DNA of 54,359 nucleotides from a virus. The stretch covers positions 1 through 54,359 of the IMG/VR virus record IMGVR_UViG_3300023296_000483, one strand, 5' to 3'. The position numbers and the translations under genes are program-made. The notes under the pieces were generated by a model. It did not search any database, had not been told where the DNA came from, and saw only the letters and a program-made list of their open reading frames with translations. Of this stretch, positions 1-54,359 are shown one piece after another (the first letter of the stretch is position 1; the number at the start of each line of letters is the position of its first letter).

Positions 1-1
1 A

Positions 2-1015
2 TACGAAACATCAAAAATTGACAATGAAAAATATTGTAAATCAAATGGGCAATTCACGAAACATCTTAAACAACATAGTTATACATATCAGTCCTATTAT
101 GAAGAATACATCACGGGTATTTCTCCAAAATGTAGATGTGGATTATCTTTAACATTTTATCAACATACACATACATATGCTAATAGTTGTGGCGCACCAA
201 AATGTGTTGGAAAAAGTGTGTCGGAAACCAAACAAAACTGGACAGATGAGCAACGACACTCGGATTCTGAGAACAAATCCAATGCTGCATCAAAGAGAAC
301 ACCCGAGCAAATCCAAGAACAAGTGGAAAAATCCAGAGAAACCTTCCGTGCAAAATATGGCACAGAATGGGCGACACAAAGCGACGAATTTAAGGATAAG
401 GCCAAGAAGACCAAACTGGATAGATATGGCAATGAATACTATTCTAACTGGAAAGCATCGGCGGCGACCAATGGGGCCAAATCTTCTGACGAACAGAATG
501 AAATAAATGAAAAACGTCGCAAGACAAACATTGAAAAGTTCGGTGTGGGTAATACCTTTTTACTTCCAAACATTTCAAAAAAGTCTGGAAAAGGTAACTC
601 TTCGGTAAAAGATTATGAACTCCCGAGCGGTAAAATTATTGGTATTCGAGGCTATGAAAATATGGTGATCGATGCTTTACTAGAAACATATACAGAAGAT
701 TCTATTAGTGTACATAACGATTATGAAGAATATGTAATAGAAGTCTTTCAATATAATTCATATGAAAAAAACCGAGTAAAGAAATATTATCCAGATATTT
801 TTATTCCAGATGAAAATCGTATCATTGAAGTTAAATCAATGTGGTGGTGGAATGCCAATGGCCGTGATGGTTATGATGGTAGAATAGTAAATAATCTTCG
901 TAAAAGGGAAGCAGTTATAAAACAAGGATATTCGTATGAGGTATGGCTCTTCACGACTAAAACCAATTATCAAATACTAAAAACGAAGGATGATTTTGAA
1001 AAATGGGTGATTTAG
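2..1015 (+). CDS. Homing endonuclease of the terL split intein (5' end outside window)
   Basis: The frame is open from the first bases of the window, so the gene starts upstream; a GTG at 218 exists but would drop Cys/His motifs that look real. The visible N-terminal part has zinc-finger-like pairs (CKSNGQFTKHLKQH, then CRC and CGAPKC). The middle has loose repeats of the KYGTEWATQS / RYGNEYYSNW type, seen in phage nucleases and probably DNA-reading. The C-terminal third has a PD-(D/E)XK-like core, YPDIFIPDENRIIEVKS. The stop overlaps the start of the terL C-terminal gene by 13 bp, so the gene lies exactly between the two halves of a split intein. The family and position support a homing function; the cleavage activity is inferred. 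Confidence 0.75.
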   Translation, partial: YETSKIDNEKYCKSNGQFTKHLKQHSYTYQSYYEEYITGISPKCRCGLSLTFYQHTHTYANSCGAPKCVGKSVSETKQNWTDEQRHSDSENKSNAASKRTPEQIQEQVEKSRETFRAKYGTEWATQSDEFKDKAKKTKLDRYGNEYYSNWKASAATNGAKSSDEQNEINEKRRKTNIEKFGVGNTFLLPNISKKSGKGNSSVKDYELPSGKIIGIRGYENMVIDALLETYTEDSISVHNDYEEYVIEVFQYNSYEKNRVKKYYPDIFIPDENRIIEVKSMWWWNANGRDGYDGRIVNNLRKREAVIKQGYSYEVWLFTTKTNYQILKTKDDFEKWVI

Positions 1016-1338
1016 CTCCAAACATAAAAAACTATAAAGTATTGACGCCGGATGGCTATAAGGATTTTTCCGGAGTATCTTTTATGGGAGATAAGGCAGT
1101 ATGGAAGCTGACTTTTGAACAAGGTGTAATATTGGAATGCACAGAAGATCATAAATTATATCAAAACTTGATTGACTATAAAGAGGCAAAGGATTTTGAT
1201 ATAGGAGATGTGGTATTAAGTTCAGAGGGACATCTTGCACTTATTGCACGAGAATATATTGGTGTTCGGGCTGTGTTTGATTTGGTAGAAGTCGAAGATG
1301 GCCACCGATATTATGCTAATACAGTATTGGCATCAAAC
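1003..1338 (+). other. C-terminal intein fragment (IntC) of TerL split intein
   Basis: These 112 residues form an intein C-part that already contains block B (GVILECTEDHKL). Only block A with the catalytic Cys1 must come from the upstream piece, so this is an atypical split close to the N-terminus. Block F is VFDLVEVEDGHRYYA. The end is TVLASN followed by the +1 Cys of the extein CEFII, so the penultimate residue is Ser rather than the usual His. From memory the AceL-TerL split intein interrupts terminase at the same place (HN followed by CEFLF). Confidence 0.88.
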
Positions 1339-2103
1339 TGTGAGTTTATTATTCACGAAGAAACTTTGATTAGCGGGTTGAAGCTAGTTGATATGGAAGG
1401 TGTTACGCCAGTAAGAGTGGATGGTCAGGTGCGATGGTATAAAGAACCATCAAAAGGTCATGTATATCTTGTTGGATTGGACCCCGCTATGGGAACAGGC
1501 GGCGACAACGCAGCCATCCAAATATATGAACTACCTGAAATGATTCAATGCGGTGAATGGATGCATAATAAGTCCGATATTCCAACACAAGTGAGAGTAA
1601 TGAAATCTATTTGTGCCCACCTAACCGATGTTACAGGGACAAAAAATGATGTATATTATTCTGTTGAAAATAACTCAATCGGAGAAGCTGCATTAATCAA
1701 TATTGCCGAACTTGGTGAGGAAAATATCGATGGTATATTCCTGTCAGAACCGAAGAAACTTGGTAATGTTAGGAAGTTCCGCAAAGGATTTAACACGACT
1801 GAGAACTCTAAGATTGCGGCTTGCGCTAAGTTTAAAGTAATGATTGAATCAGAACGAATGATTGTTTATAGCAAACCACTTATATCTGAAATGAAAACGT
1901 TTGTTGCAAAGGGACGGTCATATTCATCAAAGGAAGGTGAAAACGACGACTTGGTAATGGCTTCATTGCTTGTAGTGCGTATGGCAACGGTATTAAAAGA
2001 CTATAATCCCACGTTAGAAAAGCATATGCGGGACCATAATGAGCAAATGGTGGCACCATTGCCGTTTTTCTCATCTATATCTGGAATGAGTGGCTGGAGA
2101 TAA
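1003..2103 (+). CDS. terL: Terminase large subunit (gp17), C-terminal half with IntC
   Basis: After the 112-residue intein part come 254 residues of the terminase nuclease half. The RNase H-like nuclease residues are visible: Asp in GLDPAMGTGGD, Glu in YSVENNSIGE and the Asp pair in GENDDLVMASL. TerL packages DNA: the ATPase half (upstream, out of the window) drives translocation and this half cuts concatemers. A working protein needs trans-splicing with the upstream product. The ATG at 1003 lies inside the endonuclease 3' end; a GAAGGA about 12 nt upstream is a modest ribosome-binding site. The downstream neighbour is not the tail sheath gene usual in T4 order, so synteny is rearranged. Confidence 0.92.
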   Translation: MGDLAPNIKNYKVLTPDGYKDFSGVSFMGDKAVWKLTFEQGVILECTEDHKLYQNLIDYKEAKDFDIGDVVLSSEGHLALIAREYIGVRAVFDLVEVEDGHRYYANTVLASNCEFIIHEETLISGLKLVDMEGVTPVRVDGQVRWYKEPSKGHVYLVGLDPAMGTGGDNAAIQIYELPEMIQCGEWMHNKSDIPTQVRVMKSICAHLTDVTGTKNDVYYSVENNSIGEAALINIAELGEENIDGIFLSEPKKLGNVRKFRKGFNTTENSKIAACAKFKVMIESERMIVYSKPLISEMKTFVAKGRSYSSKEGENDDLVMASLLVVRMATVLKDYNPTLEKHMRDHNEQMVAPLPFFSSISGMSGWR

Positions 2104-2127
2104 GCTGACTTAATAATCTGTCAGTGA

Positions 2128-2133
2128 TAAATA
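2128..2133 (+). promoter_or_regulatory. T4-type late promoter box TAAATA, leader type
   Basis: GATAAATACC lies 22 bp before the ATG at 2156, with an AAAGGTG ribosome-binding site between. It matches the T4 late consensus TATAAATA in its last six bases. Confidence 0.6.
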
Positions 2134-2155
2134 CCATTAATAGAAAAGGTGCGCT

Positions 2156-4087
2156 ATGAAAAACAGAGAAACAATCGCCGACGAACTTTATTATAAGCTG
2201 AGTAAGTTTGCAGACCTACATATGATGGATAGTGAAGGTAATGTTACTGATACTATCGATGAAGCTGTAATCTTTGAAGTAAACTACGGAACAACCACTA
2301 ATACCAAAATCATCACATTTAATATGTTTGATCCAGAAGTTCTTGAAATGCTATATAGTGATAATATTACTGATGGTATGCGAGGCGATGAACGTAAAAA
2401 ATTCTATAGCTTTGTAGACGAAATGCGCGACTTTGCTAATACAAGAATGATGAACTGGACTGTTGAGCCATACACCAAGGCTCGATTTGATAAGAACGAT
2501 TTTGATTTAAAACGTAACAACAGCACCTATGATCATAAAGATGCAAGAATGGAGAGTAAAATGTACGGTTCAAGACGCAGTTCTTATACAGAACAAGCAA
2601 ATACACGATTAATCGTTCGTCATAATAGACCGATTGATGAAGAAGTTCAAGGTTCACGTTCAAGAAATATCAAAAGCATTTATATTGAGAATGCTGCTGG
2701 TGAACGTTTCTTGGTGCCTCGTAATCATATGCCTACCGCCCGTGCAATGGCACGACATGTAGCAAATGAAGGAGCAATCAATGATGATATTGCGGAAGCA
2801 ATCGTTGAAATGCACGACGAAATGAAGGCGCTTAGTAAGTTTAATCGCAAAGCTCGTGACACATCAAATATGATGGAAGGCGCAGCCGAAGTTCTTGAAG
2901 CATCTAAATGCCGTTACAAAAAAGTAAAGAATACACTAGAATCTCTCCAGAAGCAAAAAGGGTATTCAACATTCGCCGAAAGTTTTGCAGTAAGTTCACA
3001 GCTAGACGAAGAAGACACATTCGAAAGTCTTCGTGACACACTTACAAAGAAAATATACAATGAAGAGTTTGATGATGTTCTTCCATATCTTAATCGTGCA
3101 ATCGCAGAAAAACAAGAAATGGATGTTGCTGAAAACGAAAAGAAAATCGAAGAAAGAGCGCAAAACGTATTGCGTATGGAAAGCCTAACACTAGACGGTA
3201 ATCCAGATATTGACGAAAGCCTACGTGCACAGGTATCCGAAATGATTGAAGAAATGCAAATGATGCAGTTTGAATCAGAGGATGCTAAAAAAACAGCAGT
3301 AAAAGAAACACAAAAGACCGTCCTTGAGTTCTTTAATGAAAACGTATTATCACGCACGGATGAGTTCAATGAAGCATTGGACCTTGAAAACCGTGTTGAC
3401 GAAGGCATGGCGAAGCATATGTTTATGCTATGGAATAATGGTTCGGTTGGATACAATCAACCTACTGTAACGGAAAGTGAACTTGGTGTATTTGAAAACT
3501 GGGTTGACGAACTGGGCGGCAACGACGATGATATTTCATCAGAAACCGAAAATGCTGCCGACGAACTAATGCAGTTCGGTTACGATATTGGTAACACACA
3601 CGCACATTATGATTTTATCATGCACACGGGTGAGCTACTACGTGACAATGAGTTTGATGCACTAGAAGATTATGTAATGAGTGCAGATGAAGAAGCACGA
3701 GACAAAGCTATCGATGTCATGATGGACGCTGGAACAAATCTTTCTGATATGGTTCAGGCTTGGGAAAATGATCCAGAAGCTGACGTAGAAACAGGTGATG
3801 AAGATATGGATGTCGAAGAAGGCTATACTGTATTCCCAGAACTTACTGACCACGAGAAAGAACGCTATAAAAATCGTGACGCAGAAGGTCTTGAAGGTCC
3901 ATTCCGATTGAAGTCAGGCAAGTTTGTTTATTATGACAAGCAAGCAGGAAAATACTATGACCCAGATAGTGATTTCTTTATGAGTGACGAAGACTATTTC
4001 GCCCACGATAAACCTGAACGCTTTAACGAAAGTGACGAAGCGGACGACGACATGGAATATATGAAAAAGATTGCAGGATTAAAATAA
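2156..4087 (+). CDS. Large acidic protein conserved in marine T4-like phages, function unknown
   Basis: A 643-residue acidic, Met- and Glu-rich protein without membrane segments. The segment around residues 55-110 (FNMFDPEVLEMLYSDNITDG, then KKFYSFVDEMRDFAN) and the block NIKSIYIENAAGERF near residue 175 match what I remember of a conserved protein of marine T4-like phages with no assigned function. Residues 200-420 are strongly helical and likely coiled coil. The tail has an aromatic FVYYDKQAGKYYDPDSD segment and ends MEYMKKIAGLK, a short motif repeated at the start of the next gene. A late box and AAAGGTG precede it. A virion or prohead role is possible but not shown. Confidence 0.75.
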   Translation: MKNRETIADELYYKLSKFADLHMMDSEGNVTDTIDEAVIFEVNYGTTTNTKIITFNMFDPEVLEMLYSDNITDGMRGDERKKFYSFVDEMRDFANTRMMNWTVEPYTKARFDKNDFDLKRNNSTYDHKDARMESKMYGSRRSSYTEQANTRLIVRHNRPIDEEVQGSRSRNIKSIYIENAAGERFLVPRNHMPTARAMARHVANEGAINDDIAEAIVEMHDEMKALSKFNRKARDTSNMMEGAAEVLEASKCRYKKVKNTLESLQKQKGYSTFAESFAVSSQLDEEDTFESLRDTLTKKIYNEEFDDVLPYLNRAIAEKQEMDVAENEKKIEERAQNVLRMESLTLDGNPDIDESLRAQVSEMIEEMQMMQFESEDAKKTAVKETQKTVLEFFNENVLSRTDEFNEALDLENRVDEGMAKHMFMLWNNGSVGYNQPTVTESELGVFENWVDELGGNDDDISSETENAADELMQFGYDIGNTHAHYDFIMHTGELLRDNEFDALEDYVMSADEEARDKAIDVMMDAGTNLSDMVQAWENDPEADVETGDEDMDVEEGYTVFPELTDHEKERYKNRDAEGLEGPFRLKSGKFVYYDKQAGKYYDPDSDFFMSDEDYFAHDKPERFNESDEADDDMEYMKKIAGLK

Positions 4088-4321
4088 ATGAATGATTTGG
4101 ATTATATGAGAAAACTGGCTGGGATCGGTGAACCAACGGTTAATGGACAACTACCAGCATCATTCACGGATACAACCCCCCGTTCATTGAATGCACGTAA
4201 AGTAGCAGCTGAAGAAATGCGTCAAAAAATGTCGGAAGTCGAACAGCATACTGTAACGGAACTACCCCCACCGAAGATCGATGGTTACGGATGGTTGAAA
4301 AAACCAGTAACCAGTAAGTAA
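4088..4321 (+). CDS. Small protein with YMRKLAGI N-terminal motif
   Basis: A 77-residue protein beginning right after the stop of the preceding gene, so it is probably translationally coupled. The N-terminus MNDLDYMRKLAGIGEP echoes the C-terminus of the upstream protein (DDMEYMKKIAGLK). The rest is charged and Pro-rich with no recognised domain. The shared YM(R/K)K(L/I)AG element may be a docking or sorting tag; that is inference. Confidence 0.65.
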   Translation: MNDLDYMRKLAGIGEPTVNGQLPASFTDTTPRSLNARKVAAEEMRQKMSEVEQHTVTELPPPKIDGYGWLKKPVTSK

Positions 4322-4359
4322 TAATACCCAAACTTTTTTTATTTTTATATAGTATTTGA

Positions 4360-4365
4360 TAAATA
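4360..4365 (+). promoter_or_regulatory. Late promoter box upstream of the gp32-like gene
   Basis: TTGATAAATACAA lies about 130 bp before the start at 4497, giving the gene a long leader. T4 gene 32 also has a long leader that carries its translational operator. Confidence 0.5.
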
Positions 4366-4443
4366 CAATGCGTTATAATGGTTATATTGAATAAGCATTG
4401 CAACGATAGATCGCACAAAGTGATCAAGGCATAGACTACAATA

Positions 4444-4460
4444 GGCTACACATAGTAGCC
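4444..4460 (+). promoter_or_regulatory. Leader hairpin, candidate gp32 autoregulatory element
   Basis: GGCTAC and GTAGCC form a perfect 6-bp stem with loop ACATA. It is followed by several GGCATA repeats and an AGGAG ribosome-binding site at 4485. T4 gp32 represses its own translation by binding a structured, unstructured-flanked leader. The analogy is inferred from position; I did not resolve a pseudoknot. Confidence 0.4.
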
Positions 4461-4496
4461 AAGGCATATACGGCATAAAGGCATAGGAGCATAAAC

Positions 4497-5525
4497 ATGG
4501 CACGTAAATCATTAGCGGACATCCGCGACCAACTAAAAAAAGAAGCAGCAAACGAAGGTAAATCAACCTTTGTGAACGATAACGCAAGTTATCCATTTTG
4601 GCAAATCCCAGTAGATACCACAGCAAAAGTAAGATTTTGCCCAGACGGCGACGAAGCTAACGTTGAAGGTTTTCACGTTGAGCGTCTTATGATCAATCTT
4701 GAGTTTTCAGGCGTTGTGGGCGATCCAACCAAAGAGTTTGTAAAACTACAAGTTCCTTGCGTGGAGATGTATAACGATGGGTCTAGCTGCCCGGTTCAGG
4801 CTGAAATCAAGCCTTGGTATAAAGACCCAGCAATGGAAGCGCAAGCTAATAAATACTGGAAGAAGCGTTCTTATATCTATCAGGGATTTGTACTTGAGCA
4901 TCCGGGATTTGTTGATCGCAACAACAATGCGATGGAAGATAATACCCCAGAAAACCCAATCCGTAGGTTTGTAATGAACCCCGGCTTACACAAAAAAGCA
5001 CGTTCTATTCTTTTAGACGACTTGGATGCGTGGCCAGATGATTATGAAGCAGGTCTTGATTTTAACATCCGCAAAACACAGGATGGTAAATGGGCTTCTT
5101 ACGATCAATCTTCGTGGGCACGTAAGGAATCTGCATTAACAGCAGAGCAACTTGCGGCTATTGAAGAATACGGTTTGAGTACACTAAGTGACTTCCTACC
5201 ACGCAAACCTTCTGATGTTGATTTGAAGGTTATTATGGAAATGTTTGAAGCGTCAGTTGACGGTGAAAAATATGACCCAGAAAAGTGGGCGGCATATTAC
5301 CGTCCTTGGGGAGTAGACAAACCAGAAGGTGCGACACGTGATGATACAACATCATCAACGACAACATCAACTCCAACAAAAACTACGAATGATGACGAAA
5401 AGCCACCGTTCGACGTTGAAGAACCAAAGAAAGAAGCTCCAGTAGCTGAATCTAAAGGCGACTCATCTGATCGTGCGGCGGACATTCTATCAAAAATTCG
5501 TTCACGTAAACAACAGGAAGCTTAA
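4497..5525 (+). CDS. 32: gp32-like single-stranded DNA-binding protein
   Basis: A 342-residue protein with the layout of T4 gp32: a basic N-terminus (MARKSLADIRDQLKKEA) for cooperativity, and a core with a Cys-containing segment (VPCVEMYNDGSSCPV) at the place where gp32 binds zinc. The C-terminus is long, Ser/Thr- and acid-rich (after about residue 275) and would contact partner proteins. It would coat ssDNA in replication and recombination, working with UvsX and the UvsY-like protein just downstream. It is about 40 residues longer than T4 gp32, mostly in the linker/tail. The start is fixed by AGGAG 7 nt upstream. Confidence 0.85.
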   Translation: MARKSLADIRDQLKKEAANEGKSTFVNDNASYPFWQIPVDTTAKVRFCPDGDEANVEGFHVERLMINLEFSGVVGDPTKEFVKLQVPCVEMYNDGSSCPVQAEIKPWYKDPAMEAQANKYWKKRSYIYQGFVLEHPGFVDRNNNAMEDNTPENPIRRFVMNPGLHKKARSILLDDLDAWPDDYEAGLDFNIRKTQDGKWASYDQSSWARKESALTAEQLAAIEEYGLSTLSDFLPRKPSDVDLKVIMEMFEASVDGEKYDPEKWAAYYRPWGVDKPEGATRDDTTSSTTTSTPTKTTNDDEKPPFDVEEPKKEAPVAESKGDSSDRAADILSKIRSRKQQEA

Positions 5526-5559
5526 ACCCCCACGTGGCTGTGACGTTTAAGTAATCTTT

Positions 5560-5613
5560 TTGGACCCCGCCGATATATCTTTTCGCTATTAGATATAGCG
5601 TTACAGAGTCCAA
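5560..5613 (+). promoter_or_regulatory. Structured uvsX leader: nested hairpins
   Basis: An outer pair TTGGAC/GTCCAA encloses an inner 6-bp stem CGCTAT/ATAGCG with loop TAGAT (5584-5600). It sits between gp32 and uvsX and is not coding. It may control expression or mRNA stability. Confidence 0.35.
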
Positions 5614-5615
5614 TA

Positions 5616-5650
5616 GTGATGCGAATGCAGGGATAGCATCACATCTTTTT
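5616..5650 (+). terminator. Hairpin plus T-run before uvsX
   Basis: GTGATGC and GCATCAC form a 7-bp stem with a 13-nt loop, followed by ATC and six T. This resembles an intrinsic terminator for the gp32 transcript, but it ends right before the uvsX ribosome-binding site AGGAG (5652), so it could be a partial terminator or attenuator. Confidence 0.45.
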
Positions 5651-5663
5651 TAGGAGAATAATA

Positions 5664-5903
5664 ATGCCCCGTCCCTTCGATGTGAGCAAATTTCGAAAAG
5701 ACTTAACTAAATCTATTGAGGGAATCAGCTTTGGTTTCCACGATCCTACCGATTGGATTTCAACAGGAAACTATCTACTAAACTATCGTATTAGTGGTGA
5801 TTTCAATAAAGGTATCCCGCTTGGTAAAGTAACCATTCTTGCCGGTGAATCTGGGTGCTTGCCTAAAACCGCATCAATAAAAATCAGATATAAGCCGAAA
5901 TAA
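5664..5903 (+). CDS. uvsX: UvsX recombinase, N-terminal fragment with 15-residue N-intein
   Basis: Residues 1-64 are the start of a RecA-family recombinase ending in the first half of the Walker A loop, GESG. Then come Cys and 14 more residues before the stop. The second gene fragment resumes with SGKS, so the joined loop reads GESGSGKS. The break is therefore exactly in the ATP-binding loop, a typical intein site. Without trans-splicing the product cannot bind ATP. AGGAG 7 nt upstream of the ATG fixes the start. The joined protein would be 358 residues, slightly shorter than T4 UvsX. Confidence 0.92.
   Translation: MPRPFDVSKFRKDLTKSIEGISFGFHDPTDWISTGNYLLNYRISGDFNKGIPLGKVTILAGESGCLPKTASIKIRYKPK
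5856..5900 (+). other. Minimal N-intein (15 residues) of UvsX split intein
   Basis: Sequence CLPKTASIKIRYKPK: Cys1 followed by a truncated block A, then a stop codon. Block B lies on the partner protein. This is as short as the shortest N-inteins I know from atypically split inteins of lake metagenomes. Confidence 0.88.
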
Positions 5904-5911
5904 ATGTATCT

Positions 5912-5952
5912 TACCAGTCTTCTATGCTAAATACTATAAAAGGAGACTGGTA
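5912..5952 (+). promoter_or_regulatory. Hairpin masking an RBS, with a late promoter box in its loop
   Basis: TACCAGTCT (5912-5920) and AGACTGGTA (5944-5952) are perfect 9-bp complements. The ribosome-binding site AAAGGAG (5939-5945) enters the 3' arm, and the late box TAAATA (5928-5933) lies in the loop. Read-through mRNA from uvsX could fold and hide the site; a transcript starting at the late box would lack the 5' arm and be translatable. T4 I-TevI is controlled in this way. Confidence 0.65.
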
Positions 5953-5954
5953 TA

Positions 5955-7082
5955 ATGATAACCAAACAAACAGAGCGATTTTTAAAAAGAAAGCACGTAA
6001 GGGATATTTTATTAAGTAAGGTTTTAACTTCATGTCATTATGAACGACTGAATGATTTCTTTGATCATTATGGAACCCCGAAAAAAGTAGAAAATATGTT
6101 AGCCACTATTGCATGTTTTGTGTTATATGATTTGAATAATTATAAAGGGAGATATAGGCGGCTCAAAGGGATTTCAGGCACTTCAATATATACGCAAGTC
6201 TTGCGTTATGGCAAAGCTAATTTTAAAGAAATATATAAAACGCAAACAACCCGGAAGAAAGCAGGGTTTAAAAATTGCTCAGAATACTGGATTAATCTTG
6301 GATATACTGAAGAAGCCGCCAAGCAGGAAGTAATTAAAATACAGAAAGCCCGAAATATGTTGTCAGTTGAGAAAACAAAAGGAACTAGTGAATATACATG
6401 TAGGTCAGTAGCTTTTTGGCTAAAACAAGGTTATACTGAGCTTGAAGCTAAAGCAGAGGTTTCAAATATTCAAACAACCAACGGATTGATATATTATACA
6501 AAGAAATATGGCGAAGATATAGGGCGTGTAAAATACGAAGCTAGAATTAAACAATGGCAACAAACTCTTTCAAATAAATCAAAAGAAGATAACGCTCTCT
6601 TTAATTTAAAAAAATCACATAGTATAAAAGGGGGCATGGCCCGTGGTTTATCATATGAGGAAGCTTTAAATAAATACAATGATTATTGTGAAAAAATGAA
6701 AAGTAAACCAACGCAACGGTTTTCAAAGATTTCCCAGCATTTATTTGATGCTATAACGAAGTATGTTCAGGGAAATATGTATTATGAAACGAGAAATTAT
6801 GAATATTTAATTGATGGCTTGCGTGTTGATTTCTTTCATAAAGATTCAGGGACGGTTATTGAATTTCATGGTGATTACTTTCATCGTAATCCATTAATGT
6901 ATGAAGCAGATATGAAGTCATTCGGGTATACGTCCAAAGAGAAATGGGACTCGGATTTTATCCGGGAAAATAGAATACGAGATTGCGAACTAGTAAAAAA
7001 ATTAGTTATTATTTGGGAATCAGAATACCGATCAACCCCTGATATAATTATTAAAAAATGCGTAACTGAAATAGGAGAATAA
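5955..7082 (+). CDS. Vsr-like (EDxHD) homing endonuclease inside uvsX
   Basis: A 375-residue basic protein. The C-terminal part has a Vsr-type nuclease core: YLIDGLRVDFFH, then VIEFHGDYFHRNP and a later RENRIRDCELVKK helix ending in IIWESEY. Such cores occur in the EDxHD homing endonucleases of phage introns and fractured intein genes. The N-terminal part has two copies of a (L/W)xxGYTExEAKxEV element (near residues 117 and 156) and a related GLSYEEALNKY, probably DNA-binding repeats. The gene is more AT-rich than the recombinase around it, as expected for a mobile insert. Its RBS is inside a regulatory hairpin, and its own 3' end carries the RBS of the next gene. Confidence 0.82.
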   Translation: MITKQTERFLKRKHVRDILLSKVLTSCHYERLNDFFDHYGTPKKVENMLATIACFVLYDLNNYKGRYRRLKGISGTSIYTQVLRYGKANFKEIYKTQTTRKKAGFKNCSEYWINLGYTEEAAKQEVIKIQKARNMLSVEKTKGTSEYTCRSVAFWLKQGYTELEAKAEVSNIQTTNGLIYYTKKYGEDIGRVKYEARIKQWQQTLSNKSKEDNALFNLKKSHSIKGGMARGLSYEEALNKYNDYCEKMKSKPTQRFSKISQHLFDAITKYVQGNMYYETRNYEYLIDGLRVDFFHKDSGTVIEFHGDYFHRNPLMYEADMKSFGYTSKEKWDSDFIRENRIRDCELVKKLVIIWESEYRSTPDIIIKKCVTEIGE

Positions 7083-7083
7083 T

Positions 7084-7452
7084 ATGTTTACTGAAAAAAC
7101 AGTATCAGTTGAAGAATTAGAACAGCTGTATAAGTCAAATAGTTATGATATTGAGATTGATACACCGGACGGTTATCAATCAATAGTCAGCTGGTTTGAT
7201 AAGGGCGTTATGGGGATGGTTAAAATTGGAACTGAAAATCATCAGACTGAGTGTGCTGAAAACCATTTAGTTCAGCTTGAAAGCGGTAAATGGTTACTTG
7301 CGTCTGAATTAAGCTATGGTGATGTGATTTTGACTACTTCAGGCCCCGAGAAAATTATCTTAGTATCCACAATTGATGATGCTGAATGTTTTGATTTTGA
7401 GGTCAATCATGCTAATCATCGATATTGGGGAGATGGCATTTCCAGTCATAAT
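7084..7452 (+). other. C-intein (123 residues) of UvsX split intein
   Basis: Starts at ATG 7084 behind AGGAG (7074-7078). Block B is TECAENHLVQL, block F is CFDFEVNHANHRYWG and block G is ISSHN followed by Ser+1 of the extein SGKS. With Cys1 on the partner, splicing would use a Cys1/Ser+1 pair. Confidence 0.9.
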
Positions 7453-8337
7453 TCTGGTAAATCATTTATCGCATCGGGTAACGTAGTAAAAAATGCACAA
7501 GATCAAGGCATCTATGTTGTCCTTATTGACAGCGAAAACGCACTTGATGAATCTTGGCTACACGCACTAAACGTAGATACAAGTGAAGATAAACTACTAC
7601 GTTTGTCAATGAGTAAAGTAGACGATGTAGCAAAAACTATCGCATCGTTTATGAAAGATTATAAAGAAATGGATGAAGCAGAACGTCCGAAGATTCTATT
7701 TGTTATTGATTCTTTAGGTGCATTGCTTACTGACATTCAGATTGACCAGTTTACTGCTGGTAATATGAAAGGTGACTTTGGACACAAACCACGTGCATTA
7801 AAGTCATTGGTTATGAACTGTGTTAATATGTTCGGTAACTACAATGTCGGTCTAGTGGCTACAAACCACACATATGCATCACAGGATATGTTTGATCCAG
7901 ATGATAAAATCAGTGGCGGTTCAGGTCCAATCTATGCGGCATCTATTGTTATCGCTATGAAAAAGCTGAAGTTGAAAACTGATGCTGATGGCGTAAAGAC
8001 TTCAAAGGTTCACGGTATTCGTGCTAAGTGTAAGATTATGAAAACACGATACAACAAACCTTTTGAGGATGCAGAACTTCAAATCCCATACGAAACAGGC
8101 ATGGACCCGTATTCGGGTATGTTGGATATGTTTGAGGAAAAGGGTATTCTTGTTAAGCAAGGAAATCGCCTTAAATATGAAACCAAAGCTGGTGAAGAAA
8201 TCATTGAGTTCCGTAAAAACTGGTCTAACGATAAACTTCAAATCGTTATGAACGAGTATATGGATACACTTGATAATCCAGAGCCGGTGGTTGAAGAAAT
8301 CGAACCAGAAGAAGTCGTCGTAGAAGAAGTTGAATAA
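7084..8337 (+). CDS. uvsX: UvsX recombinase, C-terminal fragment with C-intein
   Basis: Residues 1-123 are the C-intein; 124-417 are the recombinase from the second half of Walker A (SGKS) onward. Walker B is ILFVIDSLGALLTD. The loop region KISGGSGPIYAAS and the acidic Glu/Val tail fit UvsX-type proteins. The protein catalyses strand exchange on gp32-covered DNA and drives recombination-dependent replication. The neighbours fit: gp32 upstream, a UvsY-like protein downstream. A late box overlaps the stop codon and serves the next gene. Confidence 0.93.
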   Translation: MFTEKTVSVEELEQLYKSNSYDIEIDTPDGYQSIVSWFDKGVMGMVKIGTENHQTECAENHLVQLESGKWLLASELSYGDVILTTSGPEKIILVSTIDDAECFDFEVNHANHRYWGDGISSHNSGKSFIASGNVVKNAQDQGIYVVLIDSENALDESWLHALNVDTSEDKLLRLSMSKVDDVAKTIASFMKDYKEMDEAERPKILFVIDSLGALLTDIQIDQFTAGNMKGDFGHKPRALKSLVMNCVNMFGNYNVGLVATNHTYASQDMFDPDDKISGGSGPIYAASIVIAMKKLKLKTDADGVKTSKVHGIRAKCKIMKTRYNKPFEDAELQIPYETGMDPYSGMLDMFEEKGILVKQGNRLKYETKAGEEIIEFRKNWSNDKLQIVMNEYMDTLDNPEPVVEEIEPEEVVVEEVE

Positions 8338-8340
8338 ATA
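8335..8340 (+). promoter_or_regulatory. Late promoter box
   Basis: GAATAAATACAC overlaps the stop of uvsX, 20 bp before the ATG at 8360, with GAGGAT as ribosome-binding site. Confidence 0.5.
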
Positions 8341-8359
8341 CACGAAACGAGGATAACAA

Positions 8360-8584
8360 ATGGATACAGAACTACTAGAAATCTTTTGGGAAACAGTTAA
8401 AGAATATGTTCCAGCCAAGGATCGTCAAGTCGCAGCGGACCACGTTGTTACAAACTTGATTGATTCCGGATTGGATGAAGAAACTGCAATGGTATTAAAA
8501 GCATTGGATTCACATATGAAGGACGCTGTGTTAGACCATTTCCCCGAAGATGAAGACGAAACCGAAGACGAAGATTGGGAATAG
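8360..8584 (+). CDS. Small acidic protein, unknown function
   Basis: 74 residues, helical, with a very acidic tail (EDEDETEDEDWE). It starts MDTELLEIFWETVKEY, a helix-turn typical of small conserved proteins in T4-like phage recombination clusters. It lies between uvsX and the UvsY-like gene and may belong to the same operon. No catalytic motif is seen. Confidence 0.7.
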   Translation: MDTELLEIFWETVKEYVPAKDRQVAADHVVTNLIDSGLDEETAMVLKALDSHMKDAVLDHFPEDEDETEDEDWE

Positions 8585-8587
8585 AAT

Positions 8588-9052
8588 ATGAGTTGGTATG
8601 GACGTATTACAAAAGACCTCGGGGAAATCCCCGGTTTTATCAGATATTGTGAAAAAGAACTCCTTGAAGCAAGGGAAGACATTGACACATCTGGTAACTT
8701 GGAAAAGAATCTAGCCCAACTTCCAGCTATTACCGAAGTAAGATTTAGCCAGCTTCAAGAAGTTGAGGCTGTGCTAAACCTTCTTAATATCGAAATGAGA
8801 AAAATCCGCAAGGGTGAATACATCAAATATGAACGATACCAAAAAGCATTATCATCCCGAGAGATTGAAAAATATGTTGATGGCGAGGATGATGTAACTG
8901 AAATGGATATGGTAATCAACGAGGTTGCCCTTATCAGAAATAAGTTCCTTAGTATTATGAAAGCATTGGAATCAAAGAACTTTATGCTTGGTCATATTAC
9001 CCGACTGCGCAGCGCAGGGATGGAAGATGTAGAGATTCAAAAAACCTATTGA
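8588..9052 (+). CDS. UvsY-like recombination mediator (candidate)
   Basis: 154 residues, all-helical by appearance. The second half reads like UvsY-type mediators of marine T4-like phages: RKIRKGEYIKYERYQKALS, then YVDGEDDV and a closing helix KALESKNFMLGHITRLRSAG. UvsY helps UvsX displace gp32 from ssDNA. Support is the fold-like pattern plus the position two genes after uvsX; identity to T4 UvsY is not evident by eye, so an unrelated small helical protein remains possible. Confidence 0.5.
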   Translation: MSWYGRITKDLGEIPGFIRYCEKELLEAREDIDTSGNLEKNLAQLPAITEVRFSQLQEVEAVLNLLNIEMRKIRKGEYIKYERYQKALSSREIEKYVDGEDDVTEMDMVINEVALIRNKFLSIMKALESKNFMLGHITRLRSAGMEDVEIQKTY

Positions 9053-9076
9053 CATATCCTTTGGATGTGCTACTAT
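9049..9076 (+). promoter_or_regulatory. Sigma70-type early promoter
   Basis: TTGACA (9049-9054), 16-bp spacer, TACTAT (9071-9076). It overlaps the stop of the upstream gene. The downstream -10 and RBS region is duplicated in tandem (9057-9132). Confidence 0.65.
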
Positions 9077-9132
9077 GCATCATAACAAAAGGAGTCCTTT
9101 GGATGTGCTACTATGCATCATAACAAAAGGAG
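9057..9132 (+). repeat. Perfect 38-bp tandem duplication of promoter -10 and RBS region
   Basis: Copy 1 is 9057-9094 and copy 2 is 9095-9132, identical base for base. Each has the TACTAT -10-like box, an in-copy ATG and the RBS AAAAGGAG. Only copy 1 is preceded by TTGACA. Exact identity suggests a recent event or an assembly artefact. Confidence 0.9.
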
Positions 9133-9136
9133 AAAA

Positions 9137-9304
9137 ATGATGAGTGAAGTAGAGAAGTTAGCCCAGACGCTTAATCGAATGATGATGATTGTGGGTATTG
9201 TGTGTTTGGTCGTGGTCGTTGATACGGTGTTCGGTCCATTTACCGGAACTGATAGCACGGATAGTCCTGATAAACGAAGCGGAATGTCACTATACACTGT
9301 ATGA
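9137..9304 (+). CDS. Small single-pass membrane protein
   Basis: 55 residues: a short amphipathic N-terminus (MMSEVEKLAQTLNR), one membrane segment (MMMIVGIVCLVVVVDTVF) and a polar Asp/Ser tail. The start 9137 (or the next ATG, 9140) follows the second copy of AAAAGGAG. Expressed from the early promoter at 9049, so possibly a host take-over factor acting at the membrane. No family recognised. Confidence 0.6.
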   Translation: MMSEVEKLAQTLNRMMMIVGIVCLVVVVDTVFGPFTGTDSTDSPDKRSGMSLYTV

Positions 9305-9422
9305 CGTATCATTAGAAGATGGTATTTTTATTGCGTCAGTAGACACGACATTTGGCACACGCACCGAAGCCGATACTGATCGTGAAGGATTTGCCGTAAC
9401 CGCCGATGCCGAAGATGATTGA
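9189..9422 (+). CDS. Possible acidic small protein, start unclear
   Basis: The frame is open from a TTG at 9189, but the first 35 codons overlap the membrane-protein gene and look like its shadow. The later part (YDVSLEDGIFIASVDTTFGT to the acidic end AEDD) has plausible composition. No ATG, GTG or TTG lies close before that part, so this may be a gene fragment or a frameshifted extension of the upstream gene. Weak call. Confidence 0.3.
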   Translation: MWVLCVWSWSLIRCSVHLPELIARIVLINEAECHYTLYDVSLEDGIFIASVDTTFGTRTEADTDREGFAVTADAEDD

Positions 9423-9618
9423 TAAACAACAGTTTTGGGACAGTCTATCGCTACCCGCATTGAAAACCCGTGTATGTAACAACTGTCTTCATTCCAATGA
9501 AGGTTGTGAATCCAACGGAAACGATAGTAAATATTATGCCGATAGCATATACAGTGATTGTTCGGATGATTATGGTAATGATATTCAACCACGGCATTGG
9601 GAATGGAATAACAGTTGA
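9415..9618 (+). CDS. FW-family small Cys-rich protein
   Basis: 67 residues starting MIDKQQFWDSLS. Four Cys follow (RVCNNCLHSNEGC, then SDC) and the end is HWEWNNS. At least three neighbours share this plan: an opening D-K-x-x-FW-x-x-L, a CxxC pair, and a closing Trp/His-rich end. It could bind one zinc ion. A start at 9406 (ATG) is also possible. Confidence 0.6.
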   Translation: MIDKQQFWDSLSLPALKTRVCNNCLHSNEGCESNGNDSKYYADSIYSDCSDDYGNDIQPRHWEWNNS

Positions 9619-9643
9619 CATATCCTGACTGATGGGGTATATT
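9615..9643 (+). promoter_or_regulatory. Sigma70-type early promoter
   Basis: TTGACA (9615-9620), 17-bp spacer, TATATT (9638-9643). It drives the gene at 9680, which has an AGGAG ribosome-binding site. Confidence 0.75.
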
Positions 9644-9679
9644 GTATTTGTAAGTTGATTCAAACAGGAGTTTATACAA

Positions 9680-10021
9680 ATGGCATATTTCACCAAAGAC
9701 GACGCAAAAGCAGTTCGCACCGAGTTAAAAGCAGCATTTCCAAAATCGTCGTCAACAGTCGCCGCTGGTCCCGGAATAGTTGATTATGGGGAGTGGCAGC
9801 GATACTTCTATGAAGTACGGGAAACGATTGAACACGTTCACGATATCAATACCCGTAAAGACTTGAAGATACTTTTTGAAAATGTTCAACGGACGTGGAT
9901 TGAATATTCATCGGCGTCATTGCGGTTTAAGAAACGTCAGCCGCATTTATATAAACGATTTGAAGAAGCAAAAGAAACGCTGGGTAAACATATCATGATG
10001 GCGGGATTAATGGGATTATGA
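9680..10021 (+). CDS. Hypothetical helical protein
   Basis: 113 residues, basic and mostly helical (YFYEVRETIEHVHDINTRK, then LYKRFEEAKETLGKHIM). It has its own near-consensus early promoter. The stop overlaps the next ATG (ATGA), implying coupled translation. No domain recognised. Confidence 0.7.
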   Translation: MAYFTKDDAKAVRTELKAAFPKSSSTVAAGPGIVDYGEWQRYFYEVRETIEHVHDINTRKDLKILFENVQRTWIEYSSASLRFKKRQPHLYKRFEEAKETLGKHIMMAGLMGL

Positions 10022-10311
10022 ACGAAGTAAGAATACAGTTAGAATACGAAGATAACGAAGATATTGATCTTGGTCAATATTTCCATTCGGTTATTCCACG
10101 CATCGGTGAAACTTTATGGATCGATAAGCCCGATGAAATACAGGCTGTGGAAAAAGATAAACCGAATTTTTGTAGAATATGGGAAGTTGTGGTAGTAGAT
10201 ATTATTCACATCATTAAACGTCTTTCACCATCTGGTGTATACCGATATCAGCCCACAGAACTGGGGAACGTTTATATTATAGTAAGGGATAAAAATGGAT
10301 TACAAGATTGA
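10018..10311 (+). CDS. Hypothetical protein
   Basis: 97 residues, mixed strand pattern with an acidic N-terminus (EYEDNEDIDLGQYFHSV). Coupled to the upstream gene by ATGA and overlapping the next one by 17 bp. No family recognised. Confidence 0.65.
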   Translation: MNEVRIQLEYEDNEDIDLGQYFHSVIPRIGETLWIDKPDEIQAVEKDKPNFCRIWEVVVVDIIHIIKRLSPSGVYRYQPTELGNVYIIVRDKNGLQD

Positions 10312-10684
10312 AAAAGGTTACACGTTAACCGAAGCAACATATACATCAGAAGATGGTAACAAAAAGGTTACCGTAAAAGAGGGTGGTAACGATGTTCGAT
10401 ATACTGCTCTAGTCGGCGGCAACTGGAGTTGGGCATCGTGGAAAACGCACCGAGAAGACGGTCCAGCCACTATCAAAAATGGTGTTGAAAAGTATTATCG
10501 TAACGGTATGCTACATCGTGAAGATGGTCCTGCATCTTTTGACAAAAATGGAAAACCGATGTATCGACTTAACGGCACGAAGGTAAGTGCATATAAGGTG
10601 CTAGGCGATTCCAAGGAAGCGTTCTCCCACGCTATTATTAACGAAGGCAAAGATTTTGGAACAGGTAAGAAAATCCTTACATAA
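10295..10684 (+). CDS. MORN-like HREDGPA-repeat protein
   Basis: 129 residues. The centre has two copies of a short beta repeat, HREDGPATIKNG and HREDGPASFDKNG, separated by YYRNGML and followed by YRLNG. This YxNGxxHREDGPA unit resembles MORN repeats and is found in stand-alone proteins of phages and bacteria, of unknown function. The N-terminal KGYTLTEATYTSEDGNKK looks like another strand pair. Overlaps its upstream neighbour. Confidence 0.65.
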   Translation: MDYKIEKGYTLTEATYTSEDGNKKVTVKEGGNDVRYTALVGGNWSWASWKTHREDGPATIKNGVEKYYRNGMLHREDGPASFDKNGKPMYRLNGTKVSAYKVLGDSKEAFSHAIINEGKDFGTGKKILT

Positions 10685-10778
10685 GGATAAAGATGACTTT
10701 TGGAATAGTTTGCGTGAACCAGTCAAAAGACATTGCGGCAACTGCAAGCAGATTATTGGGAATGGGAAGAATGACTGA
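10683..10778 (+). pseudogene. FW-family gene that has lost its start codon
   Basis: The frame reads KDKDDFWNSLREPVKRHC, then GNCK, and stops at 10778. Compared with intact family members (MDKDEFW, MNKDKEKFW), the first codon is AAG where ATG would be expected. AAGGATAAAG there now serves as a ribosome-binding site for the overlapping ATG at 10693 in another frame. A TTG at 10656 could be a weak start. The next family member begins inside the end of this frame. Confidence 0.45.
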
Positions 10779-11004
10779 TGAAGAAAAAGCCAAAGAAGAG
10801 TTCTGGATAAGTATCAAATATGATATCTCAAAAAAAAGTTGCAAAACCTGTAAGTATCACGAACCGAATAGTGACACACTTGAACTACGTAATAAAACAA
10901 AATGCTTAATACCATTTTCTGCGGAAGGCGAACTGCCTTCCGATGCCAGTGAGTTTCGATGTGTTATGAATAACTATAAATATTGGCGACATATCGATGG
11001 ATAA
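10771..11004 (+). CDS. FW-family small Cys-rich protein
   Basis: 77 residues from ATG 10771: MTDEEKAKEEFWISIKYD, then KSCKTCKYHE, later Cys in KCLI and RCVMNN, ending YWRHIDG. The plan matches the neighbours at 9415 and 10997: FW, CxxCK, two spaced Cys and a Trp-containing end. The same frame is open to ATG 10693, which has a better ribosome-binding site, but those 26 extra residues have no counterpart in the family. Confidence 0.6.
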   Translation: MTDEEKAKEEFWISIKYDISKKSCKTCKYHEPNSDTLELRNKTKCLIPFSAEGELPSDASEFRCVMNNYKYWRHIDG

Positions 11005-11224
11005 AGACGAATTTTGGTTTCTACTTTCACAAGAAAAATCGTGTGATAACTGCAAGCATAGTATGGGATATCAGGCGTTCAGCTATTCACACCACCATGA
11101 TAATCCAGAGTATATACATACCGTGTGCAGGGTACACTTCCCGCCGATAGACGTGTGTAATATTAACGTGAACGTTAGCAATGACGCAGAATGTCTATGG
11201 GAATGGAACGAAGTTAGCGATTAA
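10997..11224 (+). CDS. FW-family small Cys-rich protein
   Basis: 75 residues: MDKDEFWFLLSQEK, CDNCKHSMGYQ, a His-rich stretch, further Cys (VCRVH, DVCN, ECLW) and WEWNEVSD at the end. Likely zinc-binding. It overlaps the previous gene by 8 bp and meets a minus-strand gene tail to tail. Confidence 0.65.
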   Translation: MDKDEFWFLLSQEKSCDNCKHSMGYQAFSYSHHHDNPEYIHTVCRVHFPPIDVCNINVNVSNDAECLWEWNEVSD

Positions 11225-11346
11225 CGTTTGATATTCTTTTTCCAAATATAATATCCAAACCAAGCCAATGCGCCAAGTGCAGCCAATCCGATAGCAGCTA
11301 CGCCAGCAAGCATTGATAATATCATAACAGGGTCTAATCCGTGCAT
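11221..11346 (-). CDS. Small membrane protein (41 residues)
   Basis: The minus strand encodes MHGLDPVMILSMLAGVAAI and so on: one long hydrophobic segment rich in Ala, Gly and Leu, then FGYYIWKKNIKR with a basic end. It is a plausible single-pass membrane protein. The ATG lies inside the 3' end of the upstream glycosyltransferase-like gene, in another frame. Holin-like size, but with one segment and no further evidence I would not call it a holin. Confidence 0.6.
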   Translation of the reverse strand: MHGLDPVMILSMLAGVAAIGLAALGALAWFGYYIWKKNIKR

Positions 11347-12182
11347 AGTTTTTCCTTTAATCGATTCCAAGGTTCACCAGCAGCAATCTCGTCTATTGTC
11401 CACTCAGTGTAACTAATCTTATTTATCCACTTATCACGTGGAAACAATAACGGTGTCTCTATGTGTTCCAACTCAGTAATATCCATAGCGACAGGATAAG
11501 CCATATTATGATGTGAGACAAAAGCGGGAACACCATTAAGAACACTAACCACAGCAGGACCACTACTATGGCAAATGACACAGTGAGCATTGCCCAAAGT
11601 ATCTTCAAAATCAAAGTCATCATACGATCCTTTTAAATGTTTCGGTTTATCAATAATAACATCGTTAAACTCTTTTATATAATGTGGTGATACGTGAAAA
11701 CGTGGATGGGGTCGTAGTATAATCTTGCGGTCAGTATGTGCACGAACCTTGCGACATATACTAATCATCCATTCGTCCATAGGCGGCATACCTTTCCATT
11801 GTTCACTAAACCCGTGCTGACCACAAATAATAATATTGTCGCCAGTTGACCAAGGTTTGGCTTCAAGTCCAAGGCGTGTTGGTCCATTAGCCGTAGCCCA
11901 AATAGCATCGGCATTAATGCCATTAATCCCGACCTTCCACGTTTCATTACGTTTCAAGCACCCGACTTCCAATACAATAACCGGCTTTTTCTGTGAACGA
12001 TAATGTTTCCAAATCTGTTCATTTGGTTTCATTCTGCCGTTCCATAGTTGCGACCATATAACAGCAACGTCCGCATCCATATTGTTATGAACGACATCTT
12101 CGCCTTTTAGCGACTTAATAAATGCGTCAAATACTGGTCGCCCAGCCATACTTGAGTGTTCAGGGAATACTGCTATTTTCAT
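11334..12182 (-). CDS. GT-B-like glycosyltransferase paralogue 1
   Basis: 282 residues. The family pattern is a strand such as NIIICGQHG, then IILRPHPRF, then a Ser-rich strand and helix CHSSGPAVVSVLNGVPAFV, and a closing YTEWTIDEIAAGEPWNRLK. This order (phosphate-binding HP motif, then SxxxVE-like helix and GxP loop) resembles capsule and Kdo-type GT-B transferases. Four plus-strand genes downstream share it. The start codon lies 5 nt after a TAAATA box, part of a palindromic divergent promoter shared with paralogue 2. Substrate unknown; virion, host surface or DNA glycosylation are all possible. Confidence 0.65.
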   Translation of the reverse strand: MKIAVFPEHSSMAGRPVFDAFIKSLKGEDVVHNNMDADVAVIWSQLWNGRMKPNEQIWKHYRSQKKPVIVLEVGCLKRNETWKVGINGINADAIWATANGPTRLGLEAKPWSTGDNIIICGQHGFSEQWKGMPPMDEWMISICRKVRAHTDRKIILRPHPRFHVSPHYIKEFNDVIIDKPKHLKGSYDDFDFEDTLGNAHCVICHSSGPAVVSVLNGVPAFVSHHNMAYPVAMDITELEHIETPLLFPRDKWINKISYTEWTIDEIAAGEPWNRLKEKLCTD

Positions 12183-12187
12183 AAAGG

Positions 12188-12206
12188 TATTTATTTCAAA
12201 TAAATA
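12188..12206. promoter_or_regulatory. Palindromic divergent late promoter, leaderless on both sides
   Basis: TATTTATTT-C-AAATAAATA is a perfect palindrome with 9-bp arms. It gives a TAAATA box in each direction: 5 nt before the minus-strand ATG at 12182 and 4 nt before the plus-strand ATG at 12211. The whole intergenic space is 28 bp and holds no ribosome-binding site. Confidence 0.65.
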
Positions 12207-12210
12207 TCAT

Positions 12211-13074
12211 ATGAATAAAGCCGTGTTTTATCGCAAAACTATTGGAATAAAAAAACGAAAGCAAGAAATCGTAGAATCTTTTAAACAAGGTATCATTAAA
12301 TGCGGTGATGATTTCACTGTATGTGATGACGTAGGCGACGGCGACCCCAATGCATGTGCGATTATTCTAGGGGCAATGCCTACGGGTAATCGTGATGGAT
12401 TTATTGCCAATACATTGAAATCCGAAAGATTGCGAGTTCAAGAAAAGCATAAAAACGTAATCATTATCGAATCGCCATTAATAGGTGAAGACCATTATCG
12501 AGTATCGTTATCCAGTCATTTACCCAATCTAGGAAACTTTGCGTTGGGCAATATTGATGGTAGCCGACTTCATTTGAATATGAAACCTTGGCGTAAAAAT
12601 GGCAATCATATACTATTATGTCTACAACGAGCAAATGCTTTTTCGGCTTTGGATTTTGATAAATATCAATGGATAAACAAAACAATATCAAAAATAAAAT
12701 CAGTTACTGACCGTGATATAGTAGTCAGACCAAAACCAGACGACCTTGAAATGAATGTATTTTTAGACACATTAACTGGTGTGACCATATCAAGGAAGAA
12801 TACATTAGAAGAAGACCTTCAAAACTGTTGGGCTGGTGTGGCTATAATATCGACGGTTGACTTAAAAATAATACAGTTGGGATATCCTGTATTTGTAACG
12901 AATGAACGATCATTCAGTTGGGAGTTAGGAAACACCGATTTGAATAATATAGAAAATCCGAGTATGTCGGATACCGATAGATTAGCATTATTTCAAAAGG
13001 TATCGTATATGCAGTGGACAATGGAAGAAATGAAACAGGGATTACCTTGGGAAAGAATGAAAAATGAAATATAA
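12211..13074 (+). CDS. GT-B-like glycosyltransferase paralogue 2
   Basis: 287 residues with the family landmarks: ILLCLQRANAFS, DIVVRPKPDD, WAGVAIISTVDLKI with GYPVFV, an FSWELGNTDLNNIENP segment and the ending YMQWTMEEMKQGLPWERMK. It replaces the Ser pair of paralogue 1 with ST. Start codon 4 nt after TAAATA with no RBS. It overlaps the next gene by 11 bp. Inferred to transfer a sugar; the acceptor is unknown. Confidence 0.65.
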   Translation: MNKAVFYRKTIGIKKRKQEIVESFKQGIIKCGDDFTVCDDVGDGDPNACAIILGAMPTGNRDGFIANTLKSERLRVQEKHKNVIIIESPLIGEDHYRVSLSSHLPNLGNFALGNIDGSRLHLNMKPWRKNGNHILLCLQRANAFSALDFDKYQWINKTISKIKSVTDRDIVVRPKPDDLEMNVFLDTLTGVTISRKNTLEEDLQNCWAGVAIISTVDLKIIQLGYPVFVTNERSFSWELGNTDLNNIENPSMSDTDRLALFQKVSYMQWTMEEMKQGLPWERMKNEI

Positions 13075-13888
13075 TATTGTAACAACATTTAACGACGATG
13101 GATATAATGTATATGGCAAACGAATGATTGAAACATTTGCCGCAAACTGGAAAGGTGATGTAACTATTCACGCATATTACGAAGGCACACGACCAACCAT
13201 CGATTATGATAACGTTGTGTATCACGACTTAATGGCGTATGATAAAATAATTGATTTCAAGCACCGTCACCAAAACGATCCAGTTGCTAATGGTATGCCT
13301 AACACGCATAAGATTGAAGGCGGCGTTGAACGCAAAGGTATTATCAAGCCGAAATGGGAACAAAGCGAAAGTTACTTATGGAATGCTGTAAGATTTTGTC
13401 ATAAGGTATTTGCACAGACACACGCAGCCACAGTGGTCGATGGCGATGTTATGTTTTGGTTCGATGCCGATACCGTTACATTTGCGCCTGTTAATGAATC
13501 CGCAATGAAAAAACTATTACCAACGGATTACTTCTGTTCATATCTTGGACGTATTACATATTCGGAATGTGGATTCCTTGGATACGATATGAACCATCCA
13601 TACTTTCGTGAGTTTATGAATAGGTTTGAGTTATTGTATACGTCCGATGCTATTTTTGATGTTCGTCAGTGGACGGATTGTCATGCATTTGATCTTGTCC
13701 GTAATGAAATGGAAGCAGAAGAAAAGATTGTCAACTTCGATTTGAATCCAGACAATGTAAAAGGACATCCATTTGTGAATAGTATTATCGGTGACTATGT
13801 TGACCATCTAAAAGGTAAGCGTAAGCAAAATGGTAAATCACATAAGAATGATATTGTTGCCGCTAAAAAACAGGATTACTGGAAATGA
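13064..13888 (+). CDS. GT-A-type glycosyltransferase
   Basis: 274 residues. It opens with a nucleotide-sugar-binding strand (MKYNIVTTFNDDGYNVYG) and has a DxD metal motif in VMFWFDADTVTF near residue 140. SECGFLGYDMNHPYFREF follows and resembles the acceptor side of GT-A folds. The C-terminus is basic (KGKRKQNGKSHKND). Within the sugar cluster it probably adds one residue of a glycan. The last codons overlap the sulfotransferase start (ATGA). Confidence 0.7.
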   Translation: MKYNIVTTFNDDGYNVYGKRMIETFAANWKGDVTIHAYYEGTRPTIDYDNVVYHDLMAYDKIIDFKHRHQNDPVANGMPNTHKIEGGVERKGIIKPKWEQSESYLWNAVRFCHKVFAQTHAATVVDGDVMFWFDADTVTFAPVNESAMKKLLPTDYFCSYLGRITYSECGFLGYDMNHPYFREFMNRFELLYTSDAIFDVRQWTDCHAFDLVRNEMEAEEKIVNFDLNPDNVKGHPFVNSIIGDYVDHLKGKRKQNGKSHKNDIVAAKKQDYWK

Positions 13889-14521
13889 TTGTTAATCGAC
13901 ATCACGATTTCTTTTTTTATCATATGATGAAATGCGGCGGCACAAGCATCCGTGAAATGTTGGCAGGAACAGGCGTAGAGAAATATCGATTGTATAAACA
14001 TTCGAAGGTTTCGATGATTGAATATGAATACGATGTTAGTAAGTTTAAGAATAGTTTTACGGTAGTGAGAAATCCGTGGGAACGTATGTATTCATTGTAT
14101 TGTGATATTCATACAAGATTTGCAACGATTAACGGCACGGGGCAGTCTAAACGTATTTTATGCGAAACAATACGAAGAAGCCAAACGCCTAAGTTTTTCC
14201 GATTGGTTAGTTCAATCCAACTATATTAATCCAAATAATGTACACGAAACAGTTTCAGAAACACGTATAAGTCAGTGTGATAATCTACGTAGCCGAGATG
14301 GTAATATCCATATTAAGCAAATATTCCAAATGGATAAAATGGATGGAATTATTGATTACCTAAATATGATTACGAATAATGAATATAATCTTACTAATAT
14401 GACAACGGCTAACCGATCCCGTAAGCTGAAGCCATACCGAGATGAATATAACGACAATAGTAAGCGTTTTATCGAAAAGTATTACGCCAAAGATATAGAA
14501 CGATTTGATTTTAAGTTTTAG
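13885..14521 (+). pseudogene. Sulfotransferase broken by a frameshift
   Basis: Frame 1 (13885-14229) has the PAPS-binding motifs KCGGTSIREM and FTVVRNPWERMYSLY. Frame 2 (to 14521) carries the rest of a sulfotransferase: YEEAKRLSFSDWL, then IFQMDKMDGIIDYL and the typical ending IEKYYAKDIERFDFKF. The frames cross near 14140-14165, around CGTATTTTATGCG. Either the gene is dead, or a one-base sequencing error or slippage joins the halves. Intact, it would sulfate a glycan made by the neighbouring transferases. Confidence 0.8.
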
Positions 14522-14526
14522 GAGAT

Positions 14527-15183
14527 ATGATGAAAAGAGTTGGTAACTATTGGATGCCCGATGAGGAAAATACCCCACATTTTTTAACCGAGTTTGAGAA
14601 TAAAGGTGGATGGCAGTTGAATAAACTACATCTATTTATAGACACTATGAAAGCTAACAATGCCCCATTTAAAGTAGCCATCGATTGCGGCGCACACGTT
14701 GGTTCTTGGACAAAAGTGTTGGCAGAGAACTTTGACCATGTATACGCATTCGAGTTGAACCCCGATACATTTGAATGTCTTGAACGTAATATTACAGATT
14801 GGGGATTAACCAATGTGACGTTATTAAACAAAGGCGTCGGCGACGTTAACGAGCAAGTATCAATCACAAAAGATGATATATGGAATGAATGCACTGGATC
14901 ATATCACGTCAATGTAGGTTGCGAAGGTGACCTTGATGTTGTTCCTGTTGATTCAATGGAAATCAAAGACGCATCATTTATTAAACTTGATGTTGAGGGT
15001 TATGAATATAGAACACTTGTGGGATTAAAAGAAACCGCAAAAAGCAATCCATATATTATGATCGAATATAAGGTAAAACTTATTAACCGTTTCGGCGGCG
15101 ATGACCCGCTTCAACTGTTAAAATCTTGGGGATACGAACACGCTATTAAAAAAGGCAGCGATCATTTATATCGGAGAGGTTAA
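14527..15183 (+). CDS. FkbM-family methyltransferase
   Basis: 218 residues. The SAM-binding signature is AIDCGAHVGSWTKVLAE (near residue 50), followed by VYAFELNPDTFECLERNI. The FkbM hallmark FIKLDVEGYEYRTLVG is near residue 155, then YIMIEYK. FkbM enzymes are O-methyltransferases often found in glycan clusters. A GGAGAT precedes the ATG pair at 14527/14530. The stop overlaps the next ATG. Confidence 0.85.
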   Translation: MMKRVGNYWMPDEENTPHFLTEFENKGGWQLNKLHLFIDTMKANNAPFKVAIDCGAHVGSWTKVLAENFDHVYAFELNPDTFECLERNITDWGLTNVTLLNKGVGDVNEQVSITKDDIWNECTGSYHVNVGCEGDLDVVPVDSMEIKDASFIKLDVEGYEYRTLVGLKETAKSNPYIMIEYKVKLINRFGGDDPLQLLKSWGYEHAIKKGSDHLYRRG

Positions 15184-16133
15184 TGGCAAAGGTAGCCATA
15201 ATGCGACGAACGGGTAAACCGAAAGATTCCAAACATCAAGGAATATGGAAAGTTCACGCAGGAAATATTATCGAAGAAGTATTTCAAGGTATTGAAGATG
15301 GGATTAAAGCAGCGGGCGATACCCCCGTTATATACGACGATAAGTTTATTATTCCACAAGAAAATAATGTAGTTATATTTGGATACGGTAGACGAGAAGA
15401 TAATAATCCCAAGCATTGGTTACAAAACTGGAAGCACAGTATCATCACTAAAGTAGAAGCACGCGGCGGTAAGGTTTTTTGTTGGGATGGTGGATTTTTT
15501 AAAAGCCTACGCAACTTCAAGTATTTTAGATTTGGAATGAATAGTCCGCTGCGTAACGGCGTGTTCTTAAATGAAAATAGCACACCTGACCGCTGGAATA
15601 TGCTACAGAAAGAGTTCAATATTCCATATAATATGGATCGTCGTAGTGGCAATCGTGTTCTTATTTTGGCACAACCGTTCGAAGGCTTCTCGATGAATAT
15701 GGTAAAAATGACCGACATTTTTGAAAGACCCGTAACGTTGTTTCAAAAACTAGGCAAACAAGTTCAAATAAAACCGCACCCCAATACCAAACGTGCTGAA
15801 TATGATGAGATTAGTAAGTTTTGTGATACTAAAAAAATAACGTTAATCCCAAAAGAAACGCCGTTATATGAAACGTTTGATGATGTATGTCTTACGGTAA
15901 CATTCAACTCTACCGTAGCAGTAGAAAGTGCGTTATATGGAATCCCGACGATAGCAATGGATAGCTTGTCACACGCTTATCCCGTGTGCCATAATAATGT
16001 AAACAACGCAGTATCAAACTATGAAATCTTTGACCGTAATCAGTGGATACACGACTTGTCGCATACGATGTGGTCAGCCAACGAACTGGCAACTGGTGAA
16101 CTATGGAATAGATTTAAGGAATATAACGCATGA
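15183..16133 (+). CDS. GT-B-like glycosyltransferase paralogue 3
   Basis: 316 residues, the longest of the five paralogues. Landmarks: VLILAQPFEGFSM, QVQIKPHPNTKR, VTFNSTVAVESALYGIPTIA, and the ending HTMWSANELATGELWNRFK. The KPHP and NSTVAVES elements are the clearest match to Kdo/capsule-type GT-B enzymes. Start overlaps the FkbM stop (TAATG). Confidence 0.7.
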   Translation: MAKVAIMRRTGKPKDSKHQGIWKVHAGNIIEEVFQGIEDGIKAAGDTPVIYDDKFIIPQENNVVIFGYGRREDNNPKHWLQNWKHSIITKVEARGGKVFCWDGGFFKSLRNFKYFRFGMNSPLRNGVFLNENSTPDRWNMLQKEFNIPYNMDRRSGNRVLILAQPFEGFSMNMVKMTDIFERPVTLFQKLGKQVQIKPHPNTKRAEYDEISKFCDTKKITLIPKETPLYETFDDVCLTVTFNSTVAVESALYGIPTIAMDSLSHAYPVCHNNVNNAVSNYEIFDRNQWIHDLSHTMWSANELATGELWNRFKEYNA

Positions 16134-16918
16134 CATTTTATTGCCTGAATAATGATAACAAAAATACGACAGCTATTTACGAAGCTATGTTTCGAAGAAG
16201 CACAAAAATAGATTTGACATTTAAAGACCCTATGCCAACAATCGGTATAAATGATTATTATGTTTTTAGGTCACGTTCACGTAAGATTTGTCACCACGTA
16301 AGATCGTGTTGGAATAAAAGCACAGACTTTATCTTTATTGATACGGGATACTTTAATCGTCCTGCAAGTAAGTTTTATCATCGGGTAACATTAAACCATT
16401 ATCAAAACAATAAAATCATTGACCGACCAGACGACAGATGGAAAATGTTTCAACAGAATGGCATCGAAGCAAAGCCTTGGAAAAAGGATGGCTCAACCAT
16501 TATGGTATGCCCGCCTACCGATAAAACAATGCTTTCGTATGATATCACATCCCCTGAATGGACCGACCGCACGATGCAACAGCTAAAGGAAACCCATCCA
16601 ACAAAGAATATCGTGTTGCGACCAAAACCACCAAAGGATGAAAGATTTGCGGGCGATACATTGCAAAAATCTATCGCTGATAATGATGTATTTGCCATCG
16701 CATCGTTTGCTGGTGGTGTGGCAGTCGAAGCAGCATTAGAAGGCGTTGCTTGTTATGTAGACCCAGAAAATGCCGCCGCCCCTGTATTTCAAACAGACTT
16801 CACACAACCATTGAAATATCCCGACGATAATCTATATCAAGCGTGGCTTCAATCGGTGGCATACGACCAATACAGTGTTCGTGAAATGGACGAAGGCATT
16901 CTGCATAACATTTTATAG
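16130..16918 (+). CDS. GT-B-like glycosyltransferase paralogue 4
   Basis: 262 residues. Landmarks: TIMVCPPTDKTML, NIVLRPKPPKDE, AIASFAGGVAVEAALEGVACYV, and the ending VAYDQYSVREMDEGILHN. Coupled to paralogue 3 by ATGA. An early promoter starts right at its stop codon. Confidence 0.65.
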   Translation: MTFYCLNNDNKNTTAIYEAMFRRSTKIDLTFKDPMPTIGINDYYVFRSRSRKICHHVRSCWNKSTDFIFIDTGYFNRPASKFYHRVTLNHYQNNKIIDRPDDRWKMFQQNGIEAKPWKKDGSTIMVCPPTDKTMLSYDITSPEWTDRTMQQLKETHPTKNIVLRPKPPKDERFAGDTLQKSIADNDVFAIASFAGGVAVEAALEGVACYVDPENAAAPVFQTDFTQPLKYPDDNLYQAWLQSVAYDQYSVREMDEGILHNIL

Positions 16919-16947
16919 TTGACAAAATGATTAAGATGATTTAATAT
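16919..16947 (+). promoter_or_regulatory. Sigma70-type promoter with start codon at about +1
   Basis: TTGACA (16919-16924), 17-bp spacer, TAATAT (16942-16947). The ATG at 16953 is only 5 nt after the -10 box, so the transcript would be leaderless. Confidence 0.65.
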
Positions 16948-16952
16948 TACGT

Positions 16953-17765
16953 ATGAATTTAAATATATACGTTCCCCGAAACAAAGAAGATAGTAAGTGT
17001 TGGCACGTTTTTTCACCCTTTATGCAGGGCTGGAAAGGTGGTGACACGCATATCGAACACGATTACGAATATCAGGGCGGAATGGGTATGTTTTGGGGAT
17101 TGGTCGGTCAAAATCATCAGATGATTAAGACTTATGATGCAAAACATGGTTCTTGGCTGTTCAGTGATATGCCATATTTCGGACGCTGGAATCCACATAG
17201 ACCTGATGATGAATGTTATTGGCGCATTTGCAAAAACTCAGTTCATCAACGAGATATTTTCCGAAATGATCCACCTGATCGATTTGACAAGTTTGGTATT
17301 AGTATTGCTAAGAAAAGAGTAAAAGGCGATGAAATAATACTTTGCCCAAGTTCTAATAATATGCATATACTGGTCGGTAATATGACCCAACGGGATTGGA
17401 TATTATCAACTATCGAAACTATACAAAAGATTACAGATAGACCAATCCGTGTGCGGCATAAGCCACGTAAGAACGGAACTAGTGGTCCGCACGTCGCTGA
17501 TATTCCATTTGCAGAGGATATAAAAAACGCATATTGTGTAGTAGCATCAGCAAGCATGGCAAGCGTTGAAGCCATCATTAATGGTGTGCCGGTGGTAACT
17601 ACGTCTAATCATAATCCAGTTACTAGTTTAGGGATATCATGCATTGAAGCTGTTGACTGGTATCCCGATGAAGCTAAAAATATATGTAATACGTTGGCAT
17701 ATTCACAGTTTACGTCAAAGGAAATGTATAGTGGATTTGCATATGAAATGTGCGGAATCCGATGA
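16953..17765 (+). CDS. GT-B-like glycosyltransferase paralogue 5
   Basis: 270 residues. Landmarks: EIILCPSSNNMH, PIRVRHKPRKNG, VVASASMASVEAIINGVPVVT, and the ending LAYSQFTSKEMYSGFAYEM. Unlike its paralogues it has its own sigma70-like promoter and may be expressed early. The N-terminus (NLNIYVPRNKEDSKCWHVF) differs from the others. Confidence 0.65.
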   Translation: MNLNIYVPRNKEDSKCWHVFSPFMQGWKGGDTHIEHDYEYQGGMGMFWGLVGQNHQMIKTYDAKHGSWLFSDMPYFGRWNPHRPDDECYWRICKNSVHQRDIFRNDPPDRFDKFGISIAKKRVKGDEIILCPSSNNMHILVGNMTQRDWILSTIETIQKITDRPIRVRHKPRKNGTSGPHVADIPFAEDIKNAYCVVASASMASVEAIINGVPVVTTSNHNPVTSLGISCIEAVDWYPDEAKNICNTLAYSQFTSKEMYSGFAYEMCGIR

Positions 17766-18025
17766 ATAAAGATAAAGAAAAGTTTTGGGATGCGTTAAAA
17801 GCCCCGCCACCCCGATCATGGCGACAGACTATGGACGATATATTGAAAACGCCCGTAAAGCTTGGAACAAACAATCGTGGCAATGATATTATTACCCAAC
17901 GCAGTCAATGTCTGGATCAAACGGCTTCCCGAACGTGTGATGGTATTGAGCCTTCCAATACTCTGAGTAATCCGCATAAAGTTTTTCACGGTATATCATC
18001 GGACCCAACGTATGATGAAGATTGA
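17762..18025 (+). CDS. FW-motif small protein, tail antisense to a glycosyltransferase
   Basis: 87 residues from ATG 17762: MNKDKEKFWDALKAPPP, the FW-family opening, but without the CxxC pair. The last 44 codons overlap the 3' end of the minus-strand gene at 17892 and have unconvincing composition. A true protein may have been shortened or extended by the rearrangement that placed the two genes tail to tail. Confidence 0.45.
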   Translation: MNKDKEKFWDALKAPPPRSWRQTMDDILKTPVKLGTNNRGNDIITQRSQCLDQTASRTCDGIEPSNTLSNPHKVFHGISSDPTYDED

Positions 18026-18644
18026 ATGGCATTGATTTAGCCAACTCGTATTCTTCAACTAAAAAGTTAAACTCAATCGGCAATGCACCAATCTCGGAAT
18101 CCTCTAACCATTCAAAACGATGAAGGAACTGCGGCGTTGATTGTTCTACGCTGCCTTTCGTTAACACACTATTGGACGGATGTGCGCAGTTATATATAAC
18201 CGCACTTGACCAGTTTTTACGTGGATATGTTGACTGCGGTTTGCCACCCATCTTCGGATCAGCTTTCGGTATGTAATCGTGTCGGACGCATTGCACTGCA
18301 TAGTTTGAATCATATAAGTTAAACATTTCATGAATATCACGTGTAATCAGCATATCACAATCAAAGAAAATCCCGATACCTGTAAATCCCATTAATGTTG
18401 GCACCATGAACCGTGTGATTGAAAACTGTGTAGAACCATTCGGATCAACGGGACGTTCAAATATACCATACGCTAACAGTTCGTCACGCACAATCGGAAT
18501 GATTTTTAAATCCATTGTGGTTTTGGAACGAATGCTATGTGCTAACATTTTGGCGCATTGGTCTTCGAGTGGGTCATACCCGATGAAAACCACGTATTCT
18601 GCGTCTTTTGCTTCTTCTAATCTATCAAAATAATATGTGGACAT
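17892..18644 (-). CDS. GT8-like glycosyltransferase
   Basis: 250 residues. It starts MSTYYFDRLEEAKDAEYVVF, with a central GIFFDCDMLITRDIHEMF holding the DxD metal site (residue 95 region) and a PRKNWSSAVIYNCAHPSN acceptor-side motif, both typical of GT8-type sugar transferases. The C-terminus contains FNLHHTLGPM. It faces the PLA2-like gene across a 55-bp divergent promoter region. Its ATG is 4 nt after a TAAATA box. Confidence 0.75.
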   Translation of the reverse strand: MSTYYFDRLEEAKDAEYVVFIGYDPLEDQCAKMLAHSIRSKTTMDLKIIPIVRDELLAYGIFERPVDPNGSTQFSITRFMVPTLMGFTGIGIFFDCDMLITRDIHEMFNLYDSNYAVQCVRHDYIPKADPKMGGKPQSTYPRKNWSSAVIYNCAHPSNSVLTKGSVEQSTPQFLHRFEWLEDSEIGALPIEFNFLVEEYELAKSMPFNLHHTLGPMIYREKLYADYSEYWKAQYHHTFGKPFDPDIDCVG

Positions 18645-18648
18645 AATG

Positions 18649-18654
18649 TATTTA
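18649..18654 (-). promoter_or_regulatory. Late box, leaderless type
   Basis: On the minus strand TATAAATACATTATG: box, 4 nt, start codon of the gene ending at 17892. Confidence 0.6.
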
Positions 18655-18688
18655 TACAGGAAAATAATATCCTAGTAATATACACATA

Positions 18689-18694
18689 TAAATA
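18689..18694 (+). promoter_or_regulatory. Late box, leaderless type
   Basis: TATAAATATAACTATG: a full TATAAATA box, then 5 nt from the last A to the start codon at 18700. No ribosome-binding site fits between. Confidence 0.6.
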
Positions 18695-18699
18695 TAACT

Positions 18700-19020
18700 A
18701 TGAATAATAGCAACTTACCATCTAAACCCTTTACGACCGATGGATGTTCTGGCGGAATGTCTTGGTTTTGGAAAACGTTTCTTAGACGCCCGCCACCATG
18801 GGAAGGACATTGTGTTGAACATGATAAATCCTATTGGGCTGGCGGCACAGCAGAAGAAAGAAAACGTGCTGATTTAATATTGGCATCATCTGTTACCCGT
18901 CAAGGTTATCCAATAATCGCCGCATTAATGTATTACGGTGTTCGTATAGGCGGGCATCCACGATTACCATTTCCTTGGCGTTGGGGATACGGGTATGAAT
19001 ATTATCAACCATATAGATAG
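18700..19020 (+). CDS. PLA2-like protein (HD-motif lipase fold candidate)
   Basis: 106 residues. TDGCSGGMSWFWKTF is followed by GHCVEHDKSYWAGGTAEERK. The CxxHDxxYW arrangement resembles the catalytic CCxxHDxCY of phospholipase A2, with His-Asp as the catalytic pair. A C-terminal helix and a Pro/Trp/Tyr-rich end (PFPWRWGYGYEYYQPYR) complete it. Such small proteins could attack a membrane during entry or lysis. Function inferred from the motif only. Confidence 0.5.
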   Translation: MNNSNLPSKPFTTDGCSGGMSWFWKTFLRRPPPWEGHCVEHDKSYWAGGTAEERKRADLILASSVTRQGYPIIAALMYYGVRIGGHPRLPFPWRWGYGYEYYQPYR

Positions 19021-19029
19021 GAAATAAAA

Positions 19030-19167
19030 ATGAGCGAAGATGATATTATTGTAAAGCGTATTCAGAGTGCCCCGACACGTAAGGTTTATTATATTGATGT
19101 TGGTAATATGCCACCGGAGAAATCGGTATCCTTTGTAAAGAAGCAAATGAAAAAGAATAAAAAATGA
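19030..19167 (+). CDS. 45-residue ORF resembling a piece of portal protein gp20
   Basis: IQSAPTRKVYYIDVGNMPPE is very close to the conserved internal segment of T4-family portal vertex proteins (I-x-x-APER-RVFYIDVGNLP-x-x-KAEQYL). After that the frame ends KSVSFVKKQMKKNKK. The ATG is preceded by GGAAATAAAA and the stop overlaps the cupin ATG, so it looks translated. It may be a fragment left by recombination of a portal gene, or an independent micro-protein. No other gp20 sequence lies nearby. Confidence 0.6.
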   Translation: MSEDDIIVKRIQSAPTRKVYYIDVGNMPPEKSVSFVKKQMKKNKK

Positions 19168-19514
19168 GCAAGCAAGGAAAAGTATGGGGTCAGACTGAAC
19201 TCCTGTTAGAAACGCCATTTGTGGAGTTTCACCGCATTGATATTAAGGCTGGTGGATTCTGTTCACTGCATAAACACTCGTATAAACATAATGCTTTTTA
19301 TGTAGTAGAAGGCGAGCTTGAGATTGAAGTTCATAAGAATGATTATGACTTAGTTGATACTACCTTATTAAAAGCTGGCGACATCACTATATGCAAGCCG
19401 AACGAGTATCATCGGTTCAGGGCACTAACCGATGTAGTATGTTTTGAAGTATATTACCCAGAACCTTTATCAGCAGATATTCAAAGAAAAGATGTTGGCG
19501 GAACACCCGATTAA
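19164..19514 (+). CDS. Cupin-domain protein
   Basis: 116 residues, one cupin barrel. Metal ligands are visible in LHKHSYKHNAFYVVEGELEI (first cupin motif, His/His/Glu-type) and the His in CKPNEYHRFRA (second motif). This resembles the isomerase part of sugar-phosphate enzymes such as mannose-6-phosphate isomerase and would suit the glycan cluster. Coupled to the micro-ORF upstream by ATGA, and overlapping the next gene. Confidence 0.8.
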   Translation: MSKQGKVWGQTELLLETPFVEFHRIDIKAGGFCSLHKHSYKHNAFYVVEGELEIEVHKNDYDLVDTTLLKAGDITICKPNEYHRFRALTDVVCFEVYYPEPLSADIQRKDVGGTPD

Positions 19515-20256
19515 GACCCTTGACGTTGTTTGTGTATGGGTTGGCGACAAATACAGTGAAGATTATGTAATCAATCTTTACAACGCTGTCGTTCGTAATA
19601 CAACACACGAAATAAGATTTAATGTAATAACTGATAACAGCAGCATTGCAAGTAAAATACCTTGTCGTGTTATTCCTATTCCCGACTGGTCTAATATCGG
19701 TATCAAGATGTTTGATCATCGTAAGGCGTGGTGGTTCAAAATGTGTATGTTCGATCCCACCAATGGCTTTGGTGATAATACTTTATATTTTGATCTAGAT
19801 TTAGTAATCATTAATAGCATCGATAAGTTCTTCGATCATCAACAAGATAAGTTTAGTATTTGCCAAGACTTCAATCGCCAGTATGTTAGTGACTATCGGG
19901 TAAGCAACAGTTCTATTATGAAGTTTAGTCCAGAACAAGTTACGGGTATATGGAAAGAATGGAGCAATAATATTCAAGGAATCATAACCCGATTCCGAGG
20001 CGACCAAGATTTTCTAACACAATATTTTGACAATAATCCAGATCAAAAGGCGTGGTGGCCACGTGAATGGGCAATGTCTTGGAAATGGGAACTTGAAAAA
20101 GGCGGCAAGATAAACAACGGAACTGAACGTTCGTCGTATTTGCAGCCAGATATTCCTTTCATATTACCAGAAGATTGTGCTGTTGTCGTGTGTCATGGCG
20201 ACCCAAAACCCCACGAGATTGATGAAAAAATAAAAAAGTATTGGATAAATAAGTAA
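19492..20256 (+). CDS. GT-A-type glycosyltransferase
   Basis: 254 residues from ATG 19492 (the frame is open further upstream but that part shadows the cupin gene). DVVCVWVGDKYSEDYVINL opens a nucleotide-sugar fold; TLYFDLDLVIINSIDKF carries the DxD; FRGDQDFLTQYF and VVVCHGDPKPHEI match the later acceptor and metal-binding His motifs of this type. It overlaps the cupin gene by 23 bp. Confidence 0.75.
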   Translation: MLAEHPIKTLDVVCVWVGDKYSEDYVINLYNAVVRNTTHEIRFNVITDNSSIASKIPCRVIPIPDWSNIGIKMFDHRKAWWFKMCMFDPTNGFGDNTLYFDLDLVIINSIDKFFDHQQDKFSICQDFNRQYVSDYRVSNSSIMKFSPEQVTGIWKEWSNNIQGIITRFRGDQDFLTQYFDNNPDQKAWWPREWAMSWKWELEKGGKINNGTERSSYLQPDIPFILPEDCAVVVCHGDPKPHEIDEKIKKYWINK

Positions 20257-20271
20257 AAGAAGGATATTATA

Positions 20272-20691
20272 ATGACCGAACACACTTTTGAACTTGACTT
20301 CACCGCCGTTAAAATAGATGCAACCAATCCAATGGTATGTGTTATGATTGACGATGTGTGGCATTCACTGAACACGGATATCACCTCGATTGATCCGTTA
20401 AATCCAACCACTATTTCCATTACGCTTGATTTGGCGGATGGCGCACATACCCTTGCAGTCACATTTATGAATGATGAGTATACCGATTCCGATAACGACA
20501 GAAATGTGGAATGGCTTGGAACCCGAATCGATGGCAATGCTATGCGTTGGAGAACTATTGATTTTGGCGGTGTTATTCATACGGCTGATATTGATAATGA
20601 AGCTACTGGGAGCTGGTGGAAGTTTGTTATTACCCACAACGCCGAAGCTAAGTTTACGTTTACCACACCATATGATTACAATGCCGTTTAA
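20272..20691 (+). CDS. Carbohydrate-binding-module-like protein
   Basis: 139 residues, all-beta by appearance. The stretch AHTLAVTFMNDEYTDSDNDR followed by NVEWLGTRIDG resembles the calcium-dependent xylan-binding type domain (FxND...DRN pattern). GAAGGATATT provides a ribosome-binding site. Placed among sugar transferases it could bind or present glycan on the virion. Not certain. Confidence 0.55.
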   Translation: MTEHTFELDFTAVKIDATNPMVCVMIDDVWHSLNTDITSIDPLNPTTISITLDLADGAHTLAVTFMNDEYTDSDNDRNVEWLGTRIDGNAMRWRTIDFGGVIHTADIDNEATGSWWKFVITHNAEAKFTFTTPYDYNAV

Positions 20692-21680
20692 GACCAAGAT
20701 TTGAGTAACTGCTGTTGAAGACTATTGATAAGATAGTTTCCAAACTCGTTAAAGAAATAGTCACGGTTATATTCAATATCATCATGGCAATAGTGCTGTA
20801 GTTCATACATAGACTTCGCTGCCATCGTTTTGCCAATCATCAGCCAGTTAGCGTGAAGCGCATCGACCCCACGTTTGCTATTATCTTCAGCATCATAATC
20901 TTCATTGAACATATTGTCAAACGTTTTAAACCCGTAACTCTTTATATCTTGTAATGCGGATTGGTGACCTATCATAATAAATGGATGACCCGCCACCATA
21001 GCATTAAAAGTTTTTTCAGTAATAATACCGTAGCGTTCATAGTATTGTGATTCACAAATGATACTGAATAGACTGGTATTGAAGTTCTTCTTTAACGTGA
21101 GTAAGTTCAATAGATTATCGTAATGCTTGTTGTATTCGGTATAGGAAAAGCCGGGATACTTTAACTCGATTCCCATATGCTGATAGCTACTATTGCCGGG
21201 ACAATCTTTAATCGCACCGTATATCGCTCGTCGATGAGGCTTATCAATCCTATTCATGCAAAGGAAATTATCTTCATAATCTTTGTGTTTGAATTCTTCA
21301 CGTAATACATCTTCAGATTGCTTATATGCTTCCCATAAGTTATATTGGTGCGAACTAAACTCCACGACTGTAAAGCTGTTTGTTTGGTTCCAATCGGCAG
21401 CTAACCCACATGGCCAAGTAATCACAATGAGTTGATTTAAATCAACCTTGTTAAAATAATGACTGTGTATTTGGGTTAGTTCACGTGGAAATAAACTTGT
21501 GTCATCTATAGTAAGCATATCTTGTAATATTAATATAAGTCGAAAGTCTTTTAAATGAAACCGACAATCTTCTATTTCGGGCATATCGACTTCCCATCCA
21601 TCTTCGGTGATTGGATACTTCAGTGCGGCGTCTACTATTAGACTGTCGGGGAATATTTGTCTTATTTTTTCTATGAACAC
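20688..21680 (-). CDS. Exostosin/fucosyltransferase-like glycosyltransferase
   Basis: 330 residues. The key block is SLFSIICESQYYERYGIITE, followed by KTFNAMVAGHPFIMIGHQSA, the E(K)TF-AxxxxxPxI pattern of GT10/GT47-like donor-binding domains. LCMNRIDKPHRRAIYGAI opens the C-terminal domain. The start is GTG at 21678-21680, 4 nt after a TAAATA box. Tail to tail with the carbohydrate-binding-like gene, overlapping by 4 bp. Confidence 0.65.
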   Translation of the reverse strand: MFIEKIRQIFPDSLIVDAALKYPITEDGWEVDMPEIEDCRFHLKDFRLILILQDMLTIDDTSLFPRELTQIHSHYFNKVDLNQLIVITWPCGLAADWNQTNSFTVVEFSSHQYNLWEAYKQSEDVLREEFKHKDYEDNFLCMNRIDKPHRRAIYGAIKDCPGNSSYQHMGIELKYPGFSYTEYNKHYDNLLNLLTLKKNFNTSLFSIICESQYYERYGIITEKTFNAMVAGHPFIMIGHQSALQDIKSYGFKTFDNMFNEDYDAEDNSKRGVDALHANWLMIGKTMAAKSMYELQHYCHDDIEYNRDYFFNEFGNYLINSLQQQLLKSWS

Positions 21681-21684
21681 ATAA

Positions 21685-21690
21685 TATTTA
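21685..21690 (-). promoter_or_regulatory. Late box, leaderless type
   Basis: Minus strand GATAAATATTATGTG: box, 4 nt, GTG start of the gene ending at 20688. Confidence 0.5.
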
Positions 21691-21692
21691 TC

Positions 21693-21720
21693 TTGACAAA
21701 TGTGGAAGGTATGGTAGAAT
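21693..21720 (+). promoter_or_regulatory. Sigma70-type early promoter
   Basis: TTGACA (21693-21698), 16-bp spacer, TAGAAT (21715-21720). It reads toward 21808. The 87-bp leader holds a 26-codon ORF (21761-21841) that overlaps the next start and might couple to it. Confidence 0.65.
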
Positions 21721-21807
21721 ACATTAACAGCAATCCTAGCGTCATTGACCGAGTATTAAAATGAAAATACCTACTGTTCTTCCTAACACTGATTATTTCT
21801 TGATAGC

Positions 21808-22125
21808 ATGCGACCGAAAGTTGACTACGATACTGAAGTGATTTCGTTCGGTATTGATATGCTGGTCAAGATTGACCTTCCAGACCCGAAGGACGATTTT
21901 TGGGATACTCTGACTGGTGATGAACTACGATCCACTGCACAATGGAAGAGCATTGAACATATGGTTAACGCTATGTTGATGCGGGGCAGATATTCGCCTG
22001 ACAATCACGGATTATATGCATTGACCACAGAACGTGATATGTTCACTGAAAAAGAGTTTGAAGAATTTGCAATGACCGCTGAAGGTCGAAAACTAATCAA
22101 AGAAAAAGGAATACTTGTATCATGA
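21808..22125 (+). CDS. Hypothetical protein with internal FW motif
   Basis: 105 residues. DPKDDFWDTLTGDELRS in the first third recalls the FW-family opening, but no Cys pair follows. The second half is helical and charged (RDMFTEKEFEEFAMTAEGRK). There is no clear ribosome-binding site before 21808. The stop overlaps the next ATG. Confidence 0.6.
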   Translation: MRPKVDYDTEVISFGIDMLVKIDLPDPKDDFWDTLTGDELRSTAQWKSIEHMVNAMLMRGRYSPDNHGLYALTTERDMFTEKEFEEFAMTAEGRKLIKEKGILVS

Positions 22126-22301
22126 TATATGTATATATGATAACCACGATTATTAGTTGGACAATGTTTTATGGTATGCATGATACGGGTGCATCAGGTA
22201 CGGCTACTGGAGTAATGTTAGGACTTGCGGTGGTGCTAACGTGTGCAACACTTTGTGAAGGAATCAGCATTGAACTGGACAAATTTCGAAATAACAGTTG
22301 A
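22122..22301 (+). CDS. Small two-segment membrane protein
   Basis: 59 residues: MIYVYMITTIISWTMFYGM is a first membrane segment; TGVMLGLAVVLTCATLC is a second; the end ELDKFRNNS is polar. Coupled to the gene before by ATGA. Two segments and small size fit holin- or host-membrane-targeting proteins; no direct evidence for either. Confidence 0.6.
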   Translation: MIYVYMITTIISWTMFYGMHDTGASGTATGVMLGLAVVLTCATLCEGISIELDKFRNNS

Positions 22302-22326
22302 CAAACCCAATCGTTTCGTTTAATAT
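22298..22326 (+). promoter_or_regulatory. Sigma70-type early promoter of the AAA ATPase gene
   Basis: TTGACA (22298-22303), 17-bp spacer, TAATAT (22321-22326). The gene at 22363 has a GGAG ribosome-binding site. Confidence 0.75.
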
Positions 22327-22362
22327 GCTTAAAGTAAGTCAATACATACACGGAGTTTACAA

Positions 22363-23415
22363 ATGACTGCATACGCAAGAGTATCTACAGGTCGGGTTCG
22401 CCAGACCATTATCAGCGACAAGGTTTTCCCTGTCATAAAGAATTTTAATAACGGTACACAAGGAACATTCCTAACCGTTGATGCAACACAAGTATTGGGC
22501 GCAAGCTTCGGTAAGGTCCGCTTGTATACTGCCCCCGATAATGTGCAGTTCGTTGATGAAGACGAGTATCATTCAACTGTTGCCTTTTCTGGTGCATCCA
22601 CACCAAACAAGAAAATCGTTCTAGATAAAACTGATGAAGAACGCATCGAAGAAATCAGCACCCGCTTTGAAATGCTGGATTCAATGACCAAAGCAATGAT
22701 GGCACGTAAAATCCGCGGCGTGGTTGTGTCGGGACCACCGGGCGTTGGTAAGTCATACGGTGTTGAGCGTGAGTTATCCAAGATGCAAATGTTCACTGAT
22801 CTTGGTGCAACCCATAAAGCCGAAATGGTAAAGGGTGCAATGTCGCCACGAGGTCTTTACGAGAAACTTTATGAGTTCTCAGACAAAGGTTCGGTTCTGG
22901 TATTTGATGATTGTGATACCGTTCTCGAAGATGTACAAGCGTTGAACCTCTTGAAAGCCGCACTGGACTCAAGTGATGCACGTTGGTTGTCTTGGAATAG
23001 TGACCGTATGGGGCGCAAGGATAAAGCAGAAGCACCATCGAAGTTCAAGTTTCAAGGTTCGGTTATGTTTATTACGAACGTCAACTTCGAGAAAGTCAAA
23101 GCACCAAAAATCAAGCCACACCTTGATGCGCTTATGTCACGGTGCCATTATCTTGACCTGACGCTGAACACGATGCGAGACAAAATCTTGCGGGTAAAGC
23201 AAATCGCCGCAACGGGCAAGTTGTTTAATCCAGCCAAGTATACGCTGACTGAAGAAGAACAAAACGAAATCTTAGAGTTTATGTATGAGAATAAAGATAA
23301 ACTACGTGAGGTTTCACTTCGGATGGCTTTGAAAATCGCAGATTGCCGCATCCTTGCGGAAACCAGTGACAAGGATTGGACAACATTCGTTCGTAACACT
23401 TGTATGAGGGATTAA
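22363..23415 (+). CDS. AAA-family ATPase
   Basis: 350 residues. Walker A is VSGPPGVGKSYGVE near residue 125; Walker B is VLVFDDCDTVL near residue 180; a sensor-like FITNVNF follows near 228; an Arg candidate is in LMSRCHYL. The N-terminal 100 residues are specific to the family. Comparable single-AAA ATPases occur in marine T4-like phages with unknown targets. A strong early promoter implies use at the start of infection. Confidence 0.8.
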   Translation: MTAYARVSTGRVRQTIISDKVFPVIKNFNNGTQGTFLTVDATQVLGASFGKVRLYTAPDNVQFVDEDEYHSTVAFSGASTPNKKIVLDKTDEERIEEISTRFEMLDSMTKAMMARKIRGVVVSGPPGVGKSYGVERELSKMQMFTDLGATHKAEMVKGAMSPRGLYEKLYEFSDKGSVLVFDDCDTVLEDVQALNLLKAALDSSDARWLSWNSDRMGRKDKAEAPSKFKFQGSVMFITNVNFEKVKAPKIKPHLDALMSRCHYLDLTLNTMRDKILRVKQIAATGKLFNPAKYTLTEEEQNEILEFMYENKDKLREVSLRMALKIADCRILAETSDKDWTTFVRNTCMRD

Positions 23416-23440
23416 GGCGTCAACTTACACTGAGCCTTGA

Positions 23441-23468
23441 GGGGGTGGCAGAAATGCTGCCCCTTTCT
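23441..23468 (+). terminator. Intrinsic terminator after the AAA ATPase gene
   Basis: GGGGGTGGCAG pairs with CTGCCCC around an AAATG loop (one bulge), then TTTCTT. Confidence 0.6.
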
Positions 23469-23477
23469 TATGTATGG

Positions 23478-23483
23478 TAAATA
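23478..23483 (+). promoter_or_regulatory. Late box, leaderless type
   Basis: GTAAATACTATATG: box, 4 nt, ATG at 23488. Confidence 0.55.
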
Positions 23484-23487
23484 CTAT

Positions 23488-24528
23488 ATGTTCCCAGTAC
23501 AAAATATTAAATACGCCAACGTTGAGATAACATCAAGGTGCAATGCAGCCTGTCCATTTTGCCCCCGTAACTTTAATGGATACGGTGTTCGAGATGGTTT
23601 CCCTATAATGGATATGACATTGGATCAATTTAAAACAATATTCGATCAGATACTTTCCAATGAAAATATGGTATTGGATATGTGTGGAACATACGGCGAT
23701 CCATGTGTATCGCCATATTTTGTGGAGATTGTGGAATATGTAAACGAAAAATATCCGCATGTTGAAATAGAAGTTCATACCAATGGATCGTTACGTTCGC
23801 CTGACTGGTGGAAAAACTTAGCCAGTAAAAACCTTAAAGTGACATTTGGTATCGATGGGCTTGAAGATACTCATAAGATTTATAGACAGCAAACATTCTG
23901 GAATAAAATCATTGAAAATGCACGTGCGTTCAATGATGCTGGCGGATATGCAACTTGGCAGTTTATTGAGTTTGCCCATAATCGACACCAACGCAATGAT
24001 TGTAAAATATTAGCAGAGAAATATGGGTTCAGTGAATTCAAAGTGTTTGATGATAACCGAAACGAAGGTGCGGCATATACGCCCATGGGTGAACCTTTTT
24101 GGATTGGCGACAATCCCGAACCACTTGTTCCACTAGATGAATATCTTAAACTAGAAAAACAAATGCAACAAAACTACGAAATAGACAATCAAATGATATT
24201 GTCAACATCGGTTGACTATGAAACAATCCAATGCAAATCAATCGATAGTAAAATGATATATGTGGCGGCGAACGGTGACGTGTGGCCTTGCTGTTGGCTT
24301 GGTGGATCATTCCCGCATACATACGACAGCGACTTTGGATATGAATTAAAGGATTTGAAACTTAATATCAATGGATATAAAAGATCGATGGTAGAAATAA
24401 TGAATGAGTTTTTAAAGATTAATAATGCATGGGATTCAAAATCACTTACACGGTGTGGGCATGAGTGCGGTCGGTGTGCGGATGGCACGGGTGGCGTTGA
24501 GCAAGGGATGGAAATCCAATGCTTTTAA
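23488..24528 (+). CDS. Radical SAM/SPASM protein
   Basis: 346 residues from ATG 23488 (an upstream ATG at 23470 is in frame). The [4Fe-4S] SAM cluster motif is RCNAACPFCPRNF (CxxxCxxC); DMCGTYGDPCVSP is the glycine-rich SAM-binding strand. A C-terminal SPASM-like region has CKSIDSKMIYVAANGDVWPC followed by CW, and a final CGHECGRC. It should be a full-length enzyme, unlike two radical SAM remnants elsewhere in the window. Substrate unknown; the start overlaps of the following SGNH gene suggest a shared pathway. Confidence 0.85.
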   Translation: MFPVQNIKYANVEITSRCNAACPFCPRNFNGYGVRDGFPIMDMTLDQFKTIFDQILSNENMVLDMCGTYGDPCVSPYFVEIVEYVNEKYPHVEIEVHTNGSLRSPDWWKNLASKNLKVTFGIDGLEDTHKIYRQQTFWNKIIENARAFNDAGGYATWQFIEFAHNRHQRNDCKILAEKYGFSEFKVFDDNRNEGAAYTPMGEPFWIGDNPEPLVPLDEYLKLEKQMQQNYEIDNQMILSTSVDYETIQCKSIDSKMIYVAANGDVWPCCWLGGSFPHTYDSDFGYELKDLKLNINGYKRSMVEIMNEFLKINNAWDSKSLTRCGHECGRCADGTGGVEQGMEIQCF

Positions 24529-25211
24529 TGACAAACGGTTGTAGTTTTACCGAAGGGGTTTATGATAACTTTAATAAATCGGATTCATGGCCATATCAGT
24601 TACAGCGAAAATATGATTGCGATTTAGACCAACTAGCAAAAGGCGGTGGTTCAAACGCCCGAATATTTAGAACAACGATTGAATATCTTTTGGATAATGA
24701 TCCCGATATGGTTGTTATCGGATGGACACAGCACGAAAGATATGAGCTACCGTATCACGATGGGGATATGATACGCATTATGCATTCAATGGCATTACCG
24801 GAGAGAGAAGCATTTGGCGATATAGTTGAGATGCGTGAGTTTTATTATAAAAACTGTTATAATAACTTGACTTTACTATACCAAACCGTGTATTATATAA
24901 GGACTGTACAGCGTATGTTAGAAGACAGAGATATCCATTATCTGATGTTTAATGCTTTAGAAAATGACTACTTGCATCAGTTTGAAGATGATAATCATCC
25001 TATTACTAAACAAATGCAACCACCTTATATGGGCATCGATAAGATAAACAATGATAAGTGGTTAATGTGGGGTTCAAGTATGGAGCAATACTTAGAGACA
25101 TATCCAAAAGCCGATGATTACGGGCATCCTGATATCGAAGGGCATACAGTCTGGACAGATTTGATATACAAGGATTTAAATGCCAAAAGCGAAAATTATA
25201 GTAAACGATGA
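24519..25211 (+). CDS. SGNH/GDSL-like hydrolase
   Basis: 230 residues. The N-terminus MLLMTNGCSFTEGVYDNF carries the block I Ser; MVVIGWTQHERYELP is the next core strand; DDYGHPDIEGHTVW supplies the terminal His. A second protein of this type lies at 34398. Such proteins are common in marine phage glycan regions and may be acyl- or sialyl-esterases. Overlaps both neighbours. Confidence 0.65.
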   Translation: MLLMTNGCSFTEGVYDNFNKSDSWPYQLQRKYDCDLDQLAKGGGSNARIFRTTIEYLLDNDPDMVVIGWTQHERYELPYHDGDMIRIMHSMALPEREAFGDIVEMREFYYKNCYNNLTLLYQTVYYIRTVQRMLEDRDIHYLMFNALENDYLHQFEDDNHPITKQMQPPYMGIDKINNDKWLMWGSSMEQYLETYPKADDYGHPDIEGHTVWTDLIYKDLNAKSENYSKR

Positions 25212-26202
25212 ATGCAATTGTAAGGTTACTGGTTTAGATACCTCTATACGAAAAAAGTTATACAACAAGTTCAAATATGAAGTACCGGGTGCGTTCCATA
25301 TCCCTTCGGTCAAACTAGGTCGGTGGGATGGGAAGATTGCATTCTTTCAAATGGGTGGCGGAACATATATCAATCTGCTTCCTGATATTCTTGAAGATAT
25401 TGAGAAAGAAGGATATACAGTCGATCTTGATGACCGCCGCAAATACGATTCATATGTTGAACCATTTGAAAAAGTAAAAGAAGATTCATATAAAGATTTC
25501 ATCTGGCCAGAGGGTCATCCCGTAGCTGGAACACCCGTGGCGGTTCGTGACTATCAGGTAGAGATTATCAATGGTTTCCTAGAAAACCCCCAAGGTGTCC
25601 AAGAAATCGCCACAGGGGCTGGAAAAACGCTTATAACCGCTATTCTATCGCATAAGTGTGAAGACCGAGGGCGAACCATTGTTATTGTCCCGAATAAGTC
25701 ATTGGTCACGCAAACGGAAGAAGACTATATCAATATGGGTCTAAACGTGGGCGTCTATTACGGTGATCGTAAAGACATCGGATTTCAGCATACTATATGC
25801 ACTTGGCAAAGCCTTGGTGCACTTATGAAGAAGACAGCTGCCAAAACCGAAGGCATTACTATCGAAGAGTTTTTATACGGGGTAGTGGCGGTTATTGTTG
25901 ATGAATGTTTGGATGAAAAAACATTAGTGAGCACATCGAAGGGGAATGTGATGATTAAAGATATTAGCGTAGGCGATATTGTGCTGACACTCAACGAACA
26001 AACCGGTGCCATGGAGTACAATCGCGTTATGAAACGACACGAGAACCTCGCATCGTCTAATGCGGAAGACATGTACGAGATTACGATGGACGATGATACC
26101 GTGTTGGAGATAACTGGTAATCATAAAATAAAAACTACTGAAGGATGGGTTCAGGCGAAGCATCTGACTATTAATCATGATATAATTTCGTACTTTGCAT
26201 AA
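25180..26202 (+). CDS. uvsW: UvsW helicase, N-terminal fragment with N-intein
   Basis: Residues 1-242 are the start of an SF2 helicase: the N-terminal DNA-binding part (VKLGRWDGKIAFF), the motif before Walker A (VAVRDYQVEIINGFL), Walker A (EIATGAGKTLITA), TIVIVPNKSLV and motif II broken after VDE. The intein begins at the next Cys. UvsW unwinds branched DNA and rewinds forks in recombination and repair, and clears R-loops. The break inside the DECH box makes the fragment inactive before splicing. The joined protein would be about 490 residues, shorter than T4 UvsW. Confidence 0.92.
   Translation: MPKAKIIVNDECNCKVTGLDTSIRKKLYNKFKYEVPGAFHIPSVKLGRWDGKIAFFQMGGGTYINLLPDILEDIEKEGYTVDLDDRRKYDSYVEPFEKVKEDSYKDFIWPEGHPVAGTPVAVRDYQVEIINGFLENPQGVQEIATGAGKTLITAILSHKCEDRGRTIVIVPNKSLVTQTEEDYINMGLNVGVYYGDRKDIGFQHTICTWQSLGALMKKTAAKTEGITIEEFLYGVVAVIVDECLDEKTLVSTSKGNVMIKDISVGDIVLTLNEQTGAMEYNRVMKRHENLASSNAEDMYEITMDDDTVLEITGNHKIKTTEGWVQAKHLTINHDIISYFA
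25906..26199 (+). other. N-intein (98 residues) of UvsW split intein
   Basis: Starts CLDEKTLVSTSKGNVMIKDI (block A) with DISVGDIVL and has block B as DTVLEITGNHKIKT. This is a canonical split position, after block B, unlike the TerL, UvsX and NrdA inteins in this genome. Confidence 0.9.
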
Positions 26203-26205
26203 ATA
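26200..26205 (+). promoter_or_regulatory. Late box in the UvsW intein gap
   Basis: GCATAAATACTATG overlaps the stop codon of the UvsW N-fragment. A bulged hairpin (CACCGC/GCGGGTG, about 26215-26233) follows, then the endonuclease start 46 bp from the box. Confidence 0.5.
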
Positions 26206-26251
26206 CTATGAACACACCGCACTAAAGCGGGTGTATTTATGGGATATTTAG

Positions 26252-27124
26252 ATGGCAAAAAAAGTTGATTGGAACAAAAGGTTGGAAGACGCAGGATTTG
26301 AGATTACAGTGACACAGATGGCAGATGGGTTGTTCGAAACGTCCACCGGTATTGTAGAGAAGGGTTACCTGCTATGGAATAGATTCCGAGCAGGTTGGGA
26401 CATTGATATTGCATATCACCAAAATCAAACATTGCGTGCCGAATATATTTCTAAACGCAAGTCTTCGGCGGCAAACCTTGGCGGAAGTGAATGTCAGAGA
26501 CAGCACGGCGACAAGATAAGAAAAAACCTTAACACTGGTACGCCGTGGAATAAGGATAGCCATACCGGGACTGTTCCGTGGAATAAAGGATTGACGAAGG
26601 AGAATGATGATAGGTTGATGAAATTATCCACCGATAGAATCGGGAAAGGTAATCCGATGTACGGTATTTCACCTACCATCGCACAGCGACACGCATCATC
26701 TGTTCGCGTCAAGGAAAATATTAGGACTGGGAAATTCACTCCTAATATTCATAATAGTTGGACACACTGGCAAGTAGAATACAACGGAATGAAATATAGA
26801 TCATCGTGGGAGGCTGCATGGCACTCGATTAACAGTGATTATGAATACGAGAAAATTAGAATACCATATATGCATGATGGTGTAGAGCACATTTACATAG
26901 TTGACTTTCACAATGAAGCACTTGGTATACTGATAGAGATAAAGCCTACCGAGTGTATGAATGATAAATCCCGTGCCAAGGAAAAATATGCTACGGAATG
27001 GGCTAATCAGATGGGATGGGGATACGCTATTGTATCGCAGTCGTGGTTCAAGCATAATATAGATGAGATAATGCTAACTGATTTACCAGACAGCATAAAG
27101 GATAAGGTGAGTAATATACGATGA
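26252..27124 (+). CDS. NUMOD-type / PD-(D/E)XK-like homing endonuclease inside uvsW
   Basis: 290 residues. The middle has NUMOD3-like DNA-binding repeats: GTPWNKDSHTGTVPWNKGLT and the following KGNPMYGISP. The C-terminal half looks like a PD-(D/E)XK fold: RSSWEAAWHSINSDYEYEKI, then IYIVDFHNEALGILIEIKP with Asp and the ExK pair, and YAIVSQSW. It lies between the two intein halves, and its stop overlaps the start of the C-intein gene by 4 bp. Unrelated in sequence to the endonucleases in terL and uvsX. Confidence 0.78.
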   Translation: MAKKVDWNKRLEDAGFEITVTQMADGLFETSTGIVEKGYLLWNRFRAGWDIDIAYHQNQTLRAEYISKRKSSAANLGGSECQRQHGDKIRKNLNTGTPWNKDSHTGTVPWNKGLTKENDDRLMKLSTDRIGKGNPMYGISPTIAQRHASSVRVKENIRTGKFTPNIHNSWTHWQVEYNGMKYRSSWEAAWHSINSDYEYEKIRIPYMHDGVEHIYIVDFHNEALGILIEIKPTECMNDKSRAKEKYATEWANQMGWGYAIVSQSWFKHNIDEIMLTDLPDSIKDKVSNIR

Positions 27125-27225
27125 AAATGAAATCTAAGATAATAATAAAAAAGCCAGCAATAACATACAATCTTCATGTGGAGAATAACCACAATTATGT
27201 GGCGAACAACGTAGTCGTATCGAAC
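27121..27225 (+). other. C-intein (35 residues) of UvsW split intein
   Basis: Block F is TYNLHVENNHNYVANN and block G is VVVSN followed by Cys+1 of the extein CHGAK. The penultimate residue is Ser instead of His, as in the TerL intein. Confidence 0.9.
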
Positions 27226-27972
27226 TGTCACGGTGCAAAAGCTGATATGCTGAAAAATATTCTAACGGGTCCAATGGCACATATTCCTGTTCGTTGGGGA
27301 TTGACGGGAACCGTTCCGAAAGAAGAGTTAGCAAAGGCTGGTATCCTATGTGCTATCGGTCCTGTATTGAATGAGGTATCAGCAAAATCACTTCAGGAGA
27401 AAGGAGTGCTTGCAAATTGCCATGTAAATGTGGTACAATTAATAGACATTAAAGAATACCCGAACTACCAAAGCGAACTGAAATATTTGTTAACAGATAA
27501 CGAACGTCAGAACTATTTGGCGGGTCTTATTGCAACGGTAAGTAAAAGTGGTAATATGCTTGTCCTTGTAGACCGTGTTCAGGCGGGTAAAGATATTGTA
27601 GTAAAACTAAACGATAACGGCTTTGATGCTATGTTCGTAAGTGGTGCTACAAAAGGCGATAAGCGAAAGGAAACCTATGACGAGATTAAAACAGGAACTA
27701 ATAAGATTATCGTTGCCACCTATGGCGTTGCTGCTGTGGGTATCAACATACCTCGCATCTTTAATCTTATGTTGTTGGAACCGGGCAAGAGTTTCATTCG
27801 TGTTATCCAGAGTATTGGGCGGGGTATCCGTAAAGCGGAAGACAAGGATTTCGTGCAGATTTGGGACGTTACGTCAACGTGTAAGTTTGCGAAGCGGCAT
27901 CTTACCCAAAGGAAGAAATTCTACAAAGAAGCGCAATATGAATATTCAATCGAAAAAGTGGACTGGCAATAG
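27121..27972 (+). CDS. uvsW: UvsW helicase, C-terminal fragment with C-intein
   Basis: After the 35-residue C-intein, 248 residues resume at CHGAK, completing the VDECHGA box. WGLTGTVPK is motif III (usually SAT/TGT). The second RecA domain has LVLVDRVQAGKDIV, NKIIVATYGVAAVGINI (motif V) and VIQSIGRGIRK (motif VI with its Arg finger). The ribosome-binding site AAGGTGA (27104-27110) is inside the endonuclease gene. Confidence 0.93.
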   Translation: MKMKSKIIIKKPAITYNLHVENNHNYVANNVVVSNCHGAKADMLKNILTGPMAHIPVRWGLTGTVPKEELAKAGILCAIGPVLNEVSAKSLQEKGVLANCHVNVVQLIDIKEYPNYQSELKYLLTDNERQNYLAGLIATVSKSGNMLVLVDRVQAGKDIVVKLNDNGFDAMFVSGATKGDKRKETYDEIKTGTNKIIVATYGVAAVGINIPRIFNLMLLEPGKSFIRVIQSIGRGIRKAEDKDFVQIWDVTSTCKFAKRHLTQRKKFYKEAQYEYSIEKVDWQ

Positions 27973-27982
27973 GTTTAAGTAA

Positions 27983-28231
27983 ATGACAGCAATATCCACT
28001 TATGGTAAACCGTTTGTCCCTATTCCGCACATCAGCCCCCACGACCGAATAGACATTGAACAAATCAATCATATGATTGCGGCAATAAACTATATAATGC
28101 CATTGATTGAAGATATTAAAGAAGATCAACGAATGCGAACAGAGTATCCAGCTGTTGAAGAAGCACATAAGAAATATGAATTTGTAAAAGGATTATGTAA
28201 TGAAACCAGTAACAACACTACAAGCATCTAA
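27983..28231 (+). CDS. Small protein with AWEHYQF-type tail (paralogue 1)
   Basis: 82 residues. RIDIEQINHMIAAINYIMPL forms a helix; the end TEYPAVEEAHKKYEFVKGLC is the divergent version of a tail shared with the next two genes. No function known. Confidence 0.65.
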   Translation: MTAISTYGKPFVPIPHISPHDRIDIEQINHMIAAINYIMPLIEDIKEDQRMRTEYPAVEEAHKKYEFVKGLCNETSNNTTSI

Positions 28232-28499
28232 CATTTATTATGACCCCGATGATTATTCAAATCGTAATTATATTACGGATTGCTATATTTCAAGTGGAAA
28301 CTCCCAACCGAAAGAACTTGGCAATAACCATATCGGATATCAGTTAACAATGATGCAAGACGAAATTAAAAGATTGGCGACAGAAATTAGCATATTGAAA
28401 GCTGAAAAAGAAGAAGAAAATAAAATCCGTGAAGATTTTCCAGCAGCACAAAAAGCGTGGGAACATTATCAATTCACAAAACAAATGGTAAGTAAATGA
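28200..28499 (+). CDS. Small protein with AWEHYQF-type tail (paralogue 2)
   Basis: 99 residues. A coiled-coil middle (LTMMQDEIKRLATEISILKA) leads to REDFPAAQKAWEHYQFTKQM. The start overlaps paralogue 1 by 32 bp and the end overlaps paralogue 3 (ATGA). I recall similar AWExYQ tails on small proteins of other marine phages. Confidence 0.7.
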   Translation: MKPVTTLQASNIYYDPDDYSNRNYITDCYISSGNSQPKELGNNHIGYQLTMMQDEIKRLATEISILKAEKEEENKIREDFPAAQKAWEHYQFTKQMVSK

Positions 28500-28960
28500 T
28501 TTTTGAAAAACTACGATCACGGGACAAATTCAAACTCGAAGAATTTTTTCATCGAAATTCCATAACAAATATTCGCATGGATGATACTCGTAAATATATC
28601 CGAGCCACGCTTCCAGAAAATTTTTATGCGGTCAACCCAATGGATGCGTCTGTTATGATCGAACACGAAGTTGAAGAAGTGTCTAATGTTAGGGCAACAA
28701 TGCCACTCGATGCTTTATTATATATTTCCGAATTAGATCGTGAAAATATTATGTTAGAAATTGATAAAAAGCGCAGCGACTTTGATCAATATCAAGAATA
28801 CGATAGAAAACGCCGAGCAGAAGAAGTTCTTGCAAACGAACGGTTCGAAACGTGGACAAGAGCAAACTATCCAGTGGCACAGAAAGCATGGGAACACTAT
28901 CAGTTTACATTGGAAATGTGTGCTGATAGTGATAATCCATATAAAAAGGATAACAAATGA
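28496..28960 (+). CDS. Protein with AWEHYQF-type tail (paralogue 3)
   Basis: 154 residues. An N-terminal unknown domain (ITNIRMDDTRKYIRATLP) and a charged helix precede TRANYPVAQKAWEHYQFTLE. The tail is nearly identical to that of paralogue 2, so it duplicated recently or is under strong constraint. Confidence 0.7.
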   Translation: MIFEKLRSRDKFKLEEFFHRNSITNIRMDDTRKYIRATLPENFYAVNPMDASVMIEHEVEEVSNVRATMPLDALLYISELDRENIMLEIDKKRSDFDQYQEYDRKRRAEEVLANERFETWTRANYPVAQKAWEHYQFTLEMCADSDNPYKKDNK

Positions 28961-29457
28961 GAATTTTAACAAACGAAAATAGCACATTTGAGATTGATGA
29001 GCTACCAGAAGAAATCGATGATATGCGTTTTTGTGTCCTTGATAACAGTGATCCGTCCGACCCTGACTATTACTTTTCACCACTAATCTTTCTTGAATCA
29101 TTCAACGCCCCCGCACTAGTTATGCAGATTGGCGACAAGCGTATCAAGATGCCAGTGGATTGGCAAATATTAATCGGTGAACCAGATTTCGGCGACCTTG
29201 AAGTTGTGCCATTAACCAGCATCAATGACCGTGGATTCAAAGCATTTGTCTTTAATCCTATCGGCAAAAAGACACCGCAATATCATCTTATTGAGTTGGC
29301 AGATGTATATACTGAAGTCCGCTGGTTCTTTCCGAAGTTAAAGCCGGGTCAACTATTAGCTATACCACTTGAAGGTGGCGACAGTCCAGATTGTGTATAC
29401 TTCGTTAAAGATATTACGAGACAATGTGAAGTCGTAGATATCAGTAAGGTATGGTAG
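28957..29457 (+). CDS. Protein conserved in marine T4-like phages, unknown function
   Basis: 166 residues. Segments FSPLIFLESFNAPALVMQIG, KMPVDWQILIGEPDFGDLEV and VRWFFPKLKPGQLLAIPLEG are as I remember them from a widespread marine T4-like protein. Beta-rich, no catalytic motif. Coupled to its upstream neighbour by ATGA. Confidence 0.75.
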   Translation: MRILTNENSTFEIDELPEEIDDMRFCVLDNSDPSDPDYYFSPLIFLESFNAPALVMQIGDKRIKMPVDWQILIGEPDFGDLEVVPLTSINDRGFKAFVFNPIGKKTPQYHLIELADVYTEVRWFFPKLKPGQLLAIPLEGGDSPDCVYFVKDITRQCEVVDISKVW

Positions 29458-29856
29458 ATGGAATTGTGCGACATAAAAGAGATTGACGACTTATTAGACG
29501 AACGACTTGCGATTATGAAATCACTTGATAATCTTAATTTTAATGAATTTAGATGTGCGTCTGTAAAAGTATCAGGTAGATTAAAATGTCGCAAGGCTAT
29601 TCACGATTCTATTAATCGAGTTGAATATATTATCGCTTCGGAAATCTATAAGCTTTTAGTAGAAGAATATAATGACGTGATTGGCAAGTTACAATCAAAA
29701 GGTATTAAAGTAGATAAAAAAGAGTTCGTTGAGTTTGACAAACAAGCAATGATTGATGGGTTATCCAAGTCTACTAATCGTGCCCTAATCAATCACGCCT
29801 ATGTAGGTCCAGATGACGACAAGGTTTACGCAACCGAACAAAAGTATGAGCAGTAA
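29458..29856 (+). CDS. Hypothetical helical protein
   Basis: 132 residues beginning directly after the previous stop. Helical with FRCASVKVSGRLKCRKAI and a C-terminal TNRALINHAYVGPDDDK. No family recognised. Confidence 0.65.
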   Translation: MELCDIKEIDDLLDERLAIMKSLDNLNFNEFRCASVKVSGRLKCRKAIHDSINRVEYIIASEIYKLLVEEYNDVIGKLQSKGIKVDKKEFVEFDKQAMIDGLSKSTNRALINHAYVGPDDDKVYATEQKYEQ

Positions 29857-30112
29857 TACAGCAACGATTTTAAAAGTGGAGCCGAGAGTTTATCACTATA
29901 ATCTACGCAACACCCAAATAGTTGACGAGATAAGTGAATTCATTAAACGGTCGGGAATGATTGAACGGATTGAATTCAGAACTGAAATAGTAGTTATGAA
30001 AATTAATTCTACTACCATTTATGTGTTACACTTTAAGGAACTAAAAGATACGTTCTTTTTCGATCTTATGTTCGCAAATGAAATTAAACAGGTATACGAC
30101 AACTATGGCTAA
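29846..30112 (+). CDS. Hypothetical protein
   Basis: 88 residues from ATG 29846, chosen because the eleven extra residues from 29813 shadow the upstream gene. RVYHYNLRNTQIVDEISEFI and VVMKINSTTIYVLHFKEL suggest a small alpha-beta fold. Confidence 0.6.
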   Translation: MSSNTATILKVEPRVYHYNLRNTQIVDEISEFIKRSGMIERIEFRTEIVVMKINSTTIYVLHFKELKDTFFFDLMFANEIKQVYDNYG

Positions 30113-30566
30113 ACTAGCATTATCATCAGTATTATCCGCACTGGATCGTAAAGACCGAGCGTTCTTTGATAATCTGAACGAAGAAGAACAAAAGGAAATC
30201 CAGCCGTATGTGCTAATACGGTATATGGCATTTTGTAAAGGTGGCGGCAAAGACCTTAAAGAATGGTATTTCCGTGCTACCAATGAGTTTGTGAATACAG
30301 GATTTTGGGATTTGAATAGCAAACACAAGAAGTTAATGTGGAATATGCTATGTGATATTAGTCCGAATATGGGTAAACAATTTCACGAATGGGTGCCTAT
30401 GGCGAAGAAGACTAAGAACAAGAAAATTGCAGTCCTTGAAGAAATATTTCCCAATCTGGGTGACATGGAATTGGAAACGCTAGATGTGATATATACTAAG
30501 GAAGATGTTAAACAGATGCTACTAGATAGGGGATGGGATGCAAAGCGAATTAAGTCCGCAATTTAA
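30105..30566 (+). CDS. 62: Clamp-loader small subunit (gp62-like)
   Basis: 153 residues from ATG 30105. The order LSALDRKDRAFFDNLNEEEQ, PYVLIRYMAF, EWYFRATNEFVNTGFWDLN, HKKLMWNMLCDISP, then a KKTKNKKIAVLEEIFPNLGD segment and the end DVKQMLLDRGWDAKRIKS fits gp62 of marine T4-like phages. With gp44 (not in the window) it loads the gp45 clamp. The identification is from remembered family pattern. Confidence 0.7.
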   Translation: MAKLALSSVLSALDRKDRAFFDNLNEEEQKEIQPYVLIRYMAFCKGGGKDLKEWYFRATNEFVNTGFWDLNSKHKKLMWNMLCDISPNMGKQFHEWVPMAKKTKNKKIAVLEEIFPNLGDMELETLDVIYTKEDVKQMLLDRGWDAKRIKSAI

Positions 30567-31230
30567 GTGCAACTTTTGTGGTAAATCATACCGCAGGGAA
30601 ACAACATTATTTGCGCATTCCTGTGAAAAGAAACGTCGCAAAGAACAAGAAAACGAGCGAGGTGTCCAGCTTGGTTATCGAACCTATCTGCGATTTTATA
30701 AGATAAAGCAAAACAAGCAAACCCCGCCAACCTATCAGGAATTTATGGAGTCACAATTCTACATAGCGTTCGTAAAATTTGGACGCCATATCAAAATGAT
30801 TAGTGCTAAAAAGCCAGAGAAGTATATTGATTTCGTAATCAACAGTGGAAAAAAATTAGACAAATGGTGTAGTGATGCATTATATGAAGACTATCTTATT
30901 GATATGCTTCGTAAAGAAAATCCAAGCGATACCTTACATCGGGCATTTGAGACTATGATTAGATGGGCAGATACGCACGAAGGTGAATGGTATCACTATT
31001 TTAAATATGCGGCACCATCGGTTATTTGTAATGATATATTACGTGGTGATATATCGCCGTGGGTATTATATAACTGTGATAGTGGACAGGAATGTTTGGG
31101 AAGTTTTAATGCAGACCACGTTGGAATGGTGTTTCGTTATATTGATCCAGATTATTGGATGAAACGATTTGAGAACTACATATCAGATGTAGAATATATG
31201 AAGACAATGTTAAAGGAAGCAAGATTATGA
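30538..31230 (+). CDS. C2H2 zinc-finger protein of marine T4-like phages
   Basis: 230 residues. An N-terminal finger, CNFCGKSYRRETTLFAHSC (last ligand Cys), is followed by a basic helix. The rest is a long helical-plus-aromatic domain (RWADTHEGEWYHYFKYAAPS). Overlaps the gp62 gene by 29 bp, so probably co-translated; possibly a replication or recombination accessory factor. Confidence 0.65.
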   Translation: MQSELSPQFKCNFCGKSYRRETTLFAHSCEKKRRKEQENERGVQLGYRTYLRFYKIKQNKQTPPTYQEFMESQFYIAFVKFGRHIKMISAKKPEKYIDFVINSGKKLDKWCSDALYEDYLIDMLRKENPSDTLHRAFETMIRWADTHEGEWYHYFKYAAPSVICNDILRGDISPWVLYNCDSGQECLGSFNADHVGMVFRYIDPDYWMKRFENYISDVEYMKTMLKEARL

Positions 31231-31400
31231 GATTACACTTATCAGAAACAAATGTAGAAGTTTATGTGATACCCGAGCATATCCAATCGATTGAACACTT
31301 AGGGGCAAACACGCTTGTACGCACGCAAGGCGTTGACTATCGTGTACGTGAAACACACGAGGTAGTAATACGGATGTACGAGGAAACAAAAAATGTTTGA
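31227..31400 (+). CDS. FlbD-like small protein
   Basis: 57 residues, beta-rich: MRLHLSETNVEVYVIPEHIQ, IEHLGANTLVRTQG, then YRVRETHEVVIRM. The pattern of a strand, xIxxI, TxVxxxxGxxYxVxEx resembles the FlbD family of small proteins found near flagellar genes and in phages. ATG overlaps the preceding stop. Confidence 0.6.
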   Translation: MRLHLSETNVEVYVIPEHIQSIEHLGANTLVRTQGVDYRVRETHEVVIRMYEETKNV

Positions 31401-31764
31401 TTGGAAAAAGCCGACAGTGCAACTATTGGGGAGATTTCAGCCATGGCATGATGGTCACCTTGAACTATTCAAGCGAGCCTATGCCAAGACGGGTCAGGTA
31501 ATGATTCAAATACGTGATGTGAACGGTGTCGAAGACAACCCATTTGATTTCAATACCGTTAAGGCAAATATTATTGAAGGTTTGAATAGTCACAGTTTTC
31601 ATATCGGTAAGCAATATGATATTATGTTAGTGCCGAATATTACAGAAATCGTTTATGGTCGTGGGGTAGGGTATGCTATTACCGAAGAAGTATTAGATGA
31701 AGCAACCCAAGAAATCAGTGCAACCAAAATCAGGGAACAAATGCGTAAAGATGGCACACTTTGA
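31393..31764 (+). CDS. NMNAT/cytidylyltransferase-like nucleotidyltransferase
   Basis: 123 residues. LLGRFQPWHDGHLELFKRA holds the HxGH motif and EISATKIREQM the ISxTxIR motif, both of the nucleotidyltransferase superfamily. The protein is short for NMNAT and lacks extra domains. Such proteins recur in T4-like phages and may act in NAD recycling, or in sugar or lipid nucleotide synthesis. Confidence 0.75.
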   Translation: MFDWKKPTVQLLGRFQPWHDGHLELFKRAYAKTGQVMIQIRDVNGVEDNPFDFNTVKANIIEGLNSHSFHIGKQYDIMLVPNITEIVYGRGVGYAITEEVLDEATQEISATKIREQMRKDGTL

Positions 31765-32335
31765 TTTACCAGACGTTGACATAGATACAGCCGACAGAAC
31801 AAAAGTTCTAGAGCATATTTCCTATGTCAACGCTTCTATCAATCGTGAAGGGAAAATGGTCAAGCACAATACTGGTATATACGTCACCGATATTGGCTTC
31901 GACCCCCGCACGAAAATGGCGGCGATTGATTATAAAGAAGCAGAAACCCTTGGCTATATCAAGCTTGATATTCTGAACGTGCATGTATATGAACTTGTGC
32001 GAGATGAAGAACACTTGAACGAGTTGATGGCACGTGAACCTAACTGGAAAAGAATATGGACTGACAAAGACTTTTGTGGTAAAATAATACATATTGGTAA
32101 CTACTTTGATTTACTTATCAAAATGAAACCAGATAGCGTAGCCCGAATGGCTATGTTTATATCAGTTATTCGTCCCGGAAAGAAACATCTTCAAGATAAA
32201 CCTTGGAAAGAAATATCACAAACGGTATGGGATAAGACAGACGATGGCTATGCATTTAAACATAGTCACGCAATCAGTTACGCAGAACTGGTTAAAGTGC
32301 ACATGAACTTGCTTGATGAAACTATTTCGGCTTGA
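31751..32335 (+). CDS. DnaE-finger-like protein of marine T4-like phages
   Basis: 194 residues from ATG 31751. FDLPDVDIDTADRTKVLEHI, then KHNTGIYVTDIGF, GYIKLDILNVHVYE, and later DGYAFKHSHAISYAELVKV recall the active-site and finger segments of bacterial DNA polymerase III alpha. The domain is far too short to be a polymerase. It looks like a repurposed fragment, also seen (from memory) in cyanophages. Confidence 0.6.
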   Translation: MAHFDLPDVDIDTADRTKVLEHISYVNASINREGKMVKHNTGIYVTDIGFDPRTKMAAIDYKEAETLGYIKLDILNVHVYELVRDEEHLNELMAREPNWKRIWTDKDFCGKIIHIGNYFDLLIKMKPDSVARMAMFISVIRPGKKHLQDKPWKEISQTVWDKTDDGYAFKHSHAISYAELVKVHMNLLDETISA

Positions 32336-32705
32336 CACGGCGCACCAGCTGAATGTTGGTGCGTTTAATACGCTTTGATGATATTTCGGATAGACTTACG
32401 TATGGACCGTTGATAATGTCACAGTCCTTGCTATTCATAGTTACTAGAACGTCTTTAAAATCCCATAGATTCTTGAGAAAGATATTTATTGGGATTTGAC
32501 GATTCGATTCCCACCACCAAGTATCGCCCAGTTCGATAAACGATGTCTTTTCTTCCATAGATTTAATCTTGGAATAATCATATAATGATGTTATCATCTT
32601 ATCCTTATTTTGAATAATACCGATGAACTCATTCCCGCCATAGGTTATATGACTGATAAATGGATACTTTTTTGCGATTTTAGCGAATAGATTTGCATCT
32701 TCCAT
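32322..32705 (-). CDS. Protein conserved in marine T4-like phages, unknown function
   Basis: 127 residues. SFIELGDTWWWESNRQIPIN followed by IFLKNLWDFKD, and the C-terminal KRIKRTNIQLVRRVKPK, match a remembered marine T4-like protein without function. Tail to tail with the gene at 31751, overlapping 14 bp. Confidence 0.7.
   Translation of the reverse strand: MEDANLFAKIAKKYPFISHITYGGNEFIGIIQNKDKMITSLYDYSKIKSMEEKTSFIELGDTWWWESNRQIPINIFLKNLWDFKDVLVTMNSKDCDIINGPYVSLSEISSKRIKRTNIQLVRRVKPK
32341..32366 (+). terminator. Hairpin terminator between convergent genes
   Basis: CGCACCA (32341-32347) and TGGTGCG (32357-32363) with a 9-nt loop, followed by TTT. It lies inside the 3' end of the minus-strand gene. 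Confidence 0.5.
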
Positions 32706-32721
32706 AGGTTTATTTAGTGTA

Positions 32722-33246
32722 TCACATCAGATGCAATTTAAATGTACCATTGTCGTTATCATATCGTATGTGCTGTCTGTCCAGCATCTTTGCATATAGT
32801 CTCTGTCTATTTGGTTCGTCAGCCTCAAACCTTATATATGTTGGCTGATAGCCATAAGCAAAGTCTTTCAATATTCTAAGTACCGTGGAGAAAATAATGA
32901 AGTTCTCACCATCGCCGGTTACCTCGTAACTTTCACCGGTAGTAAACGTAGCATCCCAATCTCCTTCATTCGTTTCGGAGAACACTACTATTATTTCCTG
33001 ACCTTTCGGGGTGTGGAAGTAGGCACTAACCTCGCCGTCATTATTTGTATCGCCCCATTCCCATCGTAAAACCTTATCGTGAAGTTCGGTCAGTACGTTT
33101 TCTTTTATTCTTTTTTTAGGGTTGACGAAGCCATTATCGGCATTGATGAGCGTATCATCAATCTTATTCCAATCAGCTTGCATCATTGGGCTATCCTTTT
33201 CGGATTTCTGTTGGGCTATTGCGGCGATAATCTCAAATGCTTTCAT
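32722..33246 (-). CDS. Hypothetical protein
   Basis: 174 residues from ATG 33246, chosen over the longer frame (33303) because the start sits 5 nt after a TAAATA box. The N-terminus MKAFEIIAAIAQQKSEKDSP resembles the KxxE(I/L)L openings of the internal proteins at 43-46 kb. The middle is beta-rich (SAYFHTPKGQEIIVVFSETN). Confidence 0.65.
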   Translation of the reverse strand: MKAFEIIAAIAQQKSEKDSPMMQADWNKIDDTLINADNGFVNPKKRIKENVLTELHDKVLRWEWGDTNNDGEVSAYFHTPKGQEIIVVFSETNEGDWDATFTTGESYEVTGDGENFIIFSTVLRILKDFAYGYQPTYIRFEADEPNRQRLYAKMLDRQHIRYDNDNGTFKLHLM

Positions 33247-33250
33247 ACGA

Positions 33251-33267
33251 GTATTTAGTATAAATAC
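33251..33267. promoter_or_regulatory. Palindromic divergent late promoter, leaderless on both sides
   Basis: GTATTTA-GTA-TAAATAC: 7-bp arms around GTA. It gives a TAAATA box 5 nt before the minus-strand ATG (33246) and 4 nt before the plus-strand ATG (33271). The intergenic space is 24 bp. Confidence 0.65.
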
Positions 33268-33270
33268 CAT

Positions 33271-34032
33271 ATGAATAAACAATACATTTACCTTTACAAA
33301 CAAACTATGGATATCAATCTAACTACCAGTGTATTGACAGCAGGGAGACAGGAAAACGTGTATAGTAGAAATATGACATTGTATAGAGGAATCGATAACA
33401 CCGTTTCCTTCAACTTTAGAAACAACGACCAAAAGAAGGTGAATATGTTAGATAAGGTAATCACTTTTAATATTATCGATAACGAAAGCCATATTACACA
33501 CCTTACCCGACCGATGACACTTGAAGATGGTCCGAATGGTATAGCCAAGTTGGTTATCAGTGAATCCGACTTACTTGATATTAATGAGCAGTATTACACG
33601 TGGAGTGTTAAAGTGGTGGACGGCGAAAACGTTCAGCACGTAGCGTATACCGACGACAACTATAGTGCAGCAGGTCAGTTACAAGTTAAGCACGGTGTAT
33701 TTCCAGAGTTTCGTGAAAGTGTGTCATTAGCATTCACTGGCGGCACAGTAACATCAGCAGCACAAGCATATCCACGTTTGAACAATAATAATAACGCACT
33801 TCATACCGCACAGTTCTATTTCACTGAGCCATATACGGGAAGCGTGACTATTCAAGGAACAATGGACGATGTTGCTAACCAAACCACATTCAACTGGGTT
33901 GATATTAATACGGTGAGTTATACTGCACAGACGGGTAATGCTTATGTTAACTGGACTGGTGTTTTTAGTGCTATTAGATTCGTTAAGGCAGATACAACCA
34001 ATACGGTATCCAGCGTTCTTTATAGGCATTAA
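33271..34032 (+). CDS. Probable virion/baseplate-type protein
   Basis: 253 residues, beta-rich. FNFRNNDQKKVNMLDKVITF, HLTRPMTLEDGPNGIAKLVI and YYTWSVKVVDGENVQHVAYT look like the Ig-like sandwich repeats of phage structural proteins. The Thr/Asn-rich second half includes a FTEPYTGSVTIQGTMDDV module. Leaderless late start suggests late expression. Confidence 0.6.
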   Translation: MNKQYIYLYKQTMDINLTTSVLTAGRQENVYSRNMTLYRGIDNTVSFNFRNNDQKKVNMLDKVITFNIIDNESHITHLTRPMTLEDGPNGIAKLVISESDLLDINEQYYTWSVKVVDGENVQHVAYTDDNYSAAGQLQVKHGVFPEFRESVSLAFTGGTVTSAAQAYPRLNNNNNALHTAQFYFTEPYTGSVTIQGTMDDVANQTTFNWVDINTVSYTAQTGNAYVNWTGVFSAIRFVKADTTNTVSSVLYRH

Positions 34033-34037
34033 ATAAT

Positions 34038-34391
34038 ATGCGATTGTATGAGTTTGAGAATCACACTATATTATGGCACGGAACTTCTTCAGATGTGAAA
34101 TCTAAAGGTCTTCGTATGGGTGGTAGGCTAAATGGCGTTTATCTTACAGATAACCCCGACCTTGCTTTTGAATACGCGATGACTGATGCTGAAAGAACTG
34201 GCAGTGATGTTATATATCTATTGAGTATTGATATTACCCAACTTGATATGAGTTTGATGCAACCAGACGACGACCATACAAACTCTGCTAATGATTGGGT
34301 TGAAAGCTTGTCCGAGACAGACCAGTGTGTTTATTACGGGGATATTCCTTCTTCTGCGATAAACGTTGAACAAGTTGATGAGGTAGATTAA
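34038..34391 (+). CDS. ADP-ribosyltransferase-like small protein
   Basis: 117 residues. ILWHGTSSDVKSKGLRMGGR and NGVYLTDNPDLAFEYA follow the HGT...GL...VYLT...A pattern of ART/KptA-like folds; a Gly-rich loop and an acidic end complete it. The N-terminus MRLYEFENH resembles MRLFEF at 45756. T4 packages mono-ADP-ribosyltransferases in its head, so an injected enzyme is possible. Activity not proven. Confidence 0.5.
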   Translation: MRLYEFENHTILWHGTSSDVKSKGLRMGGRLNGVYLTDNPDLAFEYAMTDAERTGSDVIYLLSIDITQLDMSLMQPDDDHTNSANDWVESLSETDQCVYYGDIPSSAINVEQVDEVD

Positions 34392-34397
34392 TAGAGT

Positions 34398-35036
34398 ATG
34401 AAGTATGTAGGATTTGGTTGCTCTTGGATGTATGGTTCAGAGCTTGTACCGCCTAATGCAACCACGTGGCACGACACAATAAAATATCAACACGATAAAT
34501 GTTTCCTTGGATTACTTGGACCAAACGAAAACTTAGCACACCCCGGCGGAACAATGAAGTCAATGTTTTATGCGTTTATGAACCATGCCGAGACAGCATC
34601 CCCTGATACATTCTATGTGTTCGCATTCACCGACCCATCCCGTGAAAGCTGGTACGATAGCACTGACCGTGAATGGAAACATTCATCTTGGATAACAAAC
34701 GGAACAAATGCAAATAATGTAAATCGTTTCGATAACTCGTATAAAGATTATGTTACACATACGTGGTCAGAAGAATATGAACGTATGCAATATGTAACAA
34801 TGGCATCAGCTATGATGAACACGGCGAAAGCAAAAGGTTTCAAATATATTGGCTTCAATTCGTTGCCCGCTTATTCAATCAATGATAAAAATATGTTTTG
34901 GTCAGGCACTTGTATGAAAGACCATCTATTGCCCAATCATTTCGCAAGTGGCGGGCATCCGAATGAAGAAGGTCATATATGGATAGCCGAAAGAGTAAAA
35001 GAATTTATAGACACGGCTTACCCCAATTTGATATAA
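34398..35036 (+). CDS. SGNH/GDSL-like hydrolase
   Basis: 212 residues. MKYVGFGCSWMYGSELVP carries the GCSW block; TFYVFAFTDPSRESW the next; GGHPNEEGHIWIAE the terminal His block. Clearly related to 24519. Possibly an esterase acting on glycans. Confidence 0.65.
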   Translation: MKYVGFGCSWMYGSELVPPNATTWHDTIKYQHDKCFLGLLGPNENLAHPGGTMKSMFYAFMNHAETASPDTFYVFAFTDPSRESWYDSTDREWKHSSWITNGTNANNVNRFDNSYKDYVTHTWSEEYERMQYVTMASAMMNTAKAKGFKYIGFNSLPAYSINDKNMFWSGTCMKDHLLPNHFASGGHPNEEGHIWIAERVKEFIDTAYPNLI

Positions 35037-35037
35037 T
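35032..35037 (+). promoter_or_regulatory. TATAAT box 5 nt before the primase start
   Basis: GATATAATATACTATG: TATAAT, 5 nt, ATG at 35043. No clear -35 hexamer. Confidence 0.4.
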
Positions 35038-35042
35038 ATACT

Positions 35043-36080
35043 ATGAATAAAATTCAAGATGCCGTATCGTCTGCTTGGACAATGGGGCGCAAAACACGTA
35101 AATCCAGTAAAGGTTGGATCACGTCAAATGGCGTGTGTTGTGTCCATAACGGGGAAACTCCTGACAAACGAGGTCGGGGTGGACTAATCCTTAATGGCGA
35201 TATGGTATCATATCATTGCTTTAACTGCAACTTTAAGACTGGTTGGCAACCCGGATGGCATCTTAGTTACAAGATGCGGAAGTTTATGTCTTGGATTGGT
35301 ATCGACGAAGGCGTAATTAAGCGATTAGTTTTTGAATCAATGCGCATTCGTGACGAAGAGGGTGTTGTTGAAACCGATAAGGAAGAAATCAATATTCACT
35401 TTGAACCGGAACCGTTGCCAGAAAAGGCGAAACGCATTGAAGAACTATTGACATTTTATGCTATCGCCGACTTTGAAACAATACCCGACGATTTAATGGA
35501 TGTTGTTGCATACGCAGTTGAAAAACGTGGACTCACACACGAACAAGTTTCTGATATGTATTGGACACCTGAAAAAGTTTCCATAGCACAAAAAATGAAT
35601 CGCCGACTTATTATCCCGTATAAGTGGAATAATGAAATCATCGGATATACTGCTCGTTGTATTGATGACAACAAGCAAATGAAATATTACAACAAATCGG
35701 ATTCCAACTATGTATTCAATACTGACGCACAGATGCCCGATGCAAAAGTTGTGCTTGTTACCGAGGGTCCATTTGATGCTTTGGCTATTAACGGGGTGGC
35801 GATGCTTGGTAATGAAGTTAGTGAAACAAAAGCGGAAATCATCGATATGCTAAACCGAGAAGTTATAGTGGTGCCAGATCGGGGCGCACCGGGACAAAAG
35901 CTTGTAGACGTGGCATTGGAATGTGGCTGGAATGTAAGCTTTCCAGATTGGGAAGACCCCGATATCGATGATGTCAATGCCGCTGTATGTAAGTATGGAA
36001 AACTATATACATTCCAGCATATTATGGCACATAAGTATGATACGAGATTGAAGATTGAATTGACGAGGAAGAAGTATTGA
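35043..36080 (+). CDS. 61: DNA primase (gp61-like)
   Basis: 345 residues. An N-terminal zinc ribbon (GVCCVHNGE, then YHCFNCNFKTGW) resembles the template-recognition module. The catalytic TOPRIM core has VVLVTEGPFDALAINGVAML near residue 240, then NREVIVVPDRGAPGQKLV and SFPDWEDPDIDDVNAAVCK with the acidic metal ligands. It synthesises primers for lagging-strand replication with the helicase just downstream; the two genes overlap by 4 bp. Confidence 0.88.
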   Translation: MNKIQDAVSSAWTMGRKTRKSSKGWITSNGVCCVHNGETPDKRGRGGLILNGDMVSYHCFNCNFKTGWQPGWHLSYKMRKFMSWIGIDEGVIKRLVFESMRIRDEEGVVETDKEEINIHFEPEPLPEKAKRIEELLTFYAIADFETIPDDLMDVVAYAVEKRGLTHEQVSDMYWTPEKVSIAQKMNRRLIIPYKWNNEIIGYTARCIDDNKQMKYYNKSDSNYVFNTDAQMPDAKVVLVTEGPFDALAINGVAMLGNEVSETKAEIIDMLNREVIVVPDRGAPGQKLVDVALECGWNVSFPDWEDPDIDDVNAAVCKYGKLYTFQHIMAHKYDTRLKIELTRKKY

Positions 36081-37477
36081 GCGAATATACACCAGATTTA
36101 CAACGACTATTTTTAGAAATGATGCTAGAAGATGCACAAAGTTATGTGCGAGTACAAGATATTTACAATGTAAGCAACTTTGATAGATCATTGCGCAAGG
36201 CTGCTGAGTTTATGGCTGAACACGCAGAGGCGCATAGCACACTGCCTACCAGAGAACAAATCAAAGCTAAGACCGGAACACAATTAGAACCCGTTCCAGA
36301 ACTAACAGAGGAACATTACGATTGGTTTTTGAAGGAATTTGAAGGATTCACTAAATTTAGCGAGTTGAATCGTGCTATCTTGACAGCAGCAGATATGATT
36401 GAAAAGCAAGAATACGAGCCAATCGAAAAGCTAATTAAAGACGCAGTGCAAATATCATTGACTAAGGATATTGGGACGGATTATTTTGATAATCCCCGCG
36501 CCCGCCTACTGAAGTTGAGAGATAGCAATGGACAAAATTCTACGGGCTGGCCGACGCTTGACCGTCGCCTATATGGCGGATTTAACAAAGGTGAACTAAA
36601 CATTTTCGCTGGTGGATCAGGATCGGGGAAGTCACTGTTTATGCAGAATATTGCCGTGAACTGGGTATTTAATGGTTTGAATGGCGTGTATATATCGCTG
36701 GAATTGGCTGAAGAGCTATGTGCGATGCGTATTGATAGTATGGTCACTGGCACACATTCGCGTGAAATCTTCAGGAACCTCGATGACGTTGAGTGGAAAG
36801 TTAAGAGTGCGGGTACGAAATCAGGTAGTCTTCAGATCAAATATATGCCATCGCAAAGCACTGTCAACAATATGCGTTCGTATCTTAAAGAGTTGCAAGT
36901 AAGAACGGGACGAAAGATTGACTTCCTTATGGTTGACTATCTTGATTTGTTGATGCCGGTTTCTGCAAAGGTATCTCCTAGTGACTTGTTTGTTAAGGAC
37001 AAGTATGTGTCGGAAGAATTGCGCAACTTTGCCAAGGAACTTGATATATTATTTGTTACGGCATCCCAGCTAAACCGCACGGCGGTCGATGAAGTTGAAT
37101 TCGATCATTCGATGATTTCGGGCGGTATTTCAAAGATTAATACGGCGGACAACCTGTTTGGTATTCGTACCACACGCAAAATGCGAGAACTAGGACGCTA
37201 TCAAATCCAGCTTATGAAGACAAGATCATCGGGTGGTGTTGGGCAAACGATTGACCTTGGGTTTGATACCGAAACACTTCGCATTACTGACATAGGCGAG
37301 GAAGCTCAAGTCCTCGGAACCGAGCCGTCCAGTGACATCATGCAACGTATTAAAACCCGTCAAGAAGGCAACGAGGACAATGATGAACCTACGTTAATAG
37401 AACCAATGCATGTCAAAGCGGATGTTCAGTCATCCAAACTTACAGATATGCTGCAAGCGCTGAGTGGAAAAAGTTAA
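36077..37477 (+). CDS. 41: Replicative DNA helicase (gp41/DnaB-type)
   Basis: 466 residues. The RecA-like domain has Walker A FAGGSGSGKSLFMQ near residues 178-190, KIDFLMVDYLDLLMP as Walker B, and a glutamine-type sensor in FVTASQLNRTA. It is a hexameric 5'-3' helicase and partner of the primase. The start is TTG at 36077, overlapping the primase stop (TTGA), so translation is probably coupled. Unlike terL, uvsX, uvsW and nrdA, it carries no intein in its P-loop. Confidence 0.92.
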   Translation: MSEYTPDLQRLFLEMMLEDAQSYVRVQDIYNVSNFDRSLRKAAEFMAEHAEAHSTLPTREQIKAKTGTQLEPVPELTEEHYDWFLKEFEGFTKFSELNRAILTAADMIEKQEYEPIEKLIKDAVQISLTKDIGTDYFDNPRARLLKLRDSNGQNSTGWPTLDRRLYGGFNKGELNIFAGGSGSGKSLFMQNIAVNWVFNGLNGVYISLELAEELCAMRIDSMVTGTHSREIFRNLDDVEWKVKSAGTKSGSLQIKYMPSQSTVNNMRSYLKELQVRTGRKIDFLMVDYLDLLMPVSAKVSPSDLFVKDKYVSEELRNFAKELDILFVTASQLNRTAVDEVEFDHSMISGGISKINTADNLFGIRTTRKMRELGRYQIQLMKTRSSGGVGQTIDLGFDTETLRITDIGEEAQVLGTEPSSDIMQRIKTRQEGNEDNDEPTLIEPMHVKADVQSSKLTDMLQALSGKS

Positions 37478-37605
37478 TGATAGCCCCTAAATGTTTTGCT
37501 CCATGGACTAATATTGATATATCCCCGTCTGGTGAAATTTCACCATGGCATAGTGGATGTATCCGTTGTAAGATTGAAGAAGATCAAGAGCCGACAGAAT
37601 GGTGA
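37477..37605 (+). CDS. 42-residue ORF resembling a SPASM-type Cys motif
   Basis: MIAPKCFAPWTNIDISPSGE, then CIRCK, ending QEPTEW. CxxPWxxxxIxxxGxxxP is a common opening of the auxiliary-cluster region of radical SAM proteins, and GCIRC recalls its closing pair. The ATG overlaps the helicase stop. It may be a remnant of a radical SAM gene or a real small metal-binding protein. The 100 bases after it hold no convincing gene. Confidence 0.35.
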   Translation: MIAPKCFAPWTNIDISPSGEISPWHSGCIRCKIEEDQEPTEW

Positions 37606-37704
37606 CGGTGTACAAGAAGCAGAACCGATGGAACCGATGAAGATAAACGACGATACAAAGCGTCAAGAACTCAAAGATATGATATCGAAGTTGAACCGAT
37701 AACG

Positions 37705-38547
37705 ATGGACACAATAAAAGTAAGACTTAGCACTCGCAATGATTACGAGACTACCTGTGATTTCAACTTTAGGCTAGAGAGTAACCACTTCGTGAAAAAG
37801 TGGTTATCAAGATACAAAGAAGCACAACAGCGTGGGTATCCGATAAGCGAGCCGGATGCATTCTACAACCTCAATATGGATTGGTCTGAAAATCGTATAT
37901 TGGATAATATAAATGAGTTGATTAGGCAGATGCCTAATATGTTTGGTGGCGTCGAACTAGGCAGCACCGACGATCAAGACACCCTAAATCACATCCATAG
38001 CGTATTTGAGATTTACCATGGTAGCTTAGACGCATGGCAAGGAAGTGGATTGACATTAGAGGAACAGCAAAGACTGAGCAAGGTAAACCAACTCGTACAT
38101 CGTGCAGAGAACTTTGGTGCCGACAAAAGAATCAGGGTTGTGTGGTTTGATTTACCAAAAACAAAGACCTATGACATCGAAGATTATAAGCTGTTCCAAA
38201 ACACCAAAGAGTTCGGCGGTGTATACGTTATGTATGCAGACGTGGGTAAGAACGTTGAGAGTTTAGCAAAGGACAACGACGATCATCACCATGACTTTGT
38301 TCCTAACCTACACTATAGCTCCGATTTCATAATCAGCTTTTCAGATACTAAGGATAACTCAGCCTTGTATGAACAGTATAAGATAGATAACTCAGAGTAT
38401 TTTATAGACAAAGGTTACGATATTGGCGACCCTAGGCTAACCACGGGCAACATAAAGATAGCACAACTAGATTCCACACAGTCACAAGAAGACATCCTCG
38501 ACACATTATCAAAATACAATCATGTTCAGTCCGTATATGTTATTTGA
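37705..38547 (+). CDS. Hypothetical protein
   Basis: 280 residues, acidic, with FRLESNHFVKKWLSRYKEAQ, a His/Asp cluster NDDHHHDFVPNLHY and an ending TLSKYNHVQSVYVI. No family recognised. No ribosome-binding site near the ATG. Confidence 0.65.
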   Translation: MDTIKVRLSTRNDYETTCDFNFRLESNHFVKKWLSRYKEAQQRGYPISEPDAFYNLNMDWSENRILDNINELIRQMPNMFGGVELGSTDDQDTLNHIHSVFEIYHGSLDAWQGSGLTLEEQQRLSKVNQLVHRAENFGADKRIRVVWFDLPKTKTYDIEDYKLFQNTKEFGGVYVMYADVGKNVESLAKDNDDHHHDFVPNLHYSSDFIISFSDTKDNSALYEQYKIDNSEYFIDKGYDIGDPRLTTGNIKIAQLDSTQSQEDILDTLSKYNHVQSVYVI

Positions 38548-38575
38548 TTTTGTTTATATAAATGTTTGAAAGCCA

Positions 38576-38581
38576 TAAATA
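38576..38581 (+). promoter_or_regulatory. Late box, leaderless type
   Basis: CATAAATACTGTATG: box, 4 nt, ATG at 38586. This supports 38586 over an earlier in-frame ATG at 38562. Confidence 0.55.
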
Positions 38582-38585
38582 CTGT

Positions 38586-38825
38586 ATGCGTAAAAAAACA
38601 AGAAGCATCTTAGAAGAACTAGATCAACTAGCTACATCACGTGATAGAGTTCACGTATTGGAGAATCGTGCCACTAACATTATCGATTCGGCTATGAACC
38701 TTATCAATATGATTCACGAGAGTTACGATCAAGAAACAGCAGTAGATTTGGAGAAACGTCTTGTAAATGCTATACGCACACACGATCCAAAAAAGTTTAC
38801 ACGTGGTATAAGGAAAATGAAATGA
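38586..38825 (+). CDS. Small helical protein
   Basis: 79 residues, basic: SRDRVHVLENRATNIIDSAM and a long helix, ending THDPKKFTRGIRKMK. I recall similar proteins in cyanophages. Coupled to the next gene by ATGA. Confidence 0.65.
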   Translation: MRKKTRSILEELDQLATSRDRVHVLENRATNIIDSAMNLINMIHESYDQETAVDLEKRLVNAIRTHDPKKFTRGIRKMK

Positions 38826-39058
38826 GCGAAATGACAGACCTAATCGGCAAAATGGATGATATTATTAATGAAAATCCACAGTATGACAAAAACGATATGA
38901 TGAGCGAGCAGTGGGCAGATTTATCCGTGAAGCTAAGTGATTTCATTGATTTTTATATCAAGAACAAGCATAATATCAATTTACAATCTGATATCAACGA
39001 CGAAATTTATACATTGGATAGTATTAAAAGTTCGATTTCGAATAAGCTAAGTAGATAA
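38822..39058 (+). CDS. Small acidic helical protein
   Basis: 78 residues; MSEMTDLIGKMDDIINENPQ and DFYIKNKHNINLQS. No domain seen. It may form a complex with the basic upstream partner. Confidence 0.6.
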   Translation: MSEMTDLIGKMDDIINENPQYDKNDMMSEQWADLSVKLSDFIDFYIKNKHNINLQSDINDEIYTLDSIKSSISNKLSR

Positions 39059-39062
39059 TATT

Positions 39063-39857
39063 ATGGATTATGTATTTCCGAAGAATGATATTTTTGAAGG
39101 ACTAGAAGACAAATGGTTGGAACACCGCACCTTCACTAGTCTTGAAATCACAGACGACCGTAAACTAAAGTTTATCGGTGGTGAGTTACAGGAAGCACGT
39201 TATATTCGTATTCCTAGAAACGCTGCTGGGCATACTATGGCTGATATGGGCGAAACATTCTTCGAACATATGATCATGCTTCAACAATTACGGTACGAAA
39301 ATCCAGAAGCTGCCGCAAAGTACGCACAAGAAACCCTGAAGTTCTTTGACTTTAGTAACGTACGTAGTGGCGCAACCGACCTTCATAATATTGCATCTAT
39401 TATTATGAATCCATCCAAATTTGCAGATACCGTGGGTACTGGCGAAAATATCAATATTCCTGAACTAGCGTTTAAGCGTTACTTGCGTGACGTTAAGGCA
39501 GGAAATGCCAATCCCGGTTTAGACCGTCAGTTCTTCTTGAAGATGGAAAAGTCACTTGGTATTAAGAACGGTATTCTGAAACGTATGCGTCGTATTGCAC
39601 AAGATTATACGATGGCAACCCCTTCTGAGCGTAATATGATTGCGACACGACTGACACTGCATTTTCGTCAAGATAGACGATTTATGAGTGATATTTTCAA
39701 GCCTTGGAAAGAAACCACTAAAAATATGGTGCCAAGTTCTGAAACCGTAAAATCAGCAGAAAAACAAGGTCACAAAATCCCCGGATGGGTTAAAACCGCC
39801 GCCGCCATGGCTGGTGCTTATTATGTAGGGCATAAGCTTGGCAGTATTATGATGTAA
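39063..39857 (+). CDS. Hypothetical, possibly head-associated protein
   Basis: 264 residues, mostly helical. MLQQLRYENPEAAAKYAQET and MKRMRRIAQDY-like stretches (here LKRMRRIAQDYTMATPSE); the last 25 residues (WVKTAAAMAGAYYVGHKL) are small and hydrophobic. A membrane or scaffold contact is possible. Confidence 0.6.
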   Translation: MDYVFPKNDIFEGLEDKWLEHRTFTSLEITDDRKLKFIGGELQEARYIRIPRNAAGHTMADMGETFFEHMIMLQQLRYENPEAAAKYAQETLKFFDFSNVRSGATDLHNIASIIMNPSKFADTVGTGENINIPELAFKRYLRDVKAGNANPGLDRQFFLKMEKSLGIKNGILKRMRRIAQDYTMATPSERNMIATRLTLHFRQDRRFMSDIFKPWKETTKNMVPSSETVKSAEKQGHKIPGWVKTAAAMAGAYYVGHKLGSIMM

Positions 39858-39883
39858 AAAAATAAGTTTTTTGCTTATTTGCA

Positions 39884-39915
39884 TAAATAAAAGTAAGTGA
39901 AACGAAGTGTTTCAC
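39884..39915 (+). promoter_or_regulatory. Late box followed by 5' UTR hairpin
   Basis: ATAAATA (box 39884-39889), then GTGAAAC (39897-39903) and GTTTCAC (39909-39915) as a perfect 7-bp stem near the 5' end of the transcript. An AGGA lies before the ATG at 39947. A 5'-terminal hairpin could stabilise an abundant late mRNA. Upstream, AAATAAG/CTTATTT (39860-39880) may end the previous transcript. Confidence 0.5.
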
Positions 39916-39946
39916 AATATATATATTTTAGATAGGAATTAATAAA

Positions 39947-40354
39947 ATGGCAACAATCACACGTACAAATGGTGATGCATATGCAGTAGTATACAAGGAC
40001 ACGTCCGCTAAAGGCGCTGATCCAATCACAGCTGACGAAACAGTAATCTTTGAAGGTCCAGCACTTGACTTCTTCAAAGTTATCGTAGCAAACGGTTCTG
40101 ATACAGTAACCGACATTACTGGAGAAATGGGCGCAACTGAAGCAGTTGAAGATATTCTTCGCACGGTTCAAACAAAAGGTACTCTTGCTATGTACCAAGT
40201 TGAAGGTGACGCAACTGGTCAGATTTCAGTAGCTGTTTACCCAACAGGTGCTTGGACAGCAGCAGCACTTCAGACGGCAATTCGTGCTACAACGCCGAAC
40301 TCGCTTGACGTTTCTGGTGCGCTTGTAACAGCACCGGGCTTTGACCTAGCTTAA
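39947..40354 (+). CDS. Probable abundant structural protein
   Basis: 135 residues, Ala/Thr-rich beta protein (ADPITADETVIFEGPALDFF; VAVYPTGAWTAAALQTAIRA). Composition, own late promoter, 5' UTR hairpin and strong terminator suggest high late expression, such as a decoration or tail protein. No family recognised with certainty. Confidence 0.65.
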   Translation: MATITRTNGDAYAVVYKDTSAKGADPITADETVIFEGPALDFFKVIVANGSDTVTDITGEMGATEAVEDILRTVQTKGTLAMYQVEGDATGQISVAVYPTGAWTAAALQTAIRATTPNSLDVSGALVTAPGFDLA

Positions 40355-40371
40355 CTCTAACTATAACATGC

Positions 40372-40394
40372 AAAAATCCCATAATGGGATTTTT
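40372..40394 (+). terminator. Strong intrinsic terminator
   Basis: AAAAATCCC and GGGATTTTT pair over 9 bp around ATAAT, with further T-rich sequence after. It isolates the structural gene from the nuclease gene downstream. Confidence 0.8.
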
Positions 40395-40426
40395 GTTTGT
40401 TCATTTCAAAGAAGCAGATAAAATAT

Positions 40427-42172
40427 ATGACACCATCAACCAGTTTGATAGAGAAAATAAAAGAATATCCCGGTTTAATAAATGCCGCTGGTAAAATTAA
40501 TGGGAATATTTCAAAAGGTTCGTTTCTGGAAACCGATTTATATAAATCTATATATTCAGCAACCTCATTTCTTGAATCCAATGATTCTCTTGCCGTTCGG
40601 GTATATTGTGTGGAACATAATATAACGACCCGCCCGGTATGTGGGGTATGTGCCGCCCCCGTTAAATTCAAATCAAAAAAATTTAACGATTATTGTTCGG
40701 TGAAATGCGGAGCGGCAGCGACCCCAACCCGAAACAAACGATTAAAGTCATGTCGTGAAAAATACGGGGTTGATAATCCATCTAAATCTATCGACGTTCA
40801 GCAAAAACGAACAGCGACCGTTCAATCTAAATATGGAGTTGATAACCCTTTTCAGTCGGAAAAAATAAAAGAGAAAATTAAAAAATCATTTATTGACACG
40901 CACGGAGTGAATAATCCATCGCAACTCGAAACTATTAAAAATAAAAAACGACAAACATCCATTGAAAGATACGGAATACCAAATCCACAATCATTGATTA
41001 GTGTTCAAGAAAAGAGTATGAACACTAATCAAGAAAGATTCGGAACGATGTGGCCAAGTCAGTCACCCGCCATACAAGATAAAATTAAAGAAACAATCAA
41101 TAATCGTTATAATGCCGATAACTATTTTTCATCAGATGTATATTTAACTAAACAGAAATCTGACTTCATGACAACTATTGGTGATAGGGTGAAAGGTAAA
41201 TTACGCCCACGGTTTACTGAATTTGAAGGGGTGCATCATCAGTATGAATGGGAATGTATTGAATGTAGTAATATATTCGTTGATAATTTAATTTCTGGTA
41301 AAATGCCAAGATGTACACAATGTTTTCCTATTACATCATCTATGTGGGAATCCGAAGTAAGAGAATTTGTGGATGGTAGTTTGAACAATAGATATTTAAT
41401 ACCACCATTGGAAATAGATATTTTTATCCCAGAACATAATATAGCAATCGAATGCAATGGTATATACTGGCATTCTGAAAATAATGGCAAAAATAGAAAA
41501 TATCATTTAAGCAAAACTGAAGAATGTTCCAAAAAAGGAATCCGTCTTATTCATATTTTAGACAATGAATGGAATGACAATAAACATATAGTTAAATCTA
41601 GATTAAATTCTATTATGGGGAGACAGAGTGTTATATATGCGAGAAAATGCAATATTAAACAAGTATCTTCGCGTGAGTCAAAGGTCTTTTTAAACGATAA
41701 TCATTTGCAGGGAAATGTTAGATCATCAGTACGTATTGGGCTGTATTATGATGACAAACTTGTATCATTGATGACTTTTGGTAAATCTAGGTTTAATAAA
41801 AAATATGATTATGAAATGCTGAGATTTTGTACAATTTGTGATATGACTGTTGTTGGTGGTGCGGGAAAGCTTTTAAAGAGCTTTATTAATAGTTATACAC
41901 CTAAGTCTATTATATCATATAGTGATAGAAGATGGTCTAATGGTGGATTATATGAATCATTGGGCTTCACATTTATTAACAATTCATCGCCGAATTATAG
42001 ATATACAAATGATTATAAAAGTCTATACAGCCGTCATGTATTTCAAAAGCATAAATTGTCAAATATATTAGCAAACTTTAATCCAGCACAAACCGAATGG
42101 GAAAATATGAGGGCACATGGGTATGATCGTATATGGGACTGTGGGAACGGTGTGTGGGTTTTGAATTTATGA
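40427..42172 (+). CDS. Free-standing Vsr-like nuclease with YGVDNP repeats
   Basis: 581 residues from ATG 40427 (a TTG at 40397 overlaps the terminator). An N-terminal Cys cluster (VCGVCAAP, DYCSVKCG) is followed by about five repeats of the type KYGVDNPFQSEKIKEKIKKS, likely DNA-binding, related to those in the terL endonuclease. The nuclease core is IDIFIPEHNIAIECNGIYWH, then KTEECSKKGIRLIHIL, Vsr-like. The last 200 residues form a domain seen with such nucleases in large phages (NDNHLQGN, LVSLMTFGKS, SDRRWSNGGLYESLGF). AT-rich, between structural genes: a mobile insert. Confidence 0.75.
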   Translation: MTPSTSLIEKIKEYPGLINAAGKINGNISKGSFLETDLYKSIYSATSFLESNDSLAVRVYCVEHNITTRPVCGVCAAPVKFKSKKFNDYCSVKCGAAATPTRNKRLKSCREKYGVDNPSKSIDVQQKRTATVQSKYGVDNPFQSEKIKEKIKKSFIDTHGVNNPSQLETIKNKKRQTSIERYGIPNPQSLISVQEKSMNTNQERFGTMWPSQSPAIQDKIKETINNRYNADNYFSSDVYLTKQKSDFMTTIGDRVKGKLRPRFTEFEGVHHQYEWECIECSNIFVDNLISGKMPRCTQCFPITSSMWESEVREFVDGSLNNRYLIPPLEIDIFIPEHNIAIECNGIYWHSENNGKNRKYHLSKTEECSKKGIRLIHILDNEWNDNKHIVKSRLNSIMGRQSVIYARKCNIKQVSSRESKVFLNDNHLQGNVRSSVRIGLYYDDKLVSLMTFGKSRFNKKYDYEMLRFCTICDMTVVGGAGKLLKSFINSYTPKSIISYSDRRWSNGGLYESLGFTFINNSSPNYRYTNDYKSLYSRHVFQKHKLSNILANFNPAQTEWENMRAHGYDRIWDCGNGVWVLNL

Positions 42173-42585
42173 AAACCCTTCATTGTCTTTACCAACATCT
42201 CGATATAAAGCCTGTTCCATTATCGCAAGTATCATTGGCTAGTTATCATATGGATGAACGGTGGAAACATCGTGACCTTCCGAGTATAACAAATGATGGT
42301 ATGTGGTATCCCGTATTGTACGACCGAGTGACACCTGAATGGTGGGATAATACATTTACTGGTTGCTTTAGTTACAGAGAAGACTGGAAGTTCATTAATC
42401 CGCCTACCATTCATTCGGATGGTTTCATTTATTTGATTCGTATCGGTAATAATCGCATACAGGTAGCCGAGCATCTTGAGTATGATGCTATTGATGGCAT
42501 ATACTTTCCAATCCTTAAAGACCTTATAGAGTTCAATCAGCGTATTAAAACTGAAAGACCTTATAGAGTTCAATCAGCGTATTAA
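42169..42585 (+). CDS. Hypothetical protein with C-terminus changed by a tandem repeat
   Basis: 138 residues from ATG 42169, which overlaps the nuclease stop. Aromatic-rich (GMWYPVLYDRVTPEWWDNTF). A perfect 37-bp duplication at 42519-42592 shifts the frame: without it the protein would end EFNQRIKTEDPYNVR; with it, EFNQRIKTERPYRVQSAY. Confidence 0.65.
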   Translation: MKTLHCLYQHLDIKPVPLSQVSLASYHMDERWKHRDLPSITNDGMWYPVLYDRVTPEWWDNTFTGCFSYREDWKFINPPTIHSDGFIYLIRIGNNRIQVAEHLEYDAIDGIYFPILKDLIEFNQRIKTERPYRVQSAY

Positions 42586-42592
42586 AACTGAA
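42519..42592 (+). repeat. Perfect 37-bp tandem duplication
   Basis: Copies 42519-42555 and 42556-42592 are identical. The length is not a multiple of three and it lies in the 3' end of a coding region. Confidence 0.9.
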
Positions 42593-42602
42593 GACCCATA
42601 TA

Positions 42603-43127
42603 ATGTCCGATAAATACGATATGGATGATTCTAGATCGCACGGCTTATCTGAAGCTAATCGGCAGGGATTGCGTGATTATATACGTGGGTATACGCTTGT
42701 TGATATTACTAACACTGGCGTATTGGCGCAATATCGCAAAACTGGTGCGTTTATGGATAATGCTAATCAGGTAGTCACTGAGAAAGAGTCGTGGGAACGA
42801 TCAAGAAACCAACAACGTAACTGGGAAACATTCGTTCAGTTGGCATCTATGATTACCCAACCAACAATACTCAAAACACCTAGTTCGTCGATGCAAGACT
42901 TATCTGCCCATTCATTTTCGTATAACGGGACGGCGATGGTATGGGAGTTCATCCTTGGTGCCGAGCAGACGAGCGTATTCGATAATAAGTTTCCAGCAGG
43001 GCGATTGGCTGAAATGTGTCATAAAATACCCGTAGTAGTAGGATTAAAAGAAACAGTAGATTTTGCAGTACCGATGTTCAACACAAGTGGTAATATCAAT
43101 CTCTATTTTGAAAAAGTTTCTTTTTGA
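42603..43127 (+). CDS. Probable virion protein conserved in marine T4-like phages
   Basis: 174 residues. NWETFVQLASMITQPTILKT, TAMVWEFILGAEQTSVFDNK and KIPVVVGLKETVDFAVPMFN match a remembered marine T4-like structural-region protein. Its stop overlaps the next late box. Confidence 0.7.
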   Translation: MSDKYDMDDSRSHGLSEANRQGLRDYIRGYTLVDITNTGVLAQYRKTGAFMDNANQVVTEKESWERSRNQQRNWETFVQLASMITQPTILKTPSSSMQDLSAHSFSYNGTAMVWEFILGAEQTSVFDNKFPAGRLAEMCHKIPVVVGLKETVDFAVPMFNTSGNINLYFEKVSF

Positions 43128-43133
43128 TAAATA
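43128..43133 (+). promoter_or_regulatory. Late box, leaderless type
   Basis: GATAAATACCAGTATG: box, 5 nt, ATG at 43139. Confidence 0.6.
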
Positions 43134-43138
43134 CCAGT

Positions 43139-43609
43139 ATGTTATTACGACAACTATTAGAATATCGCATAGATGAAGCGTTACAGGATTTTAACTATGA
43201 TATGGTTAAGACCGTAGTGGATATGTTTAATACGACGGCAGAGGCAGCACACATCGTGGTTAACCGTTTACAAGATGTAGATGGTGAAAAACTAGCCGAT
43301 TTACTATTACGCAACGACCGCCGAGGTCTAGCACAATGGTATACTGAAGTATCTAGTAGTGTTGATGAAGGAATGGCTTGGGCTAAAAGTGGCAACAAGG
43401 TAGTTCGTAAGTTTCGTTGCACTGGTGGACCAAGGCACGGACGGGTTGTAAGTAAACCAGCACAATGTTTTGCGCCACCTGATATTAAGAAACGTATGAA
43501 ACTAAAGCAGACAAGAGCTGCAAAAGGTGCTAAGATGGCACGTAAGCGTAAAAAAACAATGAGAACAAACGCCGCATCAAAACGAGTACAGGCATTAAAT
43601 AAGAAATAG
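43139..43609 (+). CDS. Basic DNA-binding-like protein, candidate internal head protein
   Basis: 156 residues. The N-terminus MLLRQLLEYRIDEALQDF is an amphipathic helix like T4 capsid-targeting sequences. A KFRCTGGPRHGRVVSKPAQC motif leads into a Lys/Arg-rich tail (MARKRKKTMRTNAASKRV). Packaged with the genome or head core is a fair guess. Confidence 0.65.
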   Translation: MLLRQLLEYRIDEALQDFNYDMVKTVVDMFNTTAEAAHIVVNRLQDVDGEKLADLLLRNDRRGLAQWYTEVSSSVDEGMAWAKSGNKVVRKFRCTGGPRHGRVVSKPAQCFAPPDIKKRMKLKQTRAAKGAKMARKRKKTMRTNAASKRVQALNKK

Positions 43610-43617
43610 GAAATACA

Positions 43618-43986
43618 ATGAGTGATTTAAGAAAATTAATGGAACGTATGGATAGAATCAATGAAGACCGTGAGCCGTATATGGTTATGATTGGCGGTGG
43701 CGTAAGTGATTTATACAGTACGCCTGAAGCTTCAACCCCTGAACAGGCGGCTACATTATTTTTTAAAGCACAACAAAAGTCACCACTTGATGTTGCAATC
43801 ACGGGCGACGAAGATGCCATGCAAGCGTTGGTCGTATGGGCACAGCAGAATAAAGAACAGATTGCGCATATTATGCACAAAACAGGCGCTGATAAAGTGT
43901 TTTACGTAGATGAGTGGATTAAGCTACTTGATGGAATATCTTATGATAGTCTGTCGGGTCAAGTATATCCGTTCGATAGGGGTTAA
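43618..43986 (+). CDS. Hypothetical head-region protein
   Basis: 122 residues. MSDLRKLMERMDRINEDREP opens with an amphipathic helix. An alpha/beta domain follows (YMVMIGGGVSDLYSTP; HIMHKTGADKVFYVDEWIKL). AGGAAATACA serves as RBS. Confidence 0.65.
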   Translation: MSDLRKLMERMDRINEDREPYMVMIGGGVSDLYSTPEASTPEQAATLFFKAQQKSPLDVAITGDEDAMQALVVWAQQNKEQIAHIMHKTGADKVFYVDEWIKLLDGISYDSLSGQVYPFDRG

Positions 43987-43988
43987 AA

Positions 43989-44351
43989 ATGAAGATTAAT
44001 GAAGTGTTAAAGTTCCGTGAAAGCTTGGATGATGTCGAGTTTCAGCCGACACAAACAACTACTATGAAACAGAATGGCAATGAAATCAACACTAATATGG
44101 ATGACCCATCAACGTCAACGCTTGTCCGTAATAAACAGACAAAGAAGTTAGAAGTGATTGAGCCGGGTCAAACTGCCAATAAAGCACAGTATGATAATGT
44201 AGACGATGGCGATGAGCAAAAGCAAAAGCAAGTCCAAGTCGAACTTGAAAAGCAAAAGAAAGAACAAGAGCGTGAAGCACAAAAAGCAACGCTGAATGCC
44301 AGACGAGTGCAGAATCAAACACAACAGCAATCTACAACCACGGGAGTATGA
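43989..44351 (+). CDS. Coiled-coil head-region protein
   Basis: 120 residues. MKINEVLKFRESLDDVEF is CTS-like; the second half is a Gln/Lys/Glu coiled coil (VELEKQKKEQEREAQKATLN). Probably scaffold or internal protein. Confidence 0.6.
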   Translation: MKINEVLKFRESLDDVEFQPTQTTTMKQNGNEINTNMDDPSTSTLVRNKQTKKLEVIEPGQTANKAQYDNVDDGDEQKQKQVQVELEKQKKEQEREAQKATLNARRVQNQTQQQSTTTGV

Positions 44352-44352
44352 T

Positions 44353-44565
44353 ATGCGTTTCGTGGAAATTTCAAACGGGATTCCAGCTTACATAACTAAT
44401 GAAGAGGCTAGTGTGTCAGCCGATGTTGAGAGATTAGGAAAGGTTACTCAAAGTGGATTAAGCGAGCAATATTTAGATGTTGTTAATCGTTTGGTTAGCA
44501 AAAATGTATTAACTCGTCGCAGAAATGGAAAGGATGTTTACTATGTCAGAAACAAATCTGAATAA
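44353..44565 (+). CDS. Winged-helix-like small protein
   Basis: 70 residues from ATG 44353. LSEQYLDVVNRLVSKNVLTR followed by RRNGKDVYYVRN looks like the recognition helix and wing of a winged helix. May bind DNA. Confidence 0.6.
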   Translation: MRFVEISNGIPAYITNEEASVSADVERLGKVTQSGLSEQYLDVVNRLVSKNVLTRRRNGKDVYYVRNKSE

Positions 44566-44977
44566 CGTCATTCAACGTTTGCTTATGGAAGCAAGCGATT
44601 ATCTTATTATTAGTCAGACTGGTGACACGGTTAAGGTCGGACCTTATCTAATCAAGGAAGATGATGCAATGTTCGCCATCACCCGCAATGATATCGTGTT
44701 TGACGAGTTCAATAGTAAGAAGGCGGCGATTGCATATGCCATTACTATCTATAACAAACATAAGACCAAATCAGATACAATAAAACAATACGACATTAAA
44801 ATAGGTAAATATCGTGATGATATTATGTTCTATCGCCGCGCCGTCGTTAATGCGCAAAAACACAAGGATAGCTTTAAGGAAGATGTTATGGCGAATCGCC
44901 TAGAAAGTGCATTTACCGACTTAGCCAGAGCAAAACAATCATTGCTTCGTGAAATAAAAAATATAGATTTCGCATAA
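44543..44977 (+). CDS. Hypothetical helical protein
   Basis: 144 residues from ATG 44543. An N-terminal MSETNLNNVIQRLLMEASDY, then a small beta unit (GDTVKVGPYLIKEDDAMFAI) and long helices. Overlaps the winged-helix gene by 23 bp. Confidence 0.6.
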   Translation: MSETNLNNVIQRLLMEASDYLIISQTGDTVKVGPYLIKEDDAMFAITRNDIVFDEFNSKKAAIAYAITIYNKHKTKSDTIKQYDIKIGKYRDDIMFYRRAVVNAQKHKDSFKEDVMANRLESAFTDLARAKQSLLREIKNIDFA

Positions 44978-44980
44978 ATA
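44975..44980 (+). promoter_or_regulatory. Late box, leader type
   Basis: GCATAAATATATAA, then AGAGGA (44989-44994) and ATG 45005. It overlaps the previous stop. Confidence 0.55.
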
Positions 44981-45004
44981 TATAAAACAGAGGACTCTTT
45001 GCAA

Positions 45005-45745
45005 ATGAAACTTAAAAACTTTAACAAGACTATGACAAGCGAAACACTTAACAACTCCTTGAAAGAGAAGTTCGGATACCGTGTTAACTTGGACACACTC
45101 CCACTAGATAAAGCACAAAAGATGCTTATCTCGGTAAATGAAAGCCTAGCAGCAGCAGTTAAGAAGCAAGGCGAAAAAGCCCGCACTTCTAAAACATATG
45201 CTGAAAAGAAACTTATTTCCGAAACACTTTCGGCATTTGTCGGCGAAAAGAAATCGAAAATTATTATCGAACGACGCCGTTCACTTCTAAAGCGTAAGCT
45301 AAACGAAGCCGAAGCACAGGAAGCTGAAGTTCTTCTAGCATCAAAGGATATGGTTGACCGTATTCAGAAGATGATTGAAGACCTTGGCGCAATGCAAAAC
45401 GAACAGTTACAGCCACTCGTTGATTCTGTTCGTCAAACAATGGGCGAAGAAACAGCTATGTCATTCGAATCAACGATGCAAAATGCTATTAACTCAGCAA
45501 TGGACGCAGTTCGCACAGCACGTACCGAAGCAGACAGCGCATCACGTATTCTTAGTGGCGATCCAGCACCAGACGCAGACCAGACAATGGGCGGCGAAAT
45601 GGGCATGGACGATATGGACGGCATGGATGATGGAATGGGAATGGAGCCAGAAATGGCACCAACCGATGATATTGAACCAGAGCCAGAAGCAGTTGGTGGA
45701 CGTGAAAAGCGTGATGATGTTGAACTAGACCTTTCGGGTCTATAA
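45005..45745 (+). CDS. Prohead-core-like helical acidic protein
   Basis: 246 residues from ATG 45005. Long helices (KDMVDRIQKMIEDLGAMQNE) end in a Met/Asp/Gly-rich acidic tail (MGMDDMDGMDDGMGMEPEMA). The centre matches a remembered protein in the head region of marine T4-like phages. Fits a scaffold or core protein removed during maturation. Confidence 0.6.
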   Translation: MKLKNFNKTMTSETLNNSLKEKFGYRVNLDTLPLDKAQKMLISVNESLAAAVKKQGEKARTSKTYAEKKLISETLSAFVGEKKSKIIIERRRSLLKRKLNEAEAQEAEVLLASKDMVDRIQKMIEDLGAMQNEQLQPLVDSVRQTMGEETAMSFESTMQNAINSAMDAVRTARTEADSASRILSGDPAPDADQTMGGEMGMDDMDGMDDGMGMEPEMAPTDDIEPEPEAVGGREKRDDVELDLSGL

Positions 45746-45755
45746 GGAGCATCAC

Positions 45756-46229
45756 GTGAGACTATTCGAGTTTAACTCAAAGAATGCAAGAATAATCAGT
45801 CTTGTATCGCAACTACAACGGAAAGCGGAAGGCAAAGAGTCCGCTAAAATCCGTATGGGTTCGTTCAAGAAAATGCTGAAGAATATGGGCATCTCTATGA
45901 GTAATCAAGGACTCGAATCACTTGTCGGAACCGATCCAGCATTTGGTAAACTTGTCACTTCCGTTGACGACCAATACCTTACACTCAATATGACTGGCGA
46001 AGAGCCAGATATGGATATGGGTATGGATGATGATATGGGCGACTTGGATATGGAACTAGGTGACGAAGAGCCAGTAGATGATATGGGAATGGATATGGGA
46101 ATGGATGATGATGTTGGTGCAACCACCGACGATTTTGAAGACCCGATGATGCAAGGCGGTAACGCAGCTGGTGCATCGCAAAATGCAGTTCCCAATATGG
46201 CTAAACGTGCACTCTCAAGGAGAACATAA
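45756..46229 (+). CDS. Acidic head-region protein
   Basis: 157 residues with GTG start. MRLFEFNSKNARIISLVSQL is CTS-like. A small helical domain is followed by a Met/Asp-rich stretch like that of the upstream protein. Possibly a related core protein. RBS AAGGAGC. Confidence 0.65.
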   Translation: MRLFEFNSKNARIISLVSQLQRKAEGKESAKIRMGSFKKMLKNMGISMSNQGLESLVGTDPAFGKLVTSVDDQYLTLNMTGEEPDMDMGMDDDMGDLDMELGDEEPVDDMGMDMGMDDDVGATTDDFEDPMMQGGNAAGASQNAVPNMAKRALSRRT

Positions 46230-46570
46230 TGAACTTTAAAAAACTACTAGAATCATTTAATGACATTGAAGAAGGTCACGACGAAGATGTTGCGGCATCC
46301 AACAAGCGAGACAGTGATTTCTATAAATCACGTGAAGACAAATACGAATGTCCTAAATGCGGGCTTGGGTTGGACGGGTGTAAGTGCGACGAAGAAATCG
46401 ATGAAGCAGATTTTCGCAATATGAAACCTGATAGTGCGTTTGGCGACGATGAAGAAGCAGCCGCAAACTTACGCTGGCACCTTGAGCAAGCTGAAAAATA
46501 CGCAATGGAACTCGGAAACCAAGAGATTGCATCCGCAGTAAATAGTTTTCTTGAAGTATCAAGGAAGTAA
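46229..46570 (+). CDS. Zinc-ribbon head-region protein
   Basis: 113 residues. MNFKKLLESFNDIEEGHDED (CTS-like), then YECPKCGLGLDGCKC, a four-Cys ribbon, and an acidic helical end. The start overlaps the previous stop (TAATG). Confidence 0.65.
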   Translation: MNFKKLLESFNDIEEGHDEDVAASNKRDSDFYKSREDKYECPKCGLGLDGCKCDEEIDEADFRNMKPDSAFGDDEEAAANLRWHLEQAEKYAMELGNQEIASAVNSFLEVSRK

Positions 46571-46573
46571 ACA

Positions 46574-46951
46574 ATGGCATTTTTCCCTACAGCAGCACAA
46601 GCAAGAGAACGTGGACAAGGCAATCGAGTAATACTCGAAGAAGTTATGCTTCTCGAAATCGCAGTAACTGAAGCTATTGTCGCAGGAAATCTAACCATTG
46701 ATTTCGGCGGCGCACTAACCGATTCATCAGTATCAGCCACAACCATTAGCGGAACATCAGTATCTGCAAGCACAATGACAGCAGAGAATGCTACGGGTCA
46801 ATCATACTACAATGTATGGAAAGGCACGATTACTGATGCAGCAAAGACAGAGCAAATGCGTGAAGTGATTGTATGGTTCGAAGGTAAGGGCTACACTATT
46901 TCTCGTAAGTCATCTAATAGCACAACATTCTATTGGCAGCTGACGTGGTGA
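46574..46951 (+). CDS. Probable structural protein conserved in marine T4-like phages
   Basis: 125 residues. A Ser/Thr/Ala-rich beta middle and the ending MREVIVWFEGKGYTISRKSS, then TTFYWQLTW, follow a pattern I recall from marine phages. Confidence 0.65.
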   Translation: MAFFPTAAQARERGQGNRVILEEVMLLEIAVTEAIVAGNLTIDFGGALTDSSVSATTISGTSVSASTMTAENATGQSYYNVWKGTITDAAKTEQMREVIVWFEGKGYTISRKSSNSTTFYWQLTW

Positions 46952-46959
46952 TTATTATA

Positions 46960-46990
46960 TTGACTTGACTATATCCAAATATGGTATAAT
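46960..46990 (+). promoter_or_regulatory. Extended -10 promoter, start codon at about +1
   Basis: TTGACT (46960-46965) and TATGGTATAAT with the TG extension (box 46985-46990). ATG 46996 follows 5 nt later. The spacer of 19 is long, so the extended -10 probably dominates. Confidence 0.55.
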
Positions 46991-46995
46991 AGTCT

Positions 46996-47730
46996 ATGTT
47001 AAAATCAATTTACAATTACAAACCCATCAATAGGAAGACAGTAAACGGCAAGCGGCATTATGTGACGCCTGACGGTACTCCCGTTGCATCAGTAACTACC
47101 ATCTTATCAGCTACCAAACCACAAGCGGATTGGAAGAAGCTAAACGATTGGAAAAAAAGAACCGATGCTATTCACGGCAAAGGCACTGCACAAAAAATTA
47201 CCAAGGAAGCAGCAGACCGTGGAACTAAAATGCACACATATCTTGAAGAATATTGTATCAATGATAGCATCGAAGAAACAATCAAGAAACAAAAATCACC
47301 ACGTGAAACAATCCTAACATCACAAGGATATAAGATGGCGAATATCGTCATTGATGAGGGCTTGAATAAACTAGATGAATGCTGGGCAGTAGAGGCACCA
47401 TTATATTACAGTGGATTATATGCTGGTACAACCGATGCTGTCGGTATATTTGAAGGAACTGAATCTATTGTTGACTTCAAACAATCAAACAAACCAAAGA
47501 AACGTGAATGGATTGACGACTACTTTATGCAACTATGTGCATACGGAGAAGCCCACAACGATATGTTCGGGACGAATATTCGCAGTGGTGTCATTCTAAT
47601 GTGTACAAAGGATTTGATGTTTCAGCGATTTGATCTGACAGGTGCCGAATACGACAAGTATATGCATATGTGGTGGGATAGAGTGGATCAATATTACTCT
47701 CACTTGCGTAAACTGCAATCGCTTCAATAA
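46996..47730 (+). CDS. RecB-like PD-(D/E)XK exonuclease
   Basis: 244 residues. VTTILSATKPQADWKKLNDW and AADRGTKMHTYLEEYC (motif I Glu/His region) precede LYAGTTDAVGIFEGTESIVD with DFKQSN (catalytic Asp and DxK) and MQLCAYGEAHND (the QxxxY motif of RecB-type nucleases). Probably processes DNA ends in recombination or packaging. The last residues (RKLQSLQ) overlap radical SAM sequence in another frame, so the native C-terminus may have been replaced at a recombination joint. Confidence 0.82.
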   Translation: MLKSIYNYKPINRKTVNGKRHYVTPDGTPVASVTTILSATKPQADWKKLNDWKKRTDAIHGKGTAQKITKEAADRGTKMHTYLEEYCINDSIEETIKKQKSPRETILTSQGYKMANIVIDEGLNKLDECWAVEAPLYYSGLYAGTTDAVGIFEGTESIVDFKQSNKPKKREWIDDYFMQLCAYGEAHNDMFGTNIRSGVILMCTKDLMFQRFDLTGAEYDKYMHMWWDRVDQYYSHLRKLQSLQ

Positions 47731-48241
47731 TAATAACGTCAAGGGTCGAGTTGAGTTTGCATACGACTTATATAAGCCTTGGTCTGAACAAATCAGCTTT
47801 GGGCATATCGGTATTATCGGTGGCGAACCATTACTGCATCCAAACTTAAAACATTGGGTAGAAGGTATACGTTCTCTATGGCGTGAACCATCTATTCTTA
47901 TCACTAGTAACGGTACTCAAATAAACAAACATCCTGATTTATTCGATTTTTGTATTAAGAACAATGCCGTACTAGAGATAAGTTTTCACGAAGAAAAAGT
48001 TGATGCGTATATATGGGATGAAATAGAAAAGTTCAAACGTCACGGAACTAACTGGCAAACAATCCACACGATTAATAAATTTCCTGACCGAGATGGCAAT
48101 GAAATAGAATTAGCTAATTCTCAATTAATGTGCGATGAAGGATTTATAATTCAAATAACTGACGCACACACCTTCCAAAATATACAAATAAAAGAGTGGG
48201 TAAACGGCAAACCTATGCCGTACGACTTCGGGCTTCTTTAA
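47705..48241 (+). pseudogene. Radical SAM gene remnant, 5' truncated
   Basis: In this frame CVNCNRFNNNN matches the end of a CxxxCxxC cluster motif, but the first Cys is missing. IGIIGGEPLLHPNLKHWVEG is the SAM-binding GGE motif, then EPSILITSNGTQI and VLEISFHEEKVD. The homology stops near 48225 (GKPMPYD). The 5' end runs into the exonuclease gene and the 3' end into an inverted segment carrying the missing C-terminus. An ATG at 47642 is in frame but in exonuclease sequence. Confidence 0.75.
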
Positions 48242-48444
48242 TCTATCAATATCATCAATACTTGTGTGGGGGATGTATTGATATAGTTTATCCCATCCTC
48301 GCCATACCCGTATTGTTCAAAATAGTTGGTTACTGATGGCATAAACCCGCACTTGTATAGTTTCCCATCATAAAAAGTATGCGAGTTTTTCATACCACAT
48401 ATACATAATGCGATTATTGTGGTATGTGGGTCGTGTCCTTCATA
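48238..48444 (-). pseudogene. Inverted C-terminal piece of the radical SAM gene
   Basis: The minus strand reads YEGHDPHTTIIALCICG, then MKNSHTFYDGKLYKCGFMPS and SVTNYFEQYG. This is a typical SPASM-like end (CxC...HxFYxGKLYKC). It would naturally continue the plus-strand remnant after GKPMPYD. It has no good start codon. Its stop overlaps the plus-strand stop, so the joint lies within a few bases of 48230-48240. Confidence 0.75.
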
Positions 48445-48490
48445 CTATAAATTTGGCAAAGTAAATACAGATTTTAAATAACTTTTTTGA

Positions 48491-48496
48491 TAAATA
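48491..48496 (+). promoter_or_regulatory. Late box, leader type
   Basis: TTGATAAATACTTC, then GCGAGG as ribosome-binding site and the GTG start at 48518. Confidence 0.6.
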
Positions 48497-48517
48497 CTTC
48501 AAAGCGAGGATTTATCA

Positions 48518-50077
48518 GTGGCTATTACGCAAATTTCAAGAATTACGCATCGGAAAGGTACAAACGAAAACCTTCCACAACTTGCCGTTGGCGAGTTCGG
48601 ATGGTCTGTGGACACACGACAGTTATATATTGGTAACGGCGGCGACGATGCTCCTTCGATTCAAAACATTCAAATCCTAACAGAAAACTCAAGTGTCGGT
48701 GAAACATCAAGTTACACCTATGCCGATAGTGATATTGGATATACAGCACAAACTGGCGTAAGCTCTAGTTCTCCTACCGTGCGTTCATTACAGGATAAAC
48801 TAGACGACTTCGTTACCGTTCGTGATTATGGCGCACTGGGCGATGGTGCTACCGACGACACTGATGCGATTAACCGTGCATTAACCGATATATTCGTTAC
48901 GCAAACATTCCAAGCCACACGCCGCAGATTGTTCTTTCCCGCAGGAACATATATTGTGCAAACCGATGCAATCAGAATACCAGCATATGCTACACTCGTA
49001 GGCGAAGGAACACGTTCATCTATTATTAAGAGAACTGGTTCGGCTATCACTAATGTAGCACAAACCGCCGATAGTAAAAACCAAATAGGTGCAAACATCG
49101 CTACTGCTGGTGCGACACAACCACGTGATATTACCATTATGAATATGGTATTTGAAGCTGGTGCCGATACAGATTGCTTCCTTGTAGACCAAGTTAATAA
49201 TATGCATTTCGATAACTGCACATTCATTGGTGATAAATCAGCATCTATTCCAACGACACTAGGTACAGGCAAAGCATGTGTGCGCATAGAAAGCCTTGGC
49301 GCAAAGTATTCCACTAATATTAAGTTCAACAACTGTATTTTTGAAAATAACTCGTATGGTGCACAAATCGATGATGAAGTTCGTTCAGTTGTGTTTTCTG
49401 GATGTCGCTTTGAAAACTTATTCAAAGGCGCAGTGATTGGACTTGATGATTCAAGTACAACCCCAAAGGGTGTTAAAATCATTAACTCAACCTTTGATAA
49501 TGTGTATGACCGTGGTATCCACGTTTATGACGGCAAGGTTTCCACCGCATTCAACTTCTTTAATGACGTTGGCAATAGTGGCGCAGGTGCTGGCTCACCA
49601 GCCACGCCTGTTATTGATTTCCTTTCTGGCGATTGCTATAGTATCGGTGATATATTTGAACGTTCGAACGCAGATGACGCTACCTTTGCTCGCATTGAAA
49701 ACAATGGCGCAGCATCGTTGTCATTTGACCAAGAGCGTATGAAGTTTGGTAAACTAGAAAGAACACCGGGCGCAACTATATCATTAGTTGATACAGCATC
49801 AGCTATCGTAACCGCAGGGTTGTCGTTCAGTGATACCAACGAAAAGTATGTCGAGATTGAATATACTATTACACGAGGTTCAGCCGTGCGCAATGGTGTC
49901 CTTCGTATCACACACGATAGTTCAAACCAAGTGCTTAGTGAAGAATATGACGAAAACAATGGCGATGTTGGATTTAACTTCAGCCTTGTTAATGCCGCTG
50001 GCACAACAACATTATATTACTACACTGATACGGGTGCCGATGCGACTATGACATACAGCATCCGCACATTTGTATAA
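48518..50077 (+). CDS. Tail fibre/spike with pectate-lyase-type beta helix
   Basis: 519 residues with GTG start. The N-terminus ISRITHRKGTNENLPQLAVG, then EFGWSVDTRQLYIGNG is a fibre attachment module seen in many phage tail proteins. TVRDYGALGDGATDDTDAIN followed by LFFPAGTYIV is the hallmark opening of pectate-lyase superfamily right-handed helices. Repeated strands (FNNCIFENNSYGAQIDD; FSGCRFENLFKGAVIG) build the helix; the C-terminus is a beta domain. It would bind, or cut, host surface polysaccharide. Confidence 0.85.
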   Translation: MAITQISRITHRKGTNENLPQLAVGEFGWSVDTRQLYIGNGGDDAPSIQNIQILTENSSVGETSSYTYADSDIGYTAQTGVSSSSPTVRSLQDKLDDFVTVRDYGALGDGATDDTDAINRALTDIFVTQTFQATRRRLFFPAGTYIVQTDAIRIPAYATLVGEGTRSSIIKRTGSAITNVAQTADSKNQIGANIATAGATQPRDITIMNMVFEAGADTDCFLVDQVNNMHFDNCTFIGDKSASIPTTLGTGKACVRIESLGAKYSTNIKFNNCIFENNSYGAQIDDEVRSVVFSGCRFENLFKGAVIGLDDSSTTPKGVKIINSTFDNVYDRGIHVYDGKVSTAFNFFNDVGNSGAGAGSPATPVIDFLSGDCYSIGDIFERSNADDATFARIENNGAASLSFDQERMKFGKLERTPGATISLVDTASAIVTAGLSFSDTNEKYVEIEYTITRGSAVRNGVLRITHDSSNQVLSEEYDENNGDVGFNFSLVNAAGTTTLYYYTDTGADATMTYSIRTFV

Positions 50078-50094
50078 CCGCATTTAAACAAGTC

Positions 50095-50100
50095 TAAATA
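50095..50100 (+). promoter_or_regulatory. Late box, leaderless type
   Basis: TCTAAATACCTTTATG: box, 5 nt, ATG at 50106. Confidence 0.6.
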
Positions 50101-50105
50101 CCTTT

Positions 50106-50531
50106 ATGTTCAACCTTTCTTCGGAAGAAAGACTTAAATACTGGCGTAGATTTCGTATGGACCTTGATGGCTCCGATACACTTCAATGCTTACAGGATGT
50201 TGCTACTTTATGGTCAACCGCACCTTTAAGTAATCAATACTTTGCAAGCGACCTACCAGAAACTTGGCCAACCGCTTGGGAACTCATTAATGACAATCAT
50301 TATGATGATGTTGGCGTGGCTCTTGGTATATTTTATACAATATTATATAGCGAACTATTCGATAAAAATGATATAATATATAGTGTTTATAAGCTTCCAG
50401 AAGGAATAACCAATACAGTAATGGTTCAAGATTATGTTCTAAATTATGACTATGGGCAAGTAATAAGTAAAGAACAAATTGAAATATTGCCACTATTTCA
50501 ATACGATTCCAAAGACATAGACAAACAATAA
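50106..50531 (+). CDS. Hypothetical protein downstream of the fibre
   Basis: 141 residues, acidic and aromatic (ERLKYWRRFRMDLDGSDTLQ; LPETWPTAWELINDNHYDDV). Possibly a fibre chaperone by position; no sequence support for that. Confidence 0.6.
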   Translation: MFNLSSEERLKYWRRFRMDLDGSDTLQCLQDVATLWSTAPLSNQYFASDLPETWPTAWELINDNHYDDVGVALGIFYTILYSELFDKNDIIYSVYKLPEGITNTVMVQDYVLNYDYGQVISKEQIEILPLFQYDSKDIDKQ

Positions 50532-50569
50532 TCTAATTTATTTTTATATGGAAGTACGTATATCAGGAG

Positions 50570-50578
50570 TGGTATAAT
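50570..50578 (+). promoter_or_regulatory. Extended -10 promoter of the restriction-modification pair
   Basis: TGGTATAAT, with a weak TGGAAG -35 position. An ACAGGAAAAT ribosome-binding site precedes ATG 50610. Confidence 0.55.
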
Positions 50579-50609
50579 AACTATATTAAATAATTACAGG
50601 AAAATAAAA

Positions 50610-51371
50610 ATGAAAAATAAAGGTTTTACTTACGAAGATACAGTTGTAGCTTGCGGCACCTCGCTTATTTCTAGCTTGGGCTTAACTACCGATATGTCAA
50701 TACTCGCAGGTGGCAACTCTAAGAACCACGACTTGTCCATTATGAATACCAAGTCTGGCGACGCTCTCAATCTAGAACTTAAATTAAATATGAATGCTCA
50801 GTTGGGCGGAACATCTATCCAATACAAAACCAGCGATAATTCATTAAACGCAATCAATCCACTTGGTGACAACGTGTTGCCCGTGCTTAATGAAAATAAT
50901 AAAACTGAATCTTATGCAAAGTTAGTCGAATCCGTCAACGATGTTAGTCTAATCAAAAATGACGGGTTTCCGTTTACAGTAGATGTAGAAGCGTGGGATA
51001 AGTTCAATAAGAATCCAATTCGCAAAGATTGCACTACACACGTGAAATACGAAGATTGCACATTCATCAGAAATTATTTGATGTCAAAGGGCGATAACTA
51101 TATTCAAATCGGCGGTCTTGGGCTGTATCACGTCGGTGCTGATACATTAAATTTAGGGACACCGCTTTTTGATGGTCCTAATAAATCTGAGATTGAAACA
51201 AGACCTAGTGGTTCACGCTTGAGCAAGAAATTAAACTTAAAAGTTCGGTCAGTCGGTTTAAGGGTTCAGTATAGACTTACTGACAAAAAATATTGGAAAA
51301 ACTATAAATCGACCGTCAATCTCGACAACCCAGATGATCTAAAAATGATTATAACAAAGATGAAAAAATAA
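50610..51371 (+). CDS. Candidate type II restriction endonuclease
   Basis: 253 residues. SKNHDLSIMNTKSGDALNLE followed by LKLN gives the Asp, then Glu-x-Lys spacing of a PD-(D/E)XK nuclease. The rest is not recognisable, as is usual for restriction enzymes. It sits directly upstream of, and overlaps by one base, a DNA methyltransferase, and has its own promoter. The pairing is the main evidence. Confidence 0.6.
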   Translation: MKNKGFTYEDTVVACGTSLISSLGLTTDMSILAGGNSKNHDLSIMNTKSGDALNLELKLNMNAQLGGTSIQYKTSDNSLNAINPLGDNVLPVLNENNKTESYAKLVESVNDVSLIKNDGFPFTVDVEAWDKFNKNPIRKDCTTHVKYEDCTFIRNYLMSKGDNYIQIGGLGLYHVGADTLNLGTPLFDGPNKSEIETRPSGSRLSKKLNLKVRSVGLRVQYRLTDKKYWKNYKSTVNLDNPDDLKMIITKMKK

Positions 51372-52177
51372 TGAGAAAAGTATTCGAAACGGACAATATA
51401 ACACTTTATCATGGCGATGTTACTGATATCAGTGATGTAAGTTTCACTTCGTTGGTAACGTCGCCGCCTTATGCCGAACAGCGCAAAAAATTCTATAATG
51501 GAGTGAGTGAAGATAAATATCCAGCATGGACAACCGATTGGATGAGTAAGGTAAAGCCGTTGATTTCCGACACAGGAAGTTGTTTGATTAACATTCGTGA
51601 AAATATTTCAAAAGGCGAAATATCAGATTACGTTTTGAGAACACGACTGGCTGTTAGAGAAAGTGGATGGAAAGAATGTGAAGAACTTATTTGGATCAAA
51701 CCAGATGGCCCCCCTGTCGGCAATATCAACCGACCAAGACGATCATGGGAAAGAATTCTGTGGTTTTCTAACACAGGCAAGCCGAACGCATACCCAAAGG
51801 CTAACGGCACATTCTCCAAAAATATCTCGTTTCGTAAACAAGATGTTGGACAATCACTAAAACAATGGGGCAGTGGGTTCACCGATGATAAAGAACCACA
51901 GGCAGGGTTTACCCGATGTAAAGATTATGTTGAAATCTCTGTATCAAATAATGCCAAAAAAGAACATAGCCATCCAGCAGCATATCCAGTGCCATTGGCA
52001 GAATGGATGTTGAAGCTGGTATCAGTAGAAGGGGATACTATTCTTGACCCGTTTTCTGGTAGTGGCACGACAGGGATCGCCGCCGTAAATAATGGTAGAA
52101 AATATATTGGAATTGATAACTCTCTTGAGTATTTGGATATGACAATAGAACGATATAAAAAGATAGGATTAATATGA
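51371..52177 (+). CDS. DNA N4-cytosine/N6-adenine methyltransferase (beta class)
   Basis: 268 residues. SLVTSPPYAEQRKKF holds the catalytic S/DPPY motif near residue 33; the TSPPY form is typical of N4-cytosine enzymes. DTILDPFSGSGTTGIAAVNN near residue 225 is the SAM-binding FxGxG. Motif IV before I is the beta order. IDNSLEYLDMTIERY follows. It would protect DNA from the partner nuclease. The stop overlaps the nrdA ATG. Confidence 0.85.
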   Translation: MRKVFETDNITLYHGDVTDISDVSFTSLVTSPPYAEQRKKFYNGVSEDKYPAWTTDWMSKVKPLISDTGSCLINIRENISKGEISDYVLRTRLAVRESGWKECEELIWIKPDGPPVGNINRPRRSWERILWFSNTGKPNAYPKANGTFSKNISFRKQDVGQSLKQWGSGFTDDKEPQAGFTRCKDYVEISVSNNAKKEHSHPAAYPVPLAEWMLKLVSVEGDTILDPFSGSGTTGIAAVNNGRKYIGIDNSLEYLDMTIERYKKIGLI

Positions 52178-53112
52178 CAGACATAACTGTAACAAAACGC
52201 ACAGGGGATAAAGAAACACTTGATATTGAAAAACTACATAAGGTAGTATTCAATGCGTGTGATGGCATTACAGGAGTGTCGCCTTCAGAAGTAGAAATTC
52301 GTTCCCAAATCCAATTCTATAATGGCATTAAATCAACCGACATTCAAGAAACATTAATCAAATCAGCAGCAGATTTAATCTCCGAAGAGACACCAAACTA
52401 CCAATATGTTGGCGGTCGTCTGATTAACTATCATCTACGTAAACAAGTATACGGACAATATGAACCGTGGGCATTGCGTCAACTGGTAGAGAAGAATGTT
52501 AAGAGTGGTTTTTATGACCCCGAACTTCTATCTGCATACGATGAAAAAGAATATGAACTACTAAACTCATACATCCGACACGTCCGAGATAATGACCTAA
52601 CATACGCCGCTATGGAACAGTTTAGAGGCAAGTATCTTGTCCAAAACCGTGTCACTAAAGAAATCTTCGAAACACCACAAATGTGCTATATGCTAGTAGC
52701 AATGAGCCTATTCAGTCATTATGAAAAAGACAGACTACAATGGGTAAAAGATTATTACGATGCTATATCAACATTTGATATCTCGTTGCCTACACCTATT
52801 ATGGCTGGTGTACGAACACCGCAACGACAATTCAGTTCGTGTGTGTTAATCGAAACAGGCGATTCATTGGATTCCATTAATGCGTCATCTTCCGCTATTG
52901 TGAAATATGTATCACAAAAGGCTGGCATCGGTATCGGCGCTGGTAGTATTCGTGCTATCGGTGCGTCTATTCGTAATGGCGATGCATATCATACAGGTGT
53001 CATTCCGTTCTTTAAGCATTTCCAAACCGCAGTAAAATCATGTTGTCTAAAACCAGATACTTATGTGGAAATTCTTGATGAAACTGATGATTTGGAACGC
53101 AAGGGGGAGTAA
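52174..53112 (+). CDS. nrdA: Ribonucleotide reductase large subunit, N-terminal fragment with N-intein
   Basis: Residues 1-290 are class Ia NrdA: an ATP-cone (ITVTKRTGDKETLDIEKLHK), then TPQRQFSSCVLIETGDSLDS with the first active-site Cys, and GIGIGAGSIRAIG. The extein ends FQTAVKSC. The intein begins at the next Cys and stops after 22 residues. NrdA reduces ribonucleotides to supply dNTPs for phage replication. Coupled to the methyltransferase gene by ATGA. Confidence 0.92.
   Translation: MTDITVTKRTGDKETLDIEKLHKVVFNACDGITGVSPSEVEIRSQIQFYNGIKSTDIQETLIKSAADLISEETPNYQYVGGRLINYHLRKQVYGQYEPWALRQLVEKNVKSGFYDPELLSAYDEKEYELLNSYIRHVRDNDLTYAAMEQFRGKYLVQNRVTKEIFETPQMCYMLVAMSLFSHYEKDRLQWVKDYYDAISTFDISLPTPIMAGVRTPQRQFSSCVLIETGDSLDSINASSSAIVKYVSQKAGIGIGAGSIRAIGASIRNGDAYHTGVIPFFKHFQTAVKSCCLKPDTYVEILDETDDLERKGE
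53044..53109 (+). other. N-intein (22 residues) of NrdA intein 1
   Basis: CLKPDTYVEILDETDDLERK and two more residues, then stop. It contains block A only; block B is on the partner. Atypical split. Confidence 0.88.
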
Positions 53113-53117
53113 GTGCA

Positions 53118-53282
53118 ATGAATATGCCCGGAGTTCAAGAGAAACATAAAATATCATGTCCCTTTGGATGCAAAGATGGTCACAAATTTATGGCTGGAAA
53201 TTTTACTAATCATATGACAAAAATTCATGAATGGACTACAGAAGAAATCAAAAGGTATAAAAAAAATGACAAAAAAATCTAA
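53118..53282 (+). CDS. 54-residue zinc-finger ORF in the NrdA intein gap, endonuclease relic
   Basis: SCPFGCKDGHKFMAGNFTNH, then MTKIH: a C2H2-type finger similar in plan to the N-terminal finger of the terL endonuclease (CKSNGQFTKHLKQH). Nothing like a nuclease follows. It occupies the place where terL, uvsX and uvsW carry an endonuclease. The stop lies 17 bp inside the next gene. Probably the surviving 5' end of a deleted endonuclease, though a working small protein is not excluded. Confidence 0.55.
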   Translation: MNMPGVQEKHKISCPFGCKDGHKFMAGNFTNHMTKIHEWTTEEIKRYKKNDKKI

Positions 53283-53670
53283 GAGAATTAAATTATCGGA
53301 CCTTCGGGCGGGTATGAAAATAAAAACAAAAGATAAAGATAAAGATATTATTGTTTTCAAACAAGTTACAGATGTATGGAACACCATAGTTCAAAAGTCT
53401 GCCCAACGAAAGTTGGAATTTACTAATGGAACAGTAATTCACTGTTCAGAAAACCACCCTATCATGATTCAACTGGGTAGCAATGTGGTAGAGAAGAAAC
53501 CAGATGAAATAACAGAGCTTGATGAAATCATCACTGACAACGGAGTTACCTATCTTTATTCATGTGAAAACGATAATCAAACAGAAGATTACATTGATAT
53601 TACAGTAGAGGACACTCACACTTTCTTTGCGTCCGAGACACACGATGGTGAAATGGTACTCACTCATAAT
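53266..53670 (+). other. C-intein (135 residues) of NrdA intein 1
   Basis: Begins at ATG 53266 behind AAAAGG. Block B is GTVIHCSENHPIMI; block F is YIDITVEDTHTFFASE; block G is VLTHN followed by Ser+1 of SQGG. Cys1/Ser+1 pair with the partner. Confidence 0.9.
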
Positions 53671-54359
53671 TCACAAGGCGGTGTGCGTGGTGGGTGTGTT
53701 AGCGCAGATTCTTATGTAAAAACGTGTTCTGGGTTAGAACATGCAGGAAAATTTTATAATATTTCCGACACTATTCGTATAAATAACAATGAGGTTAGTG
53801 TAAAACATTTAATAGATACATTGGCCAATATGACAAATGAGGAAATAAAAAATGCATCAATGCAAATGCGTTTATTAACGAATAATACAAAAATAACAAA
53901 TGTCAGTGAGGGTGAGTATGTCCTCTCCCGAAATATTGAATCAGGCATGGATGAATATAACTTTGTTAAAGCCACCATGCGACCGTTTGTGCCATCAACA
54001 AATCAAATACAAATCATGCTTGAAAATGGCACATCTGTCATTACAAGCACGATTCATCCAACCCTTGTCTTTAGAAACGAAATTTGGGATTATGTGGATG
54101 CCGAACATCTTGTAGTTGGGGATATTTGTTGGACAAACACCGAAAAATCTACAATCACAAAACTTCGTCCTGCCAATATTACCCCGGAATTTGCTGATTT
54201 TTCAGTAGATGTTACCGAGAATTATTACGCCGGGAAAAATCCAGATAAGATGATGGTTGTTCATAATAGTGCAACACTTCATTATCCCATCTGGCATTAT
54301 GAAGTAGAAGACCTACTCGTGCTAAAGAACAACAAAGGCACCGACGATAATCGTGTGCG
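53266..54359 (+). CDS. nrdA: NrdA central fragment: C-intein, 8-residue extein, mini-intein, extein (runs off window)
   Basis: Order: C-intein (residues 1-135), extein SQGGVRGG, a complete intein (144-334), then extein SATLHYPIWHYEVEDLLVLK and on to the window end, open. T4 NrdA reads SQGGVRGG then AATL...YPIWH here, so the assignment of extein is secure. The gene continues outside, so later active-site Cys and the C-terminus are not visible. Two splicing events, one in trans and one in cis, are needed to make NrdA. Confidence 0.92.
   Translation, partial: MTKKSKRIKLSDLRAGMKIKTKDKDKDIIVFKQVTDVWNTIVQKSAQRKLEFTNGTVIHCSENHPIMIQLGSNVVEKKPDEITELDEIITDNGVTYLYSCENDNQTEDYIDITVEDTHTFFASETHDGEMVLTHNSQGGVRGGCVSADSYVKTCSGLEHAGKFYNISDTIRINNNEVSVKHLIDTLANMTNEEIKNASMQMRLLTNNTKITNVSEGEYVLSRNIESGMDEYNFVKATMRPFVPSTNQIQIMLENGTSVITSTIHPTLVFRNEIWDYVDAEHLVVGDICWTNTEKSTITKLRPANITPEFADFSVDVTENYYAGKNPDKMMVVHNSATLHYPIWHYEVEDLLVLKNNKGTDDNRV
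53695..54267 (+). other. Contiguous mini-intein (191 residues), NrdA intein 2
   Basis: Block A is CVSADSYVKTCSG, block B is TSVITSTIHPTLVF, block F is FSVDVTENYYAGK and block G is MVVHN followed by Ser+1. There is no endonuclease domain. The 60-residue stretch between A and B is longer than usual. Confidence 0.88.

Follow-up and report, generated by a model that had tools for sequence, protein, structure and literature searches.

Phage genomes are known to carry DNA inversion switches, for example the tail-fibre switches Gin of Mu and Cin of P1. Radical-SAM cassettes have been described as optional elements in the variable host-recognition cluster of pelagimyophages, which are aquatic T4-like phages (PMC7029224). 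Here we analyzed a contig of an uncultivated virus with T4-like genes over its whole length of 54,359 bases (hereafter the window), in which pieces of a radical-SAM gene lie on both strands between an exonuclease gene and a tail-spike gene. The locus resembles the Gin and Cin switches in that an inverted segment adjoins a tail-spike gene. Unlike them, it showed neither an invertase nor inverted repeats at both joints, the segment is only ~0.2 kb long, and a complete gene results in neither orientation. Its likeness to the pelagimyophage cassettes is drawn from their description; those are added cassettes, whereas the window appears to hold a decayed remnant. We are highly confident that, in this uncultivated T4-like phage, a decaying radical-SAM/SPASM-like cargo pseudogene separates the exonuclease gene from the tail-spike gene. 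The coordinates of its parts are collected in Table 1.

Table 1. Features of the radical-SAM locus and their positions in the window
Feature	Position	Strand	Description
PD-(D/E)XK exonuclease gene	46996-47730	+	phrog_298 exonuclease, E 2.9e-51
Open frame with IIGGEPLLHP	47642-48241	+	ends ..GKPMPYDFGLL, then stop
Radical-SAM core remnant	47699-48226	+	covers homologue residues 17-195; start codon, first strand, and first cluster Cys missing
Inverted internal segment	48227-48410	-	SPASM-like start, homologue residues 205 to ~258; right end uncertain, 48400-48421
1-nt frameshift in the inverted segment	48293-48300, near 48296	-	2 nt and a change of minus-strand frame separate homologue residues 238 and 240
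9-bp perfect inverted repeat, CATACCACA / TGTGGTATG	48391-48399 / 48418-48426		straddles the right joint
C-terminal tail of the radical-SAM gene, VCGSCPSYYKFGKVNTDFK, then stop	48422-48480	+	in the frame of the core; 37-42% identity to L178/L181 C-termini
Tail-spike gene	48518-50077	+	pectate-lyase-like fold, Mtd N-terminal domain; PF12708 E 4e-19, PF18454 E 2e-6

Radical-SAM core and its intact homologues

Complete homologues of 292-293 aa were found beside a sliding-clamp gene in the loci L178-L181. The route to them led from exonuclease relatives with nearby radical-SAM genes to an alignment that included a read-through of the broken gene, and from there to a narrower alignment. When the intact L178 protein was compared with the whole window by tblastn, its residues 17-195 matched the plus strand with 45% identity (E 2e-46), and identities over the core ranged from 44 to 45% among the four proteins. 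The core also matches phrog_13987 (E 3e-7) and positions 46-136 of Pfam PF04055 (E 9e-4), the latter under the curated cut-off because the gene is truncated. The GGEP and SNG segments of the core fold and the strands after them are kept, and a plus-strand GGE core that stops at GKPMPYD had already been recognized from the sequence alone. Since the core is still open over 179 codons with no internal frameshift, inactivation must have been recent, or some selection on the core may persist.

Further intact homologues, each with all pieces on one strand, occur in L019, L021, L035, L183, L187, L191, and L194. Across ten aligned intact homologues C15, C19, C22, C205, C221, C269, and C272 (L178 numbering) are invariant; only C15 is missing from the window, and the rest are split over two strands. 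The CxxxCxxC cluster motif present in all ten is incomplete in the window, where it reads I-TLT-C-VN-C. Features that the window has in common with radical-SAM/SPASM-like phage proteins (PF04055; PHROG 13987; the intact IMG/VR homologues L178-L181) are the cluster-motif CxxC in the core together with GGEP, SNG, and EISFH, the Cx10Gx4C of the SPASM-like start, and the C-terminal VCxxCP. Unlike these proteins, the window copy is devoid of the first Cys and the start, its SPASM-like middle is inverted, and it carries a frameshift. Viral contigs scanned with the core alone, and with the minus-strand piece, gave a single match, a sister contig that is described below, and when the alignment of the homologues was run against bacterial and archaeal genomes, in a pattern-limited scan, no relative emerged. 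Among the isolate phages searched, only one clear relative was found, a distant one in Synechococcus phage S-SCSM2R. It is located among glycosyltransferase genes, and this suggests that the intact enzymes may help to modify surfaces or sugars. The window holds a second radical-SAM gene (23437-24528), intact and with a weak SPASM match, that is followed by a DUF6071 gene. We considered it as a donor and rejected it, as it shares only ~24% identity with the homologues and seems to belong to another subfamily.

At the 5' side, the exonuclease is native through DQYY (~47698), and its last ~10 residues (SHLRKLQSLQ, then stop) come from an out-of-frame reading of radical-SAM DNA. The exonucleases of relatives end in ..RVEQYYLLNM or ..RVDEYFTKIAA at the place where the one in the window enters radical-SAM DNA. 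A deletion has removed the exonuclease's own stop along with the start, the first strand, and the first cluster Cys of the radical-SAM gene. The codon position of that Cys (47693-47695) reads ATT and lies inside exonuclease sequence, which agrees with the proposal that the residue was lost where the exonuclease gene ends. The exonuclease has in this way acquired a foreign, out-of-frame tail, which it probably tolerates because relatives have no conserved residues there.

Geometry of the inverted segment

Immediately beyond the core, the minus strand reads MKNSHTFYDGKLYKCGFMP.. over 48238-48393, and its stop (48238-48240) overlaps the plus-strand stop (48239-48241), as had been noted before. 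In tblastn searches of the whole window, L178 residues 205-238 corresponded to minus-strand positions 48399-48298 with 44% identity (E 2e-6; 1.4e-6 for L181). This homology reaches back past the ATG at 48393 to 48399 (CGMKNSH..). Residues 240-248 follow in another minus-strand frame at 48295-48269 with 67% identity (WDKLYQYIP against WQKLFDYIP), and the match of the stretch GWDKLYQYIPHTSIDDIDRLK was reached by one in 2000 shuffles with L178 and by none in 2000 with L181. Owing to the frameshift near 48296, the listed 51-aa minus-strand frame finishes out of frame (..NTSPTQVLMILID). The pattern C-x(9-15)-G-x4-C followed by a further Cys is present, as CGMKNSHTFYDGKLYKC (Cx10Gx4C) on the minus strand and VCGSCP on the plus strand; the domain is graded as SPASM-like only, because Pfam SPASM gives no match for L178. 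The minus-strand stretch YEGHDPHTTIIALCI, upstream of CGMKNSH, was tried as a part of the gene (its DP aligned with SDPEKAYHD) and dropped, because the spacing does not fit and VCGSCP of the plus-strand tail is encoded by this very DNA.

The gene then returns to the plus strand. Homologue residues 268-286 correspond by tblastn to 48422-48478 with 37% (L178) and 42% (L181) identity, followed by a stop. The block is short (19 aa) and its E-values are weak in 54 kb (8.0 for L178, 1.2 for L181). No other ungapped match in the whole window scores as high (38 for L178 and 45 for L181, against 29 and 27 for the next), not one of 1000 dinucleotide shuffles of 48227-48517 attained the tail score, and the position is exactly where the gene end is expected. 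The earlier proposal that the missing SPASM-like end lies on the minus strand therefore stands as far as homology is concerned (E 2e-6), but the real C-terminus is on the plus strand at 48422-48480.

Taken in order, the homology blocks of one intact protein are residues 17-195 on the plus strand, 205-238 and 240-248 on the minus strand, and 268-286 on the plus strand, so that the alignment of L178 covers the plus core, the minus piece, and the plus tail in succession. The left joint falls at ~48226/48227, and not at 48230-48240 as first placed, and the right joint lies between 48400 and 48421. No counterpart of homologue residues 196-204, or of part of 249-267, can be recognized in the window, and ~20 nt net are missing at the joints, judged by length. 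As intact homologues have these pieces on one strand and in one order, and as the C-terminal tail lies beyond on the original strand, the comparison supports an inversion in place of a segment of ~175-195 bp within one radical-SAM gene. The ~0.2-kb inversion proposed in the sequence-only reading is thereby upheld, with collinear blocks, a reversed middle, and a plus-strand tail beyond.

The open frames on the two strands, with their overlapping stops, could also be read as two unrelated functional convergent genes, a short radical-SAM-like protein on the plus strand and a small Cys-containing protein on the minus strand. We consider this very unlikely. The pieces follow one another along a single protein family, in one-to-one order and with no overlap in homologue coordinates; the plus frame runs over part of the exonuclease and offers no start close to the homologous region; and the minus frame is frameshifted. 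An opposed pair conserved in other phages, which the sequence-only reading had named as the finding that would speak for two genes, was not seen, as the sister contig was the only other place of the minus piece among the contigs found.

Decay, switching, and assembly

In the decay that we propose, a radical-SAM/SPASM-like cargo gene once occupied the plus strand, with the exonuclease gene before it and the tail-spike gene after it. Comparison with intact phage homologues shows that a deletion has fused the exonuclease gene to it and that an internal segment of ~175-195 bp is inverted in place, with a 1-nt frameshift in the same segment. These rearrangements may stem from illegitimate recombination or from replication-associated template switching, and the remnant probably yields no active enzyme. 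Simple decay had been one of the two readings offered at first, and the deletion fusion, the inversion, and the 1-nt frameshift seen against intact homologues bear it out.

The other was a reversible inversion switch, that is, phase variation turning the radical-SAM gene on and off. The in-place inversion of a gene segment, and the 9-bp inverted repeat that straddles the right joint, would suit it. However, no inverted repeat longer than 5 bp is common to both joint zones, and 5 bp is about chance level, so the short inverted repeats suggested for both joints did not materialize. Above all, the segment carries a frameshift, and the start and the first Cys are lost with the 5' end of the gene; a segment flipped back would give no working gene, and the other orientation would be equally dead. 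No match to Resolvase (PF00239) or Phage_integrase (PF00589) was detected in the window or the sister contig, both of which may be incomplete, and the controls responded. The orientation is moreover identical on both contigs. A switch is accordingly extremely improbable, and we give equally little credence to the idea that the segment still flips in the population, with a complete copy in other members and the window as the off-state of a small invertible module. The 9-bp repeat may itself be due to chance, given that the window contains 31 such repeats with loops of up to 40 nt, or 0.57 per kb. It was rejected as the cause of the inversion, as its arms would have been direct repeats in the ancestral order and would favour deletion.

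Since the window is a metagenome-assembled contig, we also considered an assembly chimera or artefactual inversion. The sister contig IMGVR_UViG_3300022821_000015 (77,972 bases) has an arrangement identical to that of the window, joints included, with 4 mismatches in 12,522 bp and none in 46578-51780. Identical joints on a second contig exclude an error of a single assembly, and with 4 SNPs in 12.5 kb between the two we hold an artefact to be highly unlikely. Both contigs represent a single viral population and offer no independent evolution.

We therefore return to the decaying pseudogene, which is clear but ordinary and does not imply a new mechanism. It is an example of optional cargo beside phage tail-spike genes decaying via deletion fusion and micro-inversion. 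Gene pieces on both strands would normally enter an annotation as a pair of small hypothetical proteins; in this case the homologues reveal all three lesions.

Genomic context and cargo genes

The slot between the exonuclease and tail-spike genes is empty in many relatives, in which the tail spike directly follows the exonuclease. In L009 and L010, which have a 77% identical exonuclease, it is filled by an unrelated 218-aa gene with no Pfam match. An intact homologue exactly downstream of the exonuclease was found in none of the relatives. At 22 of the 110 homologue loci the exonuclease is preceded by a radical-SAM homologue of the same orientation, directly so in L169 and L191-L193, and in L098 (a contig that ends at the site of the joint comparison) and L178-L182 it stands beside the clamp gene. 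These different places mark the radical-SAM gene as optional cargo. Genes at L009:3001-3972 (minus) and L009:4692-5348 (plus) flank the exonuclease of the closest relative and are absent from those places in the window; with genes on both sides of the L009 exonuclease, the surroundings of the exonuclease emerge as a cargo hotspot. In L019 (1974-2658) and L021 (3281-3989), genes for predicted IscU-like and IscA-like Fe-S assembly proteins separate the radical-SAM gene from the exonuclease.

Elsewhere in the window, a UvsW-like helicase appears split over 25180-27972. Its first part (25180-26202) has UvsW_N, ResIII, and an N-terminal Hint (intein) domain, a TnsA/endonuclease-like gene follows (26252-27124), and the last part (27121-27972) begins with a weak intein C-terminal match and continues with Helicase_C. 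Judged from these domain matches, the arrangement fits the "fractured gene" kind, with a putative split intein and a free-standing endonuclease (Dassa et al. 2009, as cited in PMC7090010). Three sizeable minus-strand frames amid plus-strand genes (11334-12182, 17892-18644, and 20688-21680) have no Pfam match and are possible cargo. Finally, 15183-16133 encodes an alpha-2,8-polysialyltransferase-like protein (PF07388, E 2e-5).
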